From the NCBI GenBank assembly GCA_013298125.1, contig JAAFJP010000041.1, forward strand, positions 1 through 45,563: a stretch of DNA of 45,563 nucleotides, read 5' to 3'. The notes under the pieces were generated by a model. It ran no database searches and was not told the origin of the DNA. It saw nothing but the letters and a program-made list of their open reading frames with translations. Origin of the DNA: Cytophagales bacterium. GTDB taxonomy: Bacteria; Bacteroidota; Bacteroidia; Cytophagales; Spirosomataceae. Below, piece after piece: positions 1 to 45,563 of this stretch. The position numbers were made by a program, and so were the translations under genes. The first letter of the stretch is position 1. Every line of letters starts with the position of its first letter.

Positions 1-66
1 TTGATAGGTAGCAGATGTAAAGGTAGTAATACCAAAGTCAAGCTATACTAATTACCCAACAGCTTA
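1..66 (+). rRNA. 23S ribosomal RNA, 3' end (partial)
   Basis: The first bases match the conserved 3' end of bacterial 23S rRNA: TTGATAGG at the start and TACTAATTACCC near position 45-56 are the usual Bacteroidota forms. The gene runs off the left edge. The exact 3' end is estimated from the distance past ACTAAT and may be off by several bases. A 5S gene follows about 125 nt downstream, as expected for an rrn operon. Confidence 0.85.
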
Positions 67-189
67 TTAAATATACTGTATGAACAATCACGTAATACTC
101 TTACTCTTCAAAATCTTTCACAATATCTAAATGAATTAAACCATAAGAAATTGAGATTAGTACAACAGTACAAAAACTCACCAATCTTA

Positions 190-296
190 TGGGGTTGATA
201 GGAGTAGTGTTCACCTCTTCCCATCTCGAACAGAGAAGTTAAGCCTACTGCCGTTGATGATACTGCAATCACATGCGGGAAAGTAAATAAACCCCA
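190..296 (+). rRNA. 5S ribosomal RNA
   Basis: The 5S core is clear: a loop close to CCCATCTCGAACAGAGAAG followed by TTAAGCC, and GGGAAAGTA near the 3' side. The terminal helix is GGGGTT at 191-196 pairing with AACCCC at 290-295. It is the last gene of the rRNA operon and a strong terminator follows directly. End positions come from the terminal helix only. Confidence 0.9.
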
Positions 297-310
297 AATA
301 CATCAATTCA

Positions 311-346
311 AAACCCTTGTTACTTCATTGTAGCAAGGGTTTTTGC
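311..346 (+). terminator. rRNA operon terminator
   Basis: AAACCCTTG at 311-319 pairs with CAAGGGTTT at 334-342, extended inward by four more pairs around a TTCATT loop, and is followed by a short T run. It lies 15 nt after the 5S gene and also faces the 3' end of the convergent LD-carboxypeptidase gene. Confidence 0.85.
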
Positions 347-397
347 GTTTAAAGAAAAAGTATGGCTGACCATAAGAATTTTCAAACAAATTTAGAT

Positions 398-1306
398 CTA
401 TAATAAAATACTTCCCCTCAACCCTACCCCATACTCCTCCACTAACAACCTCACCTCACGCCCACAAGGCATTGCCCAATTATCAACCTCATGCCCCACA
501 GGGAAATCGTAACAAACAGGATAATCATAATCCGCAACCGCTTCTTCAATAATCTCATTTACGGTTTTGCCAAACGGTACATCATTGTCCTGACAATCCG
601 AAAAGCTACCTACAATCAAACCCGCAAGGTTTTTTAGTTTTCCGCTCCGTTTCAGTTGTATCATCATGCGGTCAATGTTATAGAGATATTCATTTACATC
701 TTCCAAAAATAAAATCTTTCCGTCGTAATCAATGTCTGATTCTGAGCCTATGATATGAGACAATAATGCTAAATTTCCGCCTATCAATTGCCCCTCTCCT
801 ACTCCTAAGCGATTCATTGGATGAGGTGCTATTTTGTAATTAAGCTCTTCACCAAAAAGTATTTTTCTCAACGTTTCCAATGACTTTTCTCCACCTTCTT
901 GCAAAAACAATTTAGGCATAGTAGCGTGCAGACTTTCGATATTGAGCGTATGAATATGACAATGCACTGCCGTAATATCTGAGAAGCCAACGACCCATTT
1001 TGGATGTTTCTGAAACTTTGTAAAATCAATCGAATCCAATAACCGAGAACTCCCATAACCTCCTCTGGCTGAGAAGATTGCCTTGATTTCTGGATTATCT
1101 AACATCCGCTGAAAATCTCCTGCACGTACGGTATCTGTACCCGCAAATTGGTGGTACTCGCTCGTGAGGGATTCGCCCAAGATTACCTTTAAACCCCACA
1201 CATTTTCCATCAATTCGATGGCTGGACGGAGGACTTCAAAATCGACTTTGCAGGCTAAGGCTAATAAGCCCACGGTATCACCTTTTTGGATTGGATTTGG
1301 TTGCAA
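398..1306 (-). CDS. ldcA: LD-carboxypeptidase, peptidase family S66
   Basis: A 302-aa protein with the S66 (LdcA/MccF) layout. Family members cut the L,D bond of muropeptide tetrapeptides during cell-wall recycling, or resist microcin C. The nucleophile is Ser109 in GFSD, with likely triad partners Glu202 in LFLEDVNEYLYNID and His272 in PVGHEVDNWAMPCG. The glycine-rich SARGGYGSSRLL (79-90) and LIGGNLALL (174-182) are also typical. Length fits the family and there is no signal peptide, so it is probably cytoplasmic. The only start in frame after the upstream stop is TTG at 1306; the first ATG lies well inside the fold. It converges on the rRNA operon. Recycling versus immunity cannot be told from sequence. 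Confidence 0.9.
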   Translation of the reverse strand: MQPNPIQKGDTVGLLALACKVDFEVLRPAIELMENVWGLKVILGESLTSEYHQFAGTDTVRAGDFQRMLDNPEIKAIFSARGGYGSSRLLDSIDFTKFQKHPKWVVGFSDITAVHCHIHTLNIESLHATMPKLFLQEGGEKSLETLRKILFGEELNYKIAPHPMNRLGVGEGQLIGGNLALLSHIIGSESDIDYDGKILFLEDVNEYLYNIDRMMIQLKRSGKLKNLAGLIVGSFSDCQDNDVPFGKTVNEIIEEAVADYDYPVCYDFPVGHEVDNWAMPCGREVRLLVEEYGVGLRGSILL

Positions 1307-1626
1307 TGCTTAATAAATGATTAATTTTTTCATAAAATTACTCCCTTAATGCGTTTTATTCAAATTTCTTTGCGAAAAGGGGATTTTCGTAGTTTTGAGC
1401 CATACGAAATTTTAATCCATTATCCTTTATTTTCTTGCGTGGTTCAATGACTAATTTCCCCTAACACCAAAACTACTGTCTGGACAGTAGAAAATAAAGA
1501 AAAAATACTGTCCAGTCAGTATTTTTTCTTTCGATTTAACCTTCCATATTTGTAACATAAAAAAGAGAAAATTGTACTTTATCCATTTTTTCTTTAAATT
1601 ACTTCGTATAAACTTATAATTCAAAG
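1307..1626. other. Intergenic region holding the operator pair and promoter of the response regulator
   Basis: This is a 320-nt divergent gap between ldcA (minus) and the response regulator (plus). Its right half holds the two 16-bp palindromes described separately. In the left half, up to about 1470, I see only AT-rich sequence and no ORF or hairpin. Confidence 0.6.
1474..1552 (+). promoter_or_regulatory. Paired palindromic operators and candidate promoter of the response-regulator/RiPP operon
   Basis: TACTGTCTGGACAGTA (1474-1489) and TACTGTCCAGTCAGTA (1506-1521) fit TACTGTCNNGWCAGTA and start 32 bp apart, about three helical turns. The second is flanked by A and T runs that extend its symmetry (1500-1527). 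A near-consensus -7 element, CATATTTG (1545-1552), follows after 23 nt, and there is no good -33 box, which fits an activator-dependent promoter. The same pair occurs at 7392-7429. Binding by the adjacent NarL-type regulator is inferred, not shown. Confidence 0.7.
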
Positions 1627-2286
1627 ATGCCCACCACCAAAATCTTAATTGCCGATGACCACCATTTAGTAGCCGAGAGTCTAAGTATGTTGCTCGGGAC
1701 GGTTGATAAATTTGAGATAATGGGCGTAGTCAATAACGGTTGGCAAGCACTTTCGTTTATCGAGACCCACAAGGTTGATATTGTGTTGGCGGATATCCAT
1801 ATGCCCTTGTTGAATGGTCTGGAAATGGCTATCAAATTAAGAGAAAAACCGACTTCTACCTACATCATCATGCTCACCATGAGCGAAGACCCGCATCATA
1901 TACGGGAGGCGTTACAGGCGGGCGTGCATGGCTACGTGATGAAAAGTGCCGAAAAACCCGAACTCATCAAAGCCATCAAGACGGTGATGAAGGGGGAGAA
2001 ATATTTTAGCGAAAAGATTATCAATAAATTAGCCGAAGTTGCCGACGACCAAAGCCCCAACGGCAAGTCTCGTATTGAGGACATTATGCCCCTCACGAAG
2101 CGAGAAATAGAGATTTTACGATTGGTAGTAGAAGACCTCAGCAATATAGAAATTGGCGAACGCCTTGATATTAGTAGCACAACCGTAGAAACCCACCGAC
2201 GGAATTTGATGAAAAAAGTGGGAGTAAATACGGCAATTGGGTTGATGCGGTGGGGGTTGAGGCATGGGTTGGTGGAGGGGGTGTAG
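1627..2286 (+). CDS. NarL/FixJ-family response regulator
   Basis: A 219-aa protein with an N-terminal receiver domain (about 5-120) and a C-terminal LuxR-type helix-turn-helix (about 152-215). The phospho-acceptor is Asp56 in VLADIHMP; the acidic pair is Asp10-Asp11, and Lys106 in VMKSAEK is the conserved receiver lysine. The HTH contains LTKREIEIL and SSTTVETHRRNLMKKVGV. It is probably phosphorylated by the TPR histidine kinase at the other end of the module (5395-7338), which has the matching HisKA_3 type. The precursor-like gene starts 48 nt after its stop with no promoter visible between, so it probably heads the RiPP operon. Paired palindromes upstream suggest autoregulation. Confidence 0.93.
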   Translation: MPTTKILIADDHHLVAESLSMLLGTVDKFEIMGVVNNGWQALSFIETHKVDIVLADIHMPLLNGLEMAIKLREKPTSTYIIMLTMSEDPHHIREALQAGVHGYVMKSAEKPELIKAIKTVMKGEKYFSEKIINKLAEVADDQSPNGKSRIEDIMPLTKREIEILRLVVEDLSNIEIGERLDISSTTVETHRRNLMKKVGVNTAIGLMRWGLRHGLVEGV

Positions 2287-2334
2287 GGGTTTTTGGGAAT
2301 GTAAATTATTTTTTAACTTAAACATAGAAAAATC

Positions 2335-2814
2335 ATGGTAGAATTAAAGGCTTTAATCAGTAGAGCAACCTCGCATTTTAATGACGAGATTAAGAAAAAT
2401 AATCCCCTCGTAACTGAAAACTTGATAACACTTCAAGTTTTACTAACGAATGATAAAAAAATTAATAATAATAATGACACTCATGCAGATAGATATATTT
2501 TGTGGCATATTCCACTGAGTGCTATCCAAAGTAACAGCGACTCGGCAGATACTTGTGAGGTAATAGAGAAAGGCATTGGGGGCAAAAAAGTCACTCCTAA
2601 AATAAAAATCATCAAGGTAGCGGATGATTGTAAAGGCTATCTGGCTATATCTGACCCTAACACACAAGCGTATGTTAGCTCAGAAAGTTATAGATTAAAC
2701 CAACTCACATCTGCGGAGTTTAGTGCTTACATCAGCAGAAAAAAGACCAATGACCCAAGTTTCTCTGCTAAAAGTGTCAATTGCTCTACTTCACGCTATC
2801 CATGTAATGGTTAA
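2335..2814 (+). CDS. Candidate RiPP precursor protein with Ser/Thr/Cys-rich tail
   Basis: A 159-aa protein that I do not recognise. It has no signal peptide or membrane helix. The N-terminal ~135 residues are mixed polar sequence with Cys74 and Cys99, followed by RKKTND. The last 19 residues (141-159) are small and rich in Ser, Thr and Cys: Ser142, 144, 147, 151, 153, Thr152, Cys150, Cys157, ending YPCNG. SVNC (147-150) has Ser and Cys at i and i+3, a spacing that can close a lanthionine-type ring. It lies 11 nt before an APH-fold kinase and two genes before a HopA1-family protein, the pair that dehydrates class V lanthipeptide precursors. The precursor role rests on context and the tail; the leader would be unusually long. 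It could instead be an accessory protein. Confidence 0.6.
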   Translation: MVELKALISRATSHFNDEIKKNNPLVTENLITLQVLLTNDKKINNNNDTHADRYILWHIPLSAIQSNSDSADTCEVIEKGIGGKKVTPKIKIIKVADDCKGYLAISDPNTQAYVSSESYRLNQLTSAEFSAYISRKKTNDPSFSAKSVNCSTSRYPCNG

Positions 2815-2825
2815 AAAATAAAACG

Positions 2826-3728
2826 ATGTTATTGTTATCAAAATACACAGTACTTGAATATCTGCTTTGGCTTAAAACCAACAACTTCTCTGGCTGTGAT
2901 ATGAGTCTCGAGCAGTTGGAGTCCATCAAAGTCAGGGAAGTTGAATCGGGTACTCAAAATTTAGTTTTTGAGTTTAGTCAAAACTTAGAAAAGTATATCA
3001 TCAAGCAATTTAGACCTGATTTGAACGAAAGGAAACCTTACTTCGTCTCAGAACGGGAGGCACTCAACTTAGAGATTCCGTTCGCTCCAATTCTCGTCTT
3101 TTGTGATGAACTTAATCAGGTTATCATTACCCAGAAAATCCCATCGCAAGACCCCATTTCAATAGTTATTGTAGAAGAAAATTCTGATGATTCTATCAAG
3201 AAGGTTATTGATAATACCGCTAAAAAACTCATAGAAATACACCAAAAGTTGGATTTAAAGGCATATTCCAACAACCAAAAATTTCCTCTGGAAAAATGGG
3301 AAACTAAAATCAAGTCTAACTATGATGTTTCTTCTTTATTATCAGATTTCCAACGAATTTGGAAACAACAACCTTGGGGTTTAGTCCATCATGATTTGAA
3401 CGGAGCTAATGTCTTGGTAGATAATAACTCTTCCGACATATCCATTATAGACTGGGAAATGTCAGAAATAGGGCATCCGTATTTCGATCTATGTGCTATC
3501 ATCCGAATAATATGCTTGTGCTATCATTCGGATTATCCTTTTGATTTCCCTGTTCCTCCTATAACTGGCACAGCATGGACAAAGACCAAAGAGTTTATCA
3601 ACTATTTTTTGGAGTGTTATGAATTTGCTGGAAATAAAGATGATTTGAAAATTATTTTCAAAGTCTTGTATTGTGATTTATACCGTATTCCTCATTTCTT
3701 CAACGTAGTGAATTACCTTTTCAACTAA
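2826..3728 (+). CDS. APH/choline-kinase-fold phosphotransferase, putative RiPP Ser/Thr kinase (LxmK/TvaC-like)
   Basis: A 300-aa kinase of the aminoglycoside-phosphotransferase fold. The ATP lysine is Lys60 in YIIKQF, with a nucleotide-loop-like ESGTQNLVFEF at 40-50. The catalytic loop is LVHHDLNGANVLVD with Asp190 and Asn195. The metal-binding segment is IIDWEMSE with Asp209, followed by GHPYFDLC. All residues needed for activity are present. In class V lanthipeptides and thioamitides, kinases of this fold (LxmK, SprPT, TvaC) phosphorylate Ser/Thr of the precursor so that a HopA1-like partner can eliminate phosphate. The gaps to its neighbours (11 and 9 nt) argue for one operon. Without that context it would be called a generic phosphotransferase. 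Substrate is inferred. Confidence 0.82.
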   Translation: MLLLSKYTVLEYLLWLKTNNFSGCDMSLEQLESIKVREVESGTQNLVFEFSQNLEKYIIKQFRPDLNERKPYFVSEREALNLEIPFAPILVFCDELNQVIITQKIPSQDPISIVIVEENSDDSIKKVIDNTAKKLIEIHQKLDLKAYSNNQKFPLEKWETKIKSNYDVSSLLSDFQRIWKQQPWGLVHHDLNGANVLVDNNSSDISIIDWEMSEIGHPYFDLCAIIRIICLCYHSDYPFDFPVPPITGTAWTKTKEFINYFLECYEFAGNKDDLKIIFKVLYCDLYRIPHFFNVVNYLFN

Positions 3729-3737
3729 CATTCAACG

Positions 3738-5510
3738 ATGATAAAGACAGACTTAGAAGCCCTTTTACAGGACTATAAAAACCTTGACGGTACGATAGCT
3801 ACTGAAAATACGATGAATAATCCTGATGCAAAAGACTACATCATGTATGAGCGGTATAAAAATATCCTCCCAAGCCCAAATACCCTCATCAACCAAGAGG
3901 ACACTACGACACTAACACATACAACCTCCTATTTTCAGTCCTTCAACATCCGACGTTTTTGGTTCAAGGACTCTAAGCCTAAAATTAACCTGAAAGAAAA
4001 CGAGATATTGGCTTTTCAAGAAGGGCGAAATATTATACTCAAACCTGGTAGATATGTTGGGGGGGGCGAAGTGGAAAATAGTGAAATAGGAGACCGATAT
4101 TCAGAGTTTGTGTATGTGTATGACCCTCAAAAAATTAGGAAATCGACTAATAATTTCTATCTACAAACCTACGGACAATTTTTGCTCAACAATACCAATC
4201 AGCATATTATTCGATTTTATTTTAGTTTAATACCCGACAAAGATAAAGTCAATGATTTTACGGATAAAATCCGAGAATATTTTAACGAACGTAGAATCCC
4301 TTTTCAGTTCAAAACTCCATTTGCTTTGAATAACTTTGGGCGGGGGGACACTTTGGTGTTATACCTGAGTCAAAGTCATTATTTCTATGTTGTTGCATTT
4401 ATCAACGAATTAGTTTTGGAAGGACTAAAAAAAGACATTTTCAAGGATAACCTTCCGCTGTTTGTCAAACAACTGAAATTTAGTCAAGGAACAAAATCCT
4501 GTAAAATTGGTTTTGCCGAAGACCCTTTTTTTGCGGGATTAGATAGTTTTGGCGAACACCGATGTGGTTTGGTATATAATATTATCAATGAAATAGGCAA
4601 GAACAAAGACTCCGTAACTATTGATGAGATTATCACGGAAATCACGAAACAGTACAAGGAGGATAAATTTTATTGTAATCCTCACACCGAGTTTGACTAT
4701 AAATTTGATAATTATTTCGGAAAGAGTGACCTTCCTATTTATTATTGTGCTGACTCTAAACTCAGTTGGTGGACAAAACCTGTATATCTTACCTTCAATC
4801 TGGTAGCACTCAATTACGGTCTTGATTTTATGGAACGAGCCATTTGGACGAATGACAAATCCTTCACGTGGTTTACCTGGGATACTGCTGATGGTAGTTA
4901 CCGAGTGGTGACCAATAATGAGCGTTTGGAAATTTACACATTTTTGTATCAACTTTTGCAAATAAATTATAACAGACGTAGATTTCCGAAGAATGTTATC
5001 CGCATCATTGAGGAAAACGGAGGAGATAATAAAAGTATTTGGAAGGGAATCGTAAAAGAAAGTAAAGAGACTTGGAGTGACATCATAGAAGAAGCCGAAC
5101 AAGATGCTTCATGGTTGGAACGCATAAGTTCGTGGATGCCTACCACACGACTCAATCAAGAAGAAACAAATGTCGAGGAACGCATAGGCAAATGGGTGGA
5201 AACCCTCCAAAAGTGGAATCCTAAAAATATTACTGATGAGGAGATTCACAAATTTGATATTTTTGCGGATAAAAAAGAAACAGTAAGATTCGCATTTCGG
5301 ATGTACAACAAATTTGTAAAGCCAAATTATCCCATCAAAAATAAGCAAGGAAATTACGAATATGTCCCAACCGATAAGGGCAAACTAAAAATAGCTATTG
5401 TGATGCTATATGTTTACTGTCCGATTCTGTTTGAAAGGACTTCGCAAGGGGAATCATCACCGAGATCTCCGTCTCAGCAGTGGTGGAAGAAACTTCCATT
5501 TCTCCATTAA
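3738..5510 (+). CDS. HopA1-family protein with long C-terminal extension, putative RiPP phospho-Ser/Thr lyase (LxmY/TvaD-like)
   Basis: A 590-aa protein. Residues about 145-285 carry the signature order of the HopA1 effector family: IIRFYFSL (157-164), IPFQFKTP (187-194), GRGDTLVLYL (201-210), PLFVKQL (240-246), GFAEDP (258-263) and SFGEHRC (270-276). In class V lanthipeptide and thioamitide pathways, HopA1 proteins (LxmY, SprH3, TvaD) act with an APH-type kinase to make dehydroamino acids. About 280 residues follow the core (about 310-590), rich in Trp and Tyr, with no motif I know; this is longer than the HopA1 proteins I recall. The last ~39 codons are antisense to the histidine kinase C-terminus, so the present C-terminus may be recent. 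Family assignment is fairly firm, the reaction is inferred. Confidence 0.8.
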   Translation: MIKTDLEALLQDYKNLDGTIATENTMNNPDAKDYIMYERYKNILPSPNTLINQEDTTTLTHTTSYFQSFNIRRFWFKDSKPKINLKENEILAFQEGRNIILKPGRYVGGGEVENSEIGDRYSEFVYVYDPQKIRKSTNNFYLQTYGQFLLNNTNQHIIRFYFSLIPDKDKVNDFTDKIREYFNERRIPFQFKTPFALNNFGRGDTLVLYLSQSHYFYVVAFINELVLEGLKKDIFKDNLPLFVKQLKFSQGTKSCKIGFAEDPFFAGLDSFGEHRCGLVYNIINEIGKNKDSVTIDEIITEITKQYKEDKFYCNPHTEFDYKFDNYFGKSDLPIYYCADSKLSWWTKPVYLTFNLVALNYGLDFMERAIWTNDKSFTWFTWDTADGSYRVVTNNERLEIYTFLYQLLQINYNRRRFPKNVIRIIEENGGDNKSIWKGIVKESKETWSDIIEEAEQDASWLERISSWMPTTRLNQEETNVEERIGKWVETLQKWNPKNITDEEIHKFDIFADKKETVRFAFRMYNKFVKPNYPIKNKQGNYEYVPTDKGKLKIAIVMLYVYCPILFERTSQGESSPRSPSQQWWKKLPFLH

Positions 5511-7338
5511 ATCGTGACACTCTTGCTTTGATATTTTTTAATCCGAAGCCCTCGGTAAGGTTTTGGGCATTTCCTCCGTTATCTCGTACACTTAATACGA
5601 TATTTTTTGAGTTTGAGAAGAGGCAAATTTCTCCCTCTGTTGCTGCGGAATGTTTGATGATATTATTGACTAACTCTAAGCCAATACTATACAATTCGAG
5701 GGCTATTTTTTGTTCAAGTGGTTGTTTGGGTTCTTTGTAGAGTAAGGAAAGAGTGATTTTACCACTCTGATTGATATCCTTCACTAATTTTTCTAATGCT
5801 CCTTTCAATCCCTTTTGTTCAAATTCAGTCGGAAGAAGATTGTGCGAAATCAATCGTACTTCCGAGTACGCATCATTCATCATATTCATCACGCTCTCAT
5901 AGACATATTTTTCTTTTTCGGTAAAGTTCACCATATCCAAGGTCTGCAAACGGTATTTGATACCCGAAATGGTACTTCCCAAATTGTCATGAAGCTCTGC
6001 TGAGACTCTTTTTCGTTCAATAGTTTGACCTTCTACTAAGGCTGCCATAATTTCATCATTCTTTTTGAGTAAATTGGCATTTGCTCTTTTGAGTTCAGAA
6101 GTTCTTAATTCTACTTTTTCTTCTAATTCATTATTGAAAGATTCTAACTGTTGATTAGCTTTTGTAATTTCCTTTTTCTGATTTTCGATAGTGACATTTT
6201 TGGCGGTAAGTTTTTTATTTATTCTAAAAAGAATTAGCCCAAAAATCACTAAAATAGAGGCTACTCCAAAAGCAATAAAACCATTCCTTTTCAAAATCTG
6301 AATTTCTTTCTGTTGATTTTTATTATCAAATTCAAATTGTAAACTTTGGATTCGCTTATCAACATCTTGCTTTGAGTTTCTTTGTTTGATTTCATTATAG
6401 GTAATATAGCTATTGAGTGCTTTCTCTGGTTGATTTAATTGTGTATAAACTTTGTAACTTACTTCCGAAAAAAATAGTAAAACATCATCAATCCCTTTCT
6501 CTTTCTTCATTAAATTCTCCGCCTCATTTAAATAATCAAGTGCCTTTTGAGGATTTTTTTTATATTCAAACACCTCTGCAAGCGAAATGAATATAATTAT
6601 GTCATCATATCCATAATTGTCTTTATGGTTTTCTAATACTTGATTATAGCATTTAATAGCTTCCTCATACTGTTTTATTTGAACTAACGATAAACCAAGA
6701 TTTGCAAGAAAAAAATTGTCAAGTTTTGGATATTTATAGCTTTTATTTAACTCCAATCCCTTCCGAAAATATATGATGGACTTACTAAAATCTTTTTTAT
6801 CGTGATATGCTAATCCTAAATTATTTAAACCTTTAATGTACAATTTATAATCTTTAAGATTTTCATAAATGGCTATTGATTTTAAGTTGAAGTCAATAGC
6901 TTTTTCATAGTTGCCAAGTAAAGAATAACAGTCTCCCAATGTTCGATAATTTTTAGCTATCAAATATTTATCATCAATGTCAATACTGATAGATAGACTT
7001 TTGTAAAAATAATCTATCGAAACCATGTATTCATTTTTAAGCATATAGTGAAGACCTAAGCCATTCTGGGCAATAGCTATTCCTTTAGACCAATTTCTAT
7101 TATTGGCAATATTAAAAGCTTTATTAATAATAAAAAAGGCTGAATCTCCTAATGCTGCAGCTCCTTCATCCCCCATCTCACACAAAACCCTAACCCGCAA
7201 AGTATCCCCTGCAAAAGTCTTTCCTTCCGCTGGTAAATGAGCCAATACGTTTTTGAGGCTATCCAATTTGGATGGCTTTTGGGCGTGGGTCGTAATAGCA
7301 AAAAACAAGAATAACAGTAACGTGTTAGTGGGCTTCAT
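5395..7338 (-). CDS. TPR-containing sensor histidine kinase (HisKA_3 type)
   Basis: A 647-aa kinase starting at the ATG at 7338, chosen because it begins MKPTNTLLLFLFFAITTHAQ, a clear signal peptide; upstream in-frame codons add an unlikely 28-residue tail that runs into the operators. Periplasmic TPR repeats fill about 60-330, then one membrane helix (GFIAFGVASILVIFGLILF), a coiled coil, and the HisKA_3 dimerization domain with the phospho-His in RKRVSAELHDNLG. The HATPase follows, with GGNAQNLTEGFGLKNIKARV near the end. This architecture is common in Bacteroidota and pairs with NarL regulators, here the gene at 1627. It lies opposite to and overlaps the 3' end of the HopA1 gene by 116 nt. 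Shared operators upstream suggest it is co-regulated with its regulator. The signal sensed by the TPRs is unknown. Confidence 0.92.
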   Translation of the reverse strand: MKPTNTLLLFLFFAITTHAQKPSKLDSLKNVLAHLPAEGKTFAGDTLRVRVLCEMGDEGAAALGDSAFFIINKAFNIANNRNWSKGIAIAQNGLGLHYMLKNEYMVSIDYFYKSLSISIDIDDKYLIAKNYRTLGDCYSLLGNYEKAIDFNLKSIAIYENLKDYKLYIKGLNNLGLAYHDKKDFSKSIIYFRKGLELNKSYKYPKLDNFFLANLGLSLVQIKQYEEAIKCYNQVLENHKDNYGYDDIIIFISLAEVFEYKKNPQKALDYLNEAENLMKKEKGIDDVLLFFSEVSYKVYTQLNQPEKALNSYITYNEIKQRNSKQDVDKRIQSLQFEFDNKNQQKEIQILKRNGFIAFGVASILVIFGLILFRINKKLTAKNVTIENQKKEITKANQQLESFNNELEEKVELRTSELKRANANLLKKNDEIMAALVEGQTIERKRVSAELHDNLGSTISGIKYRLQTLDMVNFTEKEKYVYESVMNMMNDAYSEVRLISHNLLPTEFEQKGLKGALEKLVKDINQSGKITLSLLYKEPKQPLEQKIALELYSIGLELVNNIIKHSAATEGEICLFSNSKNIVLSVRDNGGNAQNLTEGFGLKNIKARVSRFNGEMEVSSTTAETEISVMIPLAKSFQTESDSKHIASQ

Positions 7339-7391
7339 TTTATCGTGATTTGAAACGAATATACAAAAAAAATGCTCAAAAAATACAAAAC

Positions 7392-7460
7392 TACTGTCTG
7401 GACAGTACGAAAATACTGTCAAGTCAGTATTTCAAGAACTATGCTAACACTCTAATTTTG
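7392..7460 (+). promoter_or_regulatory. Second paired palindromic operator, between the histidine kinase and a 68-aa gene, with a promoter for the latter
   Basis: TACTGTCTGGACAGTA (7392-7407) is identical to the site at 1474, and TACTGTCAAGTCAGTA (7414-7429) differs from the site at 1506 by two bases. Their starts are 22 bp apart, ten less than at the first locus, so helical phase is kept. A perfect -7 element TAATTTTG (7453-7460) lies 23 nt after the proximal site, the same distance as at the response regulator. The kinase ATG is 53 nt to the left, so the element may act on both divergent genes. Confidence 0.7.
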
Positions 7461-7489
7461 AGACATCTAACATTAACGCAAAATAGTAC

Positions 7490-7696
7490 ATGAAACAAAT
7501 CATCAAATACACCATCGGCTGGGATATGGAAGGAAAAGAAGGGTATCTGACCGCCATCGACGAAACTCAACAGTCCCATGTTTTTGGCAAATTACCTCAG
7601 TCAGAATTCCAAATCTTGATTGATATGCTCAACCAAAACAAGGTCTTTATCGACAACAATAAATGGATTATCAGTGGATGGGAGTCGGGGAATTAG
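7490..7696 (+). CDS. Small hypothetical protein, likely co-regulated with the two-component system
   Basis: A 68-aa soluble protein, unrecognised. It has no signal peptide, Cys or membrane helix; the C-terminal half is hydrophilic and Trp-containing (IISGWESGN). It is placed 30 nt after a good -7 promoter element and directly behind the paired palindromes also found upstream of the response regulator. That geometry suggests it belongs to the same regulon. A repeat array begins at its stop codon. Confidence 0.6.
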   Translation: MKQIIKYTIGWDMEGKEGYLTAIDETQQSHVFGKLPQSEFQILIDMLNQNKVFIDNNKWIISGWESGN

Positions 7697-7889
7697 TTAT
7701 TGGTTTATTGGGGAATTGGTTTATTGGTTTACAGGGGAACTGGTTTATTAGTTTATTGGGGAACTGGAAAATGGTTTTATAGTTCCCGATAAAAATCTTA
7801 AACCAATAAACCAATAACCAATAGACCAATAACTAATAAGCCAATAACCAATAAACCGATAAACCAATAACCAATAAACCAATACCCAA
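7693..7889. repeat. Long inverted array of short TTATTGG-type words
   Basis: About 80 nt of TTTATTGG/GGGGAACTGG words (7693-7771) are followed by about 90 nt of the complementary AACCAATAA words (7797-7889). The two halves can pair into a long imperfect hairpin around a loop containing AGTTCCCGATAAAAATC. The right half ends about 5 nt before the LytTR gene's ATG, so it forms that gene's 5' leader. It could be a terminator for the 68-aa gene, a translation-blocking structure, or slippage-grown simple sequence. Confidence 0.8.
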
Positions 7890-8219
7890 ATGCAACAACA
7901 CATCGCTAATTACTTCGGGACACCATTAACTATCGGTATGCGAACCAAGCTGTACTCCAACGAAATTCTCTTTTTTGAAGGAGATGTCAATTATACTTGG
8001 ATTCATTTCGCCACGGGCAAGCAACAGGTTATTGCCCGTACACTTTTGTATATCGAACAAAAAACCGATGCTGATACCTTCATCCGTATCAATCGGAAGT
8101 ATTTAGTCAATCGCAAGTTTATTGTGGAAGTCGGAAATGATTTTGTGGTACTGACTGATAAGACCGTTTTGCCGATTTCGAGACGGCGGAAGCGAGGGAT
8201 ATTAGTGAGTGTGCGATAG
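7890..8219 (+). CDS. Stand-alone LytTR DNA-binding protein
   Basis: A 109-aa protein made of one LytTR domain and no receiver. Typical elements are ILFFEGDVNYTWIHF near the start, TLLYIEQKTDADTFIRINRKYLVN in the middle (F-hR-h--hhVN pattern) and VLPISRRRKRGI at the end, where the basic residues contact DNA in this family. No LytS-type kinase lies nearby. The start ATG at 7890 follows an inverted repeat array immediately, so translation may depend on leader folding. Targets are unknown. Confidence 0.9.
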   Translation: MQQHIANYFGTPLTIGMRTKLYSNEILFFEGDVNYTWIHFATGKQQVIARTLLYIEQKTDADTFIRINRKYLVNRKFIVEVGNDFVVLTDKTVLPISRRRKRGILVSVR

Positions 8220-8300
8220 CCAGTTTTAAAATTAAATCCCCAATTCCATTAAAAAACCATTCTACTACCATAAATTTGGGCTTAATTAATCAACCCAATT

Positions 8301-8927
8301 ATGTCATTAACTTACATTTTCATCGGAATCACGGTAGTCCTCAGTCTATACGCTTGGAACAATCAAAGCATTACAGGCAAATGGATTATGAACCCTTATT
8401 CCGTTCATAAATACCAAGAATATTACCGTTTCCTCACATCAGGATTTCTTCATGCCGACTATGGGCATTTGTTCTTCAATATGTACAGTTTGTACCTTTT
8501 CGGAAATATCGTCGAACCACGATTTATGTACTACTTTGGCGAAACTCGTGGGGGTATTCTGTACGCTGCCTTGTACTTGGTTGGTGTTGTAGTTGCCAAT
8601 ATTCCAGATTTTCTCAAACATCAAAATAATACCTATTACAACGCTCTGGGGGCATCAGGAGGGGTTTCTTCGGTTATTTTTTCGGCTATTTTATTTGAGC
8701 CTGTGGGACTATCCATCTTTTTTATGCCTGCCTTTGTCTATGCCATTGTGTATTCGTATTACTCGTATTATATGTCCAAGAAAAACATCGACAACATCGG
8801 ACACTCTGCTCACTTATTCGGTGCGGCTTTTGGGGTAGCATTTACCTTGATTTTGAAGCCCGATTTGTTTTTAAGTTGTATTGCACAAATAAAAGATATG
8901 AATTGGATTCATCAGTTTGGGTTTTGA
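8301..8927 (+). CDS. Rhomboid-family intramembrane serine protease
   Basis: A 208-aa polytopic membrane protein. The catalytic Ser is in LGASGGVSSVIF (the GxSG motif, about residue 117) and the catalytic His in GHSAHLFGAAFG (about 172). An HxxxN-type pattern occurs in FLHADYGHLFFNMYSLYLFG, where His and Asn shape the oxyanion site. Six membrane segments can be drawn. Rhomboids cut helices of other membrane proteins; the substrate here is unknown. Its stop abuts a REPIN-like inverted repeat that ends in eight T residues and should terminate transcription. Confidence 0.93.
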   Translation: MSLTYIFIGITVVLSLYAWNNQSITGKWIMNPYSVHKYQEYYRFLTSGFLHADYGHLFFNMYSLYLFGNIVEPRFMYYFGETRGGILYAALYLVGVVVANIPDFLKHQNNTYYNALGASGGVSSVIFSAILFEPVGLSIFFMPAFVYAIVYSYYSYYMSKKNIDNIGHSAHLFGAAFGVAFTLILKPDLFLSCIAQIKDMNWIHQFGF

Positions 8928-9021
8928 CCTCACCCCCCGCCCCTCTCCTGCTGATAGGGGAGTAATTCTTAGACAAAACTCCCCTCTCAGCAGGAGAGGG
9001 GTAGGGGGTGAGGTTTTTTTT
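8928..9021. repeat. REPIN-like inverted repeat, copy 1 (also terminator of the rhomboid gene)
   Basis: CCTCACCCC-type left arm (from 8928) pairs with a GGGGTGAGG-type right arm (to 9013). Each arm is itself an imperfect palindrome (CCCCTCTC ... GGGGAG). A run of eight T residues follows, so on the plus strand it works as a terminator. Copies at 12412-12514 and 31215-31308 share the outer words but have a different centre. Confidence 0.85.
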
Positions 9022-9072
9022 CATTAGAATTTTGACTTTACCCCCTTTTGTCTAAAAATTCAAACTGTACTA

Positions 9073-11022
9073 ATGAAAAAACTCGCTCTCTTCTTTTCTC
9101 TCTTATTTTTGGGTGTTTCAGCTTTTGCTCAACATTCTCAATTAGCCGCTAAAATGGCTGAAACCATCATCAAAGCCTACCCCGATTCGATGGTAGTGAT
9201 GAAATATGCCAGTCATTTAGAGCAAGACAAACAAATTCCATCAGGCATGACGGCTGAACAAGCCGCTAAAAATCGCCCCGCCAACTGGAACTACGAAATC
9301 GGAGTCGTGATGATGGGCTTCGAGCGACTCTGGCGTACTACGGGTGACATCCGTTATCAACAATATATCAAACACATTGTCGATAAATTCATCAATGAAG
9401 AGGGCAATATCAAAACGTATAAGTTTGACGAATATAATTCAGACAATATTCCCACAGGGCGACAATTGCTGACTTTGTATCAACTAAAAAACGAACAGAA
9501 GTACAAAAAAGCCGCCGACATCCTCCGCAATCAATTGGCTTGGCAACCTCGCAACCGAGTAGGGGGCTTTTGGCATAAACTCAAATATCCTACTCAAATG
9601 TGGCTCGATGGCTTGTATATGATTGAGCCATTTTATGCAGAATATGCCCAAATGACGGGTAATACGCAAGATTTTGAAGATATTGCCAATCAGTTTGCGA
9701 TGGTAGAACGCTACACCAGAGACGATAAAACAGGTTTGCTTTATCACGGTTGGGACGAAAGTAAACTACAAAAATGGGCAAATCCGCAAACAGGAAAATC
9801 GCCCGAATTTTGGAGTAGAGCGATGGGTTGGTACGTTATGGCAATCGTCGAAACCTTAGATTATTTTCCAAAAGACCATCCCCGCCGTACCGAGTTAATT
9901 GCCGCCCTCAATCGTTTTTCGACTGCCATTATCAAATACCAAGACCCTACCTCGGGCGTGTGGTGGCAAGTAACCGACAAAGGCGGGCAAGCGGGCAACT
10001 ACTTAGAATCTTCGGGTTCGGCAATGTTTGTGTTTGGTTTGGCAAAGGGTATCAGAATGGGCTATTTATCAGAATCATATTTGCCCGCCGTCAAAAAGGG
10101 TTTTGATGGTTTACTCAAAACCTTTGTAACTACCGATGCAGACGGCACGGTGCATTATACCAAAGCCGTGGGCGGGGCAGGTTTGGGCGGTACACCCTAC
10201 CGTGATGGCACGTATGAGTATTACGTAAAAGAACCCACCCGTACCGACGACCTCAAAGCCATTGGACCTTTCATGCAAGCCTGTGTAGAGATGGATATGT
10301 TGGCTCAAATGTCCGTGGGAAAGGGTAAAACGGTCATGTTAGATAATTTTTTCAATAACGAATACCGAAAAAATGGGGGTAAATATCACTATCTCTGGGA
10401 AGACCGTTTCGACTCAGGATATTCATTTTTAGGAACAATTTTCAATGATTTTGGAGCAAAAACCAGTACACTTACCACCGAACCCACCAAAGAAAATCTA
10501 AAAAATGCAAATGTCTATATCATCGTGGACCCCGATACCAAAAAGGAAACGGAAAGCCCTAATATGATAGAAACCAAGCATATACAAGTTTTGAAAGACT
10601 GGGTGTCGAACGGAGGGACGTTGGTACTACTTGCTAATGATACCGCCAATTGTGAAACAAAACGTTTCAATGAACTCACCAAAGCCTTTTGCGTGAGTTT
10701 GACGGGCAAAAGTAGAAACATGGTGCAAAACGACCAGTATGTTCAAGGGCAATTAATCCTTTCGGGCAATGACCCAATTTTTAAAGATGCCAAGAAGATT
10801 TATGTCAAAGAATTGGTAACGCTATCCGTAAAAAATCCAGCCAAAGCGGTATTAGAAGAAGGCGGGGACGTAATTATGGCTACCGCCAACGTAGGTAAAG
10901 GAAAAGTCTTCGTACTCGGTGACCCTTGGATTTATAACGAATACCTCAACGGCAGAAAACTACCCGCTGATTTCGAGAACTTCAAAGCCGCAAAGGCTTG
11001 GGCGGAGTGGTTGTTGAAGTAG
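9073..11022 (+). CDS. Secreted glycoside hydrolase family 105/88-like (unsaturated rhamnogalacturonyl hydrolase) with C-terminal DUF4350-like domain
   Basis: A 649-aa protein with signal peptide MKKLALFFSLLFLGVSAFAQ. Residues about 30-415 match the alpha/alpha-barrel YteR/YesR type, with MWLDGLYMIEPFYAEYA, YHGWDESKLQKWANP and SRAMGWYVMAIVETLDYFP; the aspartate in WLDG is the expected catalytic/active-site acid. These enzymes remove the unsaturated uronic sugar left by rhamnogalacturonan lyases in pectin breakdown, usually in the periplasm. The last ~215 residues (VMLDNFFNNEYRKN onward) look like a DUF4350/GATase-like domain, with LKDWVSNGGTLVLLAND and GKVFVLGDPWIYNEYL. No other pectin gene is adjacent. 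Confidence 0.88.
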   Translation: MKKLALFFSLLFLGVSAFAQHSQLAAKMAETIIKAYPDSMVVMKYASHLEQDKQIPSGMTAEQAAKNRPANWNYEIGVVMMGFERLWRTTGDIRYQQYIKHIVDKFINEEGNIKTYKFDEYNSDNIPTGRQLLTLYQLKNEQKYKKAADILRNQLAWQPRNRVGGFWHKLKYPTQMWLDGLYMIEPFYAEYAQMTGNTQDFEDIANQFAMVERYTRDDKTGLLYHGWDESKLQKWANPQTGKSPEFWSRAMGWYVMAIVETLDYFPKDHPRRTELIAALNRFSTAIIKYQDPTSGVWWQVTDKGGQAGNYLESSGSAMFVFGLAKGIRMGYLSESYLPAVKKGFDGLLKTFVTTDADGTVHYTKAVGGAGLGGTPYRDGTYEYYVKEPTRTDDLKAIGPFMQACVEMDMLAQMSVGKGKTVMLDNFFNNEYRKNGGKYHYLWEDRFDSGYSFLGTIFNDFGAKTSTLTTEPTKENLKNANVYIIVDPDTKKETESPNMIETKHIQVLKDWVSNGGTLVLLANDTANCETKRFNELTKAFCVSLTGKSRNMVQNDQYVQGQLILSGNDPIFKDAKKIYVKELVTLSVKNPAKAVLEEGGDVIMATANVGKGKVFVLGDPWIYNEYLNGRKLPADFENFKAAKAWAEWLLK

Positions 11023-11050
11023 TTTTATCGACAAAAATATATAAATGGCT

Positions 11051-11151
11051 GTCATTGCGAGCGTAGCGAAGCAATCTGTTAGCTTACGAGAAGGAAATTT
11101 CAAACTCCTTTTCACCATTCTAACAGATTGCTTCGTTTCGCTCGCAATCAC
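11051..11151. repeat. GTCATTGCGAGC-type inverted repeat
   Basis: The left arm (11051-11082, beginning GTCATTGCGAGCGTAGCGAA) and right arm (11120-11151) are nearly complementary, with a 37-nt loop. It is one of the widespread palindromes that read GCGAAGCAATCT across many bacterial genomes. It lies between the convergent GH105 and cutC genes and may serve both as terminator. Confidence 0.85.
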
Positions 11152-11166
11152 AACCATTCACATATT

Positions 11167-11916
11167 TTACAAACACTCCACCACCGCCAGAATTTTCTCA
11201 AAATCAGAGTAAACTACCTCATATTCAGGTACTTCTGAAAGCCCACCCATCGCAATACCTTCTTTCCGATAAACCATTTCAGAATCACGGCTTGCCTTGC
11301 CTGTGAGGTGCAAGGCATTTACGCCCGTATGTATGAGCATTTGGGCATTAGCTGCGTTTACGCCACTTCCTGCCATGATTTCGATTCTACCATTGGCTTG
11401 TTTTGCTAATTTTTTGATATTTTCGATGCCTTCCATTGCCGTATTTTTTTGTCCAGAAGTAAGGATTCTATCACAACCAGATTCGATAATATCTTCGAGG
11501 GCTTCTAAGTAATCAGGAGTCATGTCGATAGCACGGTGGAAAGTTACTTGCATCGGTTCTGCCAAAGCTACCAATACCTTAGTTTGGGCAATATTCACTT
11601 GTCCATCTTTCTGTAAAATTCCCAAAACAATTCCCTCACATCCAAGTTTTTTTGCTATGCGTATATCCGCTTGCATGACAGCTATTTCATTATCTGAATA
11701 ACAAAAATCTCCCCCACGTGGGCGAATCATGGCATGAATTTCGATATTAACTCTTTGCTTGGCTAACTGAATCAAACCTGCCGAGGGCGTTGTGCCTCCT
11801 TCGTACATCGAACCGCAAAGTTCGATGCGTTTTGCACCGCCTTTTTCAGCGGCAAGGCACGATTCGAGGGAGAAAGCACAGACTTCAACAATTGGGGGTT
11901 TTGGGCTAAATATCAT
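11167..11916 (-). CDS. cutC: CutC family protein (copper homeostasis)
   Basis: A 249-aa TIM-barrel protein of the CutC family. Conserved stretches are EVCAFSLESCLAAEKGGAKR, IELCGSMYEGGTTPSAGL, IHAMIRPRGGDFCYS, VTFHRAIDM and GCDRILTSGQ, all at expected spacing and full length. The family is named for copper tolerance in E. coli, but a direct copper role is disputed and the enzymatic activity is unsettled. Cytoplasmic, no signal peptide. It stands alone, converging on the GH105 gene. Confidence 0.92.
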   Translation of the reverse strand: MIFSPKPPIVEVCAFSLESCLAAEKGGAKRIELCGSMYEGGTTPSAGLIQLAKQRVNIEIHAMIRPRGGDFCYSDNEIAVMQADIRIAKKLGCEGIVLGILQKDGQVNIAQTKVLVALAEPMQVTFHRAIDMTPDYLEALEDIIESGCDRILTSGQKNTAMEGIENIKKLAKQANGRIEIMAGSGVNAANAQMLIHTGVNALHLTGKASRDSEMVYRKEGIAMGGLSEVPEYEVVYSDFEKILAVVECL

Positions 11917-12019
11917 CGTTTAAAATAAATCTTGAATATTTTGTAATTTTTTGGAATAAATTTAGTTAATTGAACACAAGAATTTTCATTAAAAAAGTTT
12001 TTCGTAAACAAAAAAATGA

Positions 12020-12027
12020 TACTTTTG
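12020..12027 (+). promoter_or_regulatory. Candidate -7 element for the DUF2795 gene
   Basis: TACTTTTG fits the Bacteroidota TAnnTTTG box. Transcription would start near 12034 and leave a leader of about 85 nt before the ATG at 12120. No clear -33 TTG is seen at the right distance, so the call is tentative. Confidence 0.45.
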
Positions 12028-12119
12028 CAATCCTGATAAAAAACGACACAAAATTAGTCCTTAATAAACTGATAATCAGGTCTTAAATAAGTAATTTAAC
12101 GTAACCAAATCCATATATT

Positions 12120-12341
12120 ATGTACTGGACACTCGAACTGGCATCATACTTAGAAGATGCACCATGGCCTGCAACCAAAGATGAATTAATTGACTTCGCA
12201 ATCCGTACGGGTTCTCCGTTGGAAGTTGTTGAAAACGTGCAAGAATTAGAAGACGACGGTCAGCCGTATGAAAGTATCGAAGAAATCTGGCCCGACTATC
12301 CGACCAAAGATGATTTCTTCTTTAATGAAGACGAATATTAA
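12120..12341 (+). CDS. DUF2795 domain protein
   Basis: A 73-aa very acidic protein found widely in Bacteroidota as a conserved small protein. The recognisable core is ELASYLEDAPWPATKDELID followed by FAIRTGSPLEVVENVQELED, and a Trp-containing acidic tail (IEEIWPDYPTKDDFFFNEDE). No signal peptide or membrane helix. Function is unknown; in other bacteria DUF2795 proteins are small helical cytosolic proteins. It is a single-gene unit with its own promoter-like box and a strong terminator. Confidence 0.88.
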   Translation: MYWTLELASYLEDAPWPATKDELIDFAIRTGSPLEVVENVQELEDDGQPYESIEEIWPDYPTKDDFFFNEDEY

Positions 12342-12350
12342 GAATCCATT

Positions 12351-12379
12351 AATGCCACCTTTTTGGGTGGCATTTTTTA
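12351..12379 (+). terminator. Terminator of the DUF2795 gene
   Basis: AATGCCACC (12351-12359) pairs with GGTGGCATT (12366-12374) around a 6-nt loop and is followed by a T run. It lies 9 nt after the stop codon. Confidence 0.9.
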
Positions 12380-12411
12380 TTTATTCTTAAATAATTGACA
12401 TAGTGGTACGA

Positions 12412-12514
12412 GTTGCAAAACCTCACCCCCAGCCCCTCTCCGATGGAGAGGGGAGCATTCGTTCGTTTTCCCCCCCTCTCCATCGGAGAGTGGCTGGGGG
12501 TGAGGTTTTGCAAC
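12412..12514. repeat. REPIN-like inverted repeat, copy 2
   Basis: The outer arms start GTTGCAAAACCTCACC and end with the complementary TTTTGCAAC. Inside, each arm is again a small palindrome (CTCTCCGATGGAGAG on the left). The centre GAT/ATC differs from the other two copies but is complementary between the two arms of this copy. It fills most of the gap between the DUF2795 gene and pepA and would lie in the pepA leader or just upstream. Confidence 0.85.
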
Positions 12515-12548
12515 ATTAATTTTATTTTGTAAGACCAAATCCAGCAAC

Positions 12549-14003
12549 ATGAAAATCAATCACATTACACAATTAAAACCTGATTCAAAGGTCATTATTT
12601 TTGCTTTTTTACAGGATGAAAATTTTGAAACTCATCTCCAAAAAACCTGTACGGATTTCGGACTTAATTTTGAGTTGCTCAAACAAGATTTCAAGGCTGA
12701 TTTGAAGGAGTTTTCATTTATTTATTCTCCTCAAAATCAGAAGGTTATCTTCTTGGGATTAGGTAAAAAACCTAATTCGTCGGATATTATCAAGGCGTTC
12801 CGAACTTTATTTTTTAAACAAAAACCAAATCTCCCCAACGACCTTACGATTGATATTCAGAATCTCCCAGACGAATATCTCGAATACGTTGTAATTGGCT
12901 CAATGTTAGGGGGGTATGATTTGGATTTGTACAAAAGCGAAAGAAAAGAAACGGCTCCCATTTTTAAAAAAGAAGGCTTTTTTAATATTCTTTCCAATAA
13001 TCCCAAGGCAGAGGAAGGCATCGTAAGAGGAAAATATATTTCAAAAACCCAAATGCAAGTTTTTGATTTGATGAACGCCCCAGCTAATAAAAAAACGCCA
13101 TATACTTTGGCAAAATGGGCAGTAGATTCAGGTGCAAAATTTGGCTATTCTGTTACAGTTTTAGAAAAACAACAACTCAAAACCCAAAAATTAGAAGCAC
13201 TTTTGGCAGTTGGACAGGGCAGCGAACACCCACCAGTTTTGATTGTGATGGAATATAAATCGCCCGAAGCCAAACAAAAAGTGGGTTTAGTAGGCAAAGG
13301 CGTAACGTTTGACACAGGTGGAATTTCAATAAAAGCCTCTACCAATATGCACTTGATGAAGTCGGACATGGGTGGGGCTGCCGCCGTGATGGGAACGATA
13401 GAATTAGCGGCAAAATTGAGATTACCTGTCCATCTCATCGGTATTATCCCCGCCTGTGAGAATGCCGTAGACGGAAAATCCTTCAAACCCAGCGACGTAA
13501 TCAACTCATACTCAGGCAAAACCATTGAAATTATTGACACCGATGCAGAAGGAAGATTGATTTTGGCGGATGGTTTAAACTATCTCGTCAGAAACTATCA
13601 GCCCGACACCATGATTGACTTAGCCACCCTCACAGGCAGTTGCGTAGCGACCTTGGGCTACCATGCAGCAGGGATGTTTACGAACAATGACAAATTAGCC
13701 CAAAATCTCACCAAAGCCGCCGACCAAACGGGCGAAAGGCTCTGGCGTTTACCACTTTGGGATGTGTATAAAGAAGATATTTCTTCCGATATTGCTGATG
13801 TTCGTAATTTTTCGGGTAAGCCCATGGCAGGGGCAATTTCAGCAACAAAATTTTTAGAAGTTTTTACAGAAAATCATCAAAATTGGGCTCATCTCGACAT
13901 CGCAGGAACGGCTTTTGGTGATACAGAATTCGCTCCACAACGTGCAGGGACGGCTTTTGGGGTGAGATTGTTGTTGGAGTTTTTGGAGATGATTACTAAA
14001 TAA
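12549..14003 (+). CDS. pepA: Leucyl aminopeptidase, peptidase family M17
   Basis: A 484-aa M17 aminopeptidase, full length. The catalytic C-terminal domain shows GLVGKGVTFDTGGISIKAS (metal and catalytic Lys/Asp), MKSDMGGAAAVMG, and DTDAEGRLILADGL around residue 330, which carries metal-binding Asp and Glu plus the bicarbonate-site Arg. The N-terminal domain (about 1-150) is divergent, as usual. The enzyme removes N-terminal residues from peptides using two metal ions and forms cytosolic hexamers. It is preceded by a REPIN-like repeat and followed by a likely decayed gene. Confidence 0.95.
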   Translation: MKINHITQLKPDSKVIIFAFLQDENFETHLQKTCTDFGLNFELLKQDFKADLKEFSFIYSPQNQKVIFLGLGKKPNSSDIIKAFRTLFFKQKPNLPNDLTIDIQNLPDEYLEYVVIGSMLGGYDLDLYKSERKETAPIFKKEGFFNILSNNPKAEEGIVRGKYISKTQMQVFDLMNAPANKKTPYTLAKWAVDSGAKFGYSVTVLEKQQLKTQKLEALLAVGQGSEHPPVLIVMEYKSPEAKQKVGLVGKGVTFDTGGISIKASTNMHLMKSDMGGAAAVMGTIELAAKLRLPVHLIGIIPACENAVDGKSFKPSDVINSYSGKTIEIIDTDAEGRLILADGLNYLVRNYQPDTMIDLATLTGSCVATLGYHAAGMFTNNDKLAQNLTKAADQTGERLWRLPLWDVYKEDISSDIADVRNFSGKPMAGAISATKFLEVFTENHQNWAHLDIAGTAFGDTEFAPQRAGTAFGVRLLLEFLEMITK

Positions 14004-14347
14004 ATGTAACTTATCTTATACTGGAAAAAGCCTCAATATTATGCTTACCGAGACGAAATTGCTAATCAAATAATATTGAGCCAGTTAAAGTTTCATTTGA
14101 GCTATTTGAGTTTATTCTTGATGGGATTTTCATTGTCAAAAATACCTTTTTAGAGAAATTTTTGAAATATAGCATCTTATTTTTACAATTGCCTGTGGGC
14201 GTTTTGGTTTATACTTCCCCTGAGTCATTGCAACCCATTTTCGCCCTTGCTCGATATCTTTTCATGCTCAGTGGCTTGATGCTGATTGCTTATAATTTTT
14301 ATTTGAGAGGTAGGGAAATAATTAAATTGGAAACAAAGAAATTATAG
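14004..14347 (+). pseudogene. Probable decayed small membrane-protein gene
   Basis: Two adjoining reading frames look like one protein. From 14004 one frame reads ATG, then TAA, then on through LILYWKKPQYYAYRDEI and a hydrophobic stretch to SKIPF before a stop at 14151. The next frame, open through 14162-14345, continues LEKFLKYSILFLQLPVG and has two likely membrane helices. Adding one T to the run at 14147-14151 would join them as SKIPFLEKFLKYS. The proposed lesions are therefore a stop at codon 2 and a one-base deletion. I do not recognise the family. Alternatively 14162-14347 is a small gene starting with TTG and the rest is chance. Confidence 0.4.
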
Positions 14348-14587
14348 AAGAGATTACCAAAGATTATTTTGAACGATGACTTCTGTTGAGAACCAATATT
14401 TTTAAAAAATTCCAGCGGTATCTATCTTAAAATTTCTGACGACCTACGGTTTAGCTTCGGTAAATAATACGGGATTGGTTCATAATAGCTTGAAAATGAG
14501 CGTGTTATTTGAGTGAAAATGAAAAAAAATAGCCTGTGAAGACACAGACAACGGTGGGAGTTAGTTTTTCTTTCATAAGACTTATCG

Positions 14588-14881
14588 TTAAATTATTACT
14601 TCGTCTGAAACTGTAATTAGGGTTATTCCTAAATTCTTCTCAATTAGAGCAATAGTTTCAAGCGTAAAATTATGATTCCCCGAAAGCCATTTTGTTACTT
14701 CTGAGGGACGTTTTCCCATCATGTCAGCTAACTGTTTTTGAGTCCAGCCTTTTGATTTCAAAGCATCATCTATTCTTGCAGAAATCATCATTCTTCTTCT
14801 GACCATCTCACGACGAGTAGGGTCAATATTTCTTAAAGCCTCTTGTATTATTGGGCTTGTATATTTTCGGGTTTCATTCAT
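14588..14881 (-). CDS. XRE-family helix-turn-helix regulator
   Basis: A 97-aa protein with an XRE/Cro-type HTH at about 40-92: IDDALKSKGWTQKQLADMMG, then KRPSEVTKWLSGNHNFTLET and IALIEKNLGI. It resembles the HigA-like antitoxin or orphan regulator type. The gene starts 13 nt after the stop of the lipoprotein gene at 14895-15413 and is probably cotranscribed with it. No HigB/RelE-like toxin is present beside it, so a toxin-antitoxin role is not supported. Confidence 0.85.
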   Translation of the reverse strand: MNETRKYTSPIIQEALRNIDPTRREMVRRRMMISARIDDALKSKGWTQKQLADMMGKRPSEVTKWLSGNHNFTLETIALIEKNLGITLITVSDEVII

Positions 14882-14894
14882 TGTCTTATAAAAA

Positions 14895-15413
14895 TTATCG
14901 AGAAAACATTTTAATAACCTTCGGAGATGCAGCCAAAGGCATTGTTTTCCACCAAGAGTAACAATTTATCATAGTTGAATCATAGCTATAAAATGCCCAC
15001 TCTAATAATTTAGTTTTTTTCTTCCAGATTTTCCCCCTCGGTCTTAGATTCCATTCTGTAAGTTCAATAGTACCCCCACTTTCTGTTTTGGGCTTTATAC
15101 TCTTTACAATGCTACTCATCTTAATTATAAAATCATCTTTCTGCTTTTTACTAACATCATTTAAAGGAAAATAAAGAGAATATTCACCTTCATCACAATG
15201 TAAACAAGGGCTAAAAATCACATTTATTTTACGAAGATTATTTTGTTGTAAAAAATTAGATATAAAATTACAAATTGGCTCTTGACTTGCTGTTCCACAA
15301 CAAGCACTACTAAAATTAATACCAATGGGATATTTAGTAGGAACTTTAACCTTTTTAACTGAACTACATGATTGTAAAATAATAAAAAAGGAAGCGAATA
15401 GATATTTGTACAT
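14895..15413 (-). CDS. Hypothetical lipoprotein
   Basis: A 172-aa protein with a lipoprotein signal: MYKYLFASFFIILQSC, cleavage before Cys16. The mature part has a cluster of cysteines (SACCGTASQEPICN and FSPCLHCDEGEYS), and a Trp-rich C-terminal third. I do not recognise the family. It should be anchored to a membrane facing the periplasm. An XRE regulator follows at 13 nt, an unusual pairing of a surface lipoprotein with a cytosolic regulator. Confidence 0.65.
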   Translation of the reverse strand: MYKYLFASFFIILQSCSSVKKVKVPTKYPIGINFSSACCGTASQEPICNFISNFLQQNNLRKINVIFSPCLHCDEGEYSLYFPLNDVSKKQKDDFIIKMSSIVKSIKPKTESGGTIELTEWNLRPRGKIWKKKTKLLEWAFYSYDSTMINCYSWWKTMPLAASPKVIKMFSR

Positions 15414-15453
15414 TTGATAAGTGATTTTATATTTTGGAAGTAAAATGTCATAC

Positions 15454-15552
15454 CTGTCATTCCTTAGGAATCTATTTAGGCGTTTTATAAAGTTAGATTT
15501 GAAAAATAAAAGACATCACTAAATTACTAACGAGATTCTTACAGAATGACAG
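15454..15552. repeat. CTGTCATTCC-type inverted repeat
   Basis: CTGTCATTCC..AGGAATCT (15454-15473) pairs with AGATTCT..GAATGACAG (15533-15552) with three or fewer mismatches and a 59-nt loop. It occupies the gap between the M1 peptidase gene and the lipoprotein gene and resembles common dispersed bacterial palindromes. Confidence 0.75.
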
Positions 15553-15660
15553 AAAGGGGAAATCTTTTCAAAAATAAAATTTCTACTTAACCACAAACAA
15601 AAATGGAGAACATAGACAAAAATCTACATCCTCCATTCCAAAATTTTAACTCAAACTAAT

Positions 15661-18021
15661 TTAATTCTTAGCCCCCTGCACAGCACTACCTTGCGTAGTT
15701 TTTTGCTGTTGCATTGGGTTTGAACCCGCTGGGCGATTTTGCTTAAATACTTGAAAACGAGTAGGTTGCTCTGGTTCACGTGGGAAGACATTACTTTTTG
15801 TGTCAATATCTGCCGTCTCGAAGAATGGGTCTAATGTCCATTTTACTACCTTCTTATCCGTTGGAATTACCTTCTTAATTTCTTTGTCATTCAAACGCCA
15901 AATCTCAGCTGGAATTCTTACTACTTCGTCCGTTCCGTCTTCAAAATTCATTTTCACAATCACTGGACTTACTAAACCTCCTGTGTTTTTGATGTTCAAG
16001 ACATAGAAGTTCTTGTTTGATTCTACTAACTTCTTTTCGTCTTCGCCCAAGCCCGCCATCGTTTGCTCAAACCGTTTTTTATCTGACTCCGAAGTCGCAA
16101 ATTTATCGTACGAATTATAAAAATCTTTCATGTCTGGGTTTTCCTCCACTACCGTTTTCGGAATATCTTTTTTGTTACGGATGTTGCTGATTGTCTGACG
16201 TTTAGCTTCTGCATCTGCCTTGGCTTTTTCGTTTTTGGCAGTTGGTGTTGCGTTATCAATTCCGAACCATTCTACATTATCCAAAGACAAATCCACAGGC
16301 TCAACACCATAGAACCAACCTTTCCAAAACCAATCTAAATCCACACCCGAAGCATCTTCCATCGTGCGGAAAAAGTCTTGTGGGGTTGGGTGCTTGAAAG
16401 CCCAACGACGAGCATATTCCTTGAAAGCATGGTCAAATAATTCACGTCCCATCACGGTTTCACGTAATACAGTCAAAGCCGCCGCAGGTTTTGAATACGC
16501 ATTTGGTCCAAACGCCATGATGTTATCCGAACTTGACATAATTGGCATTTGTTGTGTCTTTTCTGTACGCATATAACTCACGATTGCTTGTGGGGAACCT
16601 TGACTCTCAAAATCTCTATCCCACTCTTTTTCAGCGAGTTCCTCACAAAAAGTATTCAAACCTTCATCCATCCACGACCATTGTCTTTCGTCTGAATTAA
16701 CAATCATCGGGAAGAAATTATGCCCAACTTCGTGGATAACTACGCCAATCAAAAAGTTTTTAGTACCCTCCGAATACGTCCCGTCTTCCTCTGGTCTTGC
16801 TCCATTAAACGAAATCATCGGATATTCCATCCCGCCCACAGGTCCATGAATCGACTGAGCCACTGGGTATGGATAAGGAATCGTGTGCTTTGAATAGGAA
16901 CGCAACGTATGAGCCACCAACATCGTTGAATATTTACCCCAAAGTGGCATCGCTTCTTTCGGAAAAGCTGACATTGCCCACACTTTTTTACCCTCAATAT
17001 CAACCTGCATGGCATCCCAAAGGAATTTACGAGAACCCGCAAAGGCAAAATCTCTTACGTTCTGAGCTGCAAATGTCCACGTTTTTTTACCTGATGGCTT
17101 CGCTTTCTCAGAGGCAGTGGCTTCTTCTTGTGTAACAATCATCACGGGGCGAGTGGCATTTTTAGCACTTTCCAAACGCTTCATTTGTGTCGCAGAAAGC
17201 ACCTGAGAAGGGTTTTGTAATTCACCCGTTCCCAAAACTACAAAGTCGTTCGGTGCTGTGATTGACACTCTATAATCGCCGAAAGGAACAGTAAATTCTC
17301 CTTGACCCAAAAACTGTTTGTGTTGCCAGCCGTTCACATCATCATACACACACATACGTGGAAACCACTGAGCAAGTTCGTATAAATAATTTCCATCTTT
17401 CGGAAAAAATTCGTACCCACTTCTCGCACGAGTAGCTACTGCATCAGTAATATTAAAACTCCAATCGACTGAAAATGAGAAACTTCCGCCTGTTTTTAGG
17501 GGCGTTGGTAAATCAACTCGCATCATGGTTTCGTTGATGGTAAATTTTAATGGATTACCCGCACGGTCTTTTACTGCAAGAATATTATAGCCGTATTCCT
17601 TTTTGGCAAGTACACCAGCCGTTGAAGACAAACGACCAAATGTTGTTCCTCTGTCGGTCAAAGATGAAGTGGTTGTCAATTGAGCGATACCACCTTTTTT
17701 GAAATTATTTTGGTCTAACTGCAACCACAAATAACGCAATTCATCGGGCGAAAAGTTTTTGTAAGTAATCACCTCCGAAGCCGTCATAGATTGGTTTTGG
17801 TCGTCCAATTCTGCCTTGATGTCATAGTCGGCACGGTTTTGCCAATAGTCTTTTCCAGGAGCACCCGAAGCCGCACGGTAGGAATTTGGCGTTGGCAAAG
17901 TATTGCCTAATTGCTCAAAACGAGTATTGCTATTGTATTGATTAGCAGGTTGTTGTGCTAATAGATTGGTAATTTGGACTGTCAAAAGGACAATGCCCAA
18001 CAGTAGGGTTTTACGAGTCAT
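15661..18021 (-). CDS. Secreted M1-family zinc metallopeptidase
   Basis: A 786-aa protein with a signal peptide (MTRKTLLLGIVLLTVQITNLLAQ cut near residue 23, written here only as a description of the first segment). The zinc site HEVGH lies at about 430-434 and the third ligand Glu follows after exactly 18 residues in WMDEGLNTFCEELAE, the HExxH-x18-E pattern of gluzincins. GGMEYPMISFNGA is the M1 substrate-binding GxMEN-like motif in a divergent form. A long C-terminal region contains charged sequence (about 570-786). M1 enzymes trim N-terminal residues from peptides; this one is exported. A good Bacteroidota promoter lies just upstream. Confidence 0.92.
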   Translation of the reverse strand: MTRKTLLLGIVLLTVQITNLLAQQPANQYNSNTRFEQLGNTLPTPNSYRAASGAPGKDYWQNRADYDIKAELDDQNQSMTASEVITYKNFSPDELRYLWLQLDQNNFKKGGIAQLTTTSSLTDRGTTFGRLSSTAGVLAKKEYGYNILAVKDRAGNPLKFTINETMMRVDLPTPLKTGGSFSFSVDWSFNITDAVATRARSGYEFFPKDGNYLYELAQWFPRMCVYDDVNGWQHKQFLGQGEFTVPFGDYRVSITAPNDFVVLGTGELQNPSQVLSATQMKRLESAKNATRPVMIVTQEEATASEKAKPSGKKTWTFAAQNVRDFAFAGSRKFLWDAMQVDIEGKKVWAMSAFPKEAMPLWGKYSTMLVAHTLRSYSKHTIPYPYPVAQSIHGPVGGMEYPMISFNGARPEEDGTYSEGTKNFLIGVVIHEVGHNFFPMIVNSDERQWSWMDEGLNTFCEELAEKEWDRDFESQGSPQAIVSYMRTEKTQQMPIMSSSDNIMAFGPNAYSKPAAALTVLRETVMGRELFDHAFKEYARRWAFKHPTPQDFFRTMEDASGVDLDWFWKGWFYGVEPVDLSLDNVEWFGIDNATPTAKNEKAKADAEAKRQTISNIRNKKDIPKTVVEENPDMKDFYNSYDKFATSESDKKRFEQTMAGLGEDEKKLVESNKNFYVLNIKNTGGLVSPVIVKMNFEDGTDEVVRIPAEIWRLNDKEIKKVIPTDKKVVKWTLDPFFETADIDTKSNVFPREPEQPTRFQVFKQNRPAGSNPMQQQKTTQGSAVQGAKN

Positions 18022-18053
18022 TTTTAGGTTGGATGAAAGTGAATAATTTTACT

Positions 18054-18083
18054 CAAATTTACAAAAAAAAACGGCGAGTGCAA
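18054..18083 (-). promoter_or_regulatory. Promoter of the M1 peptidase gene
   Basis: On the minus strand TTG (18081-18083) and TAAATTTG (18054-18061) are separated by 19 nt, matching the Bacteroidota -33/-7 consensus. Transcription would start near 18047, about 26 nt before the ATG at 18021. Confidence 0.65.
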
Positions 18084-18117
18084 GTACCCGCCGCTTAGTC
18101 ATTAAAGTCGTAAAAAC

Positions 18118-18951
18118 TTATAAAACGTTGAGTCGTAACTGAAAATAGGTACTCGCCAACATGGTTAATTTCTGAAAATCTGGTACTCTGATACGTTCGT
18201 TCTGTATGCGTGAGGCGGGGCAATTTTTGATTTTATCGAAAAGTCTCAGGTAATATTTGTAAGCCAAATAAACGCCTCCTTTTGCACCCCTCGGCAATTC
18301 CATAATACCACGTAAGGCAGCATCAAAATCCGCTTGGATATCGTTCTCGATGAGTTTTTTATCTTCCAAAGTAAAATTTGTAAAATCCACATCTGGAAAA
18401 TAAGTACGTCCTCTTTCTTGAAAATCTGATTTAATATCTCTCAAAAAATTCACTTTCTGAAAAGCTGAACCTAAGCGTTTGGCATCGGCTTTGAGTCGGT
18501 CATATTCTTCTAAATTTCCTTCACAAAATACTCGCAAACACATCAATCCTACTACCTCAGCCGAGCCGTAAATATAGGCTTCATAGCCTTCTTGGTTATA
18601 GTCTGCGTAGTATAAATCCATTTCCATCGAGTGCAAAAATGACTCAATCAAATCATGGTCAATTTTGTATTTATTTACCATTAATTGAAACGAATGTAGC
18701 ACAGGATTTAAACTTATACCTTCTTCGATAGCAGTATAAGTGTCTGATTTGAAACGACTTAATAAAGTTTTTTTGTCAAATCCTTCAAAGGTATCTACAA
18801 TCTCATCCGCATAGCGAACAAACCCATAAATTGCATAAATGGGCAAATGAAAGCGTTTGTCTAAGGTCTTGATTCCCAGCGTGAATGAGGTACTGTAATG
18901 CTCAGTGATGAGCTTGCTGCATTCGAGGGTTGTTGTTGTATATAAATCCAT
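18118..18951 (-). CDS. crtB: Phytoene synthase
   Basis: A 277-aa squalene/phytoene synthase. The two Asp-rich motifs are YGFVRYADEIVDTFEG (first DxxxD) and NFLRDIKSDFQERGRTYFPD (second). It condenses two geranylgeranyl diphosphates into phytoene, the first carotenoid step, on the cytoplasmic face of the membrane. It lies 91 nt downstream of crtI in the same direction, the usual Bacteroidota order. The gap between them holds AAGTT-rich words that can pair (about 18958-19062). Pigment end product cannot be named, since no cyclase or hydroxylase is present here. Confidence 0.95.
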   Translation of the reverse strand: MDLYTTTTLECSKLITEHYSTSFTLGIKTLDKRFHLPIYAIYGFVRYADEIVDTFEGFDKKTLLSRFKSDTYTAIEEGISLNPVLHSFQLMVNKYKIDHDLIESFLHSMEMDLYYADYNQEGYEAYIYGSAEVVGLMCLRVFCEGNLEEYDRLKADAKRLGSAFQKVNFLRDIKSDFQERGRTYFPDVDFTNFTLEDKKLIENDIQADFDAALRGIMELPRGAKGGVYLAYKYYLRLFDKIKNCPASRIQNERIRVPDFQKLTMLASTYFQLRLNVL

Positions 18952-18957
18952 GAGTTT

Positions 18958-19062
18958 AAGTTGCTAAGTTTCTAAGTTGTTAAGTTATTAATTTTCAGGC
19001 TATTAAGTTATTTGCAAAGGCTTTTTCTTAACTTAAAACTTATCAACTTAATGACTTAATGA
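18958..19062. repeat. AAGTT-word inverted repeat between crtI and crtB
   Basis: Words such as TAAGTTGCTAAGTTTCTAAG on the left are complementary to CTTAACTTAAAACTTATCAA and AACTTAATGACTT on the right, giving a long imperfect hairpin in the crtI-crtB gap that reaches into the 3' end of crtI. It might reduce or tune read-through into crtB. Confidence 0.5.
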
Positions 19063-20509
19063 CTTCTCCAGCTACCACCAATCCTGAAATCAGCGATGGA
19101 GGAACGCCTGGACCTGGCACAGTTAATTGTCCTGTGTAATAAAGATTTTTTACTTTTTTACTCTTTAAAGTTGGTTTCAAAAGTGCCGTTTGCATCAAGG
19201 TATTTGCCAATCCGTAGGCATTTCCTTTGAAAGCGTTATAATCACCTTTGAAATCTGCGTGAGCATAACTTCTTTTGTAAACAATTGAATCTCTGATACT
19301 TACGCCACAATATTTTTCTAAACGCTCCATGATGATATGATAATATTTCTCACGAATTTCGTCGGTATCTTCTAAATCAGGAGCAACGGGAATTAATAAA
19401 AATAAATTTTCACATCCTTCTGGTGCTACACTATTATCAGTTTTTGAAGGTGCAGATGCGTAAAAAAGTGGCTTCGAGGGCCATTGAGGTTCGGTGTAGA
19501 TTTCGTGGGCGTGTATCTTGAAATCCTCATCGAAAAAGAGGTTATGATGTTGTAATTTCGGAATTCTTTTGTTCACTCCCAAATAAAATAATAATGAAGA
19601 CGGAGCCATCACTCGTTTATCCCAATATTTTTCATCATAATTACGATAATTTTCTCCTAATAATTTATCTTCTACGTGGTGATAGTCGGCACTTGCCACG
19701 ACTACATCAGCCGTAAAATCACCATCGTTTGTAACGATTCTATTCACTTTATCTCCTTGAACATCAATCTTTTGTACATTTTTATTCAATAAAATTTTAA
19801 CGCCTTTTTCTTCTGCCAACGATACCATTCCTTTTACGATTTGGTGCATTCCGCCCATGGGATACCACGTGCCGTTTTGCATCTCCGCATAATTCATCAA
19901 ACTGTACATCGCAGGGGTATTTTCAGGCGTTGCACCCAAGAAAAGGATGGGGAATTCCATGATTTTCAAGATTTTTTCGTCTTGAAAAAACTTACGAATG
20001 TGTGAAGAAAAAGATTGAAAAACGTCCAAACGAGTTACATCATAGAGTAATTTCAAACTCAAAAATTCGGTAATACTTCGTGATGGTTTCCAAACAAAAT
20101 TATTGATGCCGACATCGTATTTATACTCCGCCTGACGCATAAATTCTTGAAATTTCGCCCGACTGCCAGCTTCCATTGATTCAAATAAATCGCCTAATTT
20201 ATCAACTCCTGCGGGGAGATTGATGGTTTCGTTGCCTTCCAAGATAACAGAGTAAGAAGGATCTAATCTTACTAAATCGTAATAATCAGAAACCTTTTTC
20301 CCGAAGGTAGCGAAGTAGTTTTCAAAAATATCAGGCATCCAATACCAACTCGGACCCATGTCGAACGTAAAGCCTTCTGCCTCAAAAACCCTCGCACGAC
20401 CACCAGCGACGCTATTTTTCTCTAAAATGGTAACTTCATGCCCTTTGTCTGCCAAACTTGTAGCCGCCGCCAAACCCGAAAATCCCGAACCGATAACTAT
20501 TACTTTCAT
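19043..20509 (-). CDS. crtI: Phytoene desaturase
   Basis: A 488-aa FAD-dependent CrtI-type desaturase. The dinucleotide fold at the N-terminus reads VIGSGFSGLAAATSLADKGH followed by EVTILEKN, and the C-terminal FAD signature is YYTGQLTVPGPGVPPSLISG. It introduces double bonds into phytoene, typically giving lycopene. Its ATG at 20509 follows a -7-like box by about 47 nt. It is the first gene of the crtIB unit. Full length, nothing missing. Confidence 0.95.
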   Translation of the reverse strand: MKVIVIGSGFSGLAAATSLADKGHEVTILEKNSVAGGRARVFEAEGFTFDMGPSWYWMPDIFENYFATFGKKVSDYYDLVRLDPSYSVILEGNETINLPAGVDKLGDLFESMEAGSRAKFQEFMRQAEYKYDVGINNFVWKPSRSITEFLSLKLLYDVTRLDVFQSFSSHIRKFFQDEKILKIMEFPILFLGATPENTPAMYSLMNYAEMQNGTWYPMGGMHQIVKGMVSLAEEKGVKILLNKNVQKIDVQGDKVNRIVTNDGDFTADVVVASADYHHVEDKLLGENYRNYDEKYWDKRVMAPSSLLFYLGVNKRIPKLQHHNLFFDEDFKIHAHEIYTEPQWPSKPLFYASAPSKTDNSVAPEGCENLFLLIPVAPDLEDTDEIREKYYHIIMERLEKYCGVSIRDSIVYKRSYAHADFKGDYNAFKGNAYGLANTLMQTALLKPTLKSKKVKNLYYTGQLTVPGPGVPPSLISGLVVAGEVIKSLS

Positions 20510-20555
20510 TTAACCTTGTTGAATATTTCTATGGTAATTATTGATAAATATTAAA

Positions 20556-20563
20556 CAAAGATA
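20556..20563 (-). promoter_or_regulatory. Candidate -7 element for crtI
   Basis: TATCTTTG on the minus strand fits TAnnTTTG. The start site would be near 20549, leaving a leader of about 40 nt. No strong -33 TTG is seen at 19-20 nt. Confidence 0.5.
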
Positions 20564-20752
20564 AAAAGGCTTTGTTTGAGAAATCATCACGAAACTTTGT
20601 TTTTGTCCTTGTTGAAGGGAAATTGTAAACTTAGACTATGTTTGGCTTAGCAGAACTTCTCCAAACACCAAACTCAAAAAGAAAAGTATAAACAGGTTTA
20701 TTCGTTGATTCTCTTTTGACATAAATTACTTTTCTAAACGGAATGAACTGTG

Positions 20753-20949
20753 TTAGTGATGAAAAGATAAGATTTATCAATATTTTACTACATCACGAAA
20801 AGCTCCCAAAATTGCCGTTGAAGGCTTTTGGGCATGAATTTTGAGGAGAAAAAGAAAAGTAGTACGTATTTTTTTCGTGGACCTAAAATTTTCTATAAAA
20901 TTACCATTTGCTCATTTCTTTACATAATTAGTGTAGAAAAGATAAGATT
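20753..20949. repeat. Pair of 22-bp direct repeats upstream of crtI and the DUF1800 gene
   Basis: TTAGTG, two variable bases, then GAAAAGATAAGATT occurs at 20753-20774 and 20928-20949, 175 bp apart, in the same orientation. The only differences are the two middle bases (AT against TA). Confidence 0.75.
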
Positions 20950-21068
20950 AATTGCTAAATTTAGAGAATTATTAAACCACTAAAACGTCTTCTACTTCTT
21001 AAAATGTTTCTTTTACGCTTGTTACTTAATCCTTATTGTGTTTCCCATAATCTTAATTTACTGAATTT

Positions 21069-22793
21069 ATGAATTACTCTCTGGACGCTTATGCTCAACC
21101 TCTTACGGTGGCACAAGCTATTCATTTACTCCGAAGAACAACATTCGGACCTGCTCAAAATCATATCTCGGCTTTTACGGGGATTAGTGCTGGTTTGGCG
21201 ATTCAAACTTTGATTGATAACATCGATCTGAATCCAACACCCCAACCCATTGATTTGAACACTACCTTGACACCTAATCCAAGTGTCGGGCAGCCTTATG
21301 TAGGGCTTCCTTATGAAGGCATCCGAAGTAGTGATTTTAGAAATTATCTTCGCAATTGGTGGATTGGCTTGATGGCAGCTCAAACCAATAACCCTTCCTT
21401 GGCAGAAAAACTAACCATGTTTTGGCAAAATCATTTCGTAACGGAAGCACCTGATGTAAGTGACCATCGTGCTATCTATCGGTATTTTAGCCTCATTAGA
21501 ACCAGTATTTTGGGCAATTTCAGAGACTTTGTGTATAACATAACCCAAGACCCTGCGATGCTCAAATACCTCAATGGGCATGATAATGAAAAAACGAAAC
21601 CTAATGAAAACTACGCCCGTGAGTTGCAAGAGTTGTTTGTGGTCGGGGCAAAGGATTTTGCGGGAAATAATAACTATACAGAAAATGATGTAAAAGCTGC
21701 CGCAAGGGTTCTAACAGGTTGGCAATATGATTTTTTTGGTAAAGCTGGCTCAACTGGTGTAATCTCAAAATTTGTATCATCACGTCACGATACGACCAAT
21801 AAACAGTTTTCCACAAAATATCCTGACCCTGTAAACCCTACCTTGGGAACGGTCATTACAGGGCGTTCGGTTCCTCCCGTGGGTTATGCTACCGAAGGAG
21901 ATGCTGAATTGGATGATTTATTGACGATGCTTTTTCGCCACCCCGAAACGCCGAAGTTTATTTGTCGCAAAATCTATCGTTTTTTTGTTAATCCTAATGT
22001 TACCCAAGATATTGAAACCAATGTAATTATTCCCTTAGCTAACCTTTTCAAAAGCCAAGACCCTGTTACGGGTAGAACTTTTGAAATTAAGCCCGTTATC
22101 AAAAAATTATTAATGTCGCAACATTTTTATGATGAAGAAAATATCGGCTCAATCGTAAAAGCCCCTTCTGAATTAATCATTGGAACTTTTCAATTTTTTG
22201 GTTTTAGCACTCCTGTAATTACACCAGGGGATTTGAATAGTATTGCGATATACAAAGGTTACACCGATTACATTTACGCTCGTATGAACGAAATGCAGAT
22301 GAGTATTTTTGCACAACCCACAGTTTTTGGGTACGATGCCTACTATCAGCCTGGTTTATCCCGAAATTGGATTAATGCTACGATGATTGGTTTACGCAAT
22401 AAATTTGGTGATGCCATGATTACGGGTCTGAATCAGACCTTCTCAGGCACTGGTACAGGTGTCACACCATATAAGGCTAAAATTGATTTCTTGGCTTGGG
22501 TGGATAAACCTACAACTGCCGCTCCTAATTATTATGATGCTTCTGACCCTGTTTCAATAATTGATTTATTAACTAAAAATCTGTTTGCTACAGGACTAAA
22601 CTCCAATCAAAAAAATTTCTTGATTGATACGATTTTTATGCAAAATGAAGCCCGAAACATTTGGACTAACAATTGGAATATGTACAAAACAGCCACTCCC
22701 GCCAATCTTGCATCAAGAGCAGCAAGTGTGCGAGGACGTTTAGAAAATGTAATGAAATATCTTTTCAGAATGGCTGAATATCAGATTTTTTAA
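21069..22793 (+). CDS. DUF1800 domain protein
   Basis: A 574-aa DUF1800 protein. The N-terminal signature is AQAIHLLRRTTFGPAQNHI, and later come MFWQNHFVT, NYARELQELFVVGAKDF, VKAAARVLTGWQYD and HPETPKFICRKIYRFFVNP, all diagnostic. It has no clear cleavable signal at this start. The DUF1501 gene follows in the same direction, and the two families are nearly always neighbours, suggesting they act together, probably in the envelope. Biochemical function is not established. The region upstream carries two direct repeats. Confidence 0.92.
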   Translation: MNYSLDAYAQPLTVAQAIHLLRRTTFGPAQNHISAFTGISAGLAIQTLIDNIDLNPTPQPIDLNTTLTPNPSVGQPYVGLPYEGIRSSDFRNYLRNWWIGLMAAQTNNPSLAEKLTMFWQNHFVTEAPDVSDHRAIYRYFSLIRTSILGNFRDFVYNITQDPAMLKYLNGHDNEKTKPNENYARELQELFVVGAKDFAGNNNYTENDVKAAARVLTGWQYDFFGKAGSTGVISKFVSSRHDTTNKQFSTKYPDPVNPTLGTVITGRSVPPVGYATEGDAELDDLLTMLFRHPETPKFICRKIYRFFVNPNVTQDIETNVIIPLANLFKSQDPVTGRTFEIKPVIKKLLMSQHFYDEENIGSIVKAPSELIIGTFQFFGFSTPVITPGDLNSIAIYKGYTDYIYARMNEMQMSIFAQPTVFGYDAYYQPGLSRNWINATMIGLRNKFGDAMITGLNQTFSGTGTGVTPYKAKIDFLAWVDKPTTAAPNYYDASDPVSIIDLLTKNLFATGLNSNQKNFLIDTIFMQNEARNIWTNNWNMYKTATPANLASRAASVRGRLENVMKYLFRMAEYQIF

Positions 22794-22942
22794 AGTGATA
22801 AGGTATGAGTGATAAATGAAGTTTATTTTATTGAAAATCAACTCATTACAAAAAATAAAACATTTTTTTAATCCAAATTTTGTCAAAAAAGCCAATAGCT
22901 AAAAGTCAATTGCCGATAGCTCACAGCAAAAGCCATAAAAAC

Positions 22943-24529
22943 ATGAAACGTAGAGATTTTATTGCCGCAACATCCTCTTTTTTATTACCCGTAATGGTTG
23001 AAGGTTTTGGTGTAAAAGCCTTTGGTATCAATTCGCCTTTGGTACAATCCTTGTTAAAAACCAACGCCCTTGCCAAAGACCGTGCCTTAGTGATAATTTA
23101 TATGAGTGGCGGTAATGACGGATTAAATACAGTCATTCCACTCGACCAATATTCTCAATATAACAATCTCAGAGCTAATATTGCCATTCCGCAGGCTTCT
23201 GTTTTGCCTTTGGGAAATGGCTCTACGGGCTTGCACCCAAGCATGACGGGCTTGAAACAAATGCACGATAATGGTAAATTGTCAGTCGTTCATTCCGTTT
23301 CGTACCCAACGCCCAATTACTCGCACCAACGAGCCACGGATATTTGGATGACTGCTACTGATTCTGCCGTAACGGAGGATACAGGTTGGGCAGGGCGATA
23401 TTTGGAAGACCGTTTCACTAATTATCCAACACCTCCGATTACGGATAGAGATAATTTGAACGCTACGATGGAAGACCCGTTGGCTATTCAGATAGGGTAT
23501 TTGACTTCTACAACCCTCTTGGGAAGTAATCAGTCAATGGCTGTTGCCATCAGCGACCCCGTTGAGTATGCGAAATTAATAGGTGGAGGGGGTGCTACTC
23601 TTCCACCAGTAGATTTACCTTGCAACAATACTTGTGAGGCGGCAGATTTAATTTCATTTATTCGTAATCAACAGGTGTTAGCGATTGGTTATTCATCTGA
23701 AATCACAGCCGCTCATAATGCAGGAAACTTTACTTATACAACTAATCCTTATCCAACTGCTAATACCAACTCGGTAGCAGACCAGCTAAAAATCGTAGCT
23801 CGTTTGATTGGTGGCGGACTCAAAACGAAAGTATATTTTATCTCACTTGGAGGATTTGATACTCATTCAGAACAGGTTACAGTAAACAAAACTACTGGAG
23901 CAACAAATCCCTTGACAGGAAATCATAATACACTTTTGGGTAGATTATCTGAAGGCATCAAAGCATTTCAGGATGATTTACAACTACGTGGGATTGAAGA
24001 TAAAGTAGTAGGTTTTACTTTTTCAGAATTTGGAAGAAGAGCAAATTCAAATGCAAGTGCAGGCACAGACCACGGAGTAGCAGCCCCAATGTTTGTTTTT
24101 GGTAGTAGTCTAAAACGTCAATCCGTAGGAAGAAACCCAAATATTGGAGGTTATTCAAACCTTCCAAATGATTTGAATGGAACGGTTGGTAATCAAGATT
24201 TGAAGATGCAGATTGACTTCCGAAGAATCTACTGGGATATTTTAGTTGATTGGTTTGGAAGAAGCAAAACCGAAGTAACTTCTTTATTCTTAAATAAATC
24301 GTTTGACACCGTTTCATTATTTACGGATGAAGTTTGTACCATTAAAACAGGGAGCTGGCACGATGAAAAAACGTGGTCTTGCGGGCGTGTGCCTTTCACG
24401 ACTGAGAACACCCGTATATGTGCGGGGCATAGCGTTACGCTCAATGCAAATGCTTCGGTAAAAAATCTTCAAAATTTTGGAAATTTGACAATGGCGGCGG
24501 GCGTGAAACTTACAGTTGCAGGTCTATAA
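22943..24529 (+). CDS. DUF1501 domain protein with C-terminal WSCGRVP-type domain
   Basis: A 528-aa protein starting at the ATG at 22943, which gives MKRRDFIAATSSFLLPVM, a twin-arginine-like or Sec export signal; a longer TTG start at 22880 adds only a poor leader. The DUF1501 core shows LVIIYMSGGNDGLNTVIPLD, LHPSMTGLKQMHDNGKLSVV, ISLGGFDTHSEQ and FSEFGRRANSNASAGTDHG, related to the sulfatase/alkaline phosphatase fold. After about residue 455 a separate domain begins with CTIKTGSWHDEKTWSCGRVP and ends in beta-repeat-like sequence, typical of surface proteins in Cytophagales. The DUF1800 gene is 149 nt upstream. TatC is encoded convergently next door. Confidence 0.9.
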   Translation: MKRRDFIAATSSFLLPVMVEGFGVKAFGINSPLVQSLLKTNALAKDRALVIIYMSGGNDGLNTVIPLDQYSQYNNLRANIAIPQASVLPLGNGSTGLHPSMTGLKQMHDNGKLSVVHSVSYPTPNYSHQRATDIWMTATDSAVTEDTGWAGRYLEDRFTNYPTPPITDRDNLNATMEDPLAIQIGYLTSTTLLGSNQSMAVAISDPVEYAKLIGGGGATLPPVDLPCNNTCEAADLISFIRNQQVLAIGYSSEITAAHNAGNFTYTTNPYPTANTNSVADQLKIVARLIGGGLKTKVYFISLGGFDTHSEQVTVNKTTGATNPLTGNHNTLLGRLSEGIKAFQDDLQLRGIEDKVVGFTFSEFGRRANSNASAGTDHGVAAPMFVFGSSLKRQSVGRNPNIGGYSNLPNDLNGTVGNQDLKMQIDFRRIYWDILVDWFGRSKTEVTSLFLNKSFDTVSLFTDEVCTIKTGSWHDEKTWSCGRVPFTTENTRICAGHSVTLNANASVKNLQNFGNLTMAAGVKLTVAGL

Positions 24530-24582
24530 AATCACAAAAAGGGCTACGAAAATACATTTCGTAGCCCTTTTTGTGATTTTAT
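24526..24582. terminator. Bidirectional terminator between the DUF1501 gene and tatC
   Basis: Perfect 26-bp arms (24526-24551 and 24557-24582) with GGGCTACGAAA at the tip and a 5-nt loop. A and T runs on both sides make it work in both directions. The left arm includes the DUF1501 stop codon and the right arm ends just before the tatC stop. Confidence 0.93.
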
Positions 24583-25428
24583 CTACAATAACTCCGCATC
24601 ACGCCTTTTATTCACCCTTGCCGAAACCAAAATACTCACTTCGTAAAGCCCCAATAGTGGTAGCGTTACCAATAATTGTGAAATCATATCTGGCGAAGGC
24701 GTAATCACAGCCGCCAAAATCAAGATGACAACAATAGCATGACGACGGTACTCACGCATGAAAGCGGGCGTAAGCACTCCCACCTGCGAGAGTACATAGG
24801 CAATCATAGGTAATTGGAAGGTAATTCCACACGCCAATGTCATCGTCGAGAGTAATGAAATATAATCATTAATATCAAACTGATTTTGAATAGCATCATC
24901 TAATTTGAAACTTGCCAAAAAGTTAATTGCCATTGGTGAAACCACATAATAGCCAAAACCAACGCCCAAAAAGAATAGTAAAGAAACCCAAAAAACCGCT
25001 CCACGGGCTGCACTGGCTTCTTTGAGTTTCAAACCAGGTTTTACAAAACGCCAAATTTCCCAAAAGAAATAAGGAAAAGAGAATAACAAACCAACCATGA
25101 GTGATTGCGTAAGTGCCATCATAAATTGTCCTGATACTTCACGGCTTTGTAAGATAAAATCAGCTTGTTTAAAACATAGTCCTTCTACACCCGTCAAATC
25201 CGCTAATTTGCAAAGCATTCTATTCGTCCAAAATTCTGATTTTGAAGGAGCCATGATAATTCCCCCAAAAATTTCCTTCTGAAAAACCCATGCCCCAATC
25301 GTGAAAACCAAAATCGAAATCAACGAACGGATAATATGCCAACGGAGTTCTTCGAGGTGGTCGATGAAGGACATTTCTTTGCCTTCGGTTTCATCTATTT
25401 CTGAGTCAAATTCTTGATCTAATGCCAT
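24583..25428 (-). CDS. tatC: Sec-independent protein translocase TatC
   Basis: A 281-aa polytopic membrane protein with the TatC signature MSFIDHLEELRWHIIRS and IRSLISILVFTIGAWVF near the N-terminus, PYFFWEIWRFVKPGLKLKE and ITFQLPMIAYVLS, plus six membrane helices. It is the receptor of twin-arginine precursors. The start is placed at the ATG at 25428 (MALDQEF); the longer TTG form at 25461 would run over the vapC stop. A Tat-like signal in the neighbouring DUF1501 protein is a possible client. Downstream end shares a bidirectional terminator. Confidence 0.95.
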   Translation of the reverse strand: MALDQEFDSEIDETEGKEMSFIDHLEELRWHIIRSLISILVFTIGAWVFQKEIFGGIIMAPSKSEFWTNRMLCKLADLTGVEGLCFKQADFILQSREVSGQFMMALTQSLMVGLLFSFPYFFWEIWRFVKPGLKLKEASAARGAVFWVSLLFFLGVGFGYYVVSPMAINFLASFKLDDAIQNQFDINDYISLLSTMTLACGITFQLPMIAYVLSQVGVLTPAFMREYRRHAIVVILILAAVITPSPDMISQLLVTLPLLGLYEVSILVSARVNKRRDAELL

Positions 25429-25454
25429 TTTATTAAGGTTAGGTAGTATGTTAT

Positions 25455-25850
25455 CTACCAAATAATATCAACAATATTTTTATAATTTTCAAACTTTTCG
25501 TCAATCGTGATGATTGACAATTCTTCATGCAAAGCAGTTGCAATCAATATTCTATCGAAAGGGTCTCTGTGTTCAGGAAATAATGGAACGGATTGGTAAT
25601 TTTCAATATGTTCAAACTCCAAGCTCATTATCTCAATACCCGCCGTGAGTGTATCCTGATAAATTTCTTTCAACGTTTTTGTTAAATGTAATTTTCCGAT
25701 TTTCAGTTTAATACTTATTTCAAAAAAACTAATGAAACTAACAAAAACCTCATTATCAGAGTTCTCAATCAATTTTTTGGCGTTTTGCGATAATTGGTCA
25801 TCGCCTTCTATAAACCACAGCAATGTATGTGTATCTAAAAGTATTTTCAT
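25455..25850 (-). CDS. PIN-domain ribonuclease toxin (VapC-like)
   Basis: A 131-aa PIN-domain protein. Acidic metal ligands are Asp6 in MKILLDTHTLLWF, Glu in SFFEISIK near residue 45, and Asp in HRDPFDRILIATAL near 95. These RNases are toxins of type II toxin-antitoxin systems. Its ATG overlaps the last base of the antitoxin gene, typical of translational coupling. The pair sits between tatC and glyA. Confidence 0.9.
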   Translation of the reverse strand: MKILLDTHTLLWFIEGDDQLSQNAKKLIENSDNEVFVSFISFFEISIKLKIGKLHLTKTLKEIYQDTLTAGIEIMSLEFEHIENYQSVPLFPEHRDPFDRILIATALHEELSIITIDEKFENYKNIVDIIW

Positions 25851-26071
25851 TACACATAATCTTTCAAATCGTCTAAGGGGTCATTAAAATCGTCACTCAT
25901 TTTTATGCTTCCCTTTGAAATTCCGAACTGACGTTTTTTCTTAGTTTTCTTTTCTATTTCAAGCGGTTCAGCGAAGCTCACAAAAACTTGAACCTTCTTG
26001 TTGGTTTTAGGCAAATCATCTAAAACAATTTGTCCGTTTTCATAAAACCCTGAAATCATTGTTCCTACCAT
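25850..26071 (-). CDS. VapB-like antitoxin (DUF2281-like)
   Basis: A 73-aa protein with an AbrB/DUF2281-like N-terminal half (ISGFYENGQIVLDDLP, a beta-hairpin DNA-binding type) and an acidic C-terminal tail, QFGISKGSIKMSDDFNDPLD, that in this family wraps the PIN toxin active site. It precedes the toxin by one overlapping base. The promoter TAACTTTG at 26096-26103 is close upstream, so autoregulation of the pair is likely. Confidence 0.85.
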   Translation of the reverse strand: MVGTMISGFYENGQIVLDDLPKTNKKVQVFVSFAEPLEIEKKTKKKRQFGISKGSIKMSDDFNDPLDDLKDYV

Positions 26072-26095
26072 TGCTTTTGATATTTAGTTATTCCA

Positions 26096-26103
26096 CAAAG
26101 TTA
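26096..26103 (-). promoter_or_regulatory. Candidate -7 element of the vapBC-like operon
   Basis: TAACTTTG on the minus strand fits TAnnTTTG and lies 24 nt upstream of the antitoxin ATG. It is close to the glyA terminator. Confidence 0.5.
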
Positions 26104-26117
26104 CATCAAAAACACAA

Positions 26118-26152
26118 AAAACCCCGACAACATTCACGATTGTCAGGGTTTT
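26118..26152 (-). terminator. Terminator of glyA
   Basis: AAAACCCCGACAA (26118-26130) and TTGTCAGGGTTTT (26140-26152) pair with one mismatch around a 9-nt loop, 20 nt after the glyA stop. On the minus strand a T run follows. Confidence 0.85.
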
Positions 26153-26172
26153 GTATTTTGCTTTTTTAAATT

Positions 26173-27465
26173 CTACATATACAAAGGAAAAGCCTCCATC
26201 CACTTATTGATTTCAGATTTTACTGAACCAATAAATGTTTCGTTATCGTGATTCATCAAAACGCTGTCTATTAATTCAACGATGTGCAACATTTCAGCTT
26301 CTTTCATGCCACGAGTGGTCATGGCGGCTGTACCTACACGCATACCTGACGTTACGAAAGGTGATTTATCATCAAACGGAACCATGTTTTTATTGATAGT
26401 AATGTCAGCTTTTACTAAAGTATTTTCTGCCAATTTACCAGTCAATCCTTTTGGACGTAAGTCAATGAGCATCAAGTGATTATCTGTTCCTCCTGAAATA
26501 ATTTTATAGCCTTTATCAACAAAACCCTGAGCCATTACTTTGGCATTGCGTTGTAATTGTTCAGCATAATCTTGGAAATTATCGGTCAAAGCCTCTCCGA
26601 ATGCAATAGCTTTTGCCGCAATTACGTGTTCCAAAGGTCCGCCTTGTGTGCCTGGGAAAACGCCACCGTCTAATAAAGCCGACATCATTTTCAATTCACC
26701 TTTCAAAGTTGTTAATCCAAATGGATTCACAAAATCATTTCCCATCATAATCAAACCGCCACGTGGACCTCTCAAAGTCTTATGCGTTGTCGTAGTTACG
26801 ATGTGGCAATGTTGCATGGGATCATTCAATAATCCCTTCGCAATCAAGGCAGATGGGTGAGAAATATCGGCTAAAAGAATCGCTCCAATTTCATCTGCAA
26901 TCGAACGTAAACGGGCATAATCCCAATCACGAGAATAGGCAGACGCTCCACAAATAATCAATCTTGGTTGTTCTTTCAAAGCGGTTGCTTCTACTTTATC
27001 CCAGTCAATCAAACCTGTTTCTTCTTCAACACCATAGAAAAATGCTTGGAAATATTTTCCCGAAAAATTCACGGGCGAGCCATGCGAAAGGTGTCCCCCA
27101 TGAGCAAGATTAAAACCGAGAATTTTATCCCCAGGATTCAAAAACGAAAGGAAAACTGCCGCATTTGCCTGAGCTCCTGAGTGTGGCTGAACGTTTGCCC
27201 AAGATGCACCAAAAAGGGCTTTGGCACGCTCAATAGCAATATTTTCAACTTGGTCAACTACTTCACAACCTCCATAATAACGTTTGCCAGGAAGTCCTTC
27301 GGCATATTTATTCGTCAAAACTGAGCCTTGGGCTTCCATGACTTGTTTTGAAGTAAAATTTTCAGAAGCAATCAATTCCAAACCGAATTCTTGACGGTGT
27401 GCTTCTTGATTAATGAGATTAAAAATTTCAAGGTCTCTTTCGAGTGTGAAGGTTGCTGTTGTCAT
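26173..27465 (-). CDS. glyA: Serine hydroxymethyltransferase
   Basis: A 430-aa PLP enzyme that interconverts serine and glycine with tetrahydrofolate. Diagnostic segments are [37 protein letters not shown], the PLP lysine in [14 protein letters not shown], and [19 protein letters not shown]. Full length and cytosolic. Transcribed alone, ending in its own terminator before the vapBC-like pair. Confidence 0.97.
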
Positions 27466-27700
27466 CGGAATATCAATGAATGAATGAGTGAATAATGAAC
27501 GAGTTAGGTAACCTGAATTAATAAGATTTAAGAAAATCTTGGAATATTCACAAAATCAACCCGTTAGATTGTTTTACGATGTAAAAATAAGGCTTAAAAA
27601 TGGATTGTGAAAACAATTTTTAAATTGTCAGCCATCTTACATTCTCCTAAGATAAATTGATAGATATTTGTTCATTATTAAACTAAAAATCAATCAAAAA

Positions 27701-28276
27701 ATGAAACAATTATTTACAATTATTCTGGCTTTTAGTCTTTTATCAACTTTTGCACAAGACAAACCAGCGGCATTTAAAGTAGGGGACGTTGCTCCCAATC
27801 TAATGGCAAAAGACCATTCGGGAAAAATGGTAAGTTTGAAAGAACTATCCAAAAAAGGGAAAGTCGTTGTGATGTTTTACCGTGGAGCTTGGTGTCCGTT
27901 CTGTAATAAATACATGAGCCAATTGGAGGCGGCTTTACCAGAATTTAGTGCTAAAAATACCACTGTCATCGCTATTACGCCCGAGCCAGAAGAATCAATC
28001 AGTAAAGCTCTTGAAAAGACAAAAGCCACATTCTCAATTATTTACGACAAAGACCGTAAAATTATGAAGGATTGGAAAGTGGCTTATTCAATGTCGGATG
28101 ATATGAAAACCAAATACAAAGGCTATGGTTTGGACTTAGAAAAGCAACAAGGTGATTGGATGCTTCCCGTGCCTGCAACCTACGTAATTGGTCAAAATGG
28201 GAAAATAGAATTTGTACACTTTGACGAAAACTATCAGCAAAGAGCCGACATTAAAAATATTTTAATGAGTTTGTAG
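27701..28276 (+). CDS. Secreted peroxiredoxin-like thioredoxin-fold protein
   Basis: A 191-aa AhpC/TSA-type protein starting at the ATG at 27701, which exposes a signal peptide (MKQLFTIILAFSLLSTFAQ); the longer TTG form is unlikely. The active site is FYRGAWCPFCNKYMSQLEAA with Cys65 and Cys68, a CxxC in the peroxiredoxin position, and a later VPATYVIGQNGKIEFVHFDE strand-loop of the fold. It probably reduces peroxides or disulfides in the periplasm. It stands alone between glyA and a secreted FN3-like protein. Confidence 0.87.
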   Translation: MKQLFTIILAFSLLSTFAQDKPAAFKVGDVAPNLMAKDHSGKMVSLKELSKKGKVVVMFYRGAWCPFCNKYMSQLEAALPEFSAKNTTVIAITPEPEESISKALEKTKATFSIIYDKDRKIMKDWKVAYSMSDDMKTKYKGYGLDLEKQQGDWMLPVPATYVIGQNGKIEFVHFDENYQQRADIKNILMSL

Positions 28277-28330
28277 GGTTTTGGTATAGGTTTTGTTATC
28301 ATTTGTTTACATTCAATAGTAACAAAACCC

Positions 28331-29089
28331 ATGAAAAAGATTTTATCTTATATCACATTGATGATTTTTATTGTCAGTACATCTTTTGCCATTCCAGCAA
28401 AGCCCTTCAGAATATTAGCCACAAAAGATTATAGAAATCTTACAGTCAGTTTTTCAGAAGAAGAAAAACCTATTATTCCTTTTCTCCTTCCAAAATTTGT
28501 AGAGCCAATCAAGTCCGTAAGCAGCTCGAAAATATCTTTCAAGATTGTACTTGACGAAAACTATAAGGCGAAACTCACTTGGTTAAGCCCCACGGGACAT
28601 AAAACCAAGCGTTTTACCATTCAGATTAGCCACGACAAAGAGACTTTCTTTGATTTGGTAGAAGTAGAAGCAATACCAGTTATAGATGAAAGACAATTAT
28701 ATAGTTTTACTGATAATCGTGCAAATGTAGGTGTGAGATATTACCGTATTATGGAAGAAGATGAGACAGAAAAAACGTTTGTATATGCTCCTGTACAGGT
28801 TACACTCGTGGCTATTCCAGCTCCAAGTGAGTTGGTAAAATGTTTGCAAACCGAAGAGAATAATGTTATTCATATCAAAACAGGTGATAGTAGATTAGTC
28901 CCTATTTTAACGACTGAATCGGGTATGGGTATTCCATGTGACTATAAGTATAACGAGGCTACGCAAACAGGTGTTTTGAAACCATTATACTATCTGGCGG
29001 GAGGAAATTATCATTTGAAAGTACGTTTGGGTAATAACGAATCAAAATATATTGTTTCGGTAGGAGATTTAGAAGGAATGGTATTTTAG
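28331..29089 (+). CDS. Hypothetical secreted protein with FN3-like domain
   Basis: A 252-aa protein with signal peptide (MKKILSYITLMIFIVSTSFA). Residues about 75-160 look like a fibronectin-type-III beta-sandwich: KLTWLSPTGHKTKRFTIQIS, then VGVRYYRIMEEDETEKTFVY. The C-terminal part (LAGGNYHLKVRLGNNESKY) resembles a type IX secretion sorting-tail strand pattern, but too weakly to assert. The gene is 54 nt after the peroxiredoxin-like gene. It ends in a near-perfect bidirectional hairpin. Function unknown. Confidence 0.65.
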   Translation: MKKILSYITLMIFIVSTSFAIPAKPFRILATKDYRNLTVSFSEEEKPIIPFLLPKFVEPIKSVSSSKISFKIVLDENYKAKLTWLSPTGHKTKRFTIQISHDKETFFDLVEVEAIPVIDERQLYSFTDNRANVGVRYYRIMEEDETEKTFVYAPVQVTLVAIPAPSELVKCLQTEENNVIHIKTGDSRLVPILTTESGMGIPCDYKYNEATQTGVLKPLYYLAGGNYHLKVRLGNNESKYIVSVGDLEGMVF

Positions 29090-29095
29090 TATTAG

Positions 29096-29162
29096 AAGAT
29101 AATTCATACATCAAAAAAGGCTTCGTAATGTTACGAAGCCTTTTTGATGTATGAATTATCTT
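29096..29162. terminator. Bidirectional terminator, 32-bp stem
   Basis: Arms at 29096-29128 and 29131-29162 pair almost perfectly (one extra A on the left) with GGCTTCGTAA/TTACGAAGCC at the tip. It separates the convergent FN3-like and barrel genes and abuts the stop of the latter at 29164. Confidence 0.92.
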
Positions 29163-29163
29163 T

Positions 29164-30663
29164 CTATTTAATTTTAAAATTGACCCCAATATTGAATCCG
29201 ATTTTATTGGGTTTGACTAATAAGAAAGAATTATTATCACTTTGTTGATTCAGAGAGTAGCTAAATGTGGGTTCTACAAATAAATACGCATTGTCGCCGA
29301 TTTGGCGAGTTACACCGTAAGCAAAATTGGCAAATCCATTGAACTGATTGCCTCCATTGAGTCTATAAGCTCCTTCCAAACCTACATTCACATAATGCGA
29401 AAGGGCTTCGCCTTCTAAGAATGTATATTGTACCTCAATTTTTGTGCCTAAGTAGTTAGCGGACTGGGAATAGGTCTTTTTTAATTCTTCAAAACTAACA
29501 TCAACTCCTTGTCTGTCAGATGGTTGTACAATTAAGGAGTCGGTTCTAACTTGGTAATTGATGCTATGATTCGTTTTCGTAAAAGTCAATCCTGTGCGAA
29601 GTTTGAATTTGTCTGAGAGTGTGAAAACTACTCCCGCTTGGGTATAAAATCCTAATCTATCTTCGTCTCCATTGACGGCTATGCTATGCACAAAATTGGC
29701 ATCGTTTCCGTTGGGTGTGATGGTGTAGTAATTCAACAAAGGCATCACACTTACGTACATCTCCAAAGGTTTTCGTTCTTTGAAATAATCATCTTTTTTC
29801 GGAACAGCAACAAACTTTAATTTGGGTGTTTTGAAATGATTTCTTAACAAACTATATTCCTTTGAATCTAAGGATGTTAGTATATTTTTACCCAAAGCAG
29901 AAACATTTTCTTTATTTGAGAATACGCTTGAAACACTTGAATTATTGCTCAAATTCTCTGAAATTATCTCTTGTTTTTTATTAGAGTTATTTACGGTAAA
30001 AGGGTTTAATATTGAGTTGTTATTTTTTGAAAAAATATTTTCTATTGTCTTATCAAAAGACGTTTTTGAAGTCTCGAAGGTTGCATTATGATTTGAAAAT
30101 ATTGGAGAATTTATTTCCCCTACAATTTCCACAGATTTGTCATCCTGACGAATCGGAACGCCGAGGCGGGAAGAACTGATTTTTGTAACCTCAATCTTAT
30201 TTTTTGCACTTATAACAGTTCCCTCCTGCGTCGGGATGACAGACTCCGTGTCTGTTGCATGAGTCTGCACAGATGGCTCATGTGCCGATGTTTTTCCCTC
30301 TGATTTTACAATTATATTATTAGTCGTATTTTTTTCTAAATCATTAACAGTCAGCGAGTTATTCGCCGAATACGGAAGTCGTCCTTCAAAAGGACGACTT
30401 CCGTGACTTTCAGCGATTGTTTCATTATCATTCGATTTCATTACTCCATCGCCAGAATTTTTCTCACGATAAATCCACAACCCTGCCAATAGCAAAATCA
30501 CTACCGAAGAAGTTTGCCAATACGGAAATTTCCTTGTGGCATCCACAGGGAGTTTTGGCTCTATTTTTTGCCAGAGTTGGGTGTCGGGTTCAGATTCAAA
30601 ATCGGAGAATCTGTCTCTGAACACGTCCTCAAAAGGGTCTATGTCGTTGTTATGGATGTTCAT
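29164..30663 (-). CDS. Anti-sigma-like N-terminus fused to outer-membrane beta-barrel
   Basis: A 499-aa protein. Residues 1-45 are cytosolic and acidic (DPFEDVFRDRFSDFESEPDT, LWQKIEPKLP), followed by one membrane helix (SSVVILLLAGLWIY, about 51-65), a long low-complexity linker (about 70-285) and a C-terminal beta-barrel (about 300-499, ending GFNIGVNFKIK). Its start codon overlaps the end of the ECF sigma gene by 14 nt, so the pair is a sigma/anti-sigma unit of the kind seen in Cytophagales and Sphingobacteriales, with the barrel probably sensing the outer membrane. The linker contains two translated palindromic elements (30138-30241 and 30372-30404). Which signal it senses is not visible. 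Confidence 0.78.
   Translation of the reverse strand: MNIHNNDIDPFEDVFRDRFSDFESEPDTQLWQKIEPKLPVDATRKFPYWQTSSVVILLLAGLWIYREKNSGDGVMKSNDNETIAESHGSRPFEGRLPYSANNSLTVNDLEKNTTNNIIVKSEGKTSAHEPSVQTHATDTESVIPTQEGTVISAKNKIEVTKISSSRLGVPIRQDDKSVEIVGEINSPIFSNHNATFETSKTSFDKTIENIFSKNNNSILNPFTVNNSNKKQEIISENLSNNSSVSSVFSNKENVSALGKNILTSLDSKEYSLLRNHFKTPKLKFVAVPKKDDYFKERKPLEMYVSVMPLLNYYTITPNGNDANFVHSIAVNGDEDRLGFYTQAGVVFTLSDKFKLRTGLTFTKTNHSINYQVRTDSLIVQPSDRQGVDVSFEELKKTYSQSANYLGTKIEVQYTFLEGEALSHYVNVGLEGAYRLNGGNQFNGFANFAYGVTRQIGDNAYLFVEPTFSYSLNQQSDNNSFLLVKPNKIGFNIGVNFKIK
30138..30241. repeat. GTCATCCTGACG-type palindrome inside the barrel gene
   Basis: TGTCATCCTGACG at its left end and CGTCGGGATGACA at its right end are complementary at 12 of 13 positions, giving a 104-nt element within the coding sequence. 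It is read in frame as SVIPTQEG at one end and SSSRLGVPIRQDDKS at the other. Such words occur as dispersed palindromes in many genomes. Confidence 0.75.
30372..30404. repeat. Perfect palindrome ACGGAAGTCGTCCTT inside the barrel gene
   Basis: ACGGAAGTCGTCCTT (30372-30386) and its exact complement (30390-30404) flank a 3-nt loop. It encodes the linker residues GSRPFEGRLPYS. It has the look of an inserted dispersed palindrome. Confidence 0.8.
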
Positions 30664-31201
30664 AGCTGATAATTCCCAAAGGTTTTAATTGCTTCCTCAG
30701 TTGTTCTTTTGCCCGTGAGAGTTGCGATTTTGACGTATTCTCACTGACTCCCAACATCTCGCCGATTTCTACATGGCTATAACCGTCAATAACATAAAGG
30801 TTAAAAACCATGCGGTAGCCGTCGGGCAATTGGTTAATAAGTTTTAGTAGCTCCTCGTTCGAGAGGCTCGCCAACATATTGGGGTAATCATCGTTGCTGT
30901 GTATAATGTCTTCATAATCAGTATTTTGTTGAAATTTCAGATTTGCGTGATAATAATTGATGGCGGTATTAACCACCGTTCTGCGTACCCAAGCACCCAC
31001 TGCACCCGTTTTTTCGAGGGTTTTGATGTTATTAAAAATCTTGACAAATGCTTCTTGATAAACGTCCTCGGCTTCGTCGGGCGTGCGTGTATAACGACGA
31101 CAAATACCCATCATTTTACCTTTGTAGAGGTTATAAAAGGCATTTTGGGCTTTACGGTCGTTATTCTGGCAGGCTCTGACTAATTCCTGTTCGTTGGTCA
31201 T
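30650..31201 (-). CDS. ECF-type RNA polymerase sigma factor (sigma-70 family)
   Basis: A 183-aa ECF sigma factor. Region 2 contains YRGKMMG-type YKGKMMGICRRYTRTPDEAE and DVYQEAFVKIFNNI; region 4 contains LPDGYRMVFNLYVIDGYSHV and EIGEMLGVSENTSKSQLSRA. The start is placed at the ATG at 31201 (MTNEQEL); the longer form would translate a REPIN-like repeat. The gene downstream overlaps by 14 nt and encodes the barrel-type anti-sigma. Target promoters are unknown; upstream genes for surface lipoproteins are plausible but unproven. Confidence 0.93.
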   Translation of the reverse strand: MTNEQELVRACQNNDRKAQNAFYNLYKGKMMGICRRYTRTPDEAEDVYQEAFVKIFNNIKTLEKTGAVGAWVRRTVVNTAINYYHANLKFQQNTDYEDIIHSNDDYPNMLASLSNEELLKLINQLPDGYRMVFNLYVIDGYSHVEIGEMLGVSENTSKSQLSRAKEQLRKQLKPLGIISYEHP

Positions 31202-31214
31202 TTGTTGGCGTTTC

Positions 31215-31308
31215 CACCTCACCCCCCAGCCCCCTCTCCTTAATGAGAGGGGGAGAATTCTTCCGAGTGACTCCCCTCTCATTAAGGAGAGGGGCTGGGG
31301 GTGAGGTG
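31215..31308. repeat. REPIN-like inverted repeat, copy 3
   Basis: CACCTCACC (31215 on) pairs with GGTGAGGTG (to 31308). Each arm holds its own small palindrome, with TTAATG at the left tip and CATTAA at the right. It fills the gap between the Ig-repeat lipoprotein stop (31312) and the sigma start (31201). Confidence 0.85.
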
Positions 31309-31311
31309 CTT

Positions 31312-32583
31312 TTATTTCTTTATCCTAATCGTAAAATTCGCTTTTAAAGTTTCTCCATTTGAAGTCGTAACGATGAACTTAAATTGGTCGTTGCGTTCTT
31401 TGGTGTCAGTTGGAGATTTTAGTTTATATAAAATCTTTTTGCCCTCAATTCGTACAGTTCCGAAATCAGGCTGTTTCTCGAAAGCTACCTCCTTTATTTC
31501 TACGCACGGAGCAACGTATAAATCATAGGGGATTTGTATCTCTTTGTCTTTTATTTGGGTTACTGATAATTCCATTTCACCATTTTTTACATAGGCTTTG
31601 CAAACTGGTACTTCACGAATAATAATTCCGACCAACATTTTTAATGGATTCTTCCCGTCTTTATCAACAATACTGTACTCCAATTCATCAAGAGCCGCTT
31701 TATTTGCAGTCTGAGTATATTCTATCTCTTGATTTTTATTGACAATTGCCGTTCCGAAACTTGGTTTTGAGGTTATTTTCAAACTCTTTTTATCATAATT
31801 ATCACAAATTTTGTCATTGTCTAATACATTGATTATCTGGGCATTAGGGTTATTTTTATTAACAATCAAAAGGTCTGGAAATAAAAAACTTCTGCACGTA
31901 TTCCCTTGCACATCTATCCGTACACCCGCTATCATACATACGGGCGTAGTGCCACCTGTACATATCTTGTATAAGAAATAATCATCCGCTTCTGAACCCG
32001 CTTTGGGCGTATATTTTATACGATTATTCTCCACCACTGCTGTGCCGAGAAGGGGTTTTTCAATGACTTCAAGGGTGGTAGAGTCCAGAATTGAACTACA
32101 AAAACGGTCATTTCTTAGAACGTTTAATATTGTTGGGGTGTTAATTTTTACTGGAAAAACATCTGGAATTGCCCCTGCGTTGCAAGGTGTTTTTGAGAAA
32201 TCAGACGTGATGATGATTTTGAGGGTATCTCGTTTGTCTTTGTTGGAATCTGTATTGAGGGCTTTGTAAATTAAAACCTCCGTGCCTTCGGCTTTGGTAG
32301 AGTCGGCTTTATAAATCAGGAGTCCTCCATTTTTATTGTAACCTATCTTACCAAATTGCGGTGAAGTTTCAACTTTTAACGAAGTAAATCCTTGAGCTTT
32401 GTTGAGTAAATTTTTGGTGTCAAAAGCGACAAAATTGTTGGATTGGGTATAGAGGACAGTGGTGCTATTTAAAAGTATTGCATCAGGTTTTGGAACAACA
32501 GGTGGCACTTCTTTTATCTCATCACAAGACCATGATGAAAATATCAATATGCTGATTATCAGTATTTTGTAAAGTTTTTTCAT
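31312..32583 (-). CDS. Lipoprotein with tandem Ig/cadherin-like repeats
   Basis: A 423-aa protein from the ATG at 32583. The signal is MKKLYKILIISILIFSSWSC with lipidated Cys20. Four repeats follow, each with a xPxFGTaxVxxxxIxYxP pattern: SPQFGKIGYNKNGGLLIYKA, KPLLGTAVVENNRIKYTPKA, KPSFGTAIVNKNQEIEYTQT and QPDFGTVRIEGKKILYKLKS. These resemble VCBS/Ig-like repeats of adhesins. It is surface- or periplasm-anchored, probably binding or structural. It precedes the sigma gene in the same direction, separated by a REPIN-like element. Confidence 0.75.
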   Translation of the reverse strand: MKKLYKILIISILIFSSWSCDEIKEVPPVVPKPDAILLNSTTVLYTQSNNFVAFDTKNLLNKAQGFTSLKVETSPQFGKIGYNKNGGLLIYKADSTKAEGTEVLIYKALNTDSNKDKRDTLKIIITSDFSKTPCNAGAIPDVFPVKINTPTILNVLRNDRFCSSILDSTTLEVIEKPLLGTAVVENNRIKYTPKAGSEADDYFLYKICTGGTTPVCMIAGVRIDVQGNTCRSFLFPDLLIVNKNNPNAQIINVLDNDKICDNYDKKSLKITSKPSFGTAIVNKNQEIEYTQTANKAALDELEYSIVDKDGKNPLKMLVGIIIREVPVCKAYVKNGEMELSVTQIKDKEIQIPYDLYVAPCVEIKEVAFEKQPDFGTVRIEGKKILYKLKSPTDTKERNDQFKFIVTTSNGETLKANFTIRIKK

Positions 32584-32593
32584 ATCTTTTTTG

Positions 32594-32688
32594 GGTGAAG
32601 GGTACACGATACACAGTAAAAGTACGGCTTTAAATGTAATGAAATTTTTATTTTAAACCTTTATCGTTTACCGTGTACCCTTCACCGT
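32594..32688. repeat. GGTGAAGGGTACACG-type inverted repeat
   Basis: GGTGAAGGGTACACG (32594-32608) is complementary to CGTGTACCCTTCACC (about 32674-32688). Further imperfect pairing (ACAGTAAA with TTTACCG) extends the stem. It lies between the Ig-repeat lipoprotein start and the PepSY-like gene stop. Confidence 0.75.
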
Positions 32689-32693
32689 TAAAG

Positions 32694-33857
32694 CTACCCT
32701 CTTTTAGCCAAAACAAACTTACCGTCTTTATCAAACAAAATCTGGTATTTATCCGAACCTAATGAGAAATTTACGTAATATCCATCCGCTACGCCATCTT
32801 TTAAAGTAACATTACCTTTAATAAACGTCCAACCAGCGTATGTTTTGTTCATATAATCTTTAATGACTTGTGGTAAATCATTGGCAACAATGTCTTTAAT
32901 CTCAATTTTCGGAATTACGATTGTTGGTGTTTCCGATGATTTTATGAGTTTCCCATCTTTATCAAATGTAAAAATAATCAACTTTTTATCCTTAGAATAC
33001 ACAATTGTATAAGAATCAATGGCATTACCCTTCATCAAAACATATCCTTTTTCATACTTCCAATCTTTATAATTGATTTTGATATAATCTTTAATTACTT
33101 GGGGTAAATCACTCTCTTTCAATTCCTTATTTTCAGGTTTTTTACTTGGGTCAAACGAATCCGTTTTTGTTAATTTACCGTCGTTATCATACGTAAACTC
33201 ATAAATTATCCCATCCTTTTTGGCAGTAACATAATAGGTTTTTTTACTATTATCAGAATTTGTTTTCACTACCGCCCCAATGAATTCATAACCTGTTAAT
33301 TGGCTCTGGATATTAGCGGGCAAATCAGCTAATTTTGCTAAGAAAACCTTATTTTTATCACCTCCAACGTTGTTTTTAGGCTCTGAGAAAGTAGCAACCA
33401 TCAAGTTTTTATCATCAAAAACTATCGTAATTCTTTGGTCATTAAACTGAATTAATACCTTTGTTGAGGCTTTGCCGTTAGCATCTTTTCCAACATAAAA
33501 TTTTTCGAGTTTATATCCTTTGTAATTTGTCTCCAAATAGGTTTTGATAGCATCTGGAAGGGTTGTAGTCTCCGAGGATTTGTAAATACTCAAAATTTGT
33601 CCAGTCGATGAATGACAACTCTCATGCGAGATACCATTTACGGTAAAGTCAGCCCCGTATGTTTTTTTATCATCAATAACCGAGATGGTAAGATTACTTG
33701 CCGAAGGGAAATCTACTTTAATTGAAGTTGAAATTCTGGCTGAGGTCGTTGCATCAACGGTTGAAGTTGATGGTTGCGTTGCAGGGTCTAATTTTTCCGT
33801 ACAAGCATTCAATAAGCCTAAACTGGCGATTGAGAGTATTAAAAGAAGCTTTTTCAT
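32694..33857 (-). CDS. Lipoprotein with PepSY-like repeats
   Basis: A 387-aa lipoprotein (MKKLLLILSIASLGLLNAC, Cys19 lipidated). Four copies of a PepSY-like (PF11396-type, beta-lactamase-inhibitor-like) unit of about 65 residues follow, each starting LPxxIKxYxxxxY: LPDAIKTYLETNY, LPANIQSQL, LPQVIKDYIKINY and LPQVIKDYMNKTY, ending FDKDGKL or similar. Such proteins are common in Bacteroidota periplasm; their role is unknown, with inhibitor or scaffold function proposed for the fold. It lies in the minus-strand envelope gene block. Confidence 0.85.
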   Translation of the reverse strand: MKKLLLILSIASLGLLNACTEKLDPATQPSTSTVDATTSARISTSIKVDFPSASNLTISVIDDKKTYGADFTVNGISHESCHSSTGQILSIYKSSETTTLPDAIKTYLETNYKGYKLEKFYVGKDANGKASTKVLIQFNDQRITIVFDDKNLMVATFSEPKNNVGGDKNKVFLAKLADLPANIQSQLTGYEFIGAVVKTNSDNSKKTYYVTAKKDGIIYEFTYDNDGKLTKTDSFDPSKKPENKELKESDLPQVIKDYIKINYKDWKYEKGYVLMKGNAIDSYTIVYSKDKKLIIFTFDKDGKLIKSSETPTIVIPKIEIKDIVANDLPQVIKDYMNKTYAGWTFIKGNVTLKDGVADGYYVNFSLGSDKYQILFDKDGKFVLAKRG

Positions 33858-33968
33858 TGTTTTTGATATTTGTTAAAATCTTTAATTCGAGTTCGTAAAT
33901 TTTGTAGCTACGATGATAAGACAAGAACGAAATATAAAAGGGTTGCATTGTGGAGAATTATTTTTTGA

Positions 33969-34099
33969 AAACTTAGAGATTTAGAGAATTAGAGAAAAGT
34001 ACATTAGTTTACTTGGGAATTTAAGTAAATGAGCAAAAACTTCTGATTTTTTATTAATTGAATAGTCTAATATCTCTAATTCTCTAAACCTCTAAGTTT
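33969..34099. repeat. AACTTAGAGATTTAGAGAAT-type inverted repeat
   Basis: Arms of about 27 nt at 33969-33995 and 34073-34099 are complementary with two or three mismatches. The right arm runs into the 3' end of the CHAT gene and includes its stop codon, so the element probably ends that transcript. Confidence 0.75.
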
Positions 34100-36801
34100 T
34101 TTATTTTTCGATACCACCAAAATCCTAATAAACCCAATAATCCAACAACCCCCAAATAAAACCAAGCATTACTCAAAGAAACCGCTTCTGCATCACCTAC
34201 CAACACGGCAGCCGCCCAAAAAGTTGGTAATTGTTTCTCTCCCGACTGACTCTGCAAGAACTCAATTTTGGCTTTTTGTAAAGAAATATCTTTGGGATAA
34301 CCTTCTGATAAGTATCTGTAAAACAACTCGTTAAGCGTATAAGTCGATTGATTTTCCACGCTCCAAAGGGTCGTCAAAGTGGCTGGAATTCCCAAAGCTG
34401 CAAAGCCTCTTGAAAGACTCAAAATCCCTTCACCTTTGGCATTTTTCCCTACGGCAGTTTTACAGGCAGAAAGTACCAATAATTGCGTTTTGAAGCGTTC
34501 CAGAGCATTTAATTCTGATAATTTTAAGACAGAATCTGCAAAATAAATCATCGGTTCTTGGTCGGTGCTGTCTGCCTGTGCGTGGGTGTATAGGTGGACA
34601 ATTTTGTAATCTTTGGCATTGCTCAAAAAGGCATTTTTTGTGGCTTCTTTTGTAGAAAATTTCTTCCCAAAAACAAAATTTGAAGCTACTTCCGAGAGTG
34701 AAATATCCGAACCTGACAAACTCGTTTGATTCAGGTTCTGACTAAAATTTACAGGCGACATCCCCATAAATTTATGACTGAAAGAAAACGAATTTTTACC
34801 CAAATTTTTCAGTAAAAATTGAACAGAATACGTATAAGAAATGGCATAATCATTCAGTAAATATTCGGCTCGTTTGGATGATTTACTCAATGCCTCGAAG
34901 GGCAAAAAATAACCATCCTGGGTAATAATCAGCCGCCCTTTGGGTACGTTCAGATACCTGAAAATTTGTTGATAAATTTGATTACTGACCGTTAAAAAAT
35001 TTTGAAAATTTTGATTAAGTTTTTGATTATCAGAACAATAACTCAGAAACTGGTTGGCATTTTTAGCATACTCTAACAAAGGGATTTTCTGTAAATCCGT
35101 TTTTTCGGGAGAAATAATTAAGGCATAAATGGCATCATCGCCCATAAAATATTCCAAAACGGTTTGGTCTTTGGCGAGATATTTTTTTACCTTATCCAAC
35201 GATACCAAAGTTGTATCATATTTGTACTTAAAATAAGTTGGATTTTTGGTTTCTAAGGTCTTAATAAATTGCTCTTGTTTACCTTGTTGCTCTAATAAGT
35301 GACTTTGTAGAACGGCATAATTTTTAGAATTTTCAGCCTCCGAAGTAATCTTTTTATTCAATTCAGCAATGCTCTGTTGAAAGCCTTTTTCTTGAGCTAA
35401 ATCATTGGCAGAAAGTTGTTGATTAGCACTGAGTCCATTGAGTTGGTCGTTCAATAAAACGGCTTTACTTTTCTCAAAAAAATAGAAGGCTTTTTCATAA
35501 TTTTTCAACAAAAAACACGTCTCAATTGCCTGCACATACAGGTGATGCGTATTATTTCGCCAATAGAGTTTTGACTGCGTACCCGTATGCTCAAAACGCA
35601 TGAGGTCGATGAGTTTATCGGCAGTAAGGTATGTATCAAGAGCAATTTTGAGGTTTTCCTTTTGTTTGGTGGTTTGGTAGTATTCGAGCCAAGTGTCGGC
35701 TTTGTCGGTTAGGGTGGTGAGGTAATATGATTTGAAATCTGTAATTTTTAAATTTTTAACATTAGGATTATCAAAGGAGTTTTTTGAGATAAAACCAATA
35801 GGGGCAACCGAAAGAGCCTTTTGATAATTTTCAAATGCCAGTGCATAATCTTTTTTCTTCCAATATACTGCGGCAATATCATCCAAAAAAATCACTTTTT
35901 GATTAGCATTAATCGTTGTTTTCAAACCTTTTTGATAATTTTCTAAGGCTTTATCATATTCTTTTAAATAATAGTAAGCGATTCCAATTGATTCGGAAGC
36001 TATGGCGTATCGGTCATACTGTTTTGTACTTAAGTAAATATCCTGTACTTTTTCATAATACTCAATAGCTCCTTGAAAATCATTTTCATTATTAGCTAAT
36101 TGTGCTAACCAATAATAAGCATAAGGTAGTAATTTTGAATCTTTTTTTTGACCCAATAAGGCAACGGCTTTCTCTAAATCATTTTTCGCTTTGTTGTAAT
36201 CTCCCATTAGGCTCAATGCTTTTCCTCTTTCAATAAGACACAAAGTTGATAAGGAGTCGTTTCCTTTTTGTTTAGTAATCATTATGCCAATATTAACCTG
36301 AGAAATGGCTTTCTCAAAATCACCGATTCTACTATGAATACTGGCTTTTTGGATATAAAACTTTGGAACAATTTTTATTTTTTCCTTGTAAGTCATTGAT
36401 ATTGCAATGGCACGGTCATAAGTTTCCAATGCTTTTACATAGAGACTTTGTTGGTCATAAATTTTAGCCAATAACTCATAATTATCAATTAATTGAATGG
36501 ATTGAATATTTTTTTGAGAGGAAGAGTTCAATTTTATAGCTTCTTGAACAAACTGATTGGCATGAATAAAATCCTGCAATTTAAGATAATTCTCTGCAAT
36601 TTTTTGAAGAATTAATGTGTAGATAGAATCTTGTAAACGACAATTTCGTCCAGTATCCCGAAGTCTCAAAAGCTCTTTTTGGTTATCAGGGTTTAGTACT
36701 ATTTTTTGAAAATCATGCTTAAACTGATTAGCACTTGGACACTCAGCCCAAGCAGAGTAAGTGAAAAATAATAAATAGCAACAGGTTATAAATCGTTTCA
36801 T
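34084..36801 (-). CDS. TPR-CHAT protease, exported and membrane-anchored
   Basis: A 905-aa protein with signal peptide (MKRFITCCYLLFFTYSAWA), TPR repeats over about 60-500, a CHAT (caspase-like) domain over about 560-860 and a C-terminal membrane helix AWFYLGVVGLLGLLGFWWY with basic tail. The catalytic His is in KIVHLYTHAQADS (about residue 740) and the Cys in LLVLSACKTAVG (about 780), both intact. CHAT proteases cut partner proteins, often on activation of their TPR part. It lies downstream of a subtilase gene in the same direction. A strong hairpin (36811-36845) sits just before its start codon. Confidence 0.9.
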   Translation of the reverse strand: MKRFITCCYLLFFTYSAWAECPSANQFKHDFQKIVLNPDNQKELLRLRDTGRNCRLQDSIYTLILQKIAENYLKLQDFIHANQFVQEAIKLNSSSQKNIQSIQLIDNYELLAKIYDQQSLYVKALETYDRAIAISMTYKEKIKIVPKFYIQKASIHSRIGDFEKAISQVNIGIMITKQKGNDSLSTLCLIERGKALSLMGDYNKAKNDLEKAVALLGQKKDSKLLPYAYYWLAQLANNENDFQGAIEYYEKVQDIYLSTKQYDRYAIASESIGIAYYYLKEYDKALENYQKGLKTTINANQKVIFLDDIAAVYWKKKDYALAFENYQKALSVAPIGFISKNSFDNPNVKNLKITDFKSYYLTTLTDKADTWLEYYQTTKQKENLKIALDTYLTADKLIDLMRFEHTGTQSKLYWRNNTHHLYVQAIETCFLLKNYEKAFYFFEKSKAVLLNDQLNGLSANQQLSANDLAQEKGFQQSIAELNKKITSEAENSKNYAVLQSHLLEQQGKQEQFIKTLETKNPTYFKYKYDTTLVSLDKVKKYLAKDQTVLEYFMGDDAIYALIISPEKTDLQKIPLLEYAKNANQFLSYCSDNQKLNQNFQNFLTVSNQIYQQIFRYLNVPKGRLIITQDGYFLPFEALSKSSKRAEYLLNDYAISYTYSVQFLLKNLGKNSFSFSHKFMGMSPVNFSQNLNQTSLSGSDISLSEVASNFVFGKKFSTKEATKNAFLSNAKDYKIVHLYTHAQADSTDQEPMIYFADSVLKLSELNALERFKTQLLVLSACKTAVGKNAKGEGILSLSRGFAALGIPATLTTLWSVENQSTYTLNELFYRYLSEGYPKDISLQKAKIEFLQSQSGEKQLPTFWAAAVLVGDAEAVSLSNAWFYLGVVGLLGLLGFWWYRKIKNLEV

Positions 36802-36805
36802 GGGA

Positions 36806-36845
36806 TATAAAAATTGAGGTAATTACAACGTAATTACCTCAATTT
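36806..36845 (-). terminator. Terminator or attenuator between the subtilase and CHAT genes
   Basis: AAATTGAGGTAATTAC (36811-36826) pairs with its exact complement (36830-36845) around a 3-nt loop. On the minus strand a T run follows directly, then the CHAT ATG after about 9 nt. It should terminate the subtilase transcript and leaves almost no room for a CHAT promoter. Confidence 0.85.
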
Positions 36846-36877
36846 AAGACTTTTATAGGAATTCAAAAAGGGAGTGC

Positions 36878-38320
36878 TTAATTTTTATATTTTTTAATAT
36901 CACTCGTTGTGGGAATGAGTCCAATATATCCACTTTTTGAGAACCCGCCAGAAGTTACAGATAAATATTTGATAACATCCGCTGTTACGTATGGGGCTGC
37001 GTATGATGTTCCAAGCTCGGATGTACCAGCACCTCCGCTTGCTGACGGAATAGCGTGTCCACAGTCTTTGTCCGCTTGAAAAGTTAAGTCTATCTTCTTT
37101 TCTGAGCTTGAAAAATTTTGACAAATTGTTGAATCTTTTTTGCTTGTTACTGAAATGATATGATTACCTATTTCTGAATTGTCAGTATAGCAAGCAGGGA
37201 GATAGTTATTTTTATCAATATTAAATTTTTGATTCCCAGCAGAACAAACTATTACCATATTAGCGATTTTGGCACGACGCAAGACTTCCTCAAAAACAGG
37301 TATTGGCTCCGTGGTAGCAACACCCCAACTGGCATTTACGATTTTGATATTGTGTTTCATTGCGTATATGATCGCACACAGGTTATCATATAGATTTCCT
37401 ACATAACGTTTATCATAGGCTTTTAGTCCAACAATTCCTATGTTTGCTCTATTCACATTATTCGCAATAATTCGTGCAATTTTTGTTCCATGAATAATCT
37501 TATTGGTATCACTAATATCTGAATTATGGTCTATAAAATTGTAGTGAAGGGAGTTGTTCATAATAGGCGAAATTAAGGATTCGCTACCTAAAAGTCCTGT
37601 GGTGGATATTTTAGGAGAGATATTAAAATTTATGCCCGAATCTATTATACCAACCATAATTGGAGGCTTCTGACCATCGCCTACTTGTAATTCTTTTTGT
37701 GGTAGTTTAAAATTTTGCCCTACATTAGAAATAGACATTCCATCATGAGTAGGCGGTGGCATTCCTATTCCATGACCATCAGGGTTAAGTGTTGTAGCAA
37801 TTAAATGTAAATCTTTGCCTGATAATAAAAGTAAATCATCATCGCAGTCGCAAGTTTTAGAATTATCTCGAACCACATTGACCGCATCGGCTACTTTGAA
37901 TACATCTAAAATTCTACCAAAAATATTTTTTGAAACAATAGGCTCTTTCCCACGGGCGTATTCATCACTTTGCTTTTCATCGGTTAATTCTTCTATATTC
38001 TTTGCTCCGCTCAGAATTTGCCATTTCCAATAGCTTTCCAAATCTTTTTCTACACTTTTAATAGCATCAGCTTGATTTGCCTGAACAGTATCTTTTCCAA
38101 CCAATAAAACAATCTTACGGTCTTTCAAAACATATCCTACTCCTTCAACAAAAACATAGGGATATTCTTTTGGATAATTTTTAATAATAGTTCCTAATGG
38201 TGTAACCTCTGTTGGTGACATTTCTTTACCAACAATTCTGGGCTTTGTCCCCAACGAAAAATAAAAGAAGAGTGAAAATAATCCCAAAAGGATTAAGATG
38301 AGAATTAGTAGTCGTCTCAT
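36878..38320 (-). CDS. Subtilisin-like serine protease (S8), membrane-anchored
   Basis: A 480-aa protein with an N-terminal hydrophobic helix (LLILILILLGLFSLFFYFSLG) and a 150-residue region before the protease domain. The catalytic residues are Asp near 225 (VGIIDSGINF), His near 277 (HGTKIARIIAN) and Ser near 437 (GTSYAAPYV), with the oxyanion Asn in VIVCSAGNQK. All are present, so it should be active outside the cytoplasm. The CHAT protease gene follows in the same direction after a hairpin. Substrate unknown; a functional link to CHAT is suggested by adjacency only. Confidence 0.9.
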   Translation of the reverse strand: MRRLLILILILLGLFSLFFYFSLGTKPRIVGKEMSPTEVTPLGTIIKNYPKEYPYVFVEGVGYVLKDRKIVLLVGKDTVQANQADAIKSVEKDLESYWKWQILSGAKNIEELTDEKQSDEYARGKEPIVSKNIFGRILDVFKVADAVNVVRDNSKTCDCDDDLLLLSGKDLHLIATTLNPDGHGIGMPPPTHDGMSISNVGQNFKLPQKELQVGDGQKPPIMVGIIDSGINFNISPKISTTGLLGSESLISPIMNNSLHYNFIDHNSDISDTNKIIHGTKIARIIANNVNRANIGIVGLKAYDKRYVGNLYDNLCAIIYAMKHNIKIVNASWGVATTEPIPVFEEVLRRAKIANMVIVCSAGNQKFNIDKNNYLPACYTDNSEIGNHIISVTSKKDSTICQNFSSSEKKIDLTFQADKDCGHAIPSASGGAGTSELGTSYAAPYVTADVIKYLSVTSGGFSKSGYIGLIPTTSDIKKYKN

Positions 38321-38501
38321 AATGGTTTGATTTTAAAAGGGTTTGAATGATAAAACAGTTTGAGGGTTTAGTCGTAAAAAATTGAGATCCGGTAAACATC
38401 TTCTAAGTTATGCTTTTATCGGAAAGAGAAACAAAGTAGGGTCTATTACTTATTTAACGGTTAATATTCCCCTCTTCTTTACTCCGTATTAATTCATTCC
38501 G

Positions 38502-38509
38502 TACCTTTG
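38502..38509 (+). promoter_or_regulatory. Candidate -7 element of icd
   Basis: TACCTTTG fits TAnnTTTG. Transcription would start near 38516, about 83 nt before the ATG, and the leader would contain a perfect palindrome at 38526-38547. Confidence 0.6.
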
Positions 38510-38525
38510 CGGAAAATTAAACTTG

Positions 38526-38547
38526 GTTCAAGTTTCCAAACTTGAAC
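38526..38547. promoter_or_regulatory. Perfect palindrome in the icd leader
   Basis: GTTCAAGTTT and AAACTTGAAC are exact complements, separated by CC, in the short stretch between the icd -7 box and its ATG. It lies about 10 nt after the predicted start site, a position typical of a repressor operator, though an RNA hairpin is also possible. Confidence 0.6.
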
Positions 38548-38598
38548 GTATAGAGCATCTTAGCTCCCCAAACGAATAACAATAGCATAATTTCACAA

Positions 38599-39825
38599 AT
38601 GGAAAAAATTAAAGTTGCCAACCCCGTCGTCGAACTTGATGGCGATGAAATGACTCGAATTATCTGGAAATTTATTAAGGATAAATTAATCGTTCCGTAT
38701 TTGGACGTGGATATTAAATACTACGACTTAGGAATGGAATACCGTGACGAAACCAACGACCAAGTGACGATTGATGCTGCTGAGGCTATCAAAAAGTATG
38801 GCGTAGGTATCAAATGTGCCACCATCACGCCCGATGAAGCTCGTGTAAAAGAGTTTAATTTGAAGCAAATGTGGAAGTCACCAAACGGAACAATTCGTAA
38901 CATTTTGGACGGTACTGTTTTCCGTGAGCCAATCGTTTGTCAGAATGTACCACGTTTGGTAACTAACTGGGATTCTCCAATCATCGTGGGTCGTCATGCT
39001 TTTGGTGACCAATATAAAGCAACTGATTTCGTTGTGAAAGGTGCTGGTAAATTAACCATGAAATTTGAAGGCGAAGACGGAACAATCCAAGAATTTGAGG
39101 TTTTCAACTTCAAATCGGGCGGTGTTGCGATGGGTATGTATAACGTAGATGAGTCTATCCGTGGATTTGCTCGTGCGTGTCTGAACATGGGAATCACCAA
39201 AGGATGGCCTGTATATCTTTCAACGAAAAATACAATCTTGAAAAAATACGATGGTCGTTTTAAAGATATTTTCCAAGAAATTTTTGACGCTGAATTTGCG
39301 GATAAATTCAAGGAAGCAGGAATCGTTTACGAACACCGTTTAATTGACGACATGGTGGCATCTGCCATGAAGTGGAACGGTAAATTTATCTGGGCTTGTA
39401 AAAACTACGATGGTGACGTACAGTCAGATTCAGTAGCCCAAGGATTTGGTTCATTAGGTTTGATGACTTCGGTTTTAGTAACACCAGACGGAAAAGTAAT
39501 GGAAGCAGAAGCGGCTCACGGAACGGTTACACGCCATTTCAGAGACCACCAAGCAGGAAAACCAACCTCAACAAACCCAATCGCATCCATCTTTGCATGG
39601 ACTCGTGGATTAGAATTCCGTGGTAAATTAGACGGAAATCAAGCCCTTATTGACTTCTGCCAGACTCTGGAAAGAGTTTGCGTTGAGACCGTTGAGTCTG
39701 GAAAAATGACCAAAGATTTAGCCATTTGTGTTCACGGAAATAAAGTTACTTTGGGTGAGCATTACCTAAATACACAAGATTTCTTGGATGCCATTGATGA
39801 TAATTTGAAGGCGGCATTGGCATAA
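38599..39825 (+). CDS. icd: NADP-dependent isocitrate dehydrogenase
   Basis: A 408-aa isocitrate dehydrogenase of the eukaryotic-like (IDH1/2-type) branch, seen in [55 protein letters not shown] and [20 protein letters not shown]. It makes 2-oxoglutarate and NADPH in the citrate cycle. Cytosolic, full length. It has its own promoter and terminator, so it is a single-gene unit. Confidence 0.97.
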
Positions 39826-39867
39826 GTATTTATAATTTGTTGTTATCAAAAAAACGATTCACATTAG

Positions 39868-39905
39868 AAAAGTCTCAAAACAAATCGTTTTGAGACTTTT
39901 TTATA
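39868..39905 (+). terminator. Terminator of icd
   Basis: AAAAGTCTCAAAAC (39868-39881) pairs exactly with GTTTTGAGACTTTT (39887-39900), followed by T residues. It is 43 nt after the icd stop. Confidence 0.9.
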
Positions 39906-39933
39906 CATAGGCTTTTTCGAGTCACTCAAATCC

Positions 39934-40737
39934 ATGAAATTAGAACCAATGAAAAAAGTCGTATTCATTCTGTTATTATTTTCTTTCAAAATCCAAGCCC
40001 AAAAGCCTTTAACGGCAATTTTAGGTGCATTTCGGGATGAAGTAAAATTATTGGAAGATTCTCTTCAAAATAAACAAGAAGTGACCGTAAAAGGCATTCG
40101 TTTCGTTACGGGTGATTTCCGTGGGCGACCCGTTGTGGTGGCTCTCACGGGCGTGGGCAAAGTGAATGCCGCCATGACCACTACTATTTTATTGATGAAT
40201 TGGCAACCCCAACAACTGATTTTCACGGGTATTGCGGGCGGTGTGAATCCTGAAATTTTGCCTGGCGATATGGTCATTGCAAAGTCCACGATTCAGCATG
40301 ATTTTGGCAAGATAAATCCACAAGGAATGCTAATTTGGAATACCCGAAATCCAATTGATGGCGTTCAAAATCCCATGTATTTTCCTGCGGATTCTGTTTT
40401 GCTAATGAAGGCACAAAAAGCCTCAAATCAGACTAAATTCAAGGAAATTGAAGGTCGAAAGATAAAAATTATGACAGGAATTGTGGCAACGGGAGACGTT
40501 TTTGTGAATTCAGACGAGAAGGTAAAAGTCCTTCAAGAACAAGTAAAAGCTGATGCAACCGAGATGGAAGGAGCCGCCGTGGCACAGGTTTGTTACCAGT
40601 TAAAAGTACCTTGTTTGATACTAAGAAGCATCAGCGATAACGCCAACTCAAAAGCCCACGTGGACATGAATATTTTTGGTTCGATTGCGGCTTATAATTC
40701 TTCAAATTTGGTCTTGGGGATTTTGGGTGGGTTGTGA
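39934..40737 (+). CDS. Exported 5'-methylthioadenosine/S-adenosylhomocysteine nucleosidase-like protein
   Basis: A 267-aa phosphorylase-fold protein. The MTAN pattern is clear: LTAILGAFRDEVKLLEDSL, VVALTGVGKVNAAMTTTILL, IFTGIAGGVNPEILPGDMVI, the ribose-binding TEMEGAAVAQVC and the catalytic Asp in RSISDNA. It differs from the usual form in having a signal peptide (MKKVVFILLLFSFKIQAQ), so it should act in the periplasm. The alternative start at 39949 gives the cleaner signal. Substrate may therefore be extracellular nucleosides rather than intracellular SAH. It is not in an operon with methionine genes. Confidence 0.85.
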   Translation: MKLEPMKKVVFILLLFSFKIQAQKPLTAILGAFRDEVKLLEDSLQNKQEVTVKGIRFVTGDFRGRPVVVALTGVGKVNAAMTTTILLMNWQPQQLIFTGIAGGVNPEILPGDMVIAKSTIQHDFGKINPQGMLIWNTRNPIDGVQNPMYFPADSVLLMKAQKASNQTKFKEIEGRKIKIMTGIVATGDVFVNSDEKVKVLQEQVKADATEMEGAAVAQVCYQLKVPCLILRSISDNANSKAHVDMNIFGSIAAYNSSNLVLGILGGL

Positions 40738-40744
40738 GCTTTTC

Positions 40745-40828
40745 TTACCACAAAAGGCACAAAGGAAACAAAGTTTTTGAACATACATTCTTCCCAAAAC
40801 TTTGTTCTCTTTTTGACTTTTGTGGTAA
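40745..40828. repeat. TTACCACAAAAGGCACAAAG-type inverted repeat
   Basis: The left arm (40745-40777) and the right arm (about 40797-40828) are complementary except for a few bases. Words of the form CTTTGTGCCTTTGTGG are dispersed in Bacteroidota genomes. It sits in the gap after the nucleosidase gene and can end its transcript. Confidence 0.75.
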
Positions 40829-40875
40829 AATATTTGGTATATTTGGAATTGTTGCCAGTTTCATTAAAATCAAAA

Positions 40876-41298
40876 ATGGAATCATACATTAAAATATTAG
40901 AAGCTAAACTTTTAGATAGTACCTTACCGAGGAAAGAAACTGTCAGAATAATGAAGTTGGTCAGTATTTTAAGTTTAGAAAAAGAAGAATTAGAAAGAGA
41001 AGTAGAAGAAACCCAACCATGCTCAAATTGCCTTAAAGATGTTCCTCTTAATCCAAGATACCCTGAATACATTTGTAAAGATTGTCAGAATAAAGAAATT
41101 CGAGATGCAAATGGAACGCTTGTAAAATTTTGTAATAAAGACATTGGAGGAGGTTTAGTTGTGATTTATTATGATGAAAATCAACAGGTTATCCGTGAAG
41201 ATACTTCTTTTACTAAGTTTGAATGTTATCTTGATGGAAAGCCATTCATTGCAAGCGAAGCAAAATTTGGTGGAATCGTGATTCAAAATAAGGATTAA
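40876..41298 (+). CDS. Hypothetical protein with zinc-ribbon-like CxxC pair
   Basis: A 140-aa protein from the ATG at 40876; an earlier TTG start at 40777 would translate part of an inverted repeat. An N-terminal helical segment (MESYIKILEAKLL, KEELEREVEE) is followed by CSNCLKDVPLNPRYPEYICKDC-type spacing (two CxxC pairs separated by 13 residues, described here in parts: CSNC, then ICKDC), which could bind zinc. The remainder is beta-rich. No relative recognised; cytosolic. A terminator follows (41324-41354). Confidence 0.65.
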   Translation: MESYIKILEAKLLDSTLPRKETVRIMKLVSILSLEKEELEREVEETQPCSNCLKDVPLNPRYPEYICKDCQNKEIRDANGTLVKFCNKDIGGGLVVIYYDENQQVIREDTSFTKFECYLDGKPFIASEAKFGGIVIQNKD

Positions 41299-41323
41299 GA
41301 ACTTGGTATATCAATAAAAACCC

Positions 41324-41356
41324 AAAAAGCCCACGCCAAAAACGTGGGTTTTTGTT
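41324..41356 (+). terminator. Terminator of the CxxC protein gene
   Basis: CCCACG (41330-41335) pairs with CGTGGG (41343-41348), with A-T and G-T pairs extending the stem into a T run. Confidence 0.75.
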
Positions 41357-41440
41357 TAACTTTATAGTCAATTTAGGTGTTAGGTTTTAGAGACTTAGGT
41401 TTAAAATTAACCCCCAAATCCTAACCCCAACCCCCAAAAT

Positions 41441-44278
41441 ATGGCAAACAACAATCCCGACATTACAGGTCACGAGAATATCGAAATTCTTGGGGCAAGA
41501 GAACATAATCTTAAAAATATTGACCTAACCATTCCCCGCAATAAGTTAGTCGTTTTCACAGGAATATCTGGCTCTGGGAAGTCCTCGCTGGCTTTTGATA
41601 CCGTTTATGCCGAAGGGCAACGCCGCTACATGGAGTCTTTTTCAGCGTATGCCCGTAGCTTTTTGGGCAATATGGAACGCCCCGATGTCGATAAAATCAA
41701 TGGACTTTCGCCCGTGATTTCGATTGAACAAAAGACGACTTCCAAAAATCCACGCTCGACGGTTGGTACAGTTACGGAGATTTATGACTTCATGCGTCTG
41801 TTGTATGCACGGGCGAGTGAGGCGTACAGTTATGTCACGGGTGAGAAGATGATTAAGCAATCTATCGACCAAATTATTGACGTAATTCTGCAAGATTATC
41901 AAGACCAAAAATTGATTATTCTTGCCCCCGTTGTGAAAGGTCGGAAGGGTCATTACCGTGAATTATTCGTTCAGATTGAGAAATTGGGCTATACAAAAGT
42001 GCGTGTGGATGGCGTGGTGATGGATATTCAACCCAAAATGCAATTGGACCGCTTCAAGATTCACGATATTGAAATTGTGGTGGACAGAATTATTGTTAAA
42101 ACCGAAGACCGTTTTCGTTTGTCGCAATCCGTGCAAACGGCAATGAATCAAGGCAAGGGAATTATGATGACTCGTGATGAAAAAAATGAGGTCAGAAATT
42201 TCTCGAAATTCTTGATGGACCCTGTTTCGGGCATTAGTTACGATGAACCTTCGCCCAATAATTTCTCCTTCAATTCGCCCTACGGTTGGTGTCCAAATTG
42301 TCAGGGTTTGGGTAAGGTGGAGGAAATTACCGAAGATTCTATTCTCCCCGACAAAACCCTCAGCATCGAAAAAGGAGCAATTGCACCCATTGGCGAGTAC
42401 CGTGAAATGTGGATTTTCAAGCAATTGGAGGTCTTGTTGAAACCCTACAAAGTCAATCTGAAAACGCCCATCGAAAAATTCCCTGCCGAAGCTATCGAAA
42501 TCATGCTTTATGGAACGGAGGAACCCGTGGCGGTACCGTCTAAAAAATACGAAGGAACGGACTGGAATACCAAATATGAAGGTATAGTAACGTTTTTGAA
42601 ACGTCAGCAAGAAACGGGTTCTGAGAAGATTCAGGACTGGTTGAAGGATTTTATGGCGATAAATACTTGTCCAGATTGCAAGGGGGCAAGGTTGAAAAAA
42701 GAGTCGCTCCATTTCCTGATTGATGGACAAAATATTGCGTATTTAGCCGATTTAGATATTTCGGAATTGGCGGAATGGTTTACTGATTTAGAACCCAGAA
42801 TGAATGAACGCCAAAACGTGATTGCCAAAGAAATTTTGAAGGAAATCAGAAAAAGGATTGGCTTTTTGACGGGTATTGGCTTGGAATATTTAACGCTAAA
42901 CCGCTCTCTGAGAACGCTCTCAGGTGGTGAGGCTCAACGGATTAGGCTCGCCACGCAAATTGGTACGCAACTGACCAACGTGCTGTATATTATGGACGAA
43001 CCAAGCATCGGTTTGCACCAACGAGATAACGTAAAACTGATTCAAGCCCTCAAAGATTTGCGTGATTTGGGCAATTCTGTCCTCATCGTCGAACACGATA
43101 AAGACATGATGTTGGAGTCGGATTATATTGTGGATATTGGACCAGGGGCAGGACGACACGGCGGGGCAATTGTGGGACAAGGAACGCCCGAAGAATTTTT
43201 GAAAAATAACTCAACAACGGCTAATTTTTTGAGTGGACAAATCAGTATTGACGTTCCAAAGAAAAGAAGACAAGGCAATGGTAACTCGCTGATTATCAAA
43301 GGAGCAACGGGTAATAATTTGAAAAATGTAAGTTTAAAATTGCCTTTGGGGAAAATGATTTCGATAACGGGCGTGAGTGGTTCTGGGAAATCTTCGCTGA
43401 TTCATGACACGATGTACCCGATTTTGAACCGTCATTTTTTCAACTCAAAACGTGAACCAATGGCTCATAAATCGGTGGAGGGTTTGGAGCATTTGGATAA
43501 AGTAATTGAAGTGGATCAATCGCCCATCGGACGCACGCCACGCTCGAATCCTGCCACTTATACGGGTATGTTTACGGACATCCGTAGTCTGTATGCGGAG
43601 TTGCCCGAGTCCAAAATCAGAGGCTACAAAGCGGGTCGTTTTAGTTTTAATGTCAAAGGTGGACGTTGCGAAGATTGCGAAGGTGCGGGCATGAAAAAGA
43701 TTGAAATGGAGTTCTTGCCCGACGTACACGTAGCCTGCGAAACCTGCAAAGGGAAACGCTTTAATCGTGAGACTCAGGAAGTACGTTTTAAGGGGAAATC
43801 TATTGCCGATGTCTTGGATATGACGGTGGAACAAGCCGTAGAATTCTTTGAAAATCAGCCAAAAATTGCTCGTAAAGTCCAGATGCTCAACGAAGTAGGT
43901 TTGGGATATATCACCATCGGGCAACAAGCCACTACGCTATCGGGAGGAGAAGCTCAACGGGTAAAATTAGCCGAAGAACTCTCGAAAAGAGACACGGGCA
44001 AAACCATGTACATCTTGGACGAACCTACGACTGGACTCCATTTTCAAGACATCAAAAAACTCTTAGAAGTCCTCAACCGATTGGCAGACAAAGGCAATAC
44101 CGTCTTGATTATTGAGCATAATTTAGACGTAATAAAAGTATCAGACCACGTAATTGACATCGGTCCAGAAGGAGGACAAAAAGGCGGAAACATCATCGCA
44201 GAAGGCACACCAGAGCAAGTAGCGAAGGTGAAAGGGAGTTATACGGCTAAATTTTTGAAGGAGGAGTTGAAGGGGTAG
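41441..44278 (+). CDS. uvrA: Excinuclease ABC subunit A
   Basis: A 945-aa UvrA. Two ABC ATPase units are present: Walker [21 protein letters not shown] (first) and [20 protein letters not shown] (second); signatures [16 protein letters not shown] and [16 protein letters not shown]; and Walker [15 protein letters not shown] and [14 protein letters not shown]. Zinc-module cysteine pairs occur in CPNCQGLG and CPDCKGARL, and in CEDCEGAG and CETCKGKRF. It finds bulky lesions in nucleotide excision repair and loads UvrB. Full length. Confidence 0.98.
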
Positions 44279-44318
44279 GTTTTTGGTTTATACCTAATTT
44301 GTTATAAATAGTTAAGCA

Positions 44319-44999
44319 ATGGAAATTAATTATCTTTTTGAATTACTCTTTAAAAATCAGTATGACGGTTTCATAAGATACTATAAAAAATATGAAACTG
44401 AAATAAATGACAATCCACTTCTTCCAAATCCATTAAAAATTTTAATGAAAGAATTGGAAGATGATTTTGCAAATAAAAAACCTCAAAAAAGGACAACAGA
44501 GTGGGTAGGAGCTTTATATGGGGCACATTCTGGAAAAATTTTGCACCTTTCAAATGATTTGTTTGAGAGGCTCATTGTATGTTTAATAAAAATACATGAA
44601 GATTCGGATTTAGATTATTGTAAAAAATTATCAAAAATATTTCCTAATAATCCATTTTGTAAACAATTTTTAGATATTGATAAACACAAAGATAGTGCTG
44701 AGGAATATAGCAACATAATACGTTTTGAGCCTAAGTTTAAGAAAAATGAGCCTTTGGATGATGAAAAGAAAGCTATAACATTAAAGAAAAAGATGAAAAT
44801 AGATATTCTTGACAAGTTAGCATCACAGAGAAAAAGAACAACAATTGCTATGTTGTATGATATGACTAAAATCATGAATACATACTATAATGAGGAACTA
44901 TTTTATGAGTGTTTGAAAAGTTTAAAAAAGAATAAGAAAGTGATTTTTGCAGATATAAGTGATATATATTCTGAGGTACGCCTGCAAAACAAATTTTAA
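44319..44999 (+). CDS. Hypothetical protein, AT-rich gene
   Basis: A 226-aa protein not recognised. Lysine- and asparagine-rich, no signal peptide or membrane helix. An internal Lys-rich stretch (ITLKKKMKIDILDKLASQRK) is followed by a helix-strand C-terminus (TTIAMLYDMTKIMNTYYNEE, LFYECLKSLKKNKK), which might be a winged-helix type fold but cannot be asserted. Base composition is more AT-rich than uvrA, which suggests a later arrival. The gene starts 40 nt after uvrA. Low confidence in function, moderate in reality. Confidence 0.6.
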   Translation: MEINYLFELLFKNQYDGFIRYYKKYETEINDNPLLPNPLKILMKELEDDFANKKPQKRTTEWVGALYGAHSGKILHLSNDLFERLIVCLIKIHEDSDLDYCKKLSKIFPNNPFCKQFLDIDKHKDSAEEYSNIIRFEPKFKKNEPLDDEKKAITLKKKMKIDILDKLASQRKRTTIAMLYDMTKIMNTYYNEELFYECLKSLKKNKKVIFADISDIYSEVRLQNKF

Positions 45000-45055
45000 T
45001 GACATTTAGTTTAGTATCCCCGCCCTGTCATTTTTTCTTGGTCGGTAGAATCTCT

Positions 45056-45192
45056 CTGTCCCGTGGCTGTGTCTCCCGACCAGACAGCGTGCGAAAGCAA
45101 CACAGGTGTTTGATTATCAGTAAATTATGATTAAAAAAAATGGCGAGTTGCTTTCGCACGATGGTTGGTCGGGAGACAGAACCACGGGACAG
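45056..45192. repeat. Long inverted repeat with 46-nt arms
   Basis: CTGTCCCGTGG... at 45056-45101 is complementary to the segment 45147-45192, with five mismatches in 46. Both arms include TCTCCCGACCA and GTGCGAAAGCAAC (as complements). The loop is 45 nt. It may be a non-autonomous mobile palindrome. Confidence 0.85.
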
Positions 45193-45244
45193 GAAAGTTT
45201 CCCCACTGAAAAAGAATAGACAAATACTTTAATCAATAACTCAA

Positions 45245-45370
45245 ATGAAAAAACAAGAAATACCTTTTGAGATTGAGTATATTCAATCCAAACCTTTGAG
45301 TCAAAAGGAAAAAGAAAAACTGAGTGCCTTGATTTCAAAAAATAAATTAGAAATTCAAGCGAAAAAATAA
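45245..45370 (+). CDS. Small basic hypothetical protein (41 aa)
   Basis: An ATG at 45245 opens a 41-codon frame reading MKKQEIPFEIEYIQSKP and ending LISKNKLEIQAKK before TAA at 45368-45370. It is Lys/Glu-rich and probably helical. A 16-bp terminator follows immediately and an inverted repeat precedes it, giving the layout of a real small gene. Without other evidence it remains a candidate. Confidence 0.5.
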   Translation: MKKQEIPFEIEYIQSKPLSQKEKEKLSALISKNKLEIQAKK

Positions 45371-45410
45371 GAAAAGCCTTAAATCAATCAGATTTAAGGC
45401 TTTTCTATAA
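45370..45410 (+). terminator. Terminator after the 41-aa ORF
   Basis: AGAAAAGCCTTAAATC (45370-45385) and its exact complement (45391-45406) surround a 5-nt loop. It begins at the stop codon of the small gene. Confidence 0.85.
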
Positions 45411-45495
45411 TATGGCGACAAGAAAGACTTTTGAGTAATTAGGCTTTCCTTGAATGATATAACTAATTGATAATCAATATTTTATATTGAAATTA

Positions 45496-45537
45496 ATCCC
45501 CGAATATGCACTAATTTGGCATATTTCGGGGATTTTT
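45496..45537. terminator. Hairpin near the right edge
   Basis: ATCCCCGAA..ATGC (45496-45509) pairs with GCATATTTCGGGGAT (45519-45533) with one bulged base, followed by T residues. No gene ends at this point inside the window, so it probably ends a gene beyond the edge or an unseen short transcript. The stretch 45411-45495 shows nothing else. Confidence 0.7.
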
Positions 45538-45563
45538 GTATTTTAGATGTGCCAACAAAATTA

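What the first reader, a model, noticed from the sequence alone, without database searches (positions are those of the whole stretch)
1474..7460. A class V lanthipeptide/thioamitide-like RiPP module with its own two-component system in Bacteroidota
Genes 2335, 2826 and 3738 are a precursor-like protein, an APH-fold kinase with intact HxD/N/D residues and a HopA1-family protein, spaced 11 and 9 nt apart. Kinase plus HopA1 is the dehydration pair of class V lanthipeptides (LxmK/LxmY, SprPT/SprH3) and thioamitides (TvaC/TvaD), which I know mainly from actinomycetes. Here they are enclosed by a NarL regulator and a TPR histidine kinase that share operators. I know of no described Bacteroidota cluster with this layout.
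Basis: partly seen in the sequence, partly recalled or inferred. Interest (0 to 1): 0.92.

Follow-up and report, generated by a model that had tools for sequence, protein, structure and literature searches.

The report
Polymorphic peptide-modification module with own sensor
A small gene cassette in an Arcicella bacterium appears to make a chemically modified peptide under the control of its own sensor pair; relatives carry strikingly different versions of the cassette, and many of them have a histidine near the end of the peptide where this one has a cysteine, which hints at an unusual kind of cross-linked peptide.

Summary
In detail: NarL regulator, 159-aa ORF, APH kinase, HopA1 protein and convergent TPR histidine kinase lie as described, with shared palindromic operators. 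The genus is Arcicella. Both enzymes look intact: HopA1 R159/K192/R202/Y209 match catalytic residues of the class V lyase CaoY; kinase D190/N195/D209 are invariant in 44 kinases. The layout is not unique: of 32 long-HopA1 loci in the family, 32 have the kinase, 31 a convergent sensor kinase, 21 the regulator upstream. The long HopA1 ends in a truncated LanC-like domain without zinc motif. Precursors are hypervariable, yet all 24 representatives tested have Cys (6) or His (18) in the last 20 residues (11 expected; motif found post hoc). In close pairs the regulator is 81-95% identical while precursor, kinase, HopA1 and often the sensor half diverge, reminiscent of agr or ComQXPA. Best reading: a RiPP dehydration module with a dedicated, possibly product-sensing two-component system. 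Strict class V or thioamitide membership fails (no linked zinc LanC or decarboxylase, no YcaO, far below the LxmK cut-off). New variant of a known kind; no chemistry was tested.

The parts
1475..1520 (.). operator pair upstream of the response regulator: ACTGTCTGGACAGT at 1475-1488 and ACTGTCCAGTCAGT at 1507-1520
   Evidence: related sites (up to 3 mismatches) upstream of RR in 7 of 20 cassettes, 0.2 expected
1627..2286 (+). NarL-type response regulator (receiver + GerE)
   Evidence: Pfam PF00072, PF00196; 81-95% identical in 12 of 14 compared cassette pairs, 51 and 54% in two more distant ones
2335..2814 (+). hypervariable precursor-like protein, 159 aa; predicted fold over about 1-140, disordered tail 141-159
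   Evidence: an ORF of 106-193 aa at this position in 31 of 32 long-HopA1 loci; model m836c1c3d442e, pLDDT under 50 over 141-159
2767..2811 (+). putative core: C-terminal tail, residues 145-159 (AKSVNCSTSRYPCNG), with Ser/Thr and two Cys
   Evidence: AKSVNCSTSRYPC is unchanged in A. aurantiaca although the protein outside the last 25 residues is 37% identical; C/H tail enrichment
2826..3728 (+). APH-fold kinase (LanK-like); K60, H188, D190, N195, D209
   Evidence: PF01636 3.6e-13; D190, N195, D209 in 44 of 44 aligned kinases, K60 in 43, H188 in 40
3738..5510 (+). HopA1-family lyase (R159, K192, R202, Y209) with a C-terminal truncated LanC-like domain (about residue 330 on)
   Evidence: PF17914 2.7e-15; residues; LanC relation shown for the set of long forms
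5395..7338 (-). sensor histidine kinase: signal-peptide-like start (by eye), TPR repeats, one TM-like segment, HisKA_3, HATPase_c
   Evidence: start moved from 7422 by operator spacing and the start of the A. aurantiaca homologue
7393..7428 (.). operator pair upstream of the histidine kinase: 7393-7406 and 7415-7428
   Evidence: sites (up to 3 mismatches) upstream of HK in 9 of 20 cassettes, 0.2 expected
7490..7696 (+). conserved 68-aa protein (S68), divergent from the HK, function unknown
   Evidence: in 5 of 8 Arcicella genomes, the 5 with a long-HopA1 cassette; 71-94% identical in 10 compared pairs
7890..8219 (+). LytTR DNA-binding protein, possibly part of the unit
   Evidence: PF04397 9.9e-14; next to S68 in L017, L018, L030, L084 and L092

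Best explanation
The cassette makes a ribosomally encoded, post-translationally modified peptide or small protein. The APH-fold kinase phosphorylates Ser/Thr in the disordered C-terminal tail of the 159-aa precursor; the HopA1 domain removes the phosphate by beta-elimination to give dehydroalanine or dehydrobutyrine; a nearby Cys (here NCSTSRYPCNG; His in most sister alleles) adds to it, perhaps steered by the zinc-less LanC-like domain. The NarL/TPR two-component system drives its own operon and the HK gene through paired palindromes. Shown by sequence: gene order, intact catalytic residues, LanC ancestry of the C-terminal domain, tail enrichment, operators. Inferred: phosphorylation, elimination, ring formation, release, and regulation by this RR.
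For: HopA1 and APH profile hits. HopA1 residues: R159 and K192 in 44 of 44, R202 in 37, Y209 in 42, at the spacing of CaoY R187/K219/R229/Y236, positions picked by others (PMC9486802 section 6); the same four align with the solved lyase 9dk1. Kinase residues 44 of 44. 32 of 32 long-HopA1 loci have the kinase, two of them as fusions. Precursor tails: Cys or His in the last 20 residues in 24 of 24 representatives, 11.0 expected; [ST]x(1-4)[CH] in 19 of 24, 4.8 expected, best of 190 residue pairs; tail C/H aligned to C/H in 18 of 22 cases against 17 of 61 elsewhere; a precursor fetched later ends in KTYTDGH. Kinase-HopA1-LanC clusters in the phylum carry Cys-rich, partly repeated precursors. Operators.
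Against: No mass data. No dedicated protease, exporter or precursor signal peptide was recognised in the window (16 proteins scanned; signal peptide by eye); the relatives' flanks were not scanned for them. The precursors are longer (106-193 aa) than the class V candidates under 110 residues of PMC9486802 and share no leader. The tail motif was seen before it was tested; the one later precursor (G004) is itself a distant relative of L090 (about 30%). For L092/L094 I took the second ORF after seeing its tail; without these loci the count is 23 of 23, with their first ORFs 24 of 25. 18 of 24 tails hold His, and I know of no His addition by a HopA1 system. The active-site motif was not found by pattern in the two kinase-HopA1 fusions. 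The full-length HopA1 model was too poor to use, and the precursor fold matches nothing. Unlinked LanC-like genes lie on another contig of this genome (C15) and could act in trans; not studied.
Confidence: 0.72

Rival explanations
1. Signalling reading (compatible with the chemistry above): the modified tail is the cognate ligand of the cassette's own TPR histidine kinase, a polymorphic autoinducing system like agr or ComQXPA (recalled), built on a kinase/HopA1 RiPP.
For: In close pairs the RR and S68 stay conserved while inner genes and often the HK sensor differ: L075/L080 RR 95, precursor 23, kinase 24, HopA1 25%, sensor 22%; window/G004 RR 87, S68 94, precursor 17, kinase 23%. Sensor identity is below that of the HK catalytic part in 15 of 17 pairs. 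Controlling for RR distance, the sensor covaries with lyase (0 of 1000 permutations as high), kinase (2) and precursor (18), the HK catalytic half, which lies physically nearer to HopA1, less so (116 with lyase, 302 with precursor). Operators before RR and HK suggest autoregulation. Nisin and NisK are a precedent (PMC5266694, listing and abstract start only).
Against: Only 17 cassettes, weak correlations (0.19-0.34), identities that align poorly; catalytic halves vary less, so correlation is harder to see, and TPR parts may simply evolve faster. Window/L017 and window/L018 do not show a more variable sensor (79 and 63% against 66 and 60%). No exporter recognised. Operators of this kind found before RR in only 7 and before HK in 9 of 20 cassettes.
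Confidence: 0.35
2. The product is an antagonistic or metal-binding peptide, and the two-component system senses an outside stress or metal.
For: Hypervariability fits competition; copper-binding RiPPs with His-to-butyrine cross-links made by the LanKC enzyme NorKC are known (PMC10206099, abstract start and passages); tails combine Ser/Thr with His or Cys.
Against: S68, the only other conserved small gene seen, does not vary with the precursor as an immunity gene should. No metal transporter was recognised among the 16 window proteins scanned; CutC at 11167-11916 was not followed in relatives.
Confidence: 0.3
3. The kinase and HopA1 modify an intracellular protein (the 159-aa protein stays whole): a protein switch rather than a released peptide.
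For: The precursor has a large predicted folded part, no signal peptide by eye and no recognised dedicated protease or transporter; OspF-type lyases act on proteins (PMC9486802 section 6).
Against: Hypervariable tails with a shared Ser/Thr...Cys/His signature, and kinase-HopA1-LanC clusters of the phylum with Cys-rich precursors.
Confidence: 0.2
4. HopA1 here is a secreted effector-like toxin and the kinase its partner.
For: Public annotation names relatives 'T3SS effector HopA1 family protein'.
Against: Next to an APH-type kinase in 32 of 32 long loci; catalytic residues of the biosynthetic lyases. Secretion genes were not searched for.
Confidence: 0.03

Closest known systems
Class V lanthipeptides (cacaoidin CaoK/CaoY, lexapeptide LxmK/LxmY, pristinin SprPT/SprH3)
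   Same: APH kinase plus HopA1 lyase beside a precursor; the CaoY catalytic residues are present at nearly the same spacing
   Different: precursors of 106-193 aa with no shared leader, tails with His in most alleles, no linked Cys decarboxylase recognised, own two-component system, LanC-like remnant fused to the lyase; far below the LxmK cut-off
Class Vb (SmoC; PMC12328550, passages) and HopA1-LanC families 11/20 and 22 of Eyles et al. (PMC8153245, passages)
   Same: lyase associated with or fused to a LanC-like domain
   Different: the domain here is truncated and lacks the zinc motif. Intact kinase-HopA1-LanC clusters exist in the same family without a neighbouring TCS (7 of 7 short-HopA1 loci with LanC), but two outside the family (L096, L097) have RR- or HK-like genes beside them
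Thioamitides (TvaC/TvaD, TsaC/TsaD)
   Same: kinase and HopA1 pair
   Different: no YcaO match in the genome; the only flavoprotein match is on another contig
Noursin-type class III RiPPs (NorKC, His-to-butyrine cross-links; the name noursin is recalled)
   Same: His as possible nucleophile towards dehydrobutyrine (by analogy)
   Different: single LanKC enzyme, not a kinase/HopA1 pair; no such link shown here
agr and ComQXPA pheromone systems (recalled)
   Same: precursor, modifying enzymes and sensor half of the HK polymorphic, response regulator conserved
   Different: different enzymes, HK family and precursor; sensing of the product not shown

Membership tests
Class V lanthipeptide | APH-family kinase and HopA1-family lyase encoded together | tested here: met
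   PF01636 3.6e-13, PF17914 2.7e-15, 9 nt apart
Class V lanthipeptide | lyase residues of CaoY (R187, K219, R229 mutated there; Y236 conserved) | tested here: met
   R159, K192, R202, Y209 in the window protein; 44, 44, 37 and 42 of 44 HopA1 proteins
Class V lanthipeptide | NCBIfam LxmK model over its cut-off | tested here: not met
   14.6 bits against 315; the kinase of the kinase-HopA1-LanC locus L061 gives 67.4, also below
Class V lanthipeptide | precursor with Ser/Thr and Cys in the C-terminal core | tested here: inconclusive
   met in the window; Cys in 6 and His in 18 of 24 representatives' last 20 residues
Class Va lanthipeptide | HFCD-type Cys decarboxylase in the cluster | tested here: not met
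   none among 16 window proteins scanned; one flavoprotein match in the genome, at C1:279179, in a 413-aa frame, probably the housekeeping CoaBC (inference)
Class Va lanthipeptide | LanX partner | not tested
   no model for it was searched
Class Vb lanthipeptide | LanC cyclase with zinc ligands (CHG motifs) in the cluster | tested here: not met
   LanC-like remnant only; C[HN][GA] in 1 of 29 long C-terminal domains, a lone CNG. LanC matches lie on contig C15, unlinked
Lanthipeptide (any class) | lanthionine or methyllanthionine in the product | not testable with these tools
   needs mass spectrometry or NMR
Thioamitide | thioamidation by YcaO | tested here: not met
   0 matches to PF02624 in the genome; 5 of 14 control genomes match
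agr/ComQXPA-like pheromone system | precursor, modifying enzymes and HK sensor polymorphic together, RR conserved | tested here: inconclusive
   pattern present, but 17 cassettes, weak correlations and two pairs against it
agr/ComQXPA-like pheromone system | HK activated by the exported product | not testable with these tools
   no exporter recognised; needs reporter assays

The most novel reading that the evidence does not exclude
A polymorphic autoinducer system of Bacteroidota in which a kinase/HopA1 pair dehydrates the tail of a small protein, and Cys in some alleles and His in others closes the ring (lanthionine or histidinoalanine/histidinobutyrine); each allele's product is read by the matching TPR sensor, and whole precursor-enzyme-sensor blocks are exchanged between conserved regulator and S68 flanks.
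Probability: 0.2. Interest if true: 0.92.

Novelty: new variant of a known kind. Interest (0 to 1): 0.74.

Why it matters
If true, it brings HopA1-type RiPP chemistry with a built-in two-component system to a phylum for which I found no class V product described, offers a natural series of enzymes that may use His instead of Cys as ring-forming nucleophile, and gives Bacteroidota a candidate peptide-signalling system with allele-specific sensors. A culture-collection strain, Arcicella aurantiaca DSM 22214, carries the nearest relative found (53% in HopA1; 13 identical residues in the tail), so the chemistry can be tested directly.

Tried and rejected
First genome-contig scan with the single HopA1 protein found no relative; the scan with a three-row alignment found two. 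AlphaFold model of the 590-aa HopA1: mean pLDDT 43, not used for fold search. Foldseek of the precursor model: best E 0.27, nothing credible. PADLOC (E up to 0.01): no hit for precursor, kinase, HopA1 or S68; the HK and RR hits are generic TPR and HTH. My first iterative kinase HMM merged with HopA1 through two kinase-HopA1 fusions; it was rebuilt without them, so some KIN labels are wrong (the 'KIN' of about 427 aa is LanC: Pfam for L061 and L064; by profile for the others). The idea that RR and HK share operators in every cassette failed: a shared stretch above all shuffles in 2 of 20 loci, window and L079; TACTGTCNNGACAGTA-like sites in 7 of 20 RR and 9 of 20 HK regions, in both in 5. HopA1 as toxin and the cassette as phage defence were considered and rejected.

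Rows dropped before counts: the tail test used 35 precursor ORFs in 26 clusters, of which 24 representatives were counted; for L092 and L094 the first ORF was replaced by the second after I had seen its tail (23 of 23 without these loci, 24 of 25 with their first ORFs). Left out: the kinase-HopA1-LanC loci, L021, L024, L063, L069, L077 (HK between precursor and kinase), L027, L029, L030 and L070 (no precursor ORF found beside the kinase). The tails of L021 and L024 have Cys further from the end and were not tested. The residue counts leave out the two fusions. The covariation test used 17 cassettes with all five genes; L085 and L088 were dropped by hand. Pairs were picked by me as close or related and are not independent. 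Identities use my own ORF starts.


Full report
What is in the window. The five genes lie as described: RR 1627-2286, a 159-aa ORF 2335-2814, kinase 2826-3728 (11 nt on), HopA1 3738-5510 (9 nt on), and a convergent histidine kinase whose 3' end overlaps that of HopA1 by 116 nt. Pfam: receiver and GerE; APH 3.6e-13; HopA1 2.7e-15; TPR, HisKA_3, HATPase_c. The genome is a 72-contig assembly of 5.85 Mb. A family member with a HopA1 locus, Runella rosea, is listed under Spirosomataceae.

Are the enzymes intact? Liang et al. (PMC9486802; abstract and sections 6 and 7 read) showed that CaoY needs K219 and R187 and is impaired in R229Q; Y236 is conserved. In an alignment of 44 HopA1 proteins (fusions and fragments left out), window R159 and K192 are present in 44 of 44, R202 in 37, Y209 in 42, with K-to-R spacing 10 and R-to-Y spacing 7 as in CaoY, and R-to-K 33 against 32. 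The profile matches a solved lyase, 9dk1 (E 1.2e-9), with these four residues aligned, and HopA1 itself, 4rsx (5.9e-4). In 44 kinases D190, N195 and D209 are invariant, K60 is in 43 and H188 in 40.

The C-terminal domain. Relatives in one other genus (g5: L061, L062, L064-L068) have a short HopA1 of 325-376 aa followed by a separate protein of 423-429 aa, which is LanC (PF05147 2.7e-59 in L061, 1.5e-57 in L064; the others by profile), with WCHG and CHG motifs in the four inspected, one of them L029. The part of the long HopA1 proteins after window residue 290 (227-444 residues) aligns with the beginning of this LanC (hhalign probability 97.7, E 1.8e-12, 90 columns) and more weakly with its end; the long protein L076 hits the LanC part of the LanM model (3.8e-11), the window protein itself has no such hit. 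The zinc motif is missing: 1 of 29 has a lone CNG. So the window's HopA1 is a lyase fused to a truncated LanC-like domain. A plasmid of Deinococcus sp. QL22 encodes an 800-aa protein with a HopA1 match and the whole LanM-type cyclase part. In a tree of 49 HopA1 lyase parts the 30 long forms fall on one side of one branch (support 69/74, modest). The genome also has LanC-like genes on contig C15, unlinked to the cassette.

Distribution. PF17914 occurs in 44 of 222 genomes of the family, in 8 of 291 drawn from the order, 6 of them of the family and one of these the window's own, and in 4 of 395 drawn from the class, one the window's own. I read 49 loci of the family (the window included). By my ORF calls, of 32 with a long HopA1, 32 have the kinase (two as fusions, L023 and L091, confirmed by profile), 31 a convergent HK (the other, L073, ends at a contig edge), 21 an RR within four ORFs upstream, 0 a LanC. 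Of 16 with a short HopA1 ORF (L030 and L077 are partial or split), 14 have the kinase, 7 have LanC, and none of these 7 a TCS gene beside it; 8 of the other 9 have RR or HK genes or both. One locus (L029) had no HopA1 ORF called. Outside the family L096-L100 are kinase-HopA1-LanC clusters; L096 has HK- and RR-like genes after LanC and L097 an RR-like gene beside it, so a TCS is not confined to the long form. Their precursors are Cys-rich or repeated, for instance four copies of a CCWIAVATTSC-like unit in L100. This makes a biosynthetic role of the pair in this phylum likely.

The precursor. A 106-193-aa ORF directly upstream of the kinase is found in 31 of 32 long loci (not L070), but its sequence is hardly conserved. 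The first 140 residues of the window's protein are predicted as a fold (block means of pLDDT 52-88), residues 141-159 as disordered; the fold matches no solved structure. The tails are what these proteins share. In 24 cluster representatives Cys or His stands in the last 20 residues in 24 (6 Cys, 18 His; 11.0 expected from shuffles), and [ST]x(1-4)[CH] in 19 (4.8 expected, z 7.15), the top of 190 residue pairs (first seen by eye, tested: 21 of 24 in the last 30, 7.4 expected). The motif is post hoc; the one precursor fetched later (G004, L131) ends in KTYTDGH and fits, but is distantly related to L090. C/H in tails is matched by C/H in aligned relatives in 18 of 22 cases, elsewhere in 17 of 61 (Fisher 2.6e-5, pairs not independent). 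The window and A. aurantiaca share AKSVNCSTSRYPC without a change; outside the last 25 residues they are 37% identical. Of 17 pairs the tail is more conserved than the rest in 14, often only slightly, and less in three (window/L018, L082/L084, L084/L093). SxPPC (L079, L081) and SxPPH (L019, L020, L088) occur in neighbouring branches of the HopA1 tree, which suggests a Cys/His exchange at one position.

Exchange of inner genes. L075/L080: RR 95, precursor 23, kinase 24, HopA1 25, HK 35%; L019/L088: 94, 31, 34, 38, 44, S68 93%; window/G004: RR 87, S68 94, precursor 17, kinase 23, HK 39%. RR identity is 81-95% in 12 of 14 pairs compared and 51 and 54% in two (L082/L084, L022/L089). In window/G004 and L075/L080 the first 70 residues of the HK stay at 71 and 52%, the rest of the sensor falls to 30 and 22%, the kinase part is 47 and 46%. 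Among 17 cassettes, after taking out RR distance, the sensor covaries with lyase (0.34, 0 of 1000), kinase (0.29, 2) and precursor (0.19, 18), the catalytic half with lyase 0.16 (116) and precursor 0.05 (302). Linkage alone should favour the catalytic half, which lies next to HopA1. Against: window/L017 and window/L018 show no more variable sensor, and ranks at 20-30% identity are noisy.

Presence and absence. In 4 of 8 Arcicella genomes (G001, G003, G005, G006) the LD-carboxypeptidase gene lies next to a gene for a protein with a DKLVEAEE-type start, with no cassette between; in G007 the cassette (about 6.9 kb) lies between these two, and in G000 and G004 the RR is beside the carboxypeptidase gene; G002 gave only a weak match. 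S68 is found in 5 of 8 genomes, the five with a long-HopA1 cassette or its parts on contig ends.

Operators. ACTGWCNNGWCAGT has 7 places in the genome (1 for the reversed control): four here, two at C1:198844 and 198877 and one at C17:51537. By eye these lie before a GerE-like ORF followed by a LytTR-like ORF, and before another LytTR-like ORF. TACTGTCNNGACAGTA with up to 3 mismatches is found upstream of RR in 7 of 20 and of HK in 9 of 20 cassettes, 0.2 expected each; in 5 of the 9 the HK site lies 70-74 nt before the called start, and in the window 69 nt before the ATG at 7338. A shared RR/HK stretch above all shuffles exists in 2 of 20.

Literature. Eyles et al. [quoted passage not shown] the word Bacteroid does not occur in that main text. 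A 2025 review (PMC12328550, passages) says that class V lanthipeptides were found only in actinobacteria and divides Va (no LanC) from Vb (LanC). PMC10206099 (abstract start and passages) reports copper-binding RiPPs with His-to-butyrine links made by NorKC. A Bacteroidales RiPP survey (PMC10352776, passages) does not mention HopA1 or class V and suspects signalling near some precursors. PMC7794033 and PMC9415263 were seen in passages. I found no description of this layout in searches; the library holds only open-licence papers, and the supplements of Eyles et al., which I could not read, may list some of these loci.

Verdict. I take it as a polymorphic kinase/HopA1 RiPP module with its own two-component system, a LanC-derived remnant, and tails in which Cys and His alternate. 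That the product is the ligand of the sensor is the boldest reading and remains open.

Noticed in passing
L061, L062, L064-L068 (g5), L096-L100: Kinase-HopA1-LanC clusters in Bacteroidota, several with Cys-rich, partly tandem precursors; apparently class Vb-like. L096 has HK- and RR-like genes and L097 an RR-like gene beside them.
   Followed up: partly
L100:5986-6306: 106-aa precursor-like protein with four copies of a CCWIAVATTSC-like unit.
   Followed up: no
L110 (G000:C1:198844-198890) and L111 (G000:C17:51537): The only other operator sites in the genome lie before a GerE-like ORF plus LytTR-like ORF followed by a very large protein with a signal-like start, and before another LytTR-like ORF (by eye).
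   Followed up: partly
window 7490-7696: 68-aa protein of unknown function tied to the long cassette in Arcicella and found beside it in other genera.
   Followed up: partly
G000:C15:18333-21938: LanC-like genes elsewhere in the genome (PF05147, 2.8e-44 and 1.1e-10), unlinked to the window.
   Followed up: no
L133 (Runella rosea plasmid) 2988-3833; first ORFs beside the kinase in L092 and L094: Gene annotated as protein-glutamine glutaminase family beside a kinase/HopA1 pair; similar-looking ORFs in L092 and L094 (by eye).
   Followed up: no
L023:5903-8833 and L091:6032-8956: Kinase and HopA1 parts fused into one protein of about 975 aa (profile hits in both halves); the HxD...N...D motif was not found by pattern there.
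   Followed up: partly
L088:7129-9010: HopA1 gene read as two ORFs (133 and 478 aa), so broken or misassembled; left as it is.
   Followed up: no
L132 (G006:C307) 124-3183: Short HK ORF beside S68 and LytTR, with transposase-like ORFs (by eye) next to them.
   Followed up: no
window 8301-8927: Rhomboid protease gene (PF01694, 6.3e-21) after the LytTR gene; a different gene follows LytTR in L017 and L018.
   Followed up: no
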